This document shows positions 1 through 55,516 of a stretch of 55,516 nt of DNA, one piece after another. Each line of letters starts with the position of its first letter. The first letter of the stretch is position 1. The stretch lies in contig JAUQWO010000008.1 of assembly GCA_030835135.1 (NCBI GenBank), forward strand, positions 1 through 55,516, given 5' to 3'. The stretch is from Bacteroidota bacterium (GTDB lineage: Bacteria; Bacteroidota; Ignavibacteria; UBA10030; UBA6906). The notes under the pieces were generated by a model that was not told where the DNA came from, did no database searches, and saw only the letters and a program-made list of their open reading frames with translations. The position numbers were made by a program, and so were the translations under genes.

Positions 1-2450
1 GCCTGACTCGTCTGCTCCTGCGCCCCCGCGGCCATCTCCTCCGTGCTCGAGCTGATCTGGCTCGAGGCGCTCGCCGTCGCGCTCACCGCTTCACTTACCT
101 TCCGCAACGCCTCCTGCAGCGACCCGCCCACCTTGTTGATGCTCTCCTTGATCAGCTGCAGGTCACCACGGTAGTCCCCCTGCATCCGCGCCGTCATGTC
201 GCCCGTCGCCATCACCGCCAGCGTGTTCGACCCTTCCTGTACCGGCTTGATCACCGCATCGAGCGTCTCGTTCACCCCCTGCACGATCTTCCGGAAATCC
301 CCCTGGTGCTTGGACGCATCGGCCCGTGTGGCAAGCCGCCCGGCCACCGCTGCCTGCGAGAGCATCACGGCATCGGCCACCAGTGCGTTCACCGCACCGA
401 TCGCCTGGTTCAGGTTGTTCTTGATCTCATTGAAATCGCCATGGTAGCTGTCCGTGATCGTCGCCGGGATGTCGCCCTTGGCAATGCGGTCCACGTACTC
501 CGCCGCCACATTGAGCGGCCCGATCACCGAGTCCAGCGTGTCGTTCACCCCCTGCACGATCTTCCGGAAGTCGCCCTGGTGCTTCGATGCATCGGCACGC
601 GTGGCGAGCTTCCCTTCCACTGCTGCGCGCGAGAGCATATGAGCATCGGCCACGAGCATGCTCACCGCGTCGATCGCCTGGTTCAGGTTGTTCTTGATCT
701 CGTTGAAGTCGCCGTTGTAGTTGTCGGTGATCTTCGCCGGGATGTCGCCCTTGGCAATGCGGTCCACATACTCCGCCGCCACGTTCAGCGGTCCGATCAC
801 CGAATCCAGCGTGTCGTTCACGCCCTGCATGATCTTGCGGAAATCGCCGCCGTGCTTCGACGCATCGGCCCGTGTGGCGAGTTTGCCTTCCACCGCCGCC
901 TTCGACAGCATACCGGCATCGGCCACGAGGAAGTTGATGGCATCGATGCAATGATTGAGGTTGTTCTTGATCTCATTGAAGTCGCCGTTGTAGGTGTCGG
1001 TGATCTTCGCCGGGATGTCGCCCTTGGCAATGCGGTCCACGTACTCCGCGGCCACATTGAGAGGACCGATCACCGCATCCAGGGTATTGTTGAAGCCTGC
1101 GAGGATCGCGCGATAGCCACCCTGAAACTTCTCCGCATCACTTCGAACCGACAGTTTTCCTGCAATGGCAGCACCTGTCAGCCGTGCTGATTCGCGCTCG
1201 AGCTCCTGTAATTCGGTGAGTGCGCGCGCGAGTGCCTGACCCAGCACATCCCGGTCCGTCCGCTGCGTCACCGTGATCGAAAGATCGCCTTCAGAAATGC
1301 GGCGTGCAGCTTCGGCGCGCTCACGGGATGCATCGAGGATCGCTGTGAACGACCGCGAGAGGCTGCCAATTTCGTCCTGGCCCATGTCCGGGATCGAGAT
1401 CGACACATCTCCCTGTGCCAGCTCATCTGCGGCGTGCACCAGTATGCCGACCGGGCGGACGATAGAGCGGCGGATCAGCATCGCTATCAAGCCACAGATC
1501 AGCACCGCGACCACGCCGCCGGCAATGAGGATGCTCGTCCGGGCAGAGGAAATGATAGCATCCACATCGGATCGCGGATACCCGATCACAACGCTGTACC
1601 CCCAAGGGTCGAAATCGGTGTGTTCGACGACCCACTCGGCGGACAGGGATGCATCGGCGACCGCAAGGTTCTGGATGATCTCGACCGGCACGCCTTTCGT
1701 GTAGAAGCGCGCCTTGTCCTTTGCATCGACAAGGGCGACAAAGCCACCCTGGAGGATGCGGGTCTGCTCTATCGTCTTCCCGAGCTCATTGAGTGTGGAT
1801 ATCGGGTACCCGACATACCAGATGCCGATGACCTCCCCGGTCCGTGCACGCATCGGTTCATACTGCGTGAAGTATGGCTCTCCCAGGATGTCAACGACCC
1901 CCGAGAAGGACCGCCCCTCGCGGATCGCAACGATGGCCTTTCCCTTGGGATCGAGCACCGTGCCCACTGCCCGCGATCCATCCGGCTTGAGGACATTCGT
2001 GGAAACGCGGACATAATCCTCCCCCCGGCGCACGAAGATGGTTGCGGTGCTTCCCGTCAGCGATTTCACACGGTCAACAAGTCCCGACGCATTCACCTGG
2101 CTGCTTCCCCCGAGGAGAAGCGACGGTACCTGCTCTGCCCCCACCCGGGCGGTCCCACCGAGACCCGGTGCACCGATCCGCTCCCCCTCGGCACGCAGTA
2201 CGCCCATCGCGACCTCAACACGCTGCTTCATCAGGCTATGCGTGGATGCGAGAACGTTCAGTGCCTGTTCCGATCTCGCATGAACGAGTTCGGTCGTACT
2301 TGTCTGTATCTGTTCACTCACATAGTTCGAAAGGAGTAATGCACATACACCCACAGCGGTCAGAATGATGAGAGCGGTGGGAACGATGAATTTGGACATG
2401 ATGCTTGACATCATGAACGCACTCAAGAATCGTCGCACAGTCGGCCTCAT
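1..2450 (-). CDS. methyl-accepting chemotaxis protein with tandem HAMP-like repeats (3' end outside window)
   Basis: Inner-membrane chemoreceptor that would sense a ligand outside the membrane and control a CheA kinase. The reverse strand is open from about 2450 to the left edge, giving about 816 residues. In order: a basic N-terminus (MRPTVRRF), a membrane segment (about 20-44), a Cache-type extracellular domain (about 45-295, with YVGYPISTLNELG), a second membrane segment (about 300-323), a HAMP domain, then three near-identical 91-residue HAMP-like units (core AAEYVDRIAKGDIPAKITD), a more divergent unit, and the start of the signalling helix (ISSSTEEMAAGAQEQTSQ). The signalling tip and stop lie outside the window. 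The start is uncertain: ATG at 2450 gives the basic N-terminus, while ATGs at 2414, 2411 and 2399 are alternatives. None has a good Shine-Dalgarno site. A terminator-like hairpin lies 22 bases upstream. The family is clear; the ligand is unknown. Confidence 0.92.
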   Translation of the reverse strand, partial: MRPTVRRFLSAFMMSSIMSKFIVPTALIILTAVGVCALLLSNYVSEQIQTSTTELVHARSEQALNVLASTHSLMKQRVEVAMGVLRAEGERIGAPGLGGTARVGAEQVPSLLLGGSSQVNASGLVDRVKSLTGSTATIFVRRGEDYVRVSTNVLKPDGSRAVGTVLDPKGKAIVAIREGRSFSGVVDILGEPYFTQYEPMRARTGEVIGIWYVGYPISTLNELGKTIEQTRILQGGFVALVDAKDKARFYTKGVPVEIIQNLAVADASLSAEWVVEHTDFDPWGYSVVIGYPRSDVDAIISSARTSILIAGGVVAVLICGLIAMLIRRSIVRPVGILVHAADELAQGDVSISIPDMGQDEIGSLSRSFTAILDASRERAEAARRISEGDLSITVTQRTDRDVLGQALARALTELQELERESARLTGAAIAGKLSVRSDAEKFQGGYRAILAGFNNTLDAVIGPLNVAAEYVDRIAKGDIPAKITDTYNGDFNEIKNNLNHCIDAINFLVADAGMLSKAAVEGKLATRADASKHGGDFRKIMQGVNDTLDSVIGPLNVAAEYVDRIAKGDIPAKITDNYNGDFNEIKNNLNQAIDAVSMLVADAHMLSRAAVEGKLATRADASKHQGDFRKIVQGVNDTLDSVIGPLNVAAEYVDRIAKGDIPATITDSYHGDFNEIKNNLNQAIGAVNALVADAVMLSQAAVAGRLATRADASKHQGDFRKIVQGVNETLDAVIKPVQEGSNTLAVMATGDMTARMQGDYRGDLQLIKESINKVGGSLQEALRKVSEAVSATASASSQISSSTEEMAAGAQEQTSQ
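195..1105. repeat. tandem 273-bp in-frame repeats in the chemoreceptor gene
   Basis: The same stretch (reverse complement of gatgtcgcccttggcaatgc) recurs at 468, 741 and 1014, exactly 273 bases apart, which is 91 codons. Three units are nearly identical at DNA level and a partial, more diverged unit flanks them. Each encodes a HAMP-like helical pair. The near-identity suggests recent duplication or ongoing homogenisation. Confidence 0.85.
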
Positions 2451-2460
2451 GGTTGTTGAT

Positions 2461-2513
2461 CAGAAAGACAAAGGTGCCCCTGCGTCCACCAGACTCCATG
2501 ACGCAAGGGCACC
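2461..2513 (-). terminator. intrinsic terminator or attenuator just upstream of the chemoreceptor
   Basis: Arms 2500-2513 and 2473-2486 form 14 continuous pairs in minus-strand RNA, with one G-U that would be a C-A mismatch in plus-strand RNA. The loop is 13 nt and is followed by TTTGTCTTT on the minus strand. Both the wobble pair and the T-rich tail point to minus-strand transcription. It lies 22 nt before the chemoreceptor ATG at 2450, so it either ends transcription from upstream or attenuates the chemoreceptor transcript. Confidence 0.7.
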
Positions 2514-2565
2514 CCCTCTTCTCACGCATCACGAACAATCGCAAACTTCGTACCACGAGACCATC

Positions 2566-2594
2566 GATGTAACCGCGGATCGGCCGGAACGCAA
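2566..2594 (-). promoter_or_regulatory. candidate promoter for the chemoreceptor leader
   Basis: On the minus strand TTGCGT (2594-2589), 17 bases, then TACATC (2571-2566), which fits the TTG/TAnnTT pattern seen elsewhere in the window with one mismatch. Predicted start is near 2559, giving a leader of about 110 nt that contains the hairpin at 2473-2513. No other promoter was found between the hairpin and the start codon. Confidence 0.35.
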
Positions 2595-2755
2595 TCCGGC
2601 ATAGGAGAGTGAATTAGCAGCACGATTTCGACCTGTTTCACAACCTTCCAGCGATCGCGTGAGCATGAACAGTGCACAACCTTAGCCACATGCCTGACCA
2701 TCCTGCATCTTTGTTGACACAACGTCCCTGGGTACGATCAGGAGGAGGTGGGTTG

Positions 2756-2973
2756 GGTCGGTGCACAACGCGTACGAGGGAAGTGCGGACGGCTCTGAGG
2801 AAGTGGATCGGGTCGGTGTGCACCGCGTACGAGGGAAGTGTGGACGGCTCTGAGGAAGTGGATCGGGTCAATGTACAACGCGTACGAGGGGGGGGTGTGG
2901 ACGGCCCTGAGAAAATGGCTCGGGTCAGCGTGCAGCGCGCGCGAGGGGGGGGTGGACGGCCCTGAGGAGACAA
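2756..2973. repeat. four-copy 55-57 bp non-coding tandem repeat
   Basis: Copies start with GGTCG/GGTCA at 2756, 2811, 2866 and 2923 (periods 55, 55 and 57), and each contains a version of CGTACGAGGG followed by GGACGGCTCTGAGG or GGACGGCCCTGAG. The period is not a multiple of three, G-runs vary in length, and no convincing ORF crosses it. It fills half of the 540-bp gap between the PAP2 gene and the chemoreceptor. The rest (2595-2755) shows only a small hairpin at 2583-2600. Confidence 0.85.
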
Positions 2974-2989
2974 TGGTCTGCCTCCGCGG

Positions 2990-3814
2990 CTAGAACGTGT
3001 AGATCACCGTCACGCCTTCTGGTCCCGGAACGATGCGCAATCCCAGGGCGCTCTCCGGGGCCATGCGAGTGTCATACCATTGCAGCAATGAATGCGTGAT
3101 CGCCATGGAGAGCACCGCACTGAACACACAATCGGAAAACCAGTGTTCACCTGCGTATACTCTGGACAGCGAGGTCATTGCAGCGAGCGTATAGAGACCG
3201 GCCGTTGCCCAGCCGTTGCCGATCCGGTGCGCGAGTACCGTCGAAAGGGAGAATGCTGCGGCTGTATGGCCGGAGGGGAAGGAGTGGTGGTCATCATCCG
3301 CGGCGAAGATCCGGAAACGTCCGGGTCCCTCGAGCGTGTAGGGTCGCGCACGGCCCGCGGTGTGTTTCAACAGCTGGGTGGCACCGGCGGTCAGGATGAG
3401 CCCGGTGCCCGCAAGGAACGCGGTCTCACGCACCCACCGGTCGCCCGTGAAAAGTCCCGTGGCATACGAACCCCCGCACAGCACGGCGAGCACCCACACT
3501 TCGCCGTACTGGCGCACAACGGATTCCAGCCGATCGCCTGTCCGGCCACGGAAGCTCCTGAAGGCAGCGGACATATCATCATCGCCCAGGGCAACGACGC
3601 CGGTACCGAGCACAAGGCTGCCGGCTTTGCCGATATCCTGTCCGTTCCACCGCGCGGGTGCGCTGCCGATGAAGAGGAATGCGTTCCAGAACGTGCCGGC
3701 GTCCTGCACGATCGTGGCATTCCAGCGGGCGGACGCACGCGAGCTGTCGGTCTGGGCAGCAACGCCGGCATGACAGACCATGACCACCACCAGGAGCATT
3801 CCGGTCATCTGCAT
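2990..3814 (-). CDS. PAP2-superfamily phosphatase, exported or membrane-associated
   Basis: 274-residue member of the type 2 phosphatidic acid phosphatase / vanadium haloperoxidase superfamily, whose relatives dephosphorylate lipid or undecaprenyl phosphates on the outer side of the inner membrane. All three signature motifs are present in order: a K-x6-RP type block (KHTAGRARP), PSGH (SFPSGHTAAAF) and SR-x5-H-x3-D (SRVYAGEHWFSD). The N-terminus (MQMTGMLLVVVMVCHAGVAAQ) looks like a signal peptide. I prefer ATG at 3814 over an upstream TTG at 3832 because the signal peptide starts there. It diverges from the helicase gene with 77 bp between. Substrate unknown; it could be a lipid A, PG-phosphate or undecaprenyl-PP phosphatase. 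Confidence 0.85.
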   Translation of the reverse strand: MQMTGMLLVVVMVCHAGVAAQTDSSRASARWNATIVQDAGTFWNAFLFIGSAPARWNGQDIGKAGSLVLGTGVVALGDDDMSAAFRSFRGRTGDRLESVVRQYGEVWVLAVLCGGSYATGLFTGDRWVRETAFLAGTGLILTAGATQLLKHTAGRARPYTLEGPGRFRIFAADDDHHSFPSGHTAAAFSLSTVLAHRIGNGWATAGLYTLAAMTSLSRVYAGEHWFSDCVFSAVLSMAITHSLLQWYDTRMAPESALGLRIVPGPEGVTVIYTF

Positions 3815-3891
3815 ATCTGGATGATAGCACAAAAACCGATGAAAATACAGATGGGTGGCAAGCGGCCACCGTTTTCCGTACCTTGCTCATC

Positions 3892-5892
3892 ATGCGCGAC
3901 CCGGCAGCATCCATAGATACGATCCTCGGCCAGGACGGCACGCTCGAACAGATCTCCGGCTTCGCGCACCGCCCGCAGCAGCATGCAATGGCCCATGCGG
4001 TCCTGGAAGCATTGTCGGAACACCACCACCTCTTCGTCGAGGCACCAACAGGCGTCGGCAAGACCCTCGCCTACCTCATGCCCTCGATCACCTTCGCCCT
4101 GCAGAATGAGCGGAAGGCGATCATCTCGACACATACCAAGAACCTCCAGGAACAGCTGCTGTACAAGGATATTCCGCTCTGCCGTCAATTGCTGGACGCG
4201 GAATTCTCCGCCGTGCTCCTGAAGGGACGGCGCAACTACCTGTGCACGACACGGCTCGATGCCGCCCTTGCCTCACGCGGCTCGATGTTCCCTCCGGAGG
4301 AATCCGACGAACTCAACCGCATCGCTGTGTGGGCGGAGGGGACGCCGGACGGCGATGTCAGCGGCCTGGGGTTCATCCCCTCCGCTGCGGTGTGGAATGC
4401 CGTGTGTTCAGAACCCGGCGTCTGCACATCGCAGGCATGCGGAGGACGCTGTTTCTTCCAGCGGGCAAAGGAGCGCGCGCGCAAGGCCCACCTGCTCATC
4501 GTCAACCATTCGCTGTTCTTCTCACTGCTTCCCTACCTCCGCACCGACGATCAATTCCTGTTCCCGGGCGACTTCGTGGTCTTCGACGAGGCCCATACGC
4601 TCGAAGCGGTCGCAGCCGAAGGGCTGGGCCGGCGGCTCTCCCGCCGGGGCGTCATCGCCACGCTCCATCGCCTGTACAATCCCCGCTCGAAACGCGGACT
4701 GCTCTCCGATGCGAAACGGCAGGTGAAGACCTCCTTCAAGGGAATGGAAGAACTCGTCGACGCGTTCTTCGACACCATAGCACATTCGTTGCCCCCGGCC
4801 ACCGGACCGCGCGGCGCGGCTGCACGCGATGCGCTGCAGGTACGTATCAAATCGCCGGGTCTCGTCGCCGATGTCCTCTCTATGCCGCTGAACGATCTCG
4901 TGCAGACGATCGCGGGTGTCGAATCCTCTCTCGATGACGCGAACCGTGCGCGGGAGGTCGCCGCCGCACGGGAGTCGCTGGAAGAGGATCTCCGGACACT
5001 GGAGGATTTCCTCACATTCGCGAGCGACAGGCATGCGTACTGGGTGGAGGTCCGGCGGCCGCCACAGGATAACGTCACGCTCTGCATGGTCCCGTTTCAT
5101 GTCGGACCGTCGCTCGAAGATCAACTGTTCGGCCCGCACGGTCCCGTGATCCTCACGAGCGCCACGCTGTCCGTGGATGGCGATATGCGGTACGTCCAGG
5201 AACGCCTGGGCGGCGCATCGGCTCACACACTCACCCTGGATTCGCCGTTCGACCTCTACCGCCAGATGCGTATCTGGATCGCGGAGGATATGCCGGAGCC
5301 CGACTCTCCCGACTACGCGAAGGAACTTCCGCCGACGTTGCTCTCATTCATACGGCGGAGCCAGGGGAAGGCCCTGGTGCTGTTCACGAGTGCGGCGTCC
5401 ATGCAGGCGGCCGCGCGGGAGGTGGCGGAGGATCTGGCGGACGACGGGATCCGTCTTCTCGTGCAGGGGGCGGAGATCTCCAGGCACGATCTGCTGGATG
5501 CGTTCAAGCGGGACATTCATTCCGTGCTCTTCGGACTGGACAGTTTCTGGATGGGAGTCGATGTGCCCGGGGAAGCGCTGGAACACGTGATCATCACCCG
5601 TCTCCCCTTCTCCGTCCCGACGCATCCACTGATCGAAGCACGGCTGGAAGATGTTGAAAGTCGGGGAGAACGGCCCTTTTTCGCCTATTCCCTCCCCGAA
5701 GCCGCACTCAAGCTCCGTCAGGGCGCTGGCCGGCTCATCCGGTCGGTCCAGGACCGCGGGGTCGTGAGCATTCTTGACTCGCGCATCCTCCGACGTGGAT
5801 ACGGAAAGATGTTGCTTGACTCGTTGCCCCGGTGCCCGGTCGACCTCATCTCACGCACGGGAGACACCCGTCCGCTCGAGCGCGACATCTGA
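3892..5892 (+). CDS. DinG/Rad3-family ATP-dependent DNA helicase
   Basis: 666-residue superfamily 2 helicase of the XPD/DinG type, which unwinds DNA 5'-3' in repair and R-loop or recombination processing. Walker A is APTGVGKT (about 51-58), motif II is DEAH (about 232), and the C-terminal motif is GLDSFWMGVDVPGE with a late QGAGRLIRS motif VI. An iron-sulphur domain is likely: a Cys follows NYL at about residue 118 and a cluster lies near 172-187 (CSEPGVC-TSQACGGRC). ATG at 3892 is chosen over TTG at 3883. It is transcribed alone, between a divergent PAP2 gene and an HU-like gene with its own promoter. Whether it is the DinG orthologue or a YoaA-like paralogue cannot be decided here. Confidence 0.93.
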   Translation: MRDPAASIDTILGQDGTLEQISGFAHRPQQHAMAHAVLEALSEHHHLFVEAPTGVGKTLAYLMPSITFALQNERKAIISTHTKNLQEQLLYKDIPLCRQLLDAEFSAVLLKGRRNYLCTTRLDAALASRGSMFPPEESDELNRIAVWAEGTPDGDVSGLGFIPSAAVWNAVCSEPGVCTSQACGGRCFFQRAKERARKAHLLIVNHSLFFSLLPYLRTDDQFLFPGDFVVFDEAHTLEAVAAEGLGRRLSRRGVIATLHRLYNPRSKRGLLSDAKRQVKTSFKGMEELVDAFFDTIAHSLPPATGPRGAAARDALQVRIKSPGLVADVLSMPLNDLVQTIAGVESSLDDANRAREVAAARESLEEDLRTLEDFLTFASDRHAYWVEVRRPPQDNVTLCMVPFHVGPSLEDQLFGPHGPVILTSATLSVDGDMRYVQERLGGASAHTLTLDSPFDLYRQMRIWIAEDMPEPDSPDYAKELPPTLLSFIRRSQGKALVLFTSAASMQAAAREVAEDLADDGIRLLVQGAEISRHDLLDAFKRDIHSVLFGLDSFWMGVDVPGEALEHVIITRLPFSVPTHPLIEARLEDVESRGERPFFAYSLPEAALKLRQGAGRLIRSVQDRGVVSILDSRILRRGYGKMLLDSLPRCPVDLISRTGDTRPLERDI

Positions 5893-5919
5893 CGCCGTCG
5901 GGGAGACTCATTATTTTGT

Positions 5920-5947
5920 TTGAATTTACAGGGGATTATGCTATCTT
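5920..5947 (+). promoter_or_regulatory. promoter of the HU-like gene
   Basis: TTGAAT (5920-5925), 16 bases, TATCTT (5942-5947). It also reads as TTTG (5919-5922), 19 bases, then TATCTTCA, close to the Bacteroidota consensus TTTG/TAnnTTTG. Start is predicted near 5954, leaving a leader of about 38 nt with an AAGGAGG ribosome site at 5980-5986. Confidence 0.55.
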
Positions 5948-5991
5948 CACCCCGTACCTACGTGTATCTTCAACTACTCTAAGGAGGATCA

Positions 5992-6291
5992 ATGGCGAAA
6001 GCAACCAAGGCAATGTCCAAGACGGCGATCATCGCCCACTTTGCCAACAAGTTTGATATGAAGAAGAAGGACGTCGCAGCGGTGTTCGAAGAACTCGCGA
6101 CCCTGGCGTATAAAGAAGCAAAGAATACGTTCACGCTGCCCGGCATCGGCAAGCTCGTGCTTGTCCATCGCAAGGAGCGTCTGGGCCGCAACCCGAAGAC
6201 CGGCGAAACCATCACGATCCCGGCAAAGACCGTCGTGAAATTCAGAGTCGCCAAGGCCTGCAAGGAATCCGTTCTCTCAAGCAAGCGCTAA
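5992..6291 (+). CDS. HU/IHF-family DNA-binding protein
   Basis: 99-residue basic nucleoid protein that binds and bends DNA as a dimer. The family signature is clear in the second half: LPGIGKLVLVHRKERLGRNP-KTGE contains the beta-arm motif RxGRNPxTGE (about 60-78). The N-terminus carries about 8 extra residues (MAKATKAM) before the usual helix. The start is fixed by an excellent Shine-Dalgarno (AAGGAGG, then ATCA, ATG). It has its own promoter upstream and a terminator downstream, so it is a monocistronic gene, as expected for an abundant nucleoid protein. Confidence 0.93.
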   Translation: MAKATKAMSKTAIIAHFANKFDMKKKDVAAVFEELATLAYKEAKNTFTLPGIGKLVLVHRKERLGRNPKTGETITIPAKTVVKFRVAKACKESVLSSKR

Positions 6292-6318
6292 GATCTTCTT
6301 ATCCTTGTTGCATGATCA

Positions 6319-6356
6319 GCCCCGCTGGTTCTCCGGCGGGGCCTTTGTTTTTCCCC
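6319..6356 (+). terminator. intrinsic terminator after the HU-like gene
   Basis: Arms 6319-6328 and 6333-6342 pair over 10 bp (one G-U), with a 4-nt loop, followed by TTTGTTTTT. It sits 28 bp after the stop codon. Confidence 0.85.
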
Positions 6357-6429
6357 TTGTTCCTCGCTCGCCATGCCCCATTCTTCGTCCCCCACTTCCT
6401 TGCGTCCTCATCCTTTCTTCTTCATCGTT

Positions 6430-6458
6430 TTGCTCCCGACCCTGCCTTTTCGTACATT
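6430..6458 (+). promoter_or_regulatory. promoter of the histidine kinase-rodZ-ligA operon
   Basis: TTGCTC (6430-6435), 17 bases, TACATT (6453-6458). Only 5 bases separate the -10 from the ATG at 6464, so the predicted start falls on or next to the start codon and the message would be leaderless. Confidence 0.5.
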
Positions 6459-6463
6459 TTAGC

Positions 6464-8706
6464 ATGTTCAACCCCGTCAAAGCCCTCCGGTCCTTTCTGA
6501 GCAGCCTCGGCCCCGTCGAGCAGGCACAGATGGTGGCTTCCACCGCGGTGGTCGTCAGCATGGCAACGATCATCAGCGTGATGGCCGCAACAGGTGTCCA
6601 GCCGCGCTTCATGGATTTCGTCAGCATCGTCACCGTCGGGGTGTTCGGCTTCACCAGCGTCTATTTCTCCCTCCTCAATAACCGCCGGCTCGATGAACAA
6701 CGCCGCCAGCTTCTTGCTCTCAATGCGGTCGCTGAAGCCGTGAACAGGGTCGTTGATCTCGACTATGTGCTGCGCACCGCACTGACCAAGATCACCGAGG
6801 TCCTCAAGACCCCCTATGCATGGATCTACATCGACGAGGGAACAGCCCTGACCTTGCGCTGCGCGGAAGGAAGCGATATCGACATCCTCGCGGCCGTGGA
6901 ACCCTTCCCCCGCTCGCCACGCATGTGGTTGAACCAGCCGCGTGTGGAACGGGAACACCGCAATGAAGGCGGACGGATCCCTGAGACCCTCAAGGATCAG
7001 GGCGTGCAATTCTGGGCATCGATGCCGCTGCGCACGAAGGATGCCATCGCCGGTGTGCTCGTGATCGCGGGTAGGTCGCATGGCATGCTCACGCCCAAGC
7101 AGGCCGAGCTCGCCGAGACCTTCGGCAACCATATCAGCGTCGCCATCCACAACGCCCGGCTCTTCGAACGCGTCCGGCAATCGGAACAGCGATATGCCGA
7201 CCTGTTCGAGAACGCCCCCGACATCTATCTGAGCGTGAACCGCCATCATATCATCGTCGGATGCAACCGGCACGGCGCGTCGATCCTGGACGCAACGCCC
7301 GCACAGATCATCGGCCAGCCGTTCAGCGCCCTCTGTACCCCCGAACGCCAGCCGTCCGTGGATGCCATGCTGCTCCAGATGTTCACCGAGGGCAAGGCGC
7401 TGAAGGATGTGGAGGAGCAGATGGTGACGCTGGCGGGCCGACCCTTCTACGTCCTCCTGAACGCCACGATGGTCTTCGACGAAACCGGCCACACGGTCAC
7501 CGCCCGCATCGTCGCCCGCGACATCACCGAACGCAAGCGGATGGAGGACGCCCTCCTGCACGCGCAGAAGATCGATAGCATCGGGAATCTCGCCGGCGGT
7601 ATCGCGCACGACTTCAACAACATCCTCGCGGCGATCCTGGGCTCGGCATCGATCATGCGCCGGCATATCAGCGAACGGAACAAGCTCACCAAGTACGTCG
7701 AGATCATCGAATCCTCCGCCCGCCGCGGCTCATCGCTCACCCGGCAGCTCCTCACCTTTGCACGGAAGACGGAGACGATCACCGCGCCGGTGGACATCAA
7801 CTCGCTCGTCCAGGAGACCCTCGACCTGTACCAGCGCAGCGTCTCCAAGGATATCACGGTCAGGACGAACCTCGCCGATACCCCGCTCACGGTGAACGGT
7901 GACGACGGACAGATCCAGCAGGCGCTGCTCAATCTGTTCCTGAACGCCCGCGACGCGATGAACGGTGCGGGAACACTCACGGTGTCGACGCAGCTGATCA
8001 CGGCGGACACCATCACGGGGAGCAGGTTCTCATCCACACGGCCCGGCCCGTTCGTGGAGATCCGCGTGAACGATACCGGACGGGGGATCCCCAAGGAGAT
8101 CCAGGACAGGATCTTCGAGCCGTTCTTTACGACCAAAGACAACGGGACCGGACTCGGCCTGTCCGTGGTCTACGGCGTGGTCCAGAATCACAAAGGCTTC
8201 ATCAACCTGGAAAGCGTGGAAGGCACCGGAACCACCTTCACCATCGCCCTGCCGCACAACGCGGGGATCCAGGCAGAGGCGCGCAAACGCCGACCACGGC
8301 TGCCGCACGGCACGGAACATATCCTGGTGATCGACGACGAGGTGTACCTCTGCGAGATCGCGAGGGATATCCTCACGAACCTCGGCTACACGGTCTACAT
8401 CGCGAACAACGGACAGGAAGGGTTGGATTTCTACAAGACGCGGCAGGCATCGATCGATCTCGTGCTGCTGGACATCAATATGCCGGTCATGTCGGGCATC
8501 GAGGCCTTCGAACTCCTCCGCGCCGTGAATCCCAACCTGCGCATCATCATCGTGTCCGGCTACGGCAAGGGCATCATCGATACCCCACGGTTCGCCAGTG
8601 AAGTGAATGGCTTCGTGCAGAAACCCTTCCAGCTCGATACCCTCGCTTTCAAGGTGCGCAAAGTCCTCGATCAGCGAACGTTCCAACAGGACCCGGCAAC
8701 GACCCC

Positions 8707-8710
<4 letters not shown>
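6464..8710 (+). CDS. hybrid sensor histidine kinase (2 TM, GAF, PAS, HisKA, HATPase, receiver)
   Basis: 748-residue signalling kinase. Two membrane segments (about 24-43 and 51-70) are followed by a GAF domain (about 85-240), a PAS domain (about 245-370), a dimerisation domain with H-box IAHDFNNILAA (His near 380), an ATPase domain with the N-box and GLGLSVVYGVV G-box, and a C-terminal receiver domain with a phosphorylatable Asp in LVLLDINMP (near 670). A kinase of this NtrB-like H-box type with its own receiver can relay phosphate internally. The frame is open upstream to 6305, but ATG at 6464 is chosen because a promoter ends 5 bases before it and the upstream stretch has no domain. Its stop overlaps the next ATG (ATGA). 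No DNA-binding response regulator partner is nearby. Confidence 0.9.
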
Positions 8711-11516
<2,806 letters not shown>

Positions 11517-11522
11517 GATCCC

Positions 11523-12056
11523 ATGTTCGAATTCGCACGCCGTTCCATCGGCCTTCACCTCGCACGATTCACGTTCCGGTCGAAACCCGATCAGGCCATG
11601 ACCTTCACCGGTGCACTCACGGCCGGCAAGCGGGTCCTGCTCGTGCTCCCGCTCGTCCCCACACAGCACTCCACCGCTGCCATCATCGAACTCGTGCGAT
11701 CCCGCTATGGTGATGACCACATCACGGTCGTTGCCGATGCACTGGACAATGGCATCACCGCGTTGATGCCGCACAGTGAGATCCTGCGCATCAGTGCCCA
11801 GCAGGTGACGCGCTTCTTTCATCCACCCGCCGCGTTGTTGCAGCGCCTCGCCGGGAAGCCGTTCGATATCGCGATCGACCTGAACCTTGACTTCCTTCTC
11901 CCCTCGGGGTATATTTGTAAAGCGAGTGGTGCTCGCGTGCGTGTCGGCTTCACGAAACCCGGGGCGGACTTCTTTTTCAACCTGCAGGTCCAGACCGGCA
12001 CCACGCGCGGACCCGGCGTCTATGAACGCCTCGCATCCTGTCTGAAGATGTTCTGA
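11523..12056 (+). CDS. half-length glycosyltransferase family 9-like protein
   Basis: 177 residues resembling only the N-terminal Rossmann half of heptosyltransferases (GT9). The stretch PFDIAIDLNLD...KASGARVRVGF aligns by eye with KFDMVIDLFGN...RLSGARVRVGL in the complete GT9 protein encoded at 47956-48987, and the preceding VLLVLPLVPTQHSTAAIIELVRSRY matches the usual first strand and helix. The sugar-nucleotide-binding C-terminal half is absent. It is 6 bp after ligA and 43 bp before the STAS gene, so it is in the operon. The reading frame is clean, so it looks like a stable domain-sized protein, not a fresh pseudogene. Catalytic activity is doubtful. Confidence 0.6.
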   Translation: MFEFARRSIGLHLARFTFRSKPDQAMTFTGALTAGKRVLLVLPLVPTQHSTAAIIELVRSRYGDDHITVVADALDNGITALMPHSEILRISAQQVTRFFHPPAALLQRLAGKPFDIAIDLNLDFLLPSGYICKASGARVRVGFTKPGADFFFNLQVQTGTTRGPGVYERLASCLKMF

Positions 12057-12099
12057 GCAAGTACGCGCGGCACACTGTCCGCCGCCGAGGAGAGACACC

Positions 12100-12447
12100 A
12101 TGAAGTTCGATGTGCAGAACGATGGCGCGTCGGTGACACTGACGCTGCACGAGAAGAAACTGGATTCCACCATGGCGTCGGAACTCAAGGGCGAGTTCCT
12201 GATCCTCGCCAAGCCGAAGATCGATCATCTGGTCATCGATCTCAAGGACGTCGAGTTCTGTGACAGCAGCGGACTGAGCGCCCTCCTCATCGCCGAACGC
12301 AAGATGAAGGAACACGGCGGTGCCGTTCGGCTGCTGAACGTGAATCACAAGGTGATGAGTATCCTGAAGATCTCCATGCTGGACCGGCTCTTCGAGTTCA
12401 AGGAACCAGCAAAGCCCGCCGCGAAGAAGACCGCCAAAAAGAAATAG
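12100..12447 (+). CDS. STAS-domain anti-sigma factor antagonist
   Basis: 115-residue single-domain STAS protein of the SpoIIAA/RsbV type. The phosphoacceptor motif is clear: VEFCDSSGLSALLIAERKM (Ser near 54-55). Such proteins switch partner by serine phosphorylation and release a sigma factor or another output protein from an anti-sigma kinase. A Lys/Ala-rich tail (PAAKKTAKKK) follows the fold. A GAGGAG site precedes the start. No RsbW-like kinase or PP2C phosphatase is encoded nearby, so its partner must lie elsewhere. It is the last gene of the plus-strand operon and converges with pyk. Confidence 0.88.
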   Translation: MKFDVQNDGASVTLTLHEKKLDSTMASELKGEFLILAKPKIDHLVIDLKDVEFCDSSGLSALLIAERKMKEHGGAVRLLNVNHKVMSILKISMLDRLFEFKEPAKPAAKKTAKKK

Positions 12448-12464
12448 GAACGCCGGAAATGAAT

Positions 12465-12498
12465 GTAGGGGCGGTCCCACAAGCGGGACCGCCCCTAC
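12465..12498. repeat. perfect 14-bp stem palindrome between convergent genes
   Basis: GTAGGGGCGGTCCC (12465-12478) and its exact complement (12485-12498) flank a 6-base loop. It lies between the convergent STAS and pyk genes. It has no T-tract in either direction, so it could be a bidirectional factor-assisted terminator or a dispersed REP-like element. Only one copy is in the window. Confidence 0.7.
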
Positions 12499-12541
12499 AC
12501 GTCTGGACCATCCGTTTGAATCATCCGTTCCCGCTATTCCC

Positions 12542-13981
12542 CTACCCCATCTTCTCCACCTTGATCATGTTGGTACCCCCGCCGGCAAAGAGCGGCTGCC
12601 CGGCAATGAGCACGTAGGGGTCGCCGCTCCGCAGTATGCCATCCTCCAGCAGTTGCGCCTCGACCGCCCGGAGTGTGCCATCGGAGTCCTGCTGCGCATG
12701 CTCCACCATCACCCCCTGCACCCCCCATACCAGATTCAGGCGCCGGAGCGTCGCGGCCGACGTGGTCACGGCCACGAGCGGCGTGCGCGGCCGATACCGG
12801 GCAACAATGCGCGCCGTGGATCCGGTCTGGGTGACAGCCACGATGGCCGCGGCCCCGATCTGCTCCGCAAGCACACATGCCGCCCTGCCCAGCGCCGCCT
12901 GATGATCGTTGCTTTCATGCGCCACGTACCGGTCGTCCATGCGTGTCGTGGATGCATGGGTCTCGATATTATTGATGATCCTGGTCATCATCGCTACCGC
13001 ATCCACCGGGTAGGCCCCCACGGAGGTCTCACCACTCAGCATCACCGCGTCCGCCCCATCCAGGATGGCGTTGGCAACGTCACTCGCCTCAGCCCGCGTC
13101 GGTGTCGGGTTCGTGATCATGGATTCGAACATCTGCGTTGCAACGATGACGGGCTTCCCTGCCCGGATGCAACGGTTGATGATGCTCTTCTGATGCAGGG
13201 GCACCTCTTCGGGCGGGACCTCCACCCCGAGATCGCCACGCGCCACCATGATGCCGTCCGCCTCCTCGATGATACTATCGATGTTCCGCAGGGCCTGCGG
13301 CTTCTCGATCTTGGCGATCACCGGATGGGAGCCCGACCCGCCAGGCAACGCAGAGATCGCGGCACGCAACGCACGGATATCATCGGCGGAACGGACGAAA
13401 GACAGCGCCGTGTAATCCACCCCATTCGCGATCCCGAACGCCAGATCGTCGAGGTCCTTGGGCGTGAACGCCGGGATCGTGAGCGCAACACCGGGAAGAT
13501 TCATGCCCTTGCGCGGGCTGAGTTTCCCTCCCGCAATGACGTCACAGATCACCTCGTTCCCCTCGACACGGTTCACCGCCAGGCGGATCTTGCCGTCGTC
13601 CAGGAGAATGGTGTCGCCCTGATGGACCTCCGAGGGCAATGGCGTGAAGACGGTGGATACCCGCCCCGGTCCGCCCACAATGGGTTCGGTCGTGATGACC
13701 AGCGTGCTCCCCGAAGGCACATCGATCGATGGCGTGGAGAGCTCACCGATACGGATCTTCGGTCCCTGCAGGTCCTGCATCAGCGCTACCGCGGCACCGC
13801 ATTGGGCCGCGGCCTCACGGACCGTGGCAATGAGTTGTGCGTGGTCCGCATGAGAACCGTGCGAGAAGTTCAGCCGCGCCACATCCATCCCCACCTCGAT
13901 CAACCGCGTAAGGACCGCCACATCATGTGACGCCGGTCCGAGGGTGCAGACGATCCGGGCTTTGCCAGGGAGGATCCTCAT
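12542..13981 (-). CDS. pyk: pyruvate kinase
   Basis: 479 residues. Converts phosphoenolpyruvate and ADP to pyruvate and ATP in lower glycolysis. Begins with the classical [14 protein letters not shown] and continues with [22 protein letters not shown], the catalytic region [36 protein letters not shown] (its Lys and Asp residues visible) and [42 protein letters not shown]. The C-terminal regulatory domain is complete. The start ATG shares 4 bp with the stop of the sirtuin gene, so the two are coupled. Enolase is also in this window (46604-47890). Confidence 0.97.
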   Translation of the reverse strand: [479 protein letters not shown]

Positions 13982-14733
13982 CGTTTATCCTTTCGTTCAC
14001 GCAATGCACATTCGTACACCGCCGGCATCACCTCGCCGGCAGCCCCCTGGAGAAACACATCCACATCAGGTGTGAGAGGGGTCGGCTCGGGATTCACTTC
14101 GACAAGAAGAGCTCCTGCCCGCCGCGCCATCACCGGCAACGACGCGGCCGGATAGACCACGGCAGAGGTACCGATCGAGAAGAACACATCCGCATATTCC
14201 GCGGCGTGGACACCTGCCTCCCATGCGTCCTCGGGCAGGCTCTCGCCGAACCACACGACATCCGGCCGGATCTGCCCCTTGCACTCTATGCACAGGGGCA
14301 CTCCTTCCATTGCCAGGACGGCTTCGTTACTGAAATTGCGGCCGCATGCCATGCAATAGTTGCGTTCAATATTCCCGTGCAACTCATGCACCACCCGGCT
14401 GCCGGCACGCCGGTGCAGATTGTCGATGTTCTGCGTCACCACCTCGAACCGGGGAAAGAGATCCTGCATCTGCGCGAGCGCCCGGTGACCCGGGTTCGGC
14501 TGAACATCGGCGATGATGCGCTTGCGCTCGGCATACCACTCCCACACGAGTACGGGGTTGCGGAGGAAGCCCTCCATACTCGCGAGCTCTTCGGGCCGCA
14601 TCTTCTTCCACACTCCACCAGCGCTCCGGAATGTCGGCACACCACTCTCCGCAGATATCCCGGCACCGGTGAAGGCCGTCACCATGGATGCATGCTTCAG
14701 CGCATTCCGCAGCGCAGAGGGGATCTCCATCAC
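13978..14733 (-). CDS. cobB: Sir2-family NAD-dependent protein deacylase (class III-like)
   Basis: 251 residues. Removes acyl groups from lysines using NAD+. NAD-binding motif GAGISAESGVPTFR (23-36), QNID (101-104), catalytic His119 in HELHGN, and zinc cysteines C127/C130 and C148/C151. Y67 and R70 (WYAERKR) match the Tyr-x-x-Arg pair that lets SIRT5/CobB-type enzymes accept succinyl or malonyl groups, so desuccinylase activity is likely as well as deacetylation (family knowledge). It overlaps pyk downstream and the penicillin acylase gene upstream by 4 bp each, which suggests co-expression with central carbon metabolism. Confidence 0.93.
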   Translation of the reverse strand: MMEIPSALRNALKHASMVTAFTGAGISAESGVPTFRSAGGVWKKMRPEELASMEGFLRNPVLVWEWYAERKRIIADVQPNPGHRALAQMQDLFPRFEVVTQNIDNLHRRAGSRVVHELHGNIERNYCMACGRNFSNEAVLAMEGVPLCIECKGQIRPDVVWFGESLPEDAWEAGVHAAEYADVFFSIGTSAVVYPAASLPVMARRAGALLVEVNPEPTPLTPDVDVFLQGAAGEVMPAVYECALRERKDKR

Positions 14734-17144
14734 TCGCCGCTCCCCGGCGTGAGGACAAGCTCCTGCGAGCCGTCGCCACCCCCATCCACACGGGCGGTGC
14801 GATAGCCACCGGACAACCAGAGAGGTGTCTGGTCGTCATAGTGTTGGTGCAATACCTGTCCGGATTGACCCGAGGGAAGGACCGAACGATACTGATGCCT
14901 GTCGCCGAGGTCGAAGATCTGCCGATAGGAAGCACCGACGGTGACCTCATACGGCTCGGTGATGCTGTACTCACCGCTCATCATGCTCGTGGAGCCGCCC
15001 GCGTACGGGAACGGGCCGATATCGAAGAGCCGCTCCAGCGGCTTCTGCGTGCCGAAGGGGTGGTGGAGCGTCACGGTGTGCAATGCCTCCCACCGCCACT
15101 CTTTCGTCGCCGGACCGAACCGTGCCGTGAGATCCTGAAGCGTTTCCCGCGCGCTGCGGGCTATGATCATGGCCGCCGTTTCGGTCTCCGGCGTGCGCAC
15201 ATCATCGAACCAGACAGACGCATCCTCGCGGAGCAACCGGGCGGTCACCCGCAGCGGGATATTCACCAGCCTGCACCAATCGTGGAAGATGTCGTCACCC
15301 ATCTCATCCAGATAGATGTTGCGCAGCAGATGCACGAGGAAGACCTGATAGATGGTCGTTGCGATGTCCGACCTGTCGAAGCGGTACTGCCAGTTCCTGA
15401 AGTACGGGGCAACGTTCTGCGCACTCTCCCTGCCTACCACACTGTCAGCGAATGCCGCCTCGATCGTTGGCGCAAGGTCACGCGCGTACTGCGAGTAGGT
15501 GTCGTTCTGGAGTTCCTCAAAGGCACGGACACTGAACGTTGCACCGGGGGCGCCGAGGATGGCACGCAGGCGCCGGATGCGCGATGAGGGCTCCCAGAGA
15601 TCACCGATCACGTACGACGCCGCGTCCGGGCCGATCTTATTGTTCGCGCTCGCCACGAACCCTTCGGGCGGATCAAGTACCCGCGGAAGTGATGAGAACG
15701 GCACGAACCCCGTCCATCCGGATCCCGGTTCCCACCCCGGCACGGGGAGCAAGCCACGGCCGCGGGCACGCACCGGCAGGCGCGCGGCACACACAGAGCC
15801 GATATGCCCTTTGACATCCGCATACACGAAATTCTGGCCTGGCAGAGTGAACGTGCTGAGGGCGCGCGTGAACTCGTCCCACGTGCGCGCACGATTCAAA
15901 CGCAGGAACGTGCCGACCTGATCGTCGTACTCGTACCCCGTCCAGCGCATGCTGGCAACGAACCGGGGCCGTACATGATTGAGTGATGTGGCGATGTCCG
16001 TCACCACCGGTCCGTGTGACGTCAGCCGGACCCTGATCGTGATGGCCGTGTCATTGCGTACGGGGATCTCCTCTTCGATGATCTGCAGCGGCACCCATGT
16101 GTCACCACGCCGGTAGGTCCGGGCCGAATCGTTGATCTCTTCAATGAAGAAGTCGGCATCATCGGCCATGAGGTTGGTCACGCCCCACGCAATGGAATCG
16201 TTCCGCCCCGTCACCACGCCGGGGACACCGGGGACGGACATGCCACACACCAGAAGACCCGGGATGTCGTACTGCAGTTCATACCACTGCGAGGGAGAGG
16301 TCAGGTGCAGATGCGTGTCGTTCGCCAGGATCGCCGAGCCGGTCTGTGAATGCGATGGTGCCACGGCCCAGGCATTGCTGCCCCCGGGGGCCAGGGGCCT
16401 GCCCATGAACGTCCGATATTCCTGCGCCGTGTGGAGGTAGGAAAGCGCGGCACTGCTGCCTGCGCGCACGCCGACCGGTGCGGCCGTAGCCTTCGGATCC
16501 TCTTCATACGTTGGCAGAATGTCACGGACGCGGTCGGCACCCAGTCTCTCTTCGATGGCGCCATACGTGACGTCGGTCCACCAGGAAAGGTTCAGTTCCC
16601 ACGCGATGAGCCTCGCCACCAGGATCGAATGCATCGGCGTCCACTCTTCGGGCTCGTACCGGAGGATGTCGAACTCGACCGGATACGCCCCCCGCTGATG
16701 CCGGATCCAGGCATTCACGCCGTCAGCGTACCACTGCAGCTTCCTGCGTGTATCATCCGGCAGTTTGTTCTCGATGCGCTCGGCCGTCCTGCGGAGACCG
16801 ATGATCCGGAACATCTTGTCGAAGGGGATCGTCGCCGCACCGATGACGCCGGACAATGTTCCCATCGCCGCCCGGCGCTGCATATCCATCTGCCAGAGGC
16901 GGTCCTGCGCATGGACGACGCCCATCGCATACAGTGCATCGTGCTCGTTCATCGCGATGATATGCGGTACGCCATACGCGTCACGCCGGACAGAGACCTC
17001 GCCAAGGAGGCCCGGCATCTCGATGGAGCCGGAGACCGGCGGGAACGATGCCGTGAGTTCGTAGCGGGCGAAGATGATGAAGGCGATGAGCAGGATCCCG
17101 GTGACCCCGAGGATTCCCACAAGAATGCGCAGACGCCGTGTCAT
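14730..17144 (-). CDS. penicillin acylase family (S45) N-terminal nucleophile hydrolase
   Basis: 804 residues with one N-terminal membrane anchor or uncleaved signal (about 5-26). Family enzymes are made as a precursor, cut just before a serine that becomes the nucleophile of the beta chain, and hydrolyse amides such as penicillins, acyl-homoserine lactones or N-acyl amino acids. The cut site and nucleophile are visible as GG-SNAWAV (Ser256). Other landmarks: RDAYGVPHI (alpha chain), VVHAQDRLWQMDMQRR, and GVTNLMADDADFF in the beta chain. Faces the periplasm if the leader is a signal. First gene of the acylase-sirtuin-pyk operon with its own promoter. Natural substrate unknown; quorum-signal or lipopeptide cleavage is possible but unproven. 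Confidence 0.9.
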   Translation of the reverse strand: MTRRLRILVGILGVTGILLIAFIIFARYELTASFPPVSGSIEMPGLLGEVSVRRDAYGVPHIIAMNEHDALYAMGVVHAQDRLWQMDMQRRAAMGTLSGVIGAATIPFDKMFRIIGLRRTAERIENKLPDDTRRKLQWYADGVNAWIRHQRGAYPVEFDILRYEPEEWTPMHSILVARLIAWELNLSWWTDVTYGAIEERLGADRVRDILPTYEEDPKATAAPVGVRAGSSAALSYLHTAQEYRTFMGRPLAPGGSNAWAVAPSHSQTGSAILANDTHLHLTSPSQWYELQYDIPGLLVCGMSVPGVPGVVTGRNDSIAWGVTNLMADDADFFIEEINDSARTYRRGDTWVPLQIIEEEIPVRNDTAITIRVRLTSHGPVVTDIATSLNHVRPRFVASMRWTGYEYDDQVGTFLRLNRARTWDEFTRALSTFTLPGQNFVYADVKGHIGSVCAARLPVRARGRGLLPVPGWEPGSGWTGFVPFSSLPRVLDPPEGFVASANNKIGPDAASYVIGDLWEPSSRIRRLRAILGAPGATFSVRAFEELQNDTYSQYARDLAPTIEAAFADSVVGRESAQNVAPYFRNWQYRFDRSDIATTIYQVFLVHLLRNIYLDEMGDDIFHDWCRLVNIPLRVTARLLREDASVWFDDVRTPETETAAMIIARSARETLQDLTARFGPATKEWRWEALHTVTLHHPFGTQKPLERLFDIGPFPYAGGSTSMMSGEYSITEPYEVTVGASYRQIFDLGDRHQYRSVLPSGQSGQVLHQHYDDQTPLWLSGGYRTARVDGGGDGSQELVLTPGSGE

Positions 17145-17185
17145 GGGCGCGCGGACGGGAAGAGAATGGGGAAGTTGGTCATGGA

Positions 17186-17220
17186 CGTGTGGCGACGCCC
17201 ATCATGAGCGTCGCCACACG
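17186..17220. promoter_or_regulatory. 13-bp-arm palindrome at the start of the acylase transcript
   Basis: Arms 17186-17198 and 17208-17220 are exact complements around a 9-base centre. The palindrome abuts the -10 of the acylase promoter (17221-17226), so the predicted start near 17214 falls inside it. It may be an operator, or it may put a stable hairpin at the 5' end of the mRNA. Confidence 0.6.
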
Positions 17221-17249
17221 AATATATTGAAAGGCTGGGAGTGATGCAA
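17221..17249 (-). promoter_or_regulatory. promoter of the penicillin acylase-sirtuin-pyk operon
   Basis: Minus strand: TTGCAT (17249-17244), 17 bases, TATATT (17226-17221). This is among the best matches in the window. The leader to ATG 17144 is about 70 nt. Confidence 0.55.
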
Positions 17250-17283
17250 TCCGGGGTCAGATCCTGTCCGGCAACCGTCCCCC

Positions 17284-17314
17284 GCCTCCCGCAACAAACG
17301 CGGTGGCGGGAGGC
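17284..17314 (-). terminator. hairpin after the OmpP1-like gene, possible terminator
   Basis: 9-bp perfect arms 17284-17292 and 17306-17314 with a 13-base loop, 57 bp after the OmpP1/FadL-like stop codon. No T-tract follows, so factor-independent termination is doubtful. Confidence 0.35.
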
Positions 17315-17370
17315 TCACTCCGATACTCCCGTCGCCTTCACTCCGTCTGGCAACAGAGGTTGGAGTGGCT

Positions 17371-18819
17371 TTAAAACCGGTGCGAGAAGGTCGCCAGAAT
17401 GGTGTTGCTGGTGATGCTCTCGTTGACCCGCGACGAGCTGTTGTAGTTCGTCCGGAACGTGTCCCACCAGCCGCGGGCGTACGTCAGGTCCAGCATCGTC
17501 GACCCGCCGAGCGGGATGCCCAATCCGCCGGTGATGTACTTCTGATCGAACGAGCTCGGATCGCCCTCATACGGGGAACGGTTCATCATGAACCCACCAC
17601 GGATGCGCAACCCGCCGCCAAATGAATATTCTGCACCGGCCCGGAGGTCCGCCGTGGGCCGGAACAACGTCTTGAAATCCCTGTTCTGGGCCATCACATC
17701 ACTGGTGGCATCCTTGAACTCCATCTGCGTCCAGTCTGTGTACTCCACATCGCCGGACAGGACCAGATCACCGAAGATGACCGATGCGCCCGCGCTGAAG
17801 ACCCACGGGGTCCGCACCCCGTAATCACCGGAGGCCAGGTCCTCGAACGGCTTGTCGTTCGGTTTGATGTCGCCATTGTCGAAATACGCCCGGGCATACG
17901 ACCCGAAGCTTTCTTTCACGGTGAACGCGGTCGGGGTCTTCACCGCGAGACCCAGCCGGAACCGGTCCGGGACCCTGTACATGAGTCCGAACTTGGCATT
18001 GAACCCGGAGATGTCACCATCGACGTACTCTTCAAGCGTGAAGGCGTCGAAGTCATACGGGAACGATTGATAGATGCGCGCGCGGTCCTGCTCCTCGTAC
18101 GTACGGTCGTAGCGGTATGTGCCCGACACGTATGTCAGGGTCAGACCGAGGGAGACCTCTTTGGCGATGTCCAGTGCACCGCTCACCGACCAGTTGTTCA
18201 GTCCGCCGGATTCGAGCACCTTCGCAAGCTGGGTGACCCGGCTGGTGATCGGGCTGATGAATGTGCCATTCACCGTGTCGATGTCCGCCAGGTACAATTG
18301 ATACGCGATGTTGCCCGAGATGTCGGAGGGATACTGCGCACCGTTACGGGCATACGTCTGAAGGATGCTGCTGTTCGGATTGAAGCCGGTGAACGACATC
18401 CCCGAGAGGAAATTCGCCTGCCGGTGGAACCCGAACCCGAGCACCAGATTGCCGCGCAGCGTCGGGACCTTGTGCACCAAACCGAGACTGTTCAGCGCCG
18501 TGCTGGAATTGGTGTACGTTTCCGCGCTGCCGAAGAAGGTACTGTTGTTCTTCATGCTGAGATGCGACATACCCGCGGTGAATTCGCTGTACTGCATCTG
18601 TGCCAGACCTGCAGGATTCCAGTAGATCGCACTGTAGTCGTTCGCGACCCCGGTATATGCTCCGCCCATGGCGATCGCGCGTGCGCCCACGCCGATGCCG
18701 GAGAGGCCCAGGCGCAACGCGTCCTCAGGATATTGCGCGAAGGCCGCGCCTGCCGCGGTCATCATCACGACCACGATCGCCGTACAGTGCCGAAGGAAAT
18801 TCATCCGATGCTTGTCCAT
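17371..18819 (-). CDS. OmpP1/FadL-family outer-membrane protein
   Basis: 482 residues. A signal peptide ends near AAGAAFA-QYPED (about 29). The mature N-terminus LGLSGIGVGARAIAMGGAYTGVANDYSAIYWNPAGLAQM is the typical start of the FadL/TodX/PorV-like family, and the chain ends in Phe (FSHRF), the usual C-terminal residue of beta-barrels. FadL-type barrels import hydrophobic molecules; close relatives in this phylum are scaffold-like barrels of unknown cargo. Start ATG 18819 follows GAGG at about the right distance. It lies 18 bp after the lipoprotein gene, so the two are probably co-transcribed. Confidence 0.85.
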   Translation of the reverse strand: MDKHRMNFLRHCTAIVVVMMTAAGAAFAQYPEDALRLGLSGIGVGARAIAMGGAYTGVANDYSAIYWNPAGLAQMQYSEFTAGMSHLSMKNNSTFFGSAETYTNSSTALNSLGLVHKVPTLRGNLVLGFGFHRQANFLSGMSFTGFNPNSSILQTYARNGAQYPSDISGNIAYQLYLADIDTVNGTFISPITSRVTQLAKVLESGGLNNWSVSGALDIAKEVSLGLTLTYVSGTYRYDRTYEEQDRARIYQSFPYDFDAFTLEEYVDGDISGFNAKFGLMYRVPDRFRLGLAVKTPTAFTVKESFGSYARAYFDNGDIKPNDKPFEDLASGDYGVRTPWVFSAGASVIFGDLVLSGDVEYTDWTQMEFKDATSDVMAQNRDFKTLFRPTADLRAGAEYSFGGGLRIRGGFMMNRSPYEGDPSSFDQKYITGGLGIPLGGSTMLDLTYARGWWDTFRTNYNSSSRVNESITSNTILATFSHRF

Positions 18820-18837
18820 AGTGTCCTCGTTGGTAGA

Positions 18838-19716
18838 TCAGCGGCTTCTGCCGCCACGATCGCCGGTGTTCGCCGGTGCCCCCCCACCGCTGCTCGGCGG
18901 CGGTGACGACGGCGGTGCAGACGGTGCTGGTGATGACGAACGCCCACCGCCACTGTTGCCTCCGCTGTTCCCCGATGACGAGGATCCGGACGAGCCGCCG
19001 TATGACGGCGGCGGGTTGTACCGTTCTTCACGACGTCCCGACCTCGAGCCGCCTTCCGGGCGCGGGGCCGAGCGCGTTGTCGTCCCGCCAACCGAACCAT
19101 TGCGGGTGCCTGAATTTCTGGAGGAGCCGCTGCCAACCGCCGCACCACGCGCGCCGGTATTCGTCCGGCCGGTGGGTAGATACGTCGACCCGCTGGAGCC
19201 ACCCGAACCAGAGCGCGACCCGGTGGGGGCATACGATCCGGCCGTCCCGCCACGAACACTCCCCGAAGAGCGCGTCGAACCAAAGGTGCGTGTCGTGCCA
19301 TGCGTTGCACCGCGGGTCACGTAGCCGCCACCGCCGCCGCCATGATGGGAGTAGCCGTACGGAAGATACCCGTACCCGCCATAGTACGGCCAGCCGCCAT
19401 AGTGATACGGAGAGTAGTACCCCGTCCCGCACCAGCCCCAGAACGGATCATAGTACCCGCCGTATCCCCACGGGGCGCCGTACCCGATACCGATCACGGT
19501 CTGCGGGTAATACCCGTATGCATCATCATAGAACCGGGCACGCGCATCGTCGTAGTCTTCCTGCGAAACGCTGTCCTCCGGAATGTATTCGTCATCTTCG
19601 TCGTACACGTACTGATTGTCGTCGTGCACGGTCCCGAGCTGCGTGTAGCAGCCGGGCACCAGCAGCAACAGGAACGCTGCCGCGGGCAACATCAGGCGAA
19701 GTGTCAGGGTTTTCAT
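18838..19716 (-). CDS. low-complexity Gly/Tyr/Ser-rich lipoprotein
   Basis: 292 residues. Lipoprotein signal with lipobox LLVPGC (Cys near 23), then an acidic segment (DDNQYVYDEDDEYIPEDSV), then a Gly/Tyr/Trp-rich stretch (about 70-130, repeated YGG, GYG and PYG motifs), and finally a long Ser/Gly/Arg/Thr-rich and Pro-rich tail with no aromatic residues. No catalytic fold is recognised. The composition suggests a disordered, surface-exposed or extracellular structural protein anchored to a membrane by its lipid. Strong Shine-Dalgarno (GAGGAGGAAC). First gene of a pair with the OmpP1/FadL-like barrel. Function unknown. Confidence 0.75.
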   Translation of the reverse strand: MKTLTLRLMLPAAAFLLLLVPGCYTQLGTVHDDNQYVYDEDDEYIPEDSVSQEDYDDARARFYDDAYGYYPQTVIGIGYGAPWGYGGYYDPFWGWCGTGYYSPYHYGGWPYYGGYGYLPYGYSHHGGGGGGYVTRGATHGTTRTFGSTRSSGSVRGGTAGSYAPTGSRSGSGGSSGSTYLPTGRTNTGARGAAVGSGSSRNSGTRNGSVGGTTTRSAPRPEGGSRSGRREERYNPPPSYGGSSGSSSSGNSGGNSGGGRSSSPAPSAPPSSPPPSSGGGAPANTGDRGGRSR

Positions 19717-19741
19717 GAATGTTCCTCCTCTACGTACTTGA

Positions 19742-19771
19742 CAATATCACAATATTGATGCCATGGTGCAA
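19742..19771 (-). promoter_or_regulatory. promoter with overlapping inverted repeat, lipoprotein-OmpP1 operon
   Basis: Minus strand TTGCAC (19771-19766), 17 bases, GATATT (19748-19743). A perfect inverted repeat CAATAT-CACA-ATATTG (19742-19757) covers the -10 and could be a repressor site. Leader about 20 nt including GAGGAGG. Confidence 0.4.
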
Positions 19772-19867
19772 GAAGGGGCGAAGTGGCGAAAACCGGGGCG
19801 ATTCGGGGAGATTGGAACAGGGGAGCTGCTCAGCAGTGTAGCCACCGTCCACTAAACCACACAGTCA

Positions 19868-20653
19868 TCAGAAGGCCCGTGCATATTCCAACCGCACCGT
19901 CCGGTTGGCAACTGAAAGGTCCCGGCCATTCTTGATGATGTCTTTCAGGTTCACGCCGAGTGTGAGACCGTTGCCAACCGACACCTTCAGTCCGGCGTTG
20001 ACGTACCCCCGCCCTTTGCCCCGCGCGCTTCCACTGTTGTCATTGAGACCGAAGTTGTACTCCGCAACGAGCGAGAGGATCGGACCGATCGTCTTCTCCG
20101 CGCCGATGAACAGATTGATATCGCGGTCGCCATCGGCGCGTTCGAGACTGTAGTTCACGCCGCCATGGAGACTGAAATATCCGAGCAGCAGATAGTTCTT
20201 GCTGGCCACGGCGAAGAATCCGGGAGACTTGATGCGGTACCGGTCCTGTTCCTTGAGATAGCCATCCTTCCCCTGCGAATCGAAGCCCAGCACGATCGCG
20301 GGGAACACCATGTTCTCTTCGATGATGCGGATCCGGAGATTGACGCCCGGGATGTCGTTCATGACGGGCGACTCCGAGCCGATGAGACGCGTGCCGCCAT
20401 ACGAAATGCCGAAGCTGAGCCGTTCGAAGAGCCCGGCACTCAGTCCCAACAACACGCCGCCTTCCTGATAGAAGTCAACGTCCAGAGCGAATGTCCCCTT
20501 GTCCAGCATGCCCGCCGTGGGCACGTCCACCAGAAAGCGCGGCTCGAGACCTCCGCCGGATCCGGCTGCCCCCTGCGCTGCGGCGGTCTGCATGCACAGC
20601 ATGCACACGCACGCCGCGGCGAACGCCCTTACGTACGCGGTGCGCGTTTCCAC
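19868..20653 (-). CDS. uncharacterised outer-membrane beta-barrel protein
   Basis: 261 residues. Signal peptide with cleavage near TAAA-QGAAG (about 26). The rest is rich in alternating hydrophobic strands and Gly/aromatic residues (FALDVDFYQEGGVLLGLSAG, LFERLSFGISYGGTRLIG) and ends in Phe, as expected for an outer-membrane barrel. I do not recognise a named family. Its first 25 bp overlap the end of cysS, which is unusual for an exported protein but gives translational coupling. A later Met within the signal peptide would shorten the overlap but weaken the signal. Confidence 0.7.
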   Translation of the reverse strand: METRTAYVRAFAAACVCMLCMQTAAAQGAAGSGGGLEPRFLVDVPTAGMLDKGTFALDVDFYQEGGVLLGLSAGLFERLSFGISYGGTRLIGSESPVMNDIPGVNLRIRIIEENMVFPAIVLGFDSQGKDGYLKEQDRYRIKSPGFFAVASKNYLLLGYFSLHGGVNYSLERADGDRDINLFIGAEKTIGPILSLVAEYNFGLNDNSGSARGKGRGYVNAGLKVSVGNGLTLGVNLKDIIKNGRDLSVANRTVRLEYARAF

Positions 20654-22086
20654 GAGGTCCCCTCTTTCTTGTCCTCCAGCACGACGCCGATCGCGACGAG
20701 CCCGTCACGGATCCGGTCCGACAGCGCCCAGAGTTTTTCTTTGCGGAGGTCGGCGCGCAACGAGATCAGCAGGTCCATGAGACCGGGTTCGAGACTCTCC
20801 TCCTGGCCACGCGCGCCTGCTGCATCGGGCATGATGCCGAGCGCATCGCCTGCATACTTCACATAGAACGCCTCGATCTCCTCCAGGGCCGCTTTGCTGA
20901 TCGTGACCGGCTTCGCAAGGGCAGTGTTCACCTCGCGCGAGAGATCGAAGAGCACCCCGATCGCCTGCGGGGCGTTGAAGTCCTCGTCCATGGCCGCACG
21001 GAACGATCCTTCGAACCGCGGGAGGTCCACGCCCGACGGCTCGCCCGTTGCGGGTGCGGTGGTGATGCGGTCGCGGAGGGAACGGATCGCATTGTGAAGC
21101 TTCTCGAGCCCCTTGCCTGCCCCACCAACGGCTTCCGCGCTGAAGTCGAGCGTGCTCCGGTAATGGCTCTGCAGGATGAAGAACCGCACCATCGCCGGCG
21201 TCCACCGCGTGAAGGCATCCTTCAACGTGATGAAATTCCCCAACGACTTCCCCATCTTCCGGCCATCGACCGTGACCATATTATTGTGCAACCAGTACTT
21301 CACGAACGGTTTGCCCGTGGCACCTTCGCTCTGCGCGATCTCGCACTCATGATGCGGGAACTGGTTCTCCAGTCCACCACCATGGATGTCAAAGCTTTCG
21401 CCGAGATATTTCATCGACATCGCCGAGCACTCCAGATGCCATCCCGGGAAGCCTTCGCCCCACGGACTCGGCCACCGCATGATATGGCCGGGCTCCGCCT
21501 TCTTCCATACCGCGAAATCCGCCGGGTTCCGCTTCTCCGCGTTCACATCCACGCGCGCGCCGGCCGTGAGCTCATCCGTGGCACGGCGCGACAGTTTTCC
21601 GTATCCCGCGAATGCGTTCACATCGAAGTAGACCGAACCGTTCACGGCGTAGGCGAGGTGCAACGCGATGAGCTTCTCGACGAGCGCGATCTGCTCGGTG
21701 ACGTGACCCGTCGCCCGCGGCACAATGTCCGGCCGGAGCACGTTCAGCCGGTCCATGTCCTCGAAGTAGCTGCGCGTGTACATCTCCGCCACCTGCATCG
21801 GATGCACGCGGTCCGTCCGGGATTGCTTGATCAGCTTGTCCTCACCTTCATCGGCATCATCGGTGAGATGACCGACATCGGTGATGTTCTGGACATACAG
21901 GACACGATAGCCCAGGACGCGGAGCCACCGGACGATCACATCGAAGGAGACGTAACTCTTTGCGTGCCCGAGGTGCGAATGGCCGTAGACCGTCGGGCCG
22001 CAGACGTACATGCGGACCGTGCCCTCCTCCAGCGGATGGAATTCTTCGAGCGTACGGGAGAGTGTATTATAGACGGAAAGGCCCAT
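20629..22086 (-). CDS. cysS: cysteinyl-tRNA synthetase
   Basis: 485 residues, class Ia synthetase that charges tRNA-Cys. HIGH-type motif HSHLGH (about 36-41) after the zinc ligand in [10 protein letters not shown], the zinc-site segment [10 protein letters not shown] with [14 protein letters not shown], and the KMSKS motif present as KMGKS (about 276-280), followed by LGNFITL. The DALR anticodon-binding region follows. Start ATG shares one base with the recN stop (TAATG). Glycine in place of the first Ser in KMSKS is a known tolerated variant in cysteine enzymes. Confidence 0.96.
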
Positions 22087-23813
22087 TACCGTAACCCCAT
22101 GAGTTCACGGGCGCCGGCAAGGCCAGCCTCCGTCACCTCGGCACCGCTCATGAGCCGGGCCACTTCGCGGACCTGCTCGTCGAGGGTGAGGCGGCGGAGC
22201 GACGTGGAGGCGCGTCCGTTCTGTTCTTTCTTGGTGACAACAATGTGTGTGTCCGCGAAGCCCGCGATCTGTGGAAGATGCGTGATGGCGATGACCTGAT
22301 GGAAGCCGGCCAGACTCTTCATGCTCGCCCCCACCGCCTGGGCAATGCGTCCGCTGACGCCGACATCGATCTCATCGAAGATGAGCACCGGCAGGCGGTC
22401 CGTGCGCGCCAGGATGCTCTTGAGCGCCAGCATGATGCGCGAGATCTCGCCGCCGGAGGCGACCTTTGTCAGAGGTTTCTCTTCTTCACCCGCATTGGTG
22501 GAGATGTAGAATTCCACGTCATCGTAGCCGCGGGAATTCAGGCGAACGGCGCTCTTCCCGCGCAGGACGGCATCATCAGGCAGTGCCGCTTTGGCGGGTC
22601 GGCCGCTCTCGATCGCGGTCTGGTCGACGTGGGTGGTGAATCGTGCATTGGCGATGCCCAGTTTCGCCAGCTCCTGAACGATGGCCTTGTCGATCTTCTT
22701 CGCCACCTCATGCCGCTTCAGCGACAACCGTTCGGCCCGCAGCGCACATTCGGCGCGCGCTGCATCAAGATCTTTCTGCATCTTCTGCAGGACGCCATCG
22801 AAGTTGTCCGCCAGCTCGAGGTCGCGCCCGATGGCATCACGGTGCGCGAGCACCGCCTCGATGGATCCGCCATACTTCTTCTTGAGGAAGGCGATCCTCC
22901 CGAGCCGGTCGCGCAGCTCTTCGAGCCGGTCAGGCGCGAACTCCACCCTGGCATTGTAGCCCTGGATGAATTTCGCGAGCTCATTCACGATGGCCGCCGC
23001 TGATGCGCATTCCCGGGCAGCATCCGCAAATTGGGGATCGATGGCGGCAAGCGTGTGCAGCTGGTTCCGGGCGACGACGAGCAGATCGTGGGCCGATCGG
23101 TCGCCTTCGTAGAGGGCCGTGTGAAGGTCCGCGGTGGCCGTGTGGAGCTTCTCGCTGTTCTCCAGGATGCGGAGGTCGGTCTCGAGGCGCTCTTCTTCGC
23201 CTGCCTGCGGCGCCACGGCATCGATCTCCTGCGCCTGGAACAGGCAGAAATCGCGCTTCTCCCGGAGCTGCTGTTCGCGGTCACGCAGTTCCACCACCTC
23301 GGCCGCGATCACTTTCAGCCTCTGGAACGACTCCCGGTACTCACGCACCATGCCGTCCAGCCCGCCGAAATCGTCCACCATGCCACAATGGGTATCGACG
23401 CGCAGCAGCGACTGATGTTCATGCTGCCCGTGGAGGTCGACCAGCAGCTCGCCGGTCTGCTTCAGCAGTGCGAGGGTGACGGGTGAGTCATTGATGAAGC
23501 AACGGCTCTGCCCCCTGGCGGAGACCTCACGCCGGACGATGAGTTCCTCGGCGGTGTCCAGCTCATTGGTCTGCAGAAGTTCGGTGACGCGTGCGTTGCC
23601 CGTGACGTCGAAGACCGCTTCGACGATGGCCTTGTCGGCACCCGTCCGCACGGCCTCACTGCTCGCGCGTTCGCCGAGCACGAGCCCGAGTGCATCGATG
23701 ATGATGGATTTTCCCGCGCCGGTCTCGCCGGTGATGATCACGAGACCGCTGGAGAGGGGAACGCTGAGTTCCTCGATGAGGGCATAATTCCTGATCTGCA
23801 GCGACGTAAGCAT
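22086..23813 (-). CDS. recN: DNA repair protein RecN
   Basis: 575 residues, SMC-like ATPase acting in double-strand-break repair. Starts with the typical MLTSLQIRNYALIEEL and Walker A GETGAGKSIIIDALGLVLGERA (about 30-50). Long coiled coils lie at about 160-210 and 290-370. The C-terminal half has the signature VASGGEISRIMLALKSIL and Walker B LIFDEIDVGVSGRIAQAVG, then the D-loop QVIAITHLPQIA. The promoter ends 6 bp before the ATG, so the transcript is probably leaderless. Downstream cysS overlaps its stop by one base. Confidence 0.96.
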   Translation of the reverse strand: MLTSLQIRNYALIEELSVPLSSGLVIITGETGAGKSIIIDALGLVLGERASSEAVRTGADKAIVEAVFDVTGNARVTELLQTNELDTAEELIVRREVSARGQSRCFINDSPVTLALLKQTGELLVDLHGQHEHQSLLRVDTHCGMVDDFGGLDGMVREYRESFQRLKVIAAEVVELRDREQQLREKRDFCLFQAQEIDAVAPQAGEEERLETDLRILENSEKLHTATADLHTALYEGDRSAHDLLVVARNQLHTLAAIDPQFADAARECASAAAIVNELAKFIQGYNARVEFAPDRLEELRDRLGRIAFLKKKYGGSIEAVLAHRDAIGRDLELADNFDGVLQKMQKDLDAARAECALRAERLSLKRHEVAKKIDKAIVQELAKLGIANARFTTHVDQTAIESGRPAKAALPDDAVLRGKSAVRLNSRGYDDVEFYISTNAGEEEKPLTKVASGGEISRIMLALKSILARTDRLPVLIFDEIDVGVSGRIAQAVGASMKSLAGFHQVIAITHLPQIAGFADTHIVVTKKEQNGRASTSLRRLTLDEQVREVARLMSGAEVTEAGLAGARELMGLR

Positions 23814-23819
23814 GCGGTC

Positions 23820-23848
23820 AATCTACCCATCTTTTGAGAAAGATTCAA
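23820..23848 (-). promoter_or_regulatory. promoter of recN-cysS
   Basis: Minus strand TTGAAT (23848-23843), 17 bases, TAGATT (23825-23820), then 6 bases to the recN ATG. No room for a ribosome site, so a leaderless mRNA is predicted. Confidence 0.5.
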
Positions 23849-23855
23849 CGCGACG

Positions 23856-24689
23856 CTAGTCGTCGTCGTTCGGGCGATCGGGCGTGTCGGGCGAGTACAG
23901 ATTGAGCTCACCGACGTCCGGGAGGACGCCGTGATAGTAGGCGAAGCGCATGAATTCCTGAACGCTGTCCAGACATTCTTCGGACAGGTCGTACGCGAAT
24001 GCATTGAGGTAGTCCGTGAGCGCTGCCTGATTCCTGCCGGGGAAGAGCGACGGCGGCGCACTGCCGGTGATGGTGTCCACCGTGTCGTACGCCTTCCGGG
24101 CGGCATCCTGGAGGACCTGCGCAAGTTCCGGCGTGGCCGTACCACTCGGCACGACCCACAGCCCGTGCACGTACGGCAGACCGGTCATTTCGGTCCACGC
24201 TTCCACCAGATCGATCCGGTTCGGATGCACATCCACCGCACGCAGCGATGCATCGCCGGCAAGGAGGACGGCTTCGGCACGTGCAAGCATATCGTCCACG
24301 GATCCCGTCGCCGGAACGAACGTCGGCGTCAGTTCAAACTCTTCTGCGAGAATGATGCGGGCCAGAACGATCTCGGACGGGAATGACGGATCGATGGCGA
24401 TGGTACTGACGGAATGGAGATGTTCGGAGCGGAAGATCAGCGAGACCGTACCGGTGCTCACGGACGAACTGGCGCCGGCGCCGGGGATGACCTCGAACAG
24501 GGAGCTGTCGCGGGCATATTCCAGAGGCGACAGGAAAGCCGCGTCCAGTTTCTTTTCGCGTAATGCCAGGGCCAGGCGTGCCGGTGTATCGGCGTGACGT
24601 ACGAATGCATCCGACGCGGCAAGCGGGACCACCAGCGGCGCGGTGTAGAAGTCGACGGGGATGCCGAGGCGGAGGCTGCGGAGGGTCAT
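23856..24689 (-). CDS. MqnA/MqnD-family (chorismate dehydratase-like) protein
   Basis: 277 residues with the two-lobed periplasmic-binding-like fold of the menaquinone futalosine pathway enzymes. Family features: LRLGIPVDFYTAPLVVPL at the start, LDAAFLSPLEYARD (about 46-60), IAIDPSFPSEIVLARIIL, AEAVLLAGDASLRAV and the C-terminal-lobe segment EAWTEMTGLPYVHGLWVV. MqnA turns chorismate into 3-enolpyruvyl-benzoate. No other mqn gene is in the window, so the pathway cannot be confirmed; a menaquinone supply would fit the cytochrome bd genes nearby. The last 15 residues are acidic (PDRPNDDD). It sits between rplS and recN, with 42 bp before the recN start. Confidence 0.7.
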   Translation of the reverse strand: MTLRSLRLGIPVDFYTAPLVVPLAASDAFVRHADTPARLALALREKKLDAAFLSPLEYARDSSLFEVIPGAGASSSVSTGTVSLIFRSEHLHSVSTIAIDPSFPSEIVLARIILAEEFELTPTFVPATGSVDDMLARAEAVLLAGDASLRAVDVHPNRIDLVEAWTEMTGLPYVHGLWVVPSGTATPELAQVLQDAARKAYDTVDTITGSAPPSLFPGRNQAALTDYLNAFAYDLSEECLDSVQEFMRFAYYHGVLPDVGELNLYSPDTPDRPNDDD

Positions 24690-24809
24690 CGGTCGCTCAC
24701 CGGCCGTAGCCAGGGTCCCGGATCCATCACGGCGTGCGGCGCACGGAGGCGCACCACGCCGGGATGTTCATCGGGTGCAGGACGGCAGGACACGGACAAG
24801 AGAGCCGTG

Positions 24810-25151
24810 TTATGCGTTGGTCTTCTGCCGGATGGCCTTCGCCGCCAGCTTCCGCACATAGTAGAGCTTGGCGCGGCGGACGTGGCCTTCCTTGACCTTT
24901 TCGATCTTCGCGAGGCGCGGGGAATGCACGGGGAAGATGCGTTCCACGCCGACGCCGTCGGAGACCTTGCGGATGGTGAACGTGGCGTTCATCCCGGCAC
25001 CGTGGCGCGCGATCACGACACCCTGGAACTGCTGGATGCGTTCCTTGTCGCCTTCGATGACGCGAACGTGCACGTTCAGTACATCGCCTGAGCTGAAGTC
25101 GGGGATCCCGCTCTTCATCTGCGTTGCTTCAACCAGCTTGATCTTCTCCAT
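24810..25151 (-). CDS. rplS: 50S ribosomal protein L19
   Basis: 113 residues, close to the usual L19 length. Contains [34 protein letters not shown] and the conserved end [17 protein letters not shown]. The ATG at 25151 is chosen over upstream in-frame ATG/TTG codons because GGAG lies 6 nt before it. Last gene of the ffh-rpsP-khpA-rimM-trmD-rplS operon, 24 bp after trmD. Confidence 0.97.
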
Positions 25152-25175
25152 GATCATCTCCAAAGATAGACAGTG

Positions 25176-25859
25176 TCACTGTTCGTTTAGCAGATCCGGA
25201 CGGCGCTGCTTCGTGCGCCGCAAACGCTGTTCCTCCCGCCACCGCTCGATATCCGCGTGGTTGCCGGAGAGGAGCACATCGGGTACGGCCATGTCCCGGA
25301 ACACCGCGGGCCGGGTATACTGCGGGGCGTCGAGCAGCGGGTCCTGGAACGAGTCGTTCAACGCCGACGTGCCATCGTGGAGCACGCCGGGGATGAGCCG
25401 GACCACCGCATCGATCACCACCAGTGCCGGGAGCTCGCCTCCCGTCAGCACATAATCACCGATCGAAATCTCCCGGGTCACGAGCCGCTCGCGGATACGT
25501 TCGTCGATCCCCTTGTAATGGCCGCAGAGCAGGAGCAGGTTGCGGCGCAGGGAGAGCGCATTCGCCAGCGGCTGGGTGAGTTGCTCACCATCCGCCGAAA
25601 GATAGATCACTTCATCATACGTGCGCTCGGCCTGCAGCCGCTCCACGCACGTGAACACCGGTTCGGGCTTCAGCACCATGCCGGCCCCGCCCCCGAAGGG
25701 CGTGTCGTCGATGGTGCGGTGCTTGTCGCTTGTCGCATCACGCAGATCGTGCACCACGATCTCCGCGAGACCCTGCTCACGCGCCCGCTTGAGCATGCTC
25801 TCCTGCAGCGGGCCTTCGACGAGCCGGGGGAACCCGGTCACCACGTCGATCCGTATCAC
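25176..25859 (-). CDS. trmD: tRNA (guanine-N1)-methyltransferase
   Basis: 227 residues. Methylates G37 next to the anticodon in tRNAs reading CNN codons, preventing frameshifts. Trefoil-knot SPOUT motifs are visible: [33 protein letters not shown] and [21 protein letters not shown], the last two holding the S-adenosylmethionine. Its ATG overlaps the rimM stop by 4 bp. Confidence 0.97.
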
Positions 25860-26398
25860 CCGCGCATCCCTTCGATCAGCTCCACCGTTACCGTCCGCCC
25901 CGCGAGATCCACCGCTTTGATGAACTCCTTGACGGCCGGGATCATGAACTCGGTGCCATGGTCATGCACCACGTACACATCGTGCCCCGGCATCCGCATC
26001 ACGTCGGCGAGCGTTCCGAGATTCTCACCCGCGGAACTCACCACCGTCAGCCCGATCAGGTCGTCCACGTAGTACCGCCCGTCCTCGAGCTCGAGACGTT
26101 CGTCCTTCGGGATCATGACGAGCAGACCCACGCACTGCTCCGCGGCGGTGCGGTCCGGCACGGAGGCCAGGTGCAGCCGTACACCGCGGCCATCGATCTG
26201 GGAATCCTCGATCGTGGCCTCGCCGACCACGGTCCCGGTGCCTGCAACGGCATCGGCATATCTGCCAAGGAACACACGACGTGTCGCGGCGAAACGTTCC
26301 GGGTCGTCCGTCATCGGCTGGACGATCAGGTCGCCGCGGACGCCAAAGGCCTTCACGATGCGGCCGATGGCGATCAATCCTTCAACACCAACACTCAA
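25856..26398 (-). CDS. rimM: 16S rRNA processing protein RimM
   Basis: 180 residues. Binds S19 and helps mature the 30S head. The N-terminal beta-barrel begins [28 protein letters not shown] and the C-terminal PRC domain contains [12 protein letters not shown]...[22 protein letters not shown]. Both junctions are 4-bp ATGA overlaps (with khpA upstream and trmD downstream). Confidence 0.95.
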
Positions 26399-26625
26399 TT
26401 CGAGATTTCCAGGATTGCCCGTTTGCCCTCGCGCGCCGCGACCGCTGCGAGAAGGACCCGAAGCGATTGTGCGGTCCGTCCGTTCCTCCCGATCACCTTC
26501 CCGATGTCCTCTTCGGCAACTTCGAGCCGGAAGACGATCTTGGTGTCACCGGGCACACAATGGACCACGACGCTCTCCGGACGTTCCACGAGCCGTCTGG
26601 CGATGAATTCGAGTAACTCCTGCAT
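26395..26625 (-). CDS. khpA: KH-domain RNA-binding protein KhpA
   Basis: 76 residues, a single type II KH domain with the RNA-binding GxxG loop in GKVIGRNGRTAQSLR. KhpA and its partner KhpB bind small RNAs and affect cell size in other bacteria. The gene is classically found between rpsP and rimM, as here. ATG 26625 is chosen over 26643 because GAGGAGG lies directly before it. Confidence 0.93.
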   Translation of the reverse strand: MQELLEFIARRLVERPESVVVHCVPGDTKIVFRLEVAEEDIGKVIGRNGRTAQSLRVLLAAVAAREGKRAILEISN

Positions 26626-26736
26626 ACGTCCTCCTCGGGACAACAGTCCACCCTACACGACCTCCCTCACCATCACTGTCCCCGGACCTCACGGTCCGAT
26701 CCATCTTCCCATGGTCCCGCTGCACGGGACGCCTGA

Positions 26737-27180
26737 TCAGGCACCGGCTTCAGGAGCGGGAGCTGCTGCGGGCGCAGAGGCTTCTGCACCGCCCTTGCTC
26801 GCCTTCTTCTTTGCATCGGCGCGACGGACCTTGCGGGCCGCATCACGTTCCGGGCGCCCGGCCTGCTGGGCCTGCCACTTCTCCATCACACCGGCGATCG
26901 TCGCTGCATCCTTGCCGATGCGGGTCAGGTTCCACTTGAGCCACAGCCCGTTGCGCTGGAAGAGGCTGCGCACCGTATCGGTGGGCCGTGCGCCGTTCTT
27001 CAGCCAATGGAAGACCCGCGTCTCTTTGGTCTCGATCAACAGCGGTTCATGCCGGGGTTCATACCGGCCAACCACCTCGAGGAACCGCCCGTTCCGGGCC
27101 GTGCGCGAATCCGCCGCCACGATCTGATACATCGGCATCTTCTTCTTGCCGATGCGCCGCAAACGCAGTCGTACTGCCAA
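26737..27180 (-). CDS. rpsP: 30S ribosomal protein S16 with C-terminal extension
   Basis: 147 residues. The first 85 or so are canonical S16 (MAVRLRLRRIGKKKMPMYQI, NGRFLEVVGRYEP). About 60 extra residues follow, first a Lys/Arg-rich helix, then an Ala/Pro-rich tail; such tails are common in the Bacteroidota group. The start codon is TTG at 27178-27180, supported by AAAGGAG 8 nt upstream and by the exact N-terminal match to the family. Confidence 0.96.
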   Translation of the reverse strand: MAVRLRLRRIGKKKMPMYQIVAADSRTARNGRFLEVVGRYEPRHEPLLIETKETRVFHWLKNGARPTDTVRSLFQRNGLWLKWNLTRIGKDAATIAGVMEKWQAQQAGRPERDAARKVRRADAKKKASKGGAEASAPAAAPAPEAGA

Positions 27181-27203
27181 CGTCGTTCTCCTTTGTTCTG
27201 CTG

Positions 27204-28532
27204 CTATGGGTGAATACGCATCCCCCGCGCCATGCGGCCGAACTTGCCGCCTTTGCTCAGGGTCTTCATCATGCGCTGCATCTGTTCATACTGTTTGATC
27301 AACCTGTTCAGGTCCTGGACGGTGCATCCGCTGCCGGCCGCGATCCGCTTCCGCCTGCTGCCGTTCAGGATCTGCGGCTTGCGCCGCTCGTCCGGCGTCA
27401 TCGAACGGATCATCGCTTCGATCCGCCCCAGCGCCTTCTCATCCACCGTCACGTTCTCGGGCATCCGCTGCATGCCGGGCAACATGCCCATCACCTGATT
27501 CAGCGGCCCCATCTTCTTCACCTCCTGGAGCTGCTCCATGAAATCTTCCAGGGTGAACTGCGCCTTGCGGAGTTTCGACTCGAGCGCGACGGCCTTCTCT
27601 TCATCGAACTGCTCCTGCGCCTTCTCGACGAGCGTGACGATGTCGCCCATGCCGAGGATGCGCGATGCGAGACGGTCGGGATGGAATTTCTCGAGCGCCT
27701 CCGGCTTCTCGCCGGTGCCGATGAACTTGATCGGGACGCCGACCGTGGCACGCAGCGAGATCGCCGCGCCACCGCGTGCATCACCGTCCATCTTGGTGAG
27801 CACCGCACCGCTGTACTGCAACCGCTGATGGAACGCCAGCGCCGTGTTCACGGCATCCTGGCCGGTCATCGCATCCACCACGAACAGGATCTCGTGGGGC
27901 TGGACCGCGGTCTTCACCGCTTCCGCCTCACGCATCATATCTTCATCCACATGCAGACGGCCGGCGGTGTCGACGATGACGACATCACGCGCACTCTGCC
28001 GCGCATGCTCCAGCGCTCCACGCGCCACATCCACTGCGCCGGCCCCGCGTTCGGCGTACACCGGGATCCCGACCTGCTTGCCGAGCACTTCGAGCTGATC
28101 GATGGCCGCGGGACGGTGAACGTCTGCCGCCGCAAGGAGCGGGAACCGTCCCTGCCCCTTTAAATGCAACGCAAGTTTCGCGCAAAAAGTTGTCTTGCCG
28201 GACCCCTGCAGACCGGCGACCATGATCACGGTCGGCGGCATCGGGGCGAACGTGATCCCCACGTTCTGCGTCCCCAGCAAACGGTTCAGCTCATCATAGA
28301 TGATCTTGATGATCAGCTGGCCGGGGGTGATGCTCTGCAACACATCCTGACCGACCGCACGGCGCAGCACATCATCAACGAACTGACGCGCGACCTTGTA
28401 GTTCACGTCGGCGTCCAACAGCACACGCCGCACCTCACGCAGGGTCTCCGCAACGTTCGCTTCGGAGATCTTCCCCTGCCCGCGCAGGCGCTTCAGTACA
28501 CCGTCAAGTTTTCTGCTAAGGTCTTCGAACAT
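27204..28532 (-). CDS. ffh: signal recognition particle protein Ffh (SRP54)
   Basis: 442 residues, the GTPase that with 4.5S RNA targets nascent membrane proteins to FtsY. N domain (1-85), G domain with GLQGSGKTT (about 107-115), DTAGRLHVDEDMM, TKMDGDARGG and GTGEKPEALE, and methionine-rich M domain (about 300-442) with the RNA-binding GSGCTVQDLNRLIKQYEQM. First gene of the operon; promoter about 59 bp upstream. Confidence 0.97.
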   Translation of the reverse strand: MFEDLSRKLDGVLKRLRGQGKISEANVAETLREVRRVLLDADVNYKVARQFVDDVLRRAVGQDVLQSITPGQLIIKIIYDELNRLLGTQNVGITFAPMPPTVIMVAGLQGSGKTTFCAKLALHLKGQGRFPLLAAADVHRPAAIDQLEVLGKQVGIPVYAERGAGAVDVARGALEHARQSARDVVIVDTAGRLHVDEDMMREAEAVKTAVQPHEILFVVDAMTGQDAVNTALAFHQRLQYSGAVLTKMDGDARGGAAISLRATVGVPIKFIGTGEKPEALEKFHPDRLASRILGMGDIVTLVEKAQEQFDEEKAVALESKLRKAQFTLEDFMEQLQEVKKMGPLNQVMGMLPGMQRMPENVTVDEKALGRIEAMIRSMTPDERRKPQILNGSRRKRIAAGSGCTVQDLNRLIKQYEQMQRMMKTLSKGGKFGRMARGMRIHP

Positions 28533-28552
28533 GGATCATCCATAAGCACACC

Positions 28553-28573
28553 AACCGCCCGATTCGGGCGGTT
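28553..28573. promoter_or_regulatory. 8-bp hairpin in the ffh leader
   Basis: AACCGCCC (28553-28560) and GGGCGGTT (28566-28573) pair around a 5-base loop, about 20 nt upstream of the ffh ATG. A T-run follows only on the plus strand, where no gene precedes it, so a role in the ffh leader is more likely than termination. Confidence 0.45.
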
Positions 28574-28590
28574 TTGTGGCAAGGATGTAT

Positions 28591-28619
28591 AAGATACTGA
28601 AAATACAGAAGTTATGCAA
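28591..28619 (-). promoter_or_regulatory. promoter of the ffh-rpsP-khpA-rimM-trmD-rplS operon
   Basis: Minus strand TTGCAT (28619-28614), 17 bases, TATCTT (28596-28591). Predicted start near 28584, leader about 52 nt. Confidence 0.6.
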
Positions 28620-28785
28620 CTACAGAATGGCTGGTGACCCGCGGAGGAGCCAATGGGGAGATACGTCTATCTGTCCAGACAGCGCGGTCAGCTGTGCCGT
28701 TGCTCAGAATTCGGCCTGATCAACGGCTTGGGAGCGACGGCAGGCGTGGTCGTTCCCCCAGAAATCGGTCAAATCAATTGTCTTT

Positions 28786-28814
28786 CGCCAGGCGGCCGGA
28801 TTGGCCTCCTGGCG
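28786..28814 (-). terminator. hairpin ending the atp operon
   Basis: Arms 28786-28797 and 28803-28814 pair at 11 of 12 positions around a 5-base loop, 11 bp after the atpG stop. The following minus-strand sequence is A/T-rich but not a clean T-tract. The remaining gap to the ffh promoter (28620-28785) shows nothing further. Confidence 0.6.
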
Positions 28815-28825
28815 ATCCATATCGC

Positions 28826-29710
28826 CTACGCCTTCAGGGCGTCGGCACCCGAAACGACCTCAAGCAGCTCCTTCGTGATGGCCGCCTGACGGGCCTTATT
28901 GTACTGGAGCTGCAGCGTTTCTATCATTTCCCGTGCATTTTCGGTGGCATTTTCCATGGCTGCCATCCTCGCCCCCTGCTCCGACGCATTCGATTCCAAC
29001 AGCGCCTTCCAGAAGGTGAAATTCAGATACCGGGGCAAAAGGGCCGAAAAGATGTCCTTCTGCGACGGTTCATAAATGTAGTCGACGCCCTTGTGCGTGT
29101 CGGCAGCGTGAGCCCCCACCTCGGGGACCATCGGGAGGAACTGCTCTATGATCACCCGCTGCTGGGCAACCGACTTGAACTCATTGTACACGAGGTCCAC
29201 GCGGTCAACCTCTCCGCGCAGATACATGTCGATCAGCCTCCGCACGACCGCGGCGGCCTCACCGCTGTTCAGATGATTGAAGAACCCGGGGTGCTTCTCG
29301 GCGATCGGAAGCTGCTGCTTCGAGAAGAAGTCGCTCCCCTTCTTGCCGAGCAGGAAGAGCCGCACCGACCTGCTCGTGCGGAAATCCGGCATCGCCGTTG
29401 CCATGTGCGCCTGGGCGGCACGCATGATGTTCGTGTTGAATGCACCGCACATACCACGGTCCGATGTGATCACCACGACCGCCAGCGTCTTCACCGGACG
29501 CGCCGTGAGCAGCGGTTCGGTGCCGGGTTCCATCGATGGCAACAGATGCTGCAGAAGCGCCTTCATGCCGCGCGCGTACGGTCGCGCGGCGATCACCGCG
29601 CCCTGGGCCCGGCGCAACTTCGCCGCGGCCACCATTTTCATCGCACGCGTGATCTTCTGCGTCTTCTTGACACCGACGATGCGGTTACGTACCTCTCGCA
29701 ATGTGGGCAT
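28826..29710 (-). CDS. atpG: ATP synthase F1 gamma subunit
   Basis: 294 residues, the central rotor shaft of F1. Both conserved ends are present: N-terminal MPTLREVRNRIVGVKKTQKITRAMKMVAAAKLRRAQ and C-terminal ALLESNASEQGARMAAMENATENA, with the middle SDRGMCGAFNTN. Last gene of the cluster; the beta and epsilon genes do not follow. Confidence 0.97.
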   Translation of the reverse strand: MPTLREVRNRIVGVKKTQKITRAMKMVAAAKLRRAQGAVIAARPYARGMKALLQHLLPSMEPGTEPLLTARPVKTLAVVVITSDRGMCGAFNTNIMRAAQAHMATAMPDFRTSRSVRLFLLGKKGSDFFSKQQLPIAEKHPGFFNHLNSGEAAAVVRRLIDMYLRGEVDRVDLVYNEFKSVAQQRVIIEQFLPMVPEVGAHAADTHKGVDYIYEPSQKDIFSALLPRYLNFTFWKALLESNASEQGARMAAMENATENAREMIETLQLQYNKARQAAITKELLEVVSGADALKA

Positions 29711-29725
29711 ACGACCGTCGCTCCC

Positions 29726-31282
29726 TTATGCCTTCACCGATGCCTTGAATGATGCCGTGAAATCGCCGAGGATCTTCTTCAACGATGCCGTGATCTCATC
29801 CGTGAGGTCCTTCTTTGACGCGATCCCCGTGAGCACCTCGGGGTGCTTCAGCTCGAGCAGTTCCAGCAACTCACGCTCGAACCGCTGCACCTCGCTTACC
29901 GGGATCTCATCCAGATAGCCGTTCGTGCCGGCGAAGAGGCTAACCACCTGCTTCTCGACCGTCATCGGCACATACTGTCCCTGCTTCAGCAGTTCGACCA
30001 GACGCGCGCCGCGGCGGAGCTGCTGCAACGTCGCCTTGTCCAGATCAGAACCGAACTTTGCGAAGGCTTCGAGTTCCGCATACTGCGCGAGTTCCAGGCG
30101 CAGTCGCCCGGCCACCTTGCGCATGGCCTTGATCTGCGCCGTGCCACCGACGCGGGAGACCGAGATACCGACGTTGATGGCCGGACGGATACCGGCGTTG
30201 AACATGCCGGGCTCGAGGTAGATCTGGCCGTCGGTGATGGAGATGACGTTCGTCGGAATGTAGGCGGACACGTCGCCGGCCTGCGTCTCGATGATCGGGA
30301 ACGCCGTAAGGCTGCCACCGCCCAGGTCGGCGTTCAGTTTGGACGAGCGCTCCAGCAGGCGCGAATGGAGATAGAACACGTCGCCCGGATATGCTTCGCG
30401 TCCCGGCGGTCGGCGCAGGAGCAGCGACACCTGGCGGTACGCCTGTGCCTGCTTCGTGAGATCGTCGTACACCACGAGCGCATGGCGGCCGCTGTCGCGG
30501 AAATGCTCGCCGAGCGTTGCACCGGAGTACGGAGCGATGTACTGCATCGGGGCCGGGTCGCTGGCCGTCGCGGCGATCACCGCCGTGTACGCCATCGCAC
30601 CTTCCTGCTGCAGCTTGTCCACCACCTGCGCCACGGTCGAGCTCTTCTGGCCGATGGCCACGTAGATGCAGTACACCGGTTCGATGCCGAGCGCCTTCGC
30701 TTCGGGGGTGTGCGTGAAGCGCTGGTTGATGATCGCATCGAGCGCCACCGCGGTCTTGCCGGTCTGACGGTCGCCGATGATCAATTCACGCTGTCCGCAT
30801 CCGATCGGGATCATGCCATCCACCGCCTTGATACCGGTCTGGAGAGGCTGGTTGACCTTCGAGCGCTGCATGACACCGAGTGCCTTGCGTTCGATCGGAA
30901 GGAACTTGTCGGTGTGGATCGGCCCACGGCCATCGGTGGGCTGGCCGAGCGCGTTGAACACGCGTCCGAGCATCTGTTCCCCGACGGGCATCGACGCGAC
31001 GCGGCCGGTGCGTTTGACCGTATCGCCTTCCTTGATCTCCGAGCTTTCGCCGAAGAGGATGCATCCAACATTGTCCTCTTCGAGGTTCAGCACCATGCCG
31101 AACACGCCGTGCGGGAACTCCACGAGTTCGCTCATGAGCGCCTTGGTGAGCCCGTAGACGCGCGCAACGCCGTCGCCCACCTGCAACACCGTCCCGACGT
31201 CGTAGATGTCGGTCTCTTTCTCAAACCCCGCCAGCTGTTTCCGCAGGATAGCGGAGACTTCTTCCGGTCGTACTTCTGCCAT
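29726..31282 (-). CDS. atpA: ATP synthase F1 alpha subunit
   Basis: 518 residues, the non-catalytic nucleotide-binding subunit of F1. P-loop [10 protein letters not shown] (near 172), [43 protein letters not shown] and [14 protein letters not shown] mark it as alpha, not beta. The frame is open 44 codons upstream, but the family N-terminus ([17 protein letters not shown]) fixes the start at 31282. Confidence 0.97.
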
Positions 31283-31307
31283 TGCCAGGTCCTTCAGATG
31301 ATCGTTC

Positions 31308-31862
31308 TCAGTGGGGGAGCGCAGCTCCCCGGGCAAATCGTTCGCGCAGGCGTTCGAGCTGATGCGAGAGGCTTGCATCCAGCACGGTGTCGCCGATGCG
31401 CACCACCAATCCACCCCGGATGGAGGGATCCACTCCCACCCGCAGGCGCACGGACTTTCCGGTCCGCTGCTCCAATTCCTTCTGGAGCGCCTTCTGCTGC
31501 TGTGCCGTCAGTTCCAGGGCGGTCGTCACGTCGACGTTCGCGATCCCCATCTTGAGATCATGCAGGGCATGGAACTGCTCGATGATGCCCGCAAGTTCGC
31601 CTTCGCGCTGCTTCGTGACCAGCAGGTCCAGGAACGCGAGCGTTTCCTTGCTGACCGTCGAGCCGAAGACCTCCTGCAGGATGCTTTTCTTGCGGGGTAT
31701 GGAGACGACGGGGCTGGTGAGGAACGTACGGAAGTCGCGCGACCCCCGGATGACACCGGCGATCGCTGTCAGATCGGCCGTGGTCTTCTCGAGGATACTG
31801 CGTTCCTCCGCCGCACTCATCAATGCCTGTGCATATCGTCTGGCCACGCGTGTGGAGCGCAT
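31308..31862 (-). CDS. atpH: ATP synthase F1 delta subunit
   Basis: 184 residues, the peripheral-stalk cap linking F1 to the b subunits. N-terminal helical domain starts [15 protein letters not shown]; the conserved C-terminal sandwich is [34 protein letters not shown]. Located between atpF and atpA as in standard operons. Confidence 0.94.
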
Positions 31863-31868
31863 CGGCGG

Positions 31869-32354
31869 TTATCCTTTGTTGATGTCGCGGATCGCGGCGT
31901 CCACGATCGCACGCTGCTTTGCGGGGTCGAGGTTCGCGTCCAGGATCTTCCCCGCTGCCGTGATGGCCAGATCGGCCACCTCGGAACGCAGCTGGGTCAG
32001 GGCGCTCTCCTTCTCACGCTGGATCTCCTCACGCGCCTGCACCACCATCTGCTGCGACGACGCGTTGGCTTTCTCCAGGATCTCGGCCTTGAGCCGCTCG
32101 GCCATGTCACGACCTTCCTTGATGATCCGCTGCGACTGCTCTTCGGCGGAGGCCATCAGCTTCCTGTTCTCGTCCAGAAGCTTCTGTGCCTGGTTCCGCG
32201 CCTCTTCGGCAGTATGCAGCGAGGTGCGGATCGAGTCCTCACGCTCTTTCAGCGCCGTGAGCAGCGGCTTCCACGCCGTGCGTTGCAGGATCACCAGAAC
32301 GATCACGAACGTCAGGATCGTCCACAGGATGAGTCCGGGGTTGATCTCGAGCAT
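31869..32354 (-). CDS. atpF: ATP synthase F0 b subunit
   Basis: 161 residues. One N-terminal membrane helix (INPGLILWTILTFVIVLVIL) followed by a long charged coiled coil (about 30-150) that forms the peripheral stalk. Start follows the atpE stop by 18 bp. Confidence 0.94.
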   Translation of the reverse strand: MLEINPGLILWTILTFVIVLVILQRTAWKPLLTALKEREDSIRTSLHTAEEARNQAQKLLDENRKLMASAEEQSQRIIKEGRDMAERLKAEILEKANASSQQMVVQAREEIQREKESALTQLRSEVADLAITAAGKILDANLDPAKQRAIVDAAIRDINKG

Positions 32355-32372
32355 CGGTTTGTCCCGTCCGGA

Positions 32373-32600
32373 TTACTTGGTTGCCAGAATGATGCAGATC
32401 GCGAGGGCGAAGAACGTCGCGCCTTCGATGAGGGCGGCAGCGATCAGCATCGACGTCCGGACCTGGCCCGCGACTTCCGGCTGGCGCCCGCTCGCTTCCA
32501 TGGCCGCCGCGGCAAGCTTGCCGATACCGAGGCCTGCGCCGATGACAGTGAGGGCTGCGCCGATGCCTGCTGCCAGATAACCGAGTGCATTTGCTTCCAT
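32373..32600 (-). CDS. atpE: ATP synthase F0 c subunit
   Basis: 75 residues, a two-helix hairpin that forms the proton-driven rotor ring. Polar loop SGRQPE (38-43) and the ion-binding carboxylate Glu59 in AALIEGATFFAL. The residue after Glu is Gly, and the Gln/Ser-Thr ligands of sodium-binding rings are absent, so proton coupling is likely. A GGAGG site lies 8 nt before the start. Confidence 0.95.
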   Translation of the reverse strand: MEANALGYLAAGIGAALTVIGAGLGIGKLAAAAMEASGRQPEVAGQVRTSMLIAAALIEGATFFALAICIILATK

Positions 32601-32638
32601 GGGGTAATCCTCCAGAGAGAGAGTATGTGAGTGAACGA

Positions 32639-33577
32639 TCAGTGACCGTGACCTTCGGCCGCGGCATGCCCTTCCACCTGCATGCCCAGGCCCATGAACA
32701 ACGACGTTAACATCGTGAAGATATATGCCTGCAGGAACGCTACGAACAACTCCAGGAAATTGATCGCCACCACGAACCCGACCGGGGCGACGGCGATGAT
32801 GTAACTCTTGAAGATGAAGATCAGGCCGATGAGGGAGACGATGACGATGTGTCCGCCCGTCATGTTCGCGAACAAACGGATGCACAACGCGAACGGTTTC
32901 GTGAACAGCCCGAGGATCTCGATCGGCACCATGATGGGCCAGAGCGACCAGTGCACACCGCCCGTCAGGTGCTTCAGATAGTGGCCGAACCCCTGCGCAC
33001 GGATCGCGGATCCCTGGATCATCAGGAAGGCGATGATGGCGAGTCCTGCCGTGACATTCACGTTCCCGGTGGCCGACGCGCCGTACGGGATCAGGCCGAG
33101 CAGGTTCATCAACAGGATGTAGAAGAACGTGGTGAGCAGGTAGGGCATATACCGGATGCCCGCCGTGCCCATGTTCGGGATGACGATGTCATCCCGCACG
33201 AACACGATGAAGACCTCGATGAGATTGCCAAAGCCGGTCGGCACCCTGCTGCGGCTGTTCTTGCGCGCCACGATCGTTGCCGCCGTGACGAGCAGCAGCG
33301 CGGCGAACCAGAGGAAGACCACATGCTTCGTGATCGACATGTCGAACGTGATCCCCGCCACCGTGAACGCCGGCAGGTGGGGAAGTTCGATGTGCATGAA
33401 CGGGAGCTCCAGCTCGTGCGCATCCTGCGTGTGGTGCAGCAACGTGGTGAACAGATTGCCGCCATGTTCACCCCCGGCCGCCGCATGTCCCGCTGCTGCA
33501 TGTCCTGCGGCCGCATGGAGCGTGTCCGCCACGGCATGAACCGTGTCTGCAGTTGCTTCCGACCCTGTCAAGATCAC
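32639..33577 (-). CDS. atpB: ATP synthase F0 a subunit
   Basis: 312 residues, the stator channel subunit. Key helix with the essential Arg is EILGLFTKPFALCIRLFANMTGGH, and the last helix pair is present. A long N-terminal stretch of His/Ala repeats (HAAAGHAAAGHAAAGGEHGG) and a His-rich C-terminus (EGHAAAEGHGH) are unusual extras; the N-terminal one would face the periplasm and may bind metal. Confidence 0.95.
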   Translation of the reverse strand: MILTGSEATADTVHAVADTLHAAAGHAAAGHAAAGGEHGGNLFTTLLHHTQDAHELELPFMHIELPHLPAFTVAGITFDMSITKHVVFLWFAALLLVTAATIVARKNSRSRVPTGFGNLIEVFIVFVRDDIVIPNMGTAGIRYMPYLLTTFFYILLMNLLGLIPYGASATGNVNVTAGLAIIAFLMIQGSAIRAQGFGHYLKHLTGGVHWSLWPIMVPIEILGLFTKPFALCIRLFANMTGGHIVIVSLIGLIFIFKSYIIAVAPVGFVVAINFLELFVAFLQAYIFTMLTSLFMGLGMQVEGHAAAEGHGH

Positions 33578-33583
33578 GTTGCG

Positions 33584-33964
33584 TTATCCTTGATTCTTCA
33601 CTTCCATCATGGTCTGGAGCGCAAAGATCTCCAGAATGAGATAGATCATCGAATATCCCACCAGCGCGACGGTCAATGCCACCGCATGCATATGGGCCAC
33701 CAGGATCAGCACGAGCAGCATCCCGAGCATGACCGCCATCCTGATCCCCATCCCGCCAAGCACCACCTTCAGGAACCTGGTGTACGATCCCCTGAACGTC
33801 ATCTGGATCGCCAGGAATCCCACCAGCACATTCGCCGTGCTCAGCACCGCCCCGGTCACCACGGCGATGATGACGTCCGCCGGGGCGAACCGCATCAGCG
33901 GCCAGGCTGCGATCAGCGCTGTCACCACGAACGTGACCGCCACCTGCAGACCGAAACGTTTCAT
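33584..33964 (-). CDS. atpI: AtpI-like (ATP synthase subunit I) membrane protein
   Basis: 126 residues with about four hydrophobic helices and few charged residues. Small membrane proteins in this position assist assembly of the c-ring or carry Mg2+. Assignment rests on location directly before atpB and topology; sequence similarity within this family is low. ATG at 33988 is an alternative start, overlapping the previous gene's stop by 8 bp. Confidence 0.65.
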   Translation of the reverse strand: MKRFGLQVAVTFVVTALIAAWPLMRFAPADVIIAVVTGAVLSTANVLVGFLAIQMTFRGSYTRFLKVVLGGMGIRMAVMLGMLLVLILVAHMHAVALTVALVGYSMIYLILEIFALQTMMEVKNQG

Positions 33965-33980
33965 CGCACGCACGTTACCG

Positions 33981-34256
33981 TTACCCATTCTTCGTTCCGC
34001 CGGCGTCGTCCTCGGCACGGCCCAGGGCCAGCGCCCGCCGGATGAACCGTATGAACCCGCCCACCACTCCGATCACCAGTCCGGTGAACATGCCCCACGG
34101 CCCCGTGTCCCACGCCGCATCGATCCACCGCCCGATGAAGAACATCCCGACGACCGCGATCGCCAGCTCCATGCCCATGGTCAGATACGGCCCCGCAGCA
34201 CCGAGCCAACCGCCGGGCCCGCTGGTCTCAGGACCCTCTGAGCCCGGAGCGCTCAC
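33981..34256 (-). CDS. atpZ: AtpZ/AtpI-family F0F1 ATPase accessory subunit
   Basis: 91 residues, two membrane helices. The motif FFIGRWIDAAWDTGPWGMFTGLVIGVVGGF matches the small AtpZ (gene 1) family, with the conserved G-x-x-x-D-x...G pattern. First gene of the atp part of the operon, only 3 bp after bactofilin. Confidence 0.8.
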   Translation of the reverse strand: MSAPGSEGPETSGPGGWLGAAGPYLTMGMELAIAVVGMFFIGRWIDAAWDTGPWGMFTGLVIGVVGGFIRFIRRALALGRAEDDAGGTKNG

Positions 34257-34259
34257 GCG

Positions 34260-34625
34260 TCAGGCCCCGTGCTTCGGCGCTGCCGGCGTACCTGTGGTCA
34301 TCACACACTGTCCATCGAACGACGCACCTTCATCCACCACGAGACGCGTCGCCCGGATATCGCCCTTCACCACCGACTTGCTTTCGAGCACCAGCTTCTC
34401 GACAGCCGTCACGGTGCCCGTCACCTTGCCCGCAAGCGAAACATTCTTGCCGCTGAGGTTGCCCTCCACCGCACCGCCGAGGCCAACGGCGACGTTCGCC
34501 TTCGCGTTCAGGTCGCCCACAAGCTTCCCATCGATCCGTATGCTTCCTTCCGTCCGGATCTTCCCTTCCACAACCGTCCCCGTTCCGAGGAGGCTCAATT
34601 CGCCGCCGCTCTGCTTGTCTGCCAT
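34260..34625 (-). CDS. bactofilin
   Basis: 121 residues, single DUF583 beta-helix with short regular turns (GTVVEGKIRTEGSIRIDGKLVGDLNAKANVAVG). Bactofilins polymerise without nucleotide and recruit cell-wall enzymes. Classically paired with an M23 peptidase, as here (58 bp upstream). Confidence 0.92.
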   Translation of the reverse strand: MADKQSGGELSLLGTGTVVEGKIRTEGSIRIDGKLVGDLNAKANVAVGLGGAVEGNLSGKNVSLAGKVTGTVTAVEKLVLESKSVVKGDIRATRLVVDEGASFDGQCVMTTGTPAAPKHGA

Positions 34626-34683
34626 GGCACTCCGCCTCTGTCTTGTACGAAATTTCCTGATCCCGTTCCCGGGAAAACGCCCG

Positions 34684-35619
34684 CTACTGCAACCGCGCGG
34701 GCCTCATCAACAACTCATTGGGATCGCGCGGGATCCCATCCTTCCACACTTCAAAATGCAGGTGCGGGCCCTGACTCGTCTTACCCGACGACCCGAGGAG
34801 AGCGATCACTTCGCCGCGCTTCACCGGACTCGCAACCGCGGTGAGGAGCGTCTGGTTGTGCTTGAACACGGTCAGGTATCCAGACCCGTGCGAGATCACC
34901 AGCGTGTTCCCATCCTCGTACGTCCACCCCGCATACACCACGTGGCCATCGGCGGGCGACTGCACGGGTGACCCGCGCTTCGCCGCTATGTCCAGACCGA
35001 AATGCCGCCGGGGCAGATCGTAGCCCTGCGACACGAATCCCTCCACCGGGAGGAGCAACGGCAGATCGAGCCGCCGTGCCTGCGGAGCGGCGCCATGATC
35101 GGCCATCGATGCGGCCTGCACGGCCTGATGCGCGCTCTGCGGCTGCTGCTGCACCTCGACCAGATCATCCGCACCCATGGGCTGTCCACGTACCGGCCCC
35201 CCGTGCAGATCCAGATCGGCCGCCCCACCATTCGGCTTATGCGATGCCGAGTCGCGCAACTCCACCACCGGACCGGCAGTGCCATCCTGCCCGAGTGCGC
35301 GGCGCAGGTTCGTGTTATACTCGCGCAGCAGGATCACATCCTCTGCGAGCGCGTGGAGCTGCTGCTGCGTTTCAACGAGCTGCCGCCCGTACCGCGCTTC
35401 GAGCGCCGGATTCGGGATGGGCAGATACTCCATGGCAGGCGTGAACATCAGGACAGCCAGAACGATCGCCGCACAGGCCGCGAAGACGCCCACCGCCGTG
35501 AGACCGATCTTCCACCACCCCGCCGTGAATTGCAGCGGTTTGCTCTTGTCGCCCGACGGGACGACGAGCACGTCATACAGACGTGTGGTACGCTTGCGTT
35601 TGGCTTCCTGTCCCTGCAT
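34684..35619 (-). CDS. M23-family murein endopeptidase, membrane-anchored
   Basis: 311 residues. A basic cytoplasmic start, one membrane helix (about 36-60), a coiled coil (about 75-105), a linker, then the LytM/M23 domain (about 195-300). Zinc ligands are visible as HFGLDIA and HLHFEVW, with the loop YLTVFKHNQ between. Family members cleave peptidoglycan cross-bridges or act as inactive scaffolds; both zinc motifs intact here suggest activity. First gene of an operon with bactofilin and atp genes. Confidence 0.92.
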   Translation of the reverse strand: MQGQEAKRKRTTRLYDVLVVPSGDKSKPLQFTAGWWKIGLTAVGVFAACAAIVLAVLMFTPAMEYLPIPNPALEARYGRQLVETQQQLHALAEDVILLREYNTNLRRALGQDGTAGPVVELRDSASHKPNGGAADLDLHGGPVRGQPMGADDLVEVQQQPQSAHQAVQAASMADHGAAPQARRLDLPLLLPVEGFVSQGYDLPRRHFGLDIAAKRGSPVQSPADGHVVYAGWTYEDGNTLVISHGSGYLTVFKHNQTLLTAVASPVKRGEVIALLGSSGKTSQGPHLHFEVWKDGIPRDPNELLMRPARLQ

Positions 35620-35642
35620 GCCTTCTTCTTATAATGAACAGA

Positions 35643-35671
35643 AAGATACAAAAAGCCCGTCCGAAAGTCAA
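35643..35671 (-). promoter_or_regulatory. promoter of the M23-bactofilin-atp operon
   Basis: Minus strand TTGACT (35671-35666), 17 bases, TATCTT (35648-35643), reading on to TATCTTTC against the Bacteroidota TAnnTTTG. Leader about 17 nt. Confidence 0.6.
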
Positions 35672-35701
35672 CGCGGCCATTCCGGTAACATGTTTCACGG
35701 C

Positions 35702-36844
35702 TTATGGTTGCGGACTTCCACCCCTGAATTCCACCCACGCATTCTGGATATAGTCCGCCATGCGTTTCTTGTACAATTCCCTGTCGAACTCCAGCGCCCA
35801 GGCATGCAGGTCGTCCGGGTCGAACCGCTGAGCGTCGCACCGCTGGATCGCTGCCGCAAGTGCTTCCGATGTCTGTGCTTCGAACAATACCCCCGTCCGC
35901 CGGTCCGGGCCATCGAGGACGGTCTCCAGAGCACCGCCCCGTGCATATGCCACGACCGGCTTGCCACAGGCCATCGCTTCCACCGGCACGATCCCAAAAT
36001 CCTCCTCACCGGGAAAGAGCACACACGAACACCGGGCGAAATGGTCCCGCACTACCGCATCGTTCTGCCATCCGAGGAACCGGACGGTCGGCCCGCCAAG
36101 CCGCTGCAGCCGCCCGAGGTCCGGGCCATCCCCGATCACAACGAGCTGCCGGCCGAGCCTGGTGCATGCCTCCACGGCAAGGTCCACACGCTTGTACGGA
36201 ACGAGAGCGCTGACCACCAGCGCGAACCCGTCGTTCTGCCGCGACACGGGGAGCGCGGCGGTCTCGACCGGCGGATAGATCACATCCGATGCGCGGTTGT
36301 AGATCGTGCGGATCCTGTCCCGGATGTTCCGCGAGATCGCGATATACTTGTGGGGGGTGCTCGCCGTGGCGAGGTCCCACGCCCGCAGCCGGTTCACGAA
36401 CAATCGCATCCCGATCCGCGTGAGCAGTCCCGAACGCTCCGGATCGAAATAGTCTTCGTACTGCGTCCAGATGTACCGCATCGGTGTGTAGCAATAGCAG
36501 ATGTGCAATGCATCCGCCGGAACGCGCACGCCCTTCGCGACGCAATGATGGGAACTGATCACCAGATCGAAGCCGCTCAGGTCGTGAGCCTGGACGGCCT
36601 TCGGGAACAGCGGGAGGTAATGCCGGTACCGCTCGCGCGCAAAGGGGAGCTTCGACACCCACGATGTACGGATGGGCATCCGTTCGATGATCGGGGAAAC
36701 GGTTCCTTTGGTGTGCAGGAGGACGAACAGCGTGGCGTCCGGATAGACCTCACAGAGGGCTTCAACGCATTTCTCGCCGCCACGCATGGATGTGAACCAT
36801 TCGTGGACGATCGCGACACGGCGGGGAGAGGACGGCGTCTTCAT
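35702..36844 (-). CDS. glycosyltransferase family 4 (GT-B)
   Basis: 380 residues. N-terminal VAIVHEWFTSMRGGEKCVEAL is a typical GT4 first strand and glycine loop; the C-terminal nucleotide-sugar half has GDGPDLGRLQ and the E-x7-E motif in GEEDFGIVPVEAMACGKPVVAYARGG. Transfers a sugar, probably in exopolysaccharide or LPS assembly. ATG 36844 is preferred to GTG 36856, which lies too close to the -10. Divergent from the hydrolase gene. Confidence 0.9.
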   Translation of the reverse strand: MKTPSSPRRVAIVHEWFTSMRGGEKCVEALCEVYPDATLFVLLHTKGTVSPIIERMPIRTSWVSKLPFARERYRHYLPLFPKAVQAHDLSGFDLVISSHHCVAKGVRVPADALHICYCYTPMRYIWTQYEDYFDPERSGLLTRIGMRLFVNRLRAWDLATASTPHKYIAISRNIRDRIRTIYNRASDVIYPPVETAALPVSRQNDGFALVVSALVPYKRVDLAVEACTRLGRQLVVIGDGPDLGRLQRLGGPTVRFLGWQNDAVVRDHFARCSCVLFPGEEDFGIVPVEAMACGKPVVAYARGGALETVLDGPDRRTGVLFEAQTSEALAAAIQRCDAQRFDPDDLHAWALEFDRELYKKRMADYIQNAWVEFRGGSPQP

Positions 36845-36858
36845 AGTGTCTGGCACTC

Positions 36859-36887
36859 AACATACGAAGCAGAGGCCCGAGAAGCAA
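36859..36887 (-). promoter_or_regulatory. promoter of the glycosyltransferase
   Basis: Minus strand TTGCTT (36887-36882), 17 bases, TATGTT (36864-36859). It lies back to back with the hydrolase promoter, with the same -35 hexamer. Confidence 0.5.
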
Positions 36888-36895
36888 AGAGTTTG

Positions 36896-36924
36896 TTGCT
36901 TCGACACAGGGGGCTACGTATATT
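36896..36924 (+). promoter_or_regulatory. promoter of the alpha/beta hydrolase
   Basis: TTGCTT (36896-36901), 17 bases, TATATT (36919-36924), then 5 bases to ATG 36930. A leaderless transcript is predicted. Confidence 0.55.
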
Positions 36925-36929
36925 GGCGT

Positions 36930-37841
36930 ATGACCGTTCTCGCCGCCATACTGCTGTTCGTTGTCCTCTTCATGGTGTTCATCTCCATGGTACTCCTGGT
37001 CATCGGTCCGGTGATGCTCCTGCAACCGAACCGGCGGACGATCGAGTACTACCGGAAGATCACCACGGTCCTGCACCCTTCCGACCTCGGCCTGACGCAC
37101 GAAGAGCTGACCATCACCAGCGCCGAAGGCATTCCGTTGCACTGCTGGTTCATTCCCGCACGGGGCACGGCCCGCGGCACGGTGATCTTCCTGCACGGTG
37201 TGAGCGAATGCGTGATCGTCGGACTCCCCGTGGCGCGGCATCTCCATGATGCCGGCTTCAACGTCTTCCTCTACGATTCACGCCGGCATGGCGACAGCGG
37301 CGGGCGCTTCTGCACCTACGGTTTCTACGAGAAGCACGACACGTCCACCATGATCTCGTATCTGGAGGGCAGGAAGGATGTGCACATCGGGAAGATCGGA
37401 TTGCTGGGTTCCTCGATGGGGGCAGCGGTGGCGATCCAGGTGGCTGCGCTCGATCGGCGGGTCTCCAGCGTGCTGGCCGAAAGCGGGTTCGCGACCCTCC
37501 GCACGGTGTACGACGAATACCAGAAGCGGATCATCAAGGTCCCCTGGCACTACCTCCGCAACATCGTCATCAAGCGCTCGGAACATATCGCGCACTTCAA
37601 GGCCTCGGCCGTGTCGCCCCTGGAAGCCGTCCGCAAGGTGCATGTGCCGGTCTTCTTCATGCACGGCACCGCGGACAATCTGATCAAGCACGTGTACACG
37701 GAACGCGTCTTCGCGAACGCGAACGAACCGAAGGAACTCTGGCTCATCGACGGTGCCCGCCACAACAACATGGCGGAGGTGGGAGGGGGTGAGTACTTCC
37801 GGCGGATCGTGGAATTCTTCGACAGGACACTTAATAATTAA
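36930..37841 (+). CDS. membrane-anchored alpha/beta hydrolase
   Basis: 303 residues. N-terminal membrane helix (about 2-29), then an alpha/beta hydrolase fold: oxyanion region VIFLHGVSE, nucleophile elbow GSSMG (Ser near 148), acid in HGTADN, and His in GARHNNM. YfhR/Bem46-like serine hydrolases show this layout; substrate unknown. The frame extends upstream through the neighbouring gene, but the promoter places the start at 36930. Its stop codon lies inside a long palindrome. Confidence 0.85.
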   Translation: MTVLAAILLFVVLFMVFISMVLLVIGPVMLLQPNRRTIEYYRKITTVLHPSDLGLTHEELTITSAEGIPLHCWFIPARGTARGTVIFLHGVSECVIVGLPVARHLHDAGFNVFLYDSRRHGDSGGRFCTYGFYEKHDTSTMISYLEGRKDVHIGKIGLLGSSMGAAVAIQVAALDRRVSSVLAESGFATLRTVYDEYQKRIIKVPWHYLRNIVIKRSEHIAHFKASAVSPLEAVRKVHVPVFFMHGTADNLIKHVYTERVFANANEPKELWLIDGARHNNMAEVGGGEYFRRIVEFFDRTLNN

Positions 37842-37867
37842 GAACTAAGAATTCTTAGTTCTTAATT
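37836..37867. terminator. 32-bp perfect palindrome between convergent genes
   Basis: AT-rich sequence with two-fold symmetry centred between 37851 and 37852 (centre GAATTC). It covers the hydrolase stop codon and almost fills the 36-bp gap to the convergent DUF5916 gene. As RNA it would fold with a minimal loop on either strand, so a bidirectional terminator is possible. It ends in T-rich sequence both ways. Confidence 0.6.
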
Positions 37868-37877
37868 CTTAATGGGG

Positions 37878-40319
37878 CTACAACGAGAACCAGTAACTCG
37901 CCTTCAACAGCAGCACGTCTTCGCGCGGCAACTGCAACACTTCCTTGAATCCCCGCATCAACCCCAGGCCATAGAGCCCGTTGTCACCGTAGCGCGCCTG
38001 CGTCCACACAAGATACACCGTGCTGCCCGGCAGATATTCCCATCGCACCAACACGTTCGCGTTGAGCGTTACGGCATTGAAATCATGGCTGTAGTACGAT
38101 GGATCATTCCGGTACTCGTACGGGGCAAGGCCCCCCGATGGTACCAGCCGGAAATACTCGCCGTACATGCCCCGCGTCAGGAATACCTGCGTGAAGAACT
38201 GCACGCTGAGCGTCCGGGTGAACGTCACGATGCCGCGCAAGGACAGGTCCAGCAACTGCAGATCCCTGGTGCCGAAGACGCTGAACCGCGACGGGGCGAT
38301 CGCAGGATCGAGGACGCTCCCATCCGGATACACCCACGCACGTTCGCCACGGGTGCGCTGATAATAGACGGCCGGGCTCAATTCCATCCATGCCGATGGC
38401 CGCACGGTAAGCGCGGCGCTGCCGTACCACGTCCAGGCACGGTCATCCTCACGCTTGTATCCGGCGACCGCACTCGCACTCACGGCATGACGGTCGTCCG
38501 TTTCAACGGTAACAGACACCGCTGTGTTCCCCGGACGCCGGTACAGCCCGATGATCCCCCGCTCTTCGTCATCATACGCAGGCAGCGCCCGCTCCACCGT
38601 GAGCATGCCGAACCAGAAATTGCTGAAGTCGCCTACCGCCTCGCCGCGCACCAGGGCGTGCGTCCGGATGCCGTCCCAGTTCCACCGCATCTCCGGATTC
38701 AACGCGAAGGTGTACCGGCGGAAGAGGCCCTCCGCAAGATTCTCCCGGTACACCAGTTGCACGTACCCGCCGTGATCGTGCGGCTGGGCGAAGAAACCCA
38801 TGTCATTCGGGTTGAACCCCTTCGTGAAGAGATCATACGAGGCCGTGGTGATCCAATGCTCGGCATTCAGCCGTGAGAACAGCATGCGCCCCGCGACACC
38901 GTCGCCGCTTCCGGCCCGGGCACCGGCGAGATAGCCATCCACCGTATAGGAGCCGTCGAACACCCGGGCATTCCAGTCGACGCCCCCCGAGAGCGCTGGA
39001 CGCCCATGGTGGAACGCAGCGACGGTCGCCATGCCCCCCAGCCAGCTGCCATCGTGCCACTCCTGCTTCACACGGGCCGCATGGTACGTCGCCCGCGGTT
39101 CGGTGCGCACTGCGAATGCACTCTGCCCCGGTGGAGCGATCTCTGCACGCTCTTCATCGGTCACGGACGAGAGTGCCGCCACCGACAGACCATCCGCCGT
39201 CCGACCCGTCAACTTCACGGCGCCGAGTATCGTCGTGAGCTGCGGGTTCTCCTGCACGGCACTGCCGTGAATGGACGGGATCGATGACGCCAGGCGCGGC
39301 TGCCGGCCAAGCCGCCGGCTGAAGAAGAGTGTCAGCGGCGTGTTGTCCACACTCCCGCCGAACGTGAACATCTGGGCGCCCTCAACGAAGAACGGCCGCT
39401 TCTCAGGGAAGCGCGTCTCGAAGACGGTGAGGTTCAACACGGACTGATCCACTTCCACCTGCCCGAAATCCGGATCGAACGTTGCATCGAGCGTGAAATT
39501 CCGTGAGAGACCGTACTTGATGTCAGCCCCAAAGCCATACTCCGTTCCCGCCGGGATCCCGCCGGCGGTCTGTCCGGTTGTCATGGTGCGGGTGGCCGAC
39601 ACATACGGGGTCACTTCCAGGTGCAACGGCGGCTGGATGCCTTCAAGTCCCTCGACCTTCCCCCAGCGCGGGATCGCATACGTTTCGCTCCGGGGTACCA
39701 TCACCCACTCGATGGTTTCCTTCTTGCGGCTGATGTAGCGGCGGAAGTTGATGCCCCAGTGATAGGCATTCTGCGCGAAGCGCAGGGCATTCCACGGGAT
39801 CGCGAACTCCGCGGACCATCCGTTGCGGTGGCGCCTCGTCTGCACGGACCAGACGGCATCCCACGTGAGGTCATAGACGCTCCCTCCCTGCGAGAGGATG
39901 CCGTCACTCTGGACGCCGGAGACATTCGTGGAGAAGACGAAGCCGGTCTGATGATCCATGTAGGAATCGATCATGACCGTGAAGCGGTCGGCCTCCGTGG
40001 ATCGATCACGGCGGCTGAGCCGCTTCACCACACCCGCGGGCTCGCTGTCGTTGCACTCCACACCCACATACAGGGCGTGGTCATCATAGAGGAGCCGGAC
40101 GGTGGTCGGCTCGGAAGGGTCTTCCCCTTCGACGGGATCATATTGCACGAAGTCCGTGACCGCCACCGCTTTGCGCCAGCACGGATCGTTCAACCAGCCA
40201 TCCACATCGGGGGTCAGCGTGGTACGCACGGCAAAGATGATCTTGCGGTCGCCCTCGTCGCCGAGCGCGGCCACCACCATCAACAGACTCAATGCGATCG
40301 TTGCCCCCGCAACACGCAT
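37878..40319 (-). CDS. DUF5916 family outer-membrane protein with N-terminal CBM9-like domain
   Basis: 813 residues. Signal peptide (about 1-20), a family 9 carbohydrate-binding-like domain (about 35-240, DGWLNDPCWRKAVAVTDF, LLYDDHALYVGVECNDSEP, WSAEFAIPWNALRF), then the DUF5916 barrel region (VDQSVLNLTVFETRFPEKRPFFVEGAQMFTFGG). Common in Bacteroidota and relatives; may bind or import a glycan. Start ATG shares one base with the rlmD stop (TGATG), so it is last in that operon. Confidence 0.85.
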   Translation of the reverse strand: MRVAGATIALSLLMVVAALGDEGDRKIIFAVRTTLTPDVDGWLNDPCWRKAVAVTDFVQYDPVEGEDPSEPTTVRLLYDDHALYVGVECNDSEPAGVVKRLSRRDRSTEADRFTVMIDSYMDHQTGFVFSTNVSGVQSDGILSQGGSVYDLTWDAVWSVQTRRHRNGWSAEFAIPWNALRFAQNAYHWGINFRRYISRKKETIEWVMVPRSETYAIPRWGKVEGLEGIQPPLHLEVTPYVSATRTMTTGQTAGGIPAGTEYGFGADIKYGLSRNFTLDATFDPDFGQVEVDQSVLNLTVFETRFPEKRPFFVEGAQMFTFGGSVDNTPLTLFFSRRLGRQPRLASSIPSIHGSAVQENPQLTTILGAVKLTGRTADGLSVAALSSVTDEERAEIAPPGQSAFAVRTEPRATYHAARVKQEWHDGSWLGGMATVAAFHHGRPALSGGVDWNARVFDGSYTVDGYLAGARAGSGDGVAGRMLFSRLNAEHWITTASYDLFTKGFNPNDMGFFAQPHDHGGYVQLVYRENLAEGLFRRYTFALNPEMRWNWDGIRTHALVRGEAVGDFSNFWFGMLTVERALPAYDDEERGIIGLYRRPGNTAVSVTVETDDRHAVSASAVAGYKREDDRAWTWYGSAALTVRPSAWMELSPAVYYQRTRGERAWVYPDGSVLDPAIAPSRFSVFGTRDLQLLDLSLRGIVTFTRTLSVQFFTQVFLTRGMYGEYFRLVPSGGLAPYEYRNDPSYYSHDFNAVTLNANVLVRWEYLPGSTVYLVWTQARYGDNGLYGLGLMRGFKEVLQLPREDVLLLKASYWFSL

Positions 40320-41755
40320 CAGATGCCTCCGTGAATGGTCAGCAATGCGACGTTCTCAACATGATTGGTATGCGGGAACATGTCCACGGGTTGCGATTCC
40401 CGCAGATCGTACAGCCCCTCATCGCACAGGAGCTTCAGATCGCGCGCCTGCGTGGCCGGGTTGCAGCTGACGTACACGATCCGCGCCGGCGCAAGCGCAC
40501 GGATCGATGCGACGACCCCGGGATGCATCCCGGCGCGCGGCGGATCGCAGATCACGACATCCGGCTTCACCTGCAACTCCGTCTCCGCCGTCCGGTCAAG
40601 CACGCGATCCTTCAGATCGCCCAGGACGAACCGGCAGTTGGTCACCCCATGCATCTCGGCGTTCCTGCGGGCATCGTCCACGGCAGAGGCAACGGCTTCG
40701 ACCCCGATCACCTGGCCCGCATCATCCGCGACGTGCAGCGCGATGGTGCCCGTGCCGGAATACAGATCGAAGACGGTCGCGTGCGGCTTCAGCGCGGCAT
40801 ACTGCCGGACCGCATCGTACAGCCGCTCGGCCTGCAGCGTGTTGGTCTGGAAGAACGAATTCGCCGACACCCGGTACGAGCGCGACCCGATCCGTTCGGT
40901 GATCCATCCCGGCCCGTGCAACACGATCTCACGGTCGCCCAGCGCCACCTGCGATTTCCGTTCGGTGATGTTGTTCACGATCGTGGTGGTGGAGGGGAAC
41001 CGTTCGAGCAGCATAGCCCGGAACTCGTCCATCAGCGCAGGCCGCTCTTCCGACGTCACGATGTTCACCATGCGTTGATCGGTATGGCGCGTCTCCCTGA
41101 TCACCAGATTGCGCAGATAGCCGGTGTGCGTGAAGGTCGAATAGATCGTCAGTTCCTTCGCGACCGCGAAGTCGCGCACGGCATTCACGATCGCGGCGCT
41201 CTCCAACGACTGCAGATGGCACTCCCGCAGGTCCAGCACCCTGTCGAACCGCCGCGGGATATGCAACCCCAGCGCGAACTGGTCGGCCGGGGTGGCCGGA
41301 CGCTCCTGCTCCTTGAGCCGCACCATCTCCTCCGCGGTGAGCCACCGGACCCCGAACGAAAACTCCATCTTGTTCCGGTAGTAGTACTCGTTCTCCGCAC
41401 CGAGCGTGGGAAGCACCGTGGTCCCGATGAACCCCCCGATGCGCTCCAGCGCATCCGCGACCTGCTGCCGCTTGAATTCGCACTGCCCGGCATACGACAG
41501 ATGCTGCCAGGAACATCCGCCGCACGTCCCGTAGTACGCGCACCGGGGCGTCGTGCGCAGGGTGGAGGGGACCAGCACCTCCAGCACCTGGGCATCGGCG
41601 AAGTTCTTGCTGACGCGCGTGATGCGCGCCTTAACGGTGTCGCCGGGAATGCCGCCGGGAATGAAGACCACGAACCCGTCCACACGGGCAACACTCTTCC
41701 CTTCGGCGCCAAAACGCTCAACAGAGAGCGTGATCTCATCGCCACGCGTCATCAT
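40319..41755 (-). CDS. rlmD: 23S rRNA (uracil-C5)-methyltransferase, RlmD/TrmA family
   Basis: 478 residues. N-terminal TRAM domain, an iron-sulphur cysteine set (CAYYGTCGGC with a fourth Cys in GQCEFKRQQV), SAM-binding FDLYSGTGTIALHVA, DPPRAGMHP, and the catalytic Cys in YVSCNPATQARDL. The family methylates U1939 or U747 of 23S rRNA or U54 of tRNA; the exact target cannot be fixed from sequence alone. ATGATG start overlaps the ABC-F stop. Confidence 0.9.
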   Translation of the reverse strand: MMTRGDEITLSVERFGAEGKSVARVDGFVVFIPGGIPGDTVKARITRVSKNFADAQVLEVLVPSTLRTTPRCAYYGTCGGCSWQHLSYAGQCEFKRQQVADALERIGGFIGTTVLPTLGAENEYYYRNKMEFSFGVRWLTAEEMVRLKEQERPATPADQFALGLHIPRRFDRVLDLRECHLQSLESAAIVNAVRDFAVAKELTIYSTFTHTGYLRNLVIRETRHTDQRMVNIVTSEERPALMDEFRAMLLERFPSTTTIVNNITERKSQVALGDREIVLHGPGWITERIGSRSYRVSANSFFQTNTLQAERLYDAVRQYAALKPHATVFDLYSGTGTIALHVADDAGQVIGVEAVASAVDDARRNAEMHGVTNCRFVLGDLKDRVLDRTAETELQVKPDVVICDPPRAGMHPGVVASIRALAPARIVYVSCNPATQARDLKLLCDEGLYDLRESQPVDMFPHTNHVENVALLTIHGGI

Positions 41756-43728
41756 ATGCGCGCCATCTCCGCATCGTACTGCGCCATCAGGCGCTCCAGC
41801 TCTTCGGACACTTTGCCCCACTCGTGGTAGCGGTCCTGCAGTCTGTCACTCACCGTCTTGTACGCGGCGTTCACGTCGCGGATCTTCTCCGGGCCCTTGT
41901 ACAGCTCGGGATCAGCCATGATCTCTTCCAGTGAAGCCTTCTCGGCTTCCAGGACCGCAATGGCCCTCTCGACAACGTCAAGTTTCTTCTGCAGGGGGCT
42001 GACCTTCTTGTAACGCTCCTGCCGGATCTCGGCCTCGCGCCGCTTCCGCTCACGGTCCGAGACACCCGCGGTCGGGCTCTGCAGTTGCTGGGACGTGGCG
42101 GATGATGACGCCGCTGCCACGGCCTCCCGGTGCCGGGCCGCCAGATAGTCACTCACGGACCCGAGAAAGGTGCGTATGCTGCCGCTGCGGAACTCCACCA
42201 CCTTCGTCACGAGCGGGTCCAGGAAGTCGCGGTCGTGCGAGACCACGATCAGACTTCCCTCGAACTCGGCGAGGGCCTCCTGCAGGACAGCCTTGGAACG
42301 CATGTCCAGATGGTTCGTGGGCTCATCGAGCACGATCAGGTTCGAAGGGACGAGGAGCATCTTCGCCAGGGCCAGACGGCTCTTTTCGCCTCCGGAGAGG
42401 ACGCTCACCTTCTTGAAGACGTCATCGCCCGTGAAGAGGAACGAACCGAGCAGTGACCGGAGGCGCGTGCGGATATCGCCCGTGGCCACGGCCTCCACGG
42501 TCTGCAGCACATCGAAGGAGGGATCCAGTTCCTCGGCCTGGTGCTGCGCGAAATACGATACGGCAACGTTGTGGCCCGGAAGCCGTTCGCCGCTGTCGTA
42601 GGGTTCGACGCCGGCGATAATGCGGGCCAGCGTCGATTTGCCGGCGCCATTGACGCCGACGACCGCGATCCGGTCGCCGCGGTCGACCTCGAAGTCGACC
42701 CCGTTGAACACCTCCAGATCGTCATAGTGCTTCACGATCTTCCTCAGCGTCATCACGACCTGGCCGGACGACGGTGCGGGAGGGAAGGAAAAACGGATCT
42801 CGTTCTCTTCGTCCTCCAGCTCCACGCGCTCGATCTTCTCGAGCGCCTTGATGCGGCTCTGCACCTGCCGCGCCTTCGTCGCCTTGTACCGGAACCGCTC
42901 GATGAACCGTTCGGTCTGCTTGATCTGCTGCTGCTGGTTGCGCCATGCCGCTTCGAGGTGGAGGCGGCGTTCGTCGCGCGCCTTCATCGAGAACGTATAG
43001 TTCCCCGCATACTCGATGAGCTCTCCGCCGGTGAGCTCGAATGTCCGCTTCGTCATCGTATCGAGGAAGCGGCGGTCGTGCGACACAAGCATCACCGCGC
43101 CCTCATACGTCTGGAGATATTCCTCCAGCCACTCCAGCGAGTCGAGGTCCAGATGGTTCGTCGGCTCATCCCGCAGCAGCAGCGACGGCTGCTGCAACAG
43201 CAGTTTCGCCAGGGCGATGCGCATCTGCCATCCGCCGCTGAATTCATCGGTCATCCGGTCGAGATCGGAGGAGGCGAACCCGAGACCGGTGAGGACCTTC
43301 TCGATCGCGGACTGCATGCGGAACCCGTCGGAGGCTTCCAGCTTGTGCTGCAGTTCGCCGTAGATCTCCAGCAACTCCCGCGCCGCGTCGGTGTCCGGCG
43401 GTTCTTTGGCCATCGCCTCGTGCACCGCGGTGAGGTCCCGCTGGGTCTGGATGATGTCCGCGAAGACGGACTCCACTTCCGCATAGAGCGTGCGCCCGGT
43501 GAGGGAGGTGCCTTCCTGGGGAAGATACCCGACCGTGACGTACTTCGCGCGGGTGATCACCCCGGTGTCCGGGGTGTTCTCGCCGAGGAGGATGCGGAGG
43601 AGCGTGGATTTGCCCGCGCCATTGGACCCGACGAGGCCGATGCGGTCGTGGGGTCCGATATGGAACGTCACATCATCGAGGAGACACCGCTCCCCGAACT
43701 GCAACGTGATATTGACGGCAGCGATCAT
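41752..43728 (-). CDS. ABC-F family ribosome-associated ATPase
   Basis: 658 residues with two ATPase domains and no membrane segment. Walker A GSNGAGKS (about 35-42) and GVNGAGKS (about 350), signatures FSGGW and LSGGEKS, an inter-domain linker rich in Arg/Gln/Lys (about 245-310), and a C-terminal coiled coil (about 560-650) as in Uup. ABC-F proteins rescue or tune ribosomes, some giving antibiotic resistance. The first Walker B reads LLLRDEPTNHLD, with Arg where Leu is usual, while the catalytic Glu is kept. Confidence 0.92.
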   Translation of the reverse strand: MIAAVNITLQFGERCLLDDVTFHIGPHDRIGLVGSNGAGKSTLLRILLGENTPDTGVITRAKYVTVGYLPQEGTSLTGRTLYAEVESVFADIIQTQRDLTAVHEAMAKEPPDTDAARELLEIYGELQHKLEASDGFRMQSAIEKVLTGLGFASSDLDRMTDEFSGGWQMRIALAKLLLQQPSLLLRDEPTNHLDLDSLEWLEEYLQTYEGAVMLVSHDRRFLDTMTKRTFELTGGELIEYAGNYTFSMKARDERRLHLEAAWRNQQQQIKQTERFIERFRYKATKARQVQSRIKALEKIERVELEDEENEIRFSFPPAPSSGQVVMTLRKIVKHYDDLEVFNGVDFEVDRGDRIAVVGVNGAGKSTLARIIAGVEPYDSGERLPGHNVAVSYFAQHQAEELDPSFDVLQTVEAVATGDIRTRLRSLLGSFLFTGDDVFKKVSVLSGGEKSRLALAKMLLVPSNLIVLDEPTNHLDMRSKAVLQEALAEFEGSLIVVSHDRDFLDPLVTKVVEFRSGSIRTFLGSVSDYLAARHREAVAAASSSATSQQLQSPTAGVSDRERKRREAEIRQERYKKVSPLQKKLDVVERAIAVLEAEKASLEEIMADPELYKGPEKIRDVNAAYKTVSDRLQDRYHEWGKVSEELERLMAQYDAEMARI

Positions 43729-43776
43729 GGTTGTGTACGCAGGGCAAGCCCGGATGCAGTGCCGGCAACCGCAGGA

Positions 43777-43797
43777 GGTGCCGGGGTGCGCGGCACC
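43777..43797. terminator. small GC hairpin upstream of the ABC-F gene
   Basis: Arms GGTGCCG (43777-43783) and CGGCACC (43791-43797) with a 7-base loop, in the 72-bp gap between the DUF4921 stop and the ABC-F start. There is no T-tract. Confidence 0.25.
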
Positions 43798-43800
43798 CGG

Positions 43801-45117
43801 TCACTTCAGATAATACTTGAGCGGATTAGGATCGACGCGGCATTCCTCGGCGATGCGGGCCCAGCCGATCTTCCCTTCATCACGCAGCTTATAGAGCCGC
43901 GGCACCATCCTGTCGCGCAGATCGATCGGCGTCATCGGATTGATGAAGATGCTGGTCCCCCCTTCGAAGCCGGCGGGCACGTTCACGCGCCATTTGATCA
44001 GCACGTGCCAGGGCATCTTGTACACCGCGTCGATGGGCGTATAGTACCATTCCTCGTTGCACGAGATCCCGCTCCCCATGGCCGCGTGCACGGCATGCAC
44101 GAGATTGCTCATGCCGCGGATCTCTTCATCGGTATGCTCGTAGGGCCTGCCGGCATGCGACCGCGAGTAGATCTCGATGGTCGGGTAGCGGTGGCCGATG
44201 CCCGCATATGCGATCGCATAGTCGTTCTCGGCGAACACCAGGTTGTGGTGCGCCGCGAAGTTCACGCCGAACTCATTGAACACGTTCGCATCGTCGCGCA
44301 CCATCTTGATCTGGTCGCCGATCGAGGCACCCCATTCATCCAGCGACACGAGCTGCTTGTGCAGGTGGTCGAACGATGCGCCGGCGGGCCGCAGCCAGTT
44401 CTGGAACACGCTGATGTACCGCACGTAGCGGTTGTTCATCGTGATGTCGCGGATCGAATCGATCGTCAGCTTGACGTACCAGTAATGCTCGTCCTCCGTC
44501 ATCTCGCCGGAGGAGTACAGGTCCGAATCCAGCTTCGCGTCATCCTTGAAGTGCCGCTTCGCGATCACCATCTCGTGTCCGCCGCCGAAGAACGCATCGG
44601 CGATCGCCAGCTTGTCCGCCAGCGGCATCTTCTCGATCTGCTCGTCGGTCTTCCCCTCGCGGTGCAGCTTGTAATGCACGATGTCCGTGATGTGCTTCAA
44701 GCCGGCGGGCGTGGCAAGATAGTCCTCGCGCCACTTCACGCGCGAGGCCGGCATCTTGTACGCGTAGTTCTTCCGCCAGTAATCGAGCGTGACGATCTCG
44801 AACATGTTCCCGGTGCGGCGGAACTCGGCGGTGGTCTCGAAATAGCGGTCCGGCGCCAGCAGGTCGATCCGCTCCCACCGCCCATTGGTGCAGATCAGGC
44901 GCGATTTCTCGGGGGCGGTTTCGTAGTAGCGGGGCGGACAGAAACTGCAGTAGTCCTCGGGCGAATGCTTCTCCACCGGTTTGGCGGTGGCCGGCGCCTC
45001 GTTGGTGATCGGCTTGCTGCGCCGGCCGGCAACGGCCCACACCTCGGTGCCCGTGAAGGGGTTCAACTGCTTCACGGTGCCGTCGGGCATGATCGTATAG
45101 TACATCATGGATGACAT
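43801..45117 (-). CDS. DUF4921 / galactose-1-phosphate uridylyltransferase-like protein
   Basis: 438 residues resembling nucleotidyltransferases of the HIT superfamily. The catalytic-type motif is GASFDHLHKQLVSLDEWG (HxHxQ near 250), and a Cys pair CSFC near the N-terminus resembles the GalT zinc site. Whether it acts on galactose-1-phosphate or another sugar phosphate is unknown. It follows a phosphohexomutase and enolase, which fits sugar-phosphate metabolism. ATG 45117 is supported by AAGGAAG 6 nt upstream; the longer open frame reads out into non-coding sequence. Confidence 0.75.
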   Translation of the reverse strand: MSSMMYYTIMPDGTVKQLNPFTGTEVWAVAGRRSKPITNEAPATAKPVEKHSPEDYCSFCPPRYYETAPEKSRLICTNGRWERIDLLAPDRYFETTAEFRRTGNMFEIVTLDYWRKNYAYKMPASRVKWREDYLATPAGLKHITDIVHYKLHREGKTDEQIEKMPLADKLAIADAFFGGGHEMVIAKRHFKDDAKLDSDLYSSGEMTEDEHYWYVKLTIDSIRDITMNNRYVRYISVFQNWLRPAGASFDHLHKQLVSLDEWGASIGDQIKMVRDDANVFNEFGVNFAAHHNLVFAENDYAIAYAGIGHRYPTIEIYSRSHAGRPYEHTDEEIRGMSNLVHAVHAAMGSGISCNEEWYYTPIDAVYKMPWHVLIKWRVNVPAGFEGGTSIFINPMTPIDLRDRMVPRLYKLRDEGKIGWARIAEECRVDPNPLKYYLK

Positions 45118-45190
45118 CGACTCTTCCTTCTCATGTCCCCGCCTTCCCCCTCTGATCGGCGCCCGGGCCAGCCCATCCGACCATTCGACA

Positions 45191-46594
45191 TCAGATCTTC
45201 GTCGCCGCGGCGAGCAGAGCCTCGACCTTCGCCATGCTGTCCGCTTCGGCATAGAACCGGATCAGCGGCTCGGTGCCCGATGCACGCACCAGCACCCAGC
45301 CCTTGTCCACGAAGAACTTGAACCCGTCCGTGTCCAGCCGGCCCGTCACCGGATACCCGCCGATCTCCTTCACGCCGCGCGTGTACTTCTTCATGATCGC
45401 GGCCTTCTCCTTCTCCGTCACGTGCAGATCGACCCGTTTGAACTCGTGCTGCCCGAATTCGTCCATGAGTTCCTGGACGAGCGCACCCAGCGACTTCTTG
45501 CGCACGGCCATCATCTCGCAGAGCAACAGGCCGAGGAAGATGCCATCGCGCTCGGGAATGTGCCCCTTCACACCCAATCCGCCGCTCTCCTCGCCGCCGA
45601 TCAGCACATCCTTCTCCGTCATGAGACGGCAGATGTGCTTGAACCCGATCGGGGTCTCATGCATCACGAGGCCGTACTTCGTGCACTGGTCATTCACCAT
45701 CTGGCTGACGGAGAACGACTTCACCACCTCGCCCGTCATCCCCTTCTGCTCCACCAGATACTTCAGGAGGAGCGAGAAGATGCGGTGCGAATCCACGAAG
45801 TTCCCGTTCTCGTCCACCGCACCGATCCGGTCGGCATCGCCGTCGGTGGCAATGCCGATCCCGAATCCCTCGTTCTTCACCCGCGCCATCAGCGTGCCCA
45901 GGTTGTGGGCCAGCGGCTCGGGGTTCACCCCCTCGAAGGAGGGGTTGAACGTCTCGTGCATCATCGTGATCTCGGGCACGAGGTCCAGCGCCGCGGACTG
46001 CGCGGCACCGTACATCGCGTCGTAGAGGATCCGGATGCCCGCACCGCGAATGGCACCGATGTCGATCTTCGTGGCCAGGTCATCGAGGTACCGCTTCTTC
46101 ATGCTGATGGGGACGATCTTCTTCTTCGCCACCAGCTGCGCGAAGGAGAACTTCCCCGCGGGCACGGACTTCAGCTTCATGACCTTCGCGAGTTCCTTCT
46201 CCACCTTCGCGATCATCTCCGGATGCGCCGGTCCGCCGAAATCGCCCTTGATCTTGAAGCCGTTGTAGCGCGGCGGGTTGTGGCTGGCCGTGATGACCAC
46301 GCCGCCCGCCGCGTTCTCCATCTTCGTGAGCAGGGAGATCATCGGGGTCGTGACGATGCCGTCCGCCAGCTTCACCAGGATGCCGGCATTGGCGATCACT
46401 TCCGCGCTCTTCTCCGCGAACTCCCGCGACATGAACCGGGCATCATACCCGATCACGATGCCGTTCCGGATCTTCTTGTGCCCCGTGTAGTACCGCGCTG
46501 TTGCCAGGGCCACGCGCTCGAGATTGGCAAAGGTGAAATCGTCGGCGATGACCGCTCGCCATCCGTCGGTTCCAAACTTGATGACCTGCGCCAT
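45191..46594 (-). CDS. phosphoglucomutase/phosphomannomutase
   Basis: 467 residues of the alpha-D-phosphohexomutase family. Phosphoserine loop TASHNPP (about 100-106), metal loop DGDADR (about 250), sugar loop GEESGG (about 330) and phosphate loop RASGTEP (about 440) are all intact. Interconverts hexose 1- and 6-phosphates for nucleotide-sugar synthesis. The start is 9 bp after the eno stop. Confidence 0.95.
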   Translation of the reverse strand: MAQVIKFGTDGWRAVIADDFTFANLERVALATARYYTGHKKIRNGIVIGYDARFMSREFAEKSAEVIANAGILVKLADGIVTTPMISLLTKMENAAGGVVITASHNPPRYNGFKIKGDFGGPAHPEMIAKVEKELAKVMKLKSVPAGKFSFAQLVAKKKIVPISMKKRYLDDLATKIDIGAIRGAGIRILYDAMYGAAQSAALDLVPEITMMHETFNPSFEGVNPEPLAHNLGTLMARVKNEGFGIGIATDGDADRIGAVDENGNFVDSHRIFSLLLKYLVEQKGMTGEVVKSFSVSQMVNDQCTKYGLVMHETPIGFKHICRLMTEKDVLIGGEESGGLGVKGHIPERDGIFLGLLLCEMMAVRKKSLGALVQELMDEFGQHEFKRVDLHVTEKEKAAIMKKYTRGVKEIGGYPVTGRLDTDGFKFFVDKGWVLVRASGTEPLIRFYAEADSMAKVEALLAAATKI

Positions 46595-46603
46595 GATCGT
46601 CTT

Positions 46604-47947
<1,344 letters not shown>

Positions 47948-47955
47948 TTACAAAA

Positions 47956-48987
47956 TCAACGTTTGGAACGGTTCAGCGCCGCTTCCACGGCCCGTGTAAC
48001 ATCGTCCACAGTGAGCAATTTCATGCATTCCATGAATCCTGCCCCCTCACGCGTGCACACGTCGAGATGACAGGGGTGGCAGGGAACGTCTTTCCTGAGG
48101 GCCGTGTGCCCCGAAGCCGGATCGTACGGAAACCAGATGTCCTCTTCCCCGGGTCCAAACAAACCGATCGTGGGAGTGCCGGCCGCCGCGGCGATGTGCA
48201 TCGATCCCGCGTCGTTGGAGACCACCACATCCGCTGCGGCGTAGAGGGCCGCAAGCTGCCGTAACGGAAGTCCGATGAATCTCCGGAGCGCACCTCCCGC
48301 AAGAGCACACACCTGCTGCACGACCTCTGCGTCCTTGGGGCCGCCCGTCAACACGACCTCCGCGTTGTGTTCCTTCTGAAGCCGCAACGCCACGCCCGCG
48401 AACCCCTCCAGCCTCCACTTCTTCGCCGGCCACGTGGCCCCCGGATGGAGCACGACGACGCGCCCCCCTCCTCCCAGTGCCTCCCCACCCACACGACGCT
48501 CCTCTGCGGAAAGGAATATCTCCGGCGTGTGATGCACCGGCGTGATGCCTACCGCTTCCAGGAATTGCTCGTGGAACTCCACCGCGGTCTTCCGGCGCGG
48601 TGCATCCTGTACGCGCACAGTGTAGAAGCGTCCGCGGCCGGGACGGTCGAGCCCCACACGCACGCGTGCACCCGAGAGGCGCGTCAGCAGCGCGCTGCGC
48701 GGATTCCCGAAGAGGTCGATCACCATGTCGAACTTCCTCCGGCGCAGTTGCCATGCCACACGCGGCTGCTCGAGGAGGGTCGGCGCGGAGAAATCGAACG
48801 GTATGATCTCGTTGAGATGCGGGTTCCGCTCGAGCAGCGACACCGCGCCGGCATCGCCCATGTACGCGATGTACGCATCAGGCAGGGCATGACGGAGCGA
48901 GCGGATGACCGGTGTCGTCAGGACAACGTCGCCGATGAACTTCATGCGTGTGATAAGGACGCGCTGCGGACGGGATGATGCCGTCAT
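47956..48987 (-). CDS. glycosyltransferase family 9 (heptosyltransferase-like)
   Basis: 343 residues. Full-length GT9: N-terminal RVLITRMKFIGDVVLTTPVIRSLRHALP, central KFDMVIDLFGNPRSALLTRLSGARVRVG, and C-terminal VVLHPGATWPAKKW, VVSNDAGSMHIAAAAGTPTIGLFGP. Adds heptose or a similar sugar to LPS core or another envelope glycan. A Cys cluster (CHPCHLDVC) near the C-terminus is typical for many relatives. Coupled by ATGA to the upstream protease gene. Confidence 0.92.
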   Translation of the reverse strand: MTASSRPQRVLITRMKFIGDVVLTTPVIRSLRHALPDAYIAYMGDAGAVSLLERNPHLNEIIPFDFSAPTLLEQPRVAWQLRRRKFDMVIDLFGNPRSALLTRLSGARVRVGLDRPGRGRFYTVRVQDAPRRKTAVEFHEQFLEAVGITPVHHTPEIFLSAEERRVGGEALGGGGRVVVLHPGATWPAKKWRLEGFAGVALRLQKEHNAEVVLTGGPKDAEVVQQVCALAGGALRRFIGLPLRQLAALYAAADVVVSNDAGSMHIAAAAGTPTIGLFGPGEEDIWFPYDPASGHTALRKDVPCHPCHLDVCTREGAGFMECMKLLTVDDVTRAVEAALNRSKR

Positions 48988-51248
48988 TGATATCGCTCCA
49001 GGAACTCACACCGCGCGATCCTCTCGTCGATCTCGAGGGCAGCGGCCGCACGGGTGTCGTGGTTGAGCGCCGACCAGTAAGCCACACGCGCATCCTGCAG
49101 GTGACCCGACCGCAGCGCCGCGTCGCCGAGGGCGACGCACCGTGCCCACTCGAGGGCGGGATCGGCGGTACGGAAGCCGGCGCGTTCGAAGAGATGACGC
49201 GCCTCGTCATATCGTTGCCGTCGGTAGACCAGCCGCCCGCGAAGGTACCACAGGAGCGAATCCCCCGGTGTAGTGGTGAGCGCGAGGAGCATCTGCACGC
49301 GGACGGAGTCCGACGCATCGGACAGGAAGAATGTGCGCAACCGCGGCCCCACCACACTGTCGCGGGCGGCAAGCAGACGGAGTGCGGCGGTCTCGGTGAG
49401 TGATGGCGTGACGTGCGCAGCACGGACGGCTTCGTACAATGCGCGGGCGCGGACGGGATTGCCGAGGGCCCAGGCCGCATCCCCCGCAACGAGCGCCAGC
49501 GGGAGATACCGCGTGGGCCGGGGGTCGTGCGCCAGAAGCGAGTCGTAGAGATCGATGGCGGCATTGTATTCCTGCCGTCGCATCCGCAGGTTCATGAGGC
49601 CGGTCACAGCGTCGGAGCCGCCCACCGCCGCGAGGTCACGGTACAGGAGCAACGCATCGTCATACCGCCGGTCCGCCACAAGCCGCCGCGCTTCGTTCAT
49701 CCGGCGTGCATGCAACCGCACACACACCTTCCCGATGAGCGGGGGCCGGCGAAAGAGCACGTCGGCCGTCAGCGAGTCAGCCGGATCGTACGCCACGCTG
49801 TCCAGAGAGCGCTGCCACGAACCGATCAGATCGGGCAGCGGATGGCCATAGACCTCTTCGTAGGATGGCGTGCCGTACACCAGGAGGAACCGGCGCATCC
49901 CGTAGCGGTCGATGAGGTGCCGCGCGAACGCCCCGGCAAGGATGTAGCTCACGGAGGAGGACTGCGCGATGAACCCGGCGGCACCAAGCATGCGTTCCAT
50001 CGGGGGCATCAGGCCGGCACGGCGGAGGAGTGCCGCATGTTCCGCGAGCGTTCTGCCACCCCATGTCCCCTCCACCGCGATGGCGAGACCTTCGGTGAGG
50101 CCCGGACTGGTGCTTGCGTGGATCAGGGGCATGCCGAACGGCGCCGCGACCACATGCACCAGTTCATGCTGCAGCGTGGCGTCGATGCTCTGCGCGGTGA
50201 TGTGCACTTCACGCAGCCAGGGCTTGGCAAGCTCGGTCTGGCCCGCGCCGATCGCGCGGCGCTTTGCTTCCGCGGAAGGATACACGTACGTCGCGATGCG
50301 TTCGACGTGAGGCAGCACGAACTGCTCCTGGAGACGGGCGAGCTGGAATTCATGCTCGGCAGCCAGACGTTCGGCGGCAGCGGGCGTCACGGTCGCCACA
50401 TCGTACGCGATCACGAAGTGCTTCGTCTCCGTGAGTCCACCGAGGCGCGCACGGATGGAGTCCGCCGTCGATTCCCATCGGAGCTCACAGCGGAACACGA
50501 CGGCCAGCAGGACGAGGGCAGCCATGGCCAGCGAGATATGCAGGTAGTCCCGCCACAGCGTGCGGAGAAGGGTGAAACCCTTCCGCACCACACTGTCGTC
50601 CGGCCGGCTGCGTTCGACGATCAGGGCCGCAAGCCACACCAGCACCGCGGCAGCACCGAGGGTGACCACGCGCCACAGGACCAGCGGCCACTCCAGGGGC
50701 AGCAGTTCATCGTACGTCAGTCCGGGAAAGTATCCGTAGAAGAGATTGTACGAAAAGATCGCCGGGGTGGTGTATCCGAGAGAGATGGCGTACATTATGG
50801 ACAGGAGGAACACGCCGGCGAACATCACCTTCGGCCAGCGGTAGTGTACGGTGCAGAACAGCCCGAGCGCGACGGCGAAGACGACGCCGGTCACCGGCAG
50901 GAGCAGATAGAACAGGACCCCTTCCGTCACATCGCACAGCGGTACGCGGAACCCGTTCAGGAGGATGATGACGAACGGAAGGAGGAGCAGGGCAAGATTC
51001 GTTCCCAGGGAAATGATGTACTCCCGGAGAACGGAGAACGGACGGTCATCGTCCGCGGCGTGGTACCGGGGCCGGGCGTGCCCGATGGTAAGGGCACCTG
51101 CGACAAGGGGTCCCACGACCGCAACCACGAACGCGAATTCAAAACCGGGATGGTCGAACAGCGGGACCAGCATACAGAGAACGGCGATGGCGGCGTAGAT
51201 CCCCGCCGCCAGGAAGAGCATGCGCCGGTGCGGCTGCGATGCGGTCAT
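48984..51248 (-). CDS. multi-pass membrane protein with gluzincin metallopeptidase domain and TPR tail
   Basis: 754 residues. About seven or eight hydrophobic helices (residues 10-310), then a soluble domain with HExxH in LQHELVHVV (about 360) and a downstream Glu in GLTEGLAIAVEG (about 384), the gluzincin or peptidase MA-type layout, then a tetratricopeptide-like region (about 550-745) rich in Ala/Arg/Leu helices. The catalytic domain faces the periplasm if the topology holds. Substrate unknown. Between murA (13 bp) and the GT9 gene (4-bp overlap). ATG 51248 is the first after the murA stop. Confidence 0.75.
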   Translation of the reverse strand: MTASQPHRRMLFLAAGIYAAIAVLCMLVPLFDHPGFEFAFVVAVVGPLVAGALTIGHARPRYHAADDDRPFSVLREYIISLGTNLALLLLPFVIILLNGFRVPLCDVTEGVLFYLLLPVTGVVFAVALGLFCTVHYRWPKVMFAGVFLLSIMYAISLGYTTPAIFSYNLFYGYFPGLTYDELLPLEWPLVLWRVVTLGAAAVLVWLAALIVERSRPDDSVVRKGFTLLRTLWRDYLHISLAMAALVLLAVVFRCELRWESTADSIRARLGGLTETKHFVIAYDVATVTPAAAERLAAEHEFQLARLQEQFVLPHVERIATYVYPSAEAKRRAIGAGQTELAKPWLREVHITAQSIDATLQHELVHVVAAPFGMPLIHASTSPGLTEGLAIAVEGTWGGRTLAEHAALLRRAGLMPPMERMLGAAGFIAQSSSVSYILAGAFARHLIDRYGMRRFLLVYGTPSYEEVYGHPLPDLIGSWQRSLDSVAYDPADSLTADVLFRRPPLIGKVCVRLHARRMNEARRLVADRRYDDALLLYRDLAAVGGSDAVTGLMNLRMRRQEYNAAIDLYDSLLAHDPRPTRYLPLALVAGDAAWALGNPVRARALYEAVRAAHVTPSLTETAALRLLAARDSVVGPRLRTFFLSDASDSVRVQMLLALTTTPGDSLLWYLRGRLVYRRQRYDEARHLFERAGFRTADPALEWARCVALGDAALRSGHLQDARVAYWSALNHDTRAAAALEIDERIARCEFLERYQ

Positions 51249-51261
51249 GGGACGTGCCGGG

Positions 51262-52524
51262 TCAGAATTCTTCCCCGGCAACGCGTTCGATGTCGGCTCC
51301 GAGGGCACGGAGTTTCCTCTCGATCGTTTCGTAACCCCGATCCAGATGGTAGACGCGCAGGACCTCGGTGGTCCCTTCGGCAACAAGTCCGGCAAGAATG
51401 AGTGAGGCCGACGCACGCAGGTCGGTGGACATCACCTTGGCGCCCGTGAGCCGCCGGGCACCGCGGACGATGGCGGCGTTGTCCTTCACTTCGATATCGG
51501 CGCCGAGCCGGATCATCTCGGGAATGTGTTTGAAGCGGTCGAAGTAGATCGTGTCGGTCACCACCGAGGTCCCGTCCGCAAGCGCCATGAGCGCGGTCCA
51601 CTGCGCCTGCATGTCGGTCGGGAATCCCGGGTAGATGTTCGCCGTGACATCGACGGCATTGAGCGTGCGCGGGGCGACGAGGGTGATGCTTCTGCCCTGC
51701 GACGTGACGCGGGCGCCGGCGTCCTCGAGCTTCACGATGACGGCATCGAGATGCGCGGGTTCGGCGTTCGTGAGGGTGATGGTGCCGCCACACAGTGCCG
51801 CCGCGACGAGGAACGTGCCGGCCTCGATACGGTCCGGGATCGTTTCGATGTCCGCCGCGTGCAACTCATCCACGCCCTGGATCTCCAGCCGGCTGGTCCC
51901 GACGCCGTTGATCTTCGCGCCCATGGACACGAGGAACTCCGCAAGCTGGGTGATCTCGGGCTCGATGGCGGCATTGTCGATGAGCGTGGTCCCCCGCGCG
52001 AGCACGGCAGCCATCATCGTGTTGCCTGTCGCGCCGACGCTGGACACATCGAAGTGCACGCGGGTGCCGGTCAGACGGTTTGCACGTGCATGGATGTACC
52101 CTTCATGCAGGTCGATCTCCGCACCGAGCTTCTTCATCGCTTCGATATGGAGGTTCACCGGGCGGGGGCCCCAGGCGCACCCGCCGGGGAGTGAGACGCG
52201 GGCTCGTCCGAACCGCGCGATGAGCGGGCCGAGCACATAAATGGAAGCCCGCATCTTCTTCACATGCTCGTACGGGGCCTCGTACACATTCACCCCGGTC
52301 GTGTCGAGCGTGAGGACTTGATCCTGCAACTCGGCAGTGACGCCCATCGACCGCAGTAACGCGGCCATGGTGTGAACGTCCCGCAGAGCGGGGGTGTTCT
52401 TCAGGTGAAATCTGCCGCCCGCAAGGAGAGCGGCGGGCATCAGTGCGAGCGTGGAATTCTTGGCGCCGCTGATGCTCACGGTGCCGGAAAGGGGCTTGCC
52501 GCCCCGGATCACGAATTTATCCAT
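51262..52524 (-). CDS. murA: UDP-N-acetylglucosamine 1-carboxyvinyltransferase
   Basis: 420 residues, first committed step of peptidoglycan synthesis. Starts MDKFVIRGGKPLSGTVSISGAKNSTLALM; the active-site loop PGGCAWGPRPVNLH has the catalytic Cys116 that fosfomycin attacks, so the enzyme should be sensitive. FPTDMQAQWTALMALADG and RLGADIEVKDNAA are conserved. The promoter lies just before the ATG with only about 10 bases between. Confidence 0.97.
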   Translation of the reverse strand: MDKFVIRGGKPLSGTVSISGAKNSTLALMPAALLAGGRFHLKNTPALRDVHTMAALLRSMGVTAELQDQVLTLDTTGVNVYEAPYEHVKKMRASIYVLGPLIARFGRARVSLPGGCAWGPRPVNLHIEAMKKLGAEIDLHEGYIHARANRLTGTRVHFDVSSVGATGNTMMAAVLARGTTLIDNAAIEPEITQLAEFLVSMGAKINGVGTSRLEIQGVDELHAADIETIPDRIEAGTFLVAAALCGGTITLTNAEPAHLDAVIVKLEDAGARVTSQGRSITLVAPRTLNAVDVTANIYPGFPTDMQAQWTALMALADGTSVVTDTIYFDRFKHIPEMIRLGADIEVKDNAAIVRGARRLTGAKVMSTDLRASASLILAGLVAEGTTEVLRVYHLDRGYETIERKLRALGADIERVAGEEF

Positions 52525-52534
52525 AGTGTGTTCA

Positions 52535-52564
52535 ATAGTACGGAATTATGTGGGGGATTGTCAA
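52535..52564 (-). promoter_or_regulatory. promoter of murA
   Basis: Minus strand TTGACA (52564-52559), 18 bases, TACTAT (52540-52535). The leader would be only a few nucleotides. Confidence 0.5.
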
Positions 52565-52715
52565 CCACGGATGACCGGGGCCGGAGGCGGGCAGCACCGG
52601 GGACAAACGGTCCACAGGATGCGTTTCTCAATTGTGGCAATGATTTTCTTCAACTTTCTCAGTATTGAAAACGAGAACTCCGATCCCTCCCGAAGCTCCG
52701 AAACCTGTTGTTCTG

Positions 52716-52739
52716 ATTAGCAGAAATAAATCTGCTAAT
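52716..52739. promoter_or_regulatory. 9-bp inverted repeat upstream of rrf2
   Basis: ATTAGCAGA (52716-52724), 6 bases, TCTGCTAAT (52731-52739): a perfect dyad, 17 bp upstream of the -35 of the rrf2 promoter. A candidate binding site for the Rrf2 regulator or another factor. Confidence 0.6.
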
Positions 52740-52742
52740 GGT

Positions 52743-52767
52743 AAATGGGAGTCCTTTTGTCCCATTT
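52743..52767. promoter_or_regulatory. 8-bp inverted repeat over the rrf2 -35
   Basis: AAATGGGA (52743-52750), 9 bases, TCCCATTT (52760-52767): a perfect dyad covering the -35 hexamer (52757-52762). Position suits a repressor operator. Confidence 0.6.
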
Positions 52768-52786
52768 GGCACGTGTTTTGTATTTC
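52757..52786 (+). promoter_or_regulatory. promoter of rrf2-cydAB
   Basis: TTGTCC (52757-52762), 18 bases, TATTTC (52781-52786). Predicted start near 52793, leader about 23 nt. Confidence 0.4.
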
Positions 52787-52815
52787 CTCCTAACGTCCAC
52801 AAATCAGCAAGCCCT

Positions 52816-53286
52816 ATGCTCCAGCTTACCATGACAGGTGAATACGCCGTCCGCGCAATGGTGCATCTCGCAACGTTGCCTCCGGATACCACCGTTCAGA
52901 TCGCGGATATCGCCCGCGAATGGGACGTCCCCGAGGTCTTTCTCCGCAAGATCATCACGCAACTCTCGCGGAATGGTCTCGTGGCCTCATATCGCGGGAA
53001 GGGCGGCGGTGTTGCCCTTGGCCGTGAGGCCGGGACGATCACGCTCCTCGATGTGATCGAATGCATGGAAGGCCCGCTCGCACTCAATGCGTGCCTCACC
53101 AATCCCGGCATCTGTCACCGGATCCCCTTCTGTGCCGTTCATGCGGTGTGGCACGAGGCACAGATCAAGCTGCGCGAGGTGCTCACGAGCAGAACGCTCG
53201 CCGATCTTGCCGGACACCATATTGAAGGATGCCAGTCCGCCGTCACGCTGGACGCCGGCATCCTTTCACCCACAGATCCCTTGTAA
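52816..53286 (+). CDS. Rrf2-family Fe-S transcriptional regulator
   Basis: 156 residues. Winged helix at the N-terminus (YAVRAMVHLATLP, IADIAREWDVPEVFLRKIITQLSRNGLVASYRGKGGGVALGR) and a three-cysteine cluster (CLTNPGIC, then HRIPFC, near 93-107) that would hold an iron-sulphur cluster sensing NO, oxygen or iron. Relatives include NsrR and IscR. ATG 52816 precedes the family start; upstream in-frame codons overlap the promoter. 11 bp before cydA, so it probably controls cytochrome bd and itself. Confidence 0.88.
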   Translation: MLQLTMTGEYAVRAMVHLATLPPDTTVQIADIAREWDVPEVFLRKIITQLSRNGLVASYRGKGGGVALGREAGTITLLDVIECMEGPLALNACLTNPGICHRIPFCAVHAVWHEAQIKLREVLTSRTLADLAGHHIEGCQSAVTLDAGILSPTDPL

Positions 53287-53297
53287 GGAGGTCCTGT

Positions 53298-54632
53298 ATG
53301 GACGCGGTACTACTGGCCCGCCTGCAGTTCGCGCTGACGGTCGGGTTTCATTTCCTGTTCCCCCCGGTCACCATCGGCCTTGCCTGGCTGCTGGTCGTCG
53401 TGGAAACCCTTGGCTGGAGAAAGAAGGACGAGGTGTACACTCGCATCGGCATCTTCTTCGGCAAGGTGCTTGGACTGACATTCGCCGTCGGCGTTGCCAC
53501 GGGGATCGTCATGGAGTTCCAGTTCGGCACGAACTGGGCACAGTATTCAAAATTCGTCGGCGACATCTTTGGCGCGCCGCTCGCGGCGGAAGGCGTCTTC
53601 GCCTTCTTCCTTGAATCCGGGTTCCTCGGCCTGTACCTCTTCGGCCGCAACCGCGTCTCCAAAGGCGTGCACTGGTTCTCCGCGTTGATGGTCGCCCTGG
53701 GTTCCACGCTCTCCGCGTTCTGGATCATCGTTGCCAATTCCTGGCAGCAGACCCCGGCAGGGTATGTCATCCGCAACGGCCGCGCCGAGCTCACGAGTTT
53801 CGCCGAAGCGGTCTTCAACCCGTCCACCATGATCCGGTATTTCCACACCGTGGATGCAGCGCTCATCAGCGGTGCATTCATGATGGCGGGCATCGCGGCG
53901 TACTACCTCTTGAAGAACCGGGAGACGGAATTCGCGAAGAAAGCGATGACCGTGGCGATGATCTTCGGACTCGTCGCCTCCGTCCTGGAGCTGATGCCGC
54001 TCGGCCACGAGCATGCACGTCAGGTCGCCCACACGCAACCCGAGAAGTTCGCGGCGATCGAAGGTCTGTACACCACGGCCGACGGTGCACCGTTGGTGCT
54101 GTTCGCGATCCCTACCACGGTGCCCCCCACGCTGCACGGCACCCTGGAGATCCCGGGCCTGCTCAGCTGGATGGCCTTCGGCGATCCCAACGCCCCGATC
54201 AAAGGCATCAACGAATTCCCCGCGGATGAGATCCCCCCGCTCTGGCTGACCTTCGTCTCGTTCCACAACATGGTGCTCCTGGGGATGTTCTTCATCCTCC
54301 TCACGGCCGTCGGCACCTACAAGATCTGGCGCGGTACCCTCTGGAGCAGTCCGAAGCTCCTCAAGGTGATCCTCTGGTCCATCCCGCTCCCGCTGGCCGC
54401 ATGCCAGCTCGGATGGATCGCCGCCGAAGTGGGCCGGCAACCATGGATCGTCTACAAGCTCCTCCGCACGAGCGAGGCGGCATCCATCACCGTGTCTGCC
54501 GGCGAGATCCTCTTTTCGATCATCCTGTTCGGAGCGGTCTATCTCCTGCTCGGAACGCTGTACGTGTATCTGCTGGTGAAGAAGGTGAAGCACGGACCTG
54601 CGCCGCTGACCGGAAAGGAGGCCGTCGCCTGA
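53298..54632 (+). CDS. cydA: cytochrome bd ubiquinol/menaquinol oxidase subunit I
   Basis: 444 residues, shorter than E. coli CydA (522), consistent with the short-Q-loop class. Haem ligands visible: H18 (b595), H183 and M324 (b558). Conserved E98 and E106 lie in EGVFAFFLESGF, and GRQPW is at 379-383. With CydB it reduces oxygen with high affinity and resists NO and sulfide. AAGGAGG lies 7 nt before ATG 53298; the longer open frame overlaps rrf2. Confidence 0.96.
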   Translation: MDAVLLARLQFALTVGFHFLFPPVTIGLAWLLVVVETLGWRKKDEVYTRIGIFFGKVLGLTFAVGVATGIVMEFQFGTNWAQYSKFVGDIFGAPLAAEGVFAFFLESGFLGLYLFGRNRVSKGVHWFSALMVALGSTLSAFWIIVANSWQQTPAGYVIRNGRAELTSFAEAVFNPSTMIRYFHTVDAALISGAFMMAGIAAYYLLKNRETEFAKKAMTVAMIFGLVASVLELMPLGHEHARQVAHTQPEKFAAIEGLYTTADGAPLVLFAIPTTVPPTLHGTLEIPGLLSWMAFGDPNAPIKGINEFPADEIPPLWLTFVSFHNMVLLGMFFILLTAVGTYKIWRGTLWSSPKLLKVILWSIPLPLAACQLGWIAAEVGRQPWIVYKLLRTSEAASITVSAGEILFSIILFGAVYLLLGTLYVYLLVKKVKHGPAPLTGKEAVA

Positions 54633-55516
54633 TGGACCTGAACATGATATGGTTCCTCCTCGTCGGCGTCCTGATCATCGGGTACGCCATCCTCGACGGC
54701 TTCGACCTGGGTGTCGGCGTACTGCACCTCTTTGCCCGCTCCGAAGAAGAACGCCGCGTGCACATCAACGCCATCGGTCCGGTCTGGGACGGCAATGAGG
54801 TCTGGCTGCTCACGGGCGGGGGTGCGCTGTTCGCCGCGTTCCCGATCGTGTACGCGACCGTCTTCAGCGGCTTCTACCTGGCGCTGATGCTGCTACTCGT
54901 TGCGCTGATCTTCCGCGCCGTCTCCATGGAGTTCCGCGGCAAGGTGGACTCTCCCGGCTGGCGCAGGGCATGGGACATCGCCTTCGGCGTCGGTAGTCTG
55001 CTCCCCGCCGTTCTCTTCGGCGTCGCCTTCGGCAACATCCTCCGCGGCATCCCGCTGGATGCCGCGCATAACTACACGGGGACGTTCTTCACACTGCTGA
55101 ACCCCTACGCCGTGCTCATCGGTGTGCTGAGCCTTGTGCTCTTCACGATGCACGGCGCGATCTATCTCGCGATGAAGACCGACGGGTCCCTGCAGGCGCG
55201 CATCATCCGCTGGATCACCCCGTTGTGGATGGCGACCGTGGTGCTGTATCTCATCGCCACGCTGGCAACGATGTTCACGTCCCCGTTCCTGTTCGCAGGG
55301 ATGCTCGCGAACCCGATCTTCTATGTCCTGTTCCTCGTCCTGCTTGCCGCCTGCCTGTTCATTCCGGTCGCCGCGAAAGCGGGACGGTTCGGACGGGCCT
55401 TCACCGCATCCTCGGTGGCCATCGCGATGATGATCGGGCTGAGCGCGCTGAGCCTGTTCCCCCGGCTCGTGCCGTCACTGAACGATCTGTCCCTCAGTCT
55501 CACGATCTATAATGCA
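54632..55516 (+). CDS. cydB: cytochrome bd oxidase subunit II (3' end outside window)
   Basis: 295 residues of subunit II before the window ends. N-terminus MIWFLLVGVLIIGYAILDGFDLGVGVL and PVWDGNEVWLLTGGGALFAAFP are diagnostic. Several membrane helices follow. Start shares one base with the cydA stop (TGATG), with AAAGGAGG 11 nt upstream. Confidence 0.96.
   Translation, partial: MDLNMIWFLLVGVLIIGYAILDGFDLGVGVLHLFARSEEERRVHINAIGPVWDGNEVWLLTGGGALFAAFPIVYATVFSGFYLALMLLLVALIFRAVSMEFRGKVDSPGWRRAWDIAFGVGSLLPAVLFGVAFGNILRGIPLDAAHNYTGTFFTLLNPYAVLIGVLSLVLFTMHGAIYLAMKTDGSLQARIIRWITPLWMATVVLYLIATLATMFTSPFLFAGMLANPIFYVLFLVLLAACLFIPVAAKAGRFGRAFTASSVAIAMMIGLSALSLFPRLVPSLNDLSLSLTIYNA

Follow-up and report, generated by a model that had tools for sequence, protein, structure and literature searches.

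A predicted sigma-54 promoter and a terminator-like 5′ hairpin precede a chemoreceptor gene in an Ignavibacteria genome

Results

The window analyzed here is a whole contig of 55,516 bp from a 4.9-Mb genome with 62% G+C; genome statistics other than pattern searches were taken from a 715- to 753-kb sample of that genome. A chemoreceptor gene runs off one end of the window, and a PAP2-family phosphatase gene lies upstream of it on the same strand, with the following features at and between the two genes.

Positions 1 to 2450, minus strand: chemoreceptor gene (Pfam, translation), its 3′ part beyond the contig edge
Positions 2461 to 2472, minus strand: T-rich tail TTTGTCTTTCTG, directly after the stem
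Positions 2473 to 2513, minus strand: 5′-UTR hairpin, 14-bp stem with one G-U pair and a 13-nt loop (2499-2487)
Positions 2541 to 2555, minus strand: predicted sigma-54 (RpoN) -24/-12 promoter TGGTACGAAGTTTGC (pattern, matrix, RpoN)
Positions 2566 to 2594, minus strand: sigma-70-like pair TTGCGT-17-TACATC of the first-pass annotation, a possible weak second promoter
Positions 2990 to 3832, minus strand: PAP2-family phosphatase gene

Pfam assigned a Cache_3-Cache_2 sensor, a HAMP domain, and four HAMP_2 stretches to the chemoreceptor, the signaling tip of which lies past the contig end. Within the gene, 273-bp tandem repeats (249-1082) encode repeated HAMP_2 units. Similar receptors end at the contig ends of C77, C78, and C83, and the repeats probably broke the assembly at these receptor contig ends. 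Part of the interval that separates the PAP2 gene from the leader is taken up by a G+C-rich tandem repeat with a 55-nt unit in four degenerate copies (2742-2968), which we rejected as a dispersed element because it occurs at one genomic place only.

The chemoreceptor had been annotated with an ATG at 2450. That codon does lie exactly 22 nt past the hairpin, but its use as the start is doubtful. Codon scoring and the N termini of homologues, in which a short stretch separates the Met from the membrane segment, favored a start at 2414 or 2411. A start at 2450 would give a more basic N terminus, contrary to this choice. Translation more likely starts at 2414 or 2411 than at 2450, which would put the hairpin ~58 nt ahead of the start codon; the distance from hairpin to start is 22 to 59 nt, depending on the start chosen.

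The sigma-54 site at 2555-2541 lies inside the region covered by the first-pass annotation but was overlooked there; we first recognized sites of this kind by reading the upstream regions of other chemoreceptor genes. The site is near consensus, with GG at 2554-2553, GC at 2542-2541, and 10 nt between them. TGGTACGAAGTTTGC departs from TGGCAC-N5-TTGC by a single change (C to T), which is common to the sites at L161 and L162; these two and L142 are three further chemoreceptor or chemotaxis loci with sigma-54 sites. Genome-wide, the pattern TGGYACN5TTGC had 22 matches, 18 of them intergenic although only 8.2% of the DNA is intergenic (binomial P, ~1e-16), and 17 sit 13 to 164 nt before a same-strand gene. 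The whole-genome count itself was not enriched (22, versus 33 for the reversed pattern), so the evidence from the pattern is one of placement. A matrix built without the window site (leave-one-out) gave this site a score of 17.6, which was reached by 0 of 2,000 shuffles of 2451-2989, and matches scoring at least 15 in 753 kb comprised 11 intergenic and 0 genic sites. The genome also encodes RpoN (one Sigma54_DBD, 187 bits) and has ~20 strong matches to Sigma54_activat, the domain of the activators. A sigma-54 promoter for the chemoreceptor at 2555-2541 is thus well supported by sequence. By the standard rule that sigma-54 transcription begins 12 nt after the GC, the transcript is predicted to start near 2529.

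The promoter proposed earlier, the pair at 2594-2566, ranked first among the sigma-70-like sites of the leader but is weak, with three plus three consensus matches. A scan of the leader for the sigma-70 consensus reported nothing, this pair included. A two-block promoter model that had learned from 297 of the genome's upstream regions, with the window gene left out, recovered TTG(A/C) - 17 nt - TA(T)(A/C)TT and gave the pair a score of 9.1, a value equaled by 2.5 to 2.7% of shuffles. As the promoter, the sigma-54 site is better supported than this pair. Two other candidates were rejected: between hairpin and start, the best sigma-70-like or leaderless promoter (2427-2396; score, 7.4) overlaps the candidate starts and is therefore unusable, and the Bacteroidota-type TAnnTTTG promoter did not fit here (only 8 matches in leaders versus 3.8 expected).

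Promoter searches also turned up features elsewhere. The window contains another strong sigma-54-like site, TGGCACGTGTTTTGTATTT at 52767 on the plus strand; the gene that follows it after 34 nt has a start like that of an Rrf2-type regulator. For 13 of the 87 sample genes with a promoter scoring at least 9, the -10 block ends just 3 to 6 nt before the start codon (these include 6429-6460, 36895-36926, and 23849-23818), which suggests that their mRNAs are leaderless.

The hairpin was as first described, with 14 pairs and a T-rich tail. On the minus strand, the arms GGTGCCCTTGCGTC (2513-2500) and GACGCAGGGGCACC (2486-2473) enclose the loop AUGGAGUCUGGUG, which holds an ANGGA core; the single imperfect pair is G-U on the minus strand and C-A on the plus strand, and additional G-U pairs extend the hairpin to 2516/2470. 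Its predicted stability is -28.1 kcal/mol over 14 bp, and 12 of the 14 stem pairs had a pairing probability of 1.0 in the predicted transcript fold. Stems reached at most 12 pairs when 2441-2640 was shuffled 400 times with dinucleotides preserved, so the 14-pair stem is beyond chance; it is single copy in the genome, which rules it out as a dispersed repeat. The claim of a strand-specific terminator also held, with a d'Aubenton-Carafa d score of +29.5 on the minus strand versus -29.0 on the plus strand. For 98 hairpins that directly follow a stop codon on their own strand, d exceeded 20 in 16 and 30 in 8, and the window hairpin falls within the range of the genome's gene-end terminators. Stems of at least 14 pairs in 715 kb were intergenic in 37 of 43 cases, many of them just past stop codons. 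Two features are atypical of a terminator in this genome: the loop, given that loops of 3 to 7 nt were found in 31 of 32 strong intergenic terminators of the genome sample, and the tail TTTGTCTTTCTG, which is interrupted and able to pair with the purine-rich 5′ flank GAAGA.

In the sample, only 5 of 90 promoter-bearing leaders held a terminator-grade hairpin, and several genes of the genome begin 23 to 37 nt past a terminator-like hairpin. Other leaders with the order promoter, terminator, gene in the sample are at C45:172668 and C12:229041, one of them before a gene with a LepA-like start. The remaining sigma-54 leaders that we examined in the genome held no hairpin of this kind, which places the window hairpin outside any sigma-54 leader class. 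The leader of the sigma-54 chemoreceptor gene at L142 (contig C11) has arms GACGCAG/CTGCGTC ~34 to 88 nt after the start of the sigma-54 site; both words also form part of the window stem, but in the opposite order. The two words were considered as an operator common to the sigma-54 promoters of chemoreceptor genes, but they recur only at L142, with the arms swapped. Palindromes of other kinds are present in the genome: an A+T-rich perfect palindrome, AATTAAGAACTAAGAATTCTTAGTTCTTAATT (37836-37867; also C12:206126-206158 and C12:66912-66950), has relatives elsewhere, and a second family, AATTCAGATATC..., occurs at C45:220070, C45:396433, and C12:196430. Both are families of dispersed palindromic repeats in this 62% G+C genome.

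With a start near 2529, the hairpin would lie at ~+14 to +57 in the transcript, and an RNA terminated there is predicted to be ~65 nt long, nearly all of it hairpin, rather than the ~95 nt proposed before. Only ~13 nt precede the hairpin in the sigma-54 transcript, too few to hold a known aptamer or antiterminator; from the sigma-70-like start the distance would be ~45 nt. As the first-pass annotation had found, the leader matched no known riboswitch; an Rfam 15 scan at the gathering score gave no match in the window. The 5′ arm had no competing partner that could make an antiterminator (78% of shuffles did as well or better). A 26-amino-acid frame at 2602-2522 was rejected as a leader peptide, as its codon score was noncoding; it begins upstream of both predicted transcription starts. 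Other small frames on the minus strand were likewise rejected by noncoding codon scores, and a plus-strand frame (2365-2604) had a weakly positive codon score and no Pfam match.

Conservation of the leader in related genomes, which had been put forward as a check, was not found. No match to the leader DNA was obtained in 40 relatives, and neither of two genomes from the same genus showed the stem conserved through paired changes. We identified 15 homologues of the chemoreceptor in 391 genomes of the class, and none of the 15 leaders carried either the hairpin with a T tail or a sigma-54 site, so the two elements are without evolutionary support. The only homologue from the same genus has a longer N terminus and sits behind a CheW-like gene. 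Conservation therefore supports neither a riboswitch nor regulated attenuation, nor a dedicated small RNA.

Discussion

Sigma-54 promoters of chemotaxis genes have precedent: in Geobacter sulfurreducens, nine sigma-54 sites were predicted before che, mcp, or flagellar operons (PMC2577667). There, as here, a -24/-12 element lies in noncoding DNA before a chemoreceptor gene; the present case differs in belonging to the class Ignavibacteria and in having a terminator-like hairpin between +1 and the gene (PMC2577667). Premature, or 5′ Rho-independent, terminators were cataloged by Naville and Gautheret in 2010 (PMC2965389), who defined them as lying in the gene's orientation, within 300 nt of its start, and nearer to that start than to the upstream gene. 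The window has a stable hairpin with a T-rich stretch on the gene's strand, 22 to 59 nt from the downstream start versus 473 nt from the PAP2 gene, a geometry that is ordinary among 5′ terminators (PMC2965389). In other respects it stands apart: it is far more stable than known 5′ terminators, which average -16.5 kcal/mol and 7 bp, and it has a 13-nt loop, no family-wide recurrence, and no antiterminator (PMC2965389). The word “chemotaxis” does not appear in the main text of that survey.

We hypothesize that the sigma-54 promoter at 2555-2541 drives the chemoreceptor gene and that a terminator-strength 5′ hairpin in its mRNA lowers or gates read-through, a reading to which we give about an even chance. 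Transcription would begin near 2529, and the first 70 nt of the mRNA would fold into the stem-loop, with a U-rich stretch behind it. A sizable share of the transcripts, both those initiated at the sigma-54 promoter and those reading through from upstream, would then end at ~2467-2461, and as a consequence the receptor would be made at a low or gated level. Of the earlier proposal that the receptor is controlled by premature termination, the termination itself is the leading physical reading, on the strength of the strand-specific score, the 22 to 59 nt to the start, and the 473 nt from the upstream gene; control by a sensed ligand or protein is without support. If efficient, a terminator of this strength (-28.1 kcal/mol, 14 bp) would nearly silence the gene, given that known 5′ terminators are weaker.

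It is also possible, though considerably less probable, that the hairpin does not terminate transcription at all and is instead a 5′-end structure that shields the sigma-54 mRNA from decay or offers its loop to an RNA-binding protein such as CsrA. The 13-nt loop, unlike those of this genome's terminators, would fit such a role, as would the interrupted T tail and the position of the hairpin ~13 nt from the predicted 5′ end. Moreover, the predicted fold leaves a GGA unpaired in its apical loop, within the ANGGA core, and the genome encodes CsrA. Leader hairpins bound by CsrA (reviewed in PMC7652899) likewise have a GGA in the apical loop and a CsrA gene in the genome; the window loop differs in lying off the ribosome-binding site and in being a candidate site with the motif core only. 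However, a GGA in a 13-nt loop is frequent by chance, no hairpin like it occurs in the other sigma-54 leaders that we examined, and a nonterminating structure leaves the strand-specific T tail unexplained. We regard CsrA binding to the loop as a lead only.

Somewhat less probable still is a purely passive role, in which the hairpin acts as a terminator or insulator against read-through of the PAP2 transcript or of RNA from the weak sigma-70-like site and so keeps the gene silent while the activator is off. A gene under sigma-54 control requires low basal read-through. The same-strand PAP2 gene upstream, the score of +29.5, and the genes that begin 23 to 37 nt past terminator-like hairpins all agree with this role, but such an element would sit downstream of the sigma-54 start and strike the gene's own transcript too, and it lies 473 nt from a PAP2 stop codon that has its own imperfect hairpin right behind.

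We think it quite improbable that the leader is the attenuator proposed at first, sensing a ligand or protein and toggling between termination and antitermination. The order of promoter, terminator, and gene is that of an attenuator, and its geometry fits that of published 5′ terminators (PMC2965389). Against this, the average 5′ terminator of that survey is much weaker than the window hairpin, which disfavors one that readily refolds. The leader has no Rfam match, no alternative partner for the 5′ arm beyond what 78% of shuffles provide, and just ~13 nt (sigma-54) or 45 nt (sigma-70) ahead of the hairpin, and the 26-amino-acid frame is noncoding and begins before both predicted starts. We found neither an antiterminator fold or sensing element nor recurrence before orthologues, and the leader is unconserved. 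Regulated attenuation is thus possible but unsupported, and a protein-gated mechanism without an antiterminator would be compatible with the sequence. The remaining suggestion, a stand-alone small RNA of 65 to 95 nt acting elsewhere, is the least credible: promoter and terminator do bracket a short transcript, but that RNA would consist almost wholly of the hairpin, leaving little sequence free; it is single copy and unconserved, and the downstream gene would have no recognizable promoter.

Returning to the sigma-54-driven mRNA with a terminator-strength hairpin, the arrangement is ordinary in kind once the promoter is corrected; within that kind it is unusual, but it stands alone and is unconserved. 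At least some chemoreceptor genes in this Ignavibacteria genome probably depend on sigma-54, the regulon of which is thinly described in the group, and the findings provide a concrete motif list of 17 promoter-placed sigma-54 sites. The terminator-like leader is a candidate second layer of control on a chemoreceptor. A further version, in which a protein bound to the 13-nt loop, such as CsrA, gates the transcript just past initiation by choosing between termination at ~+65 and read-through, seems to us a long shot; if true, it would join activator control of the promoter to the action of an RNA-binding protein at a single receptor gene.
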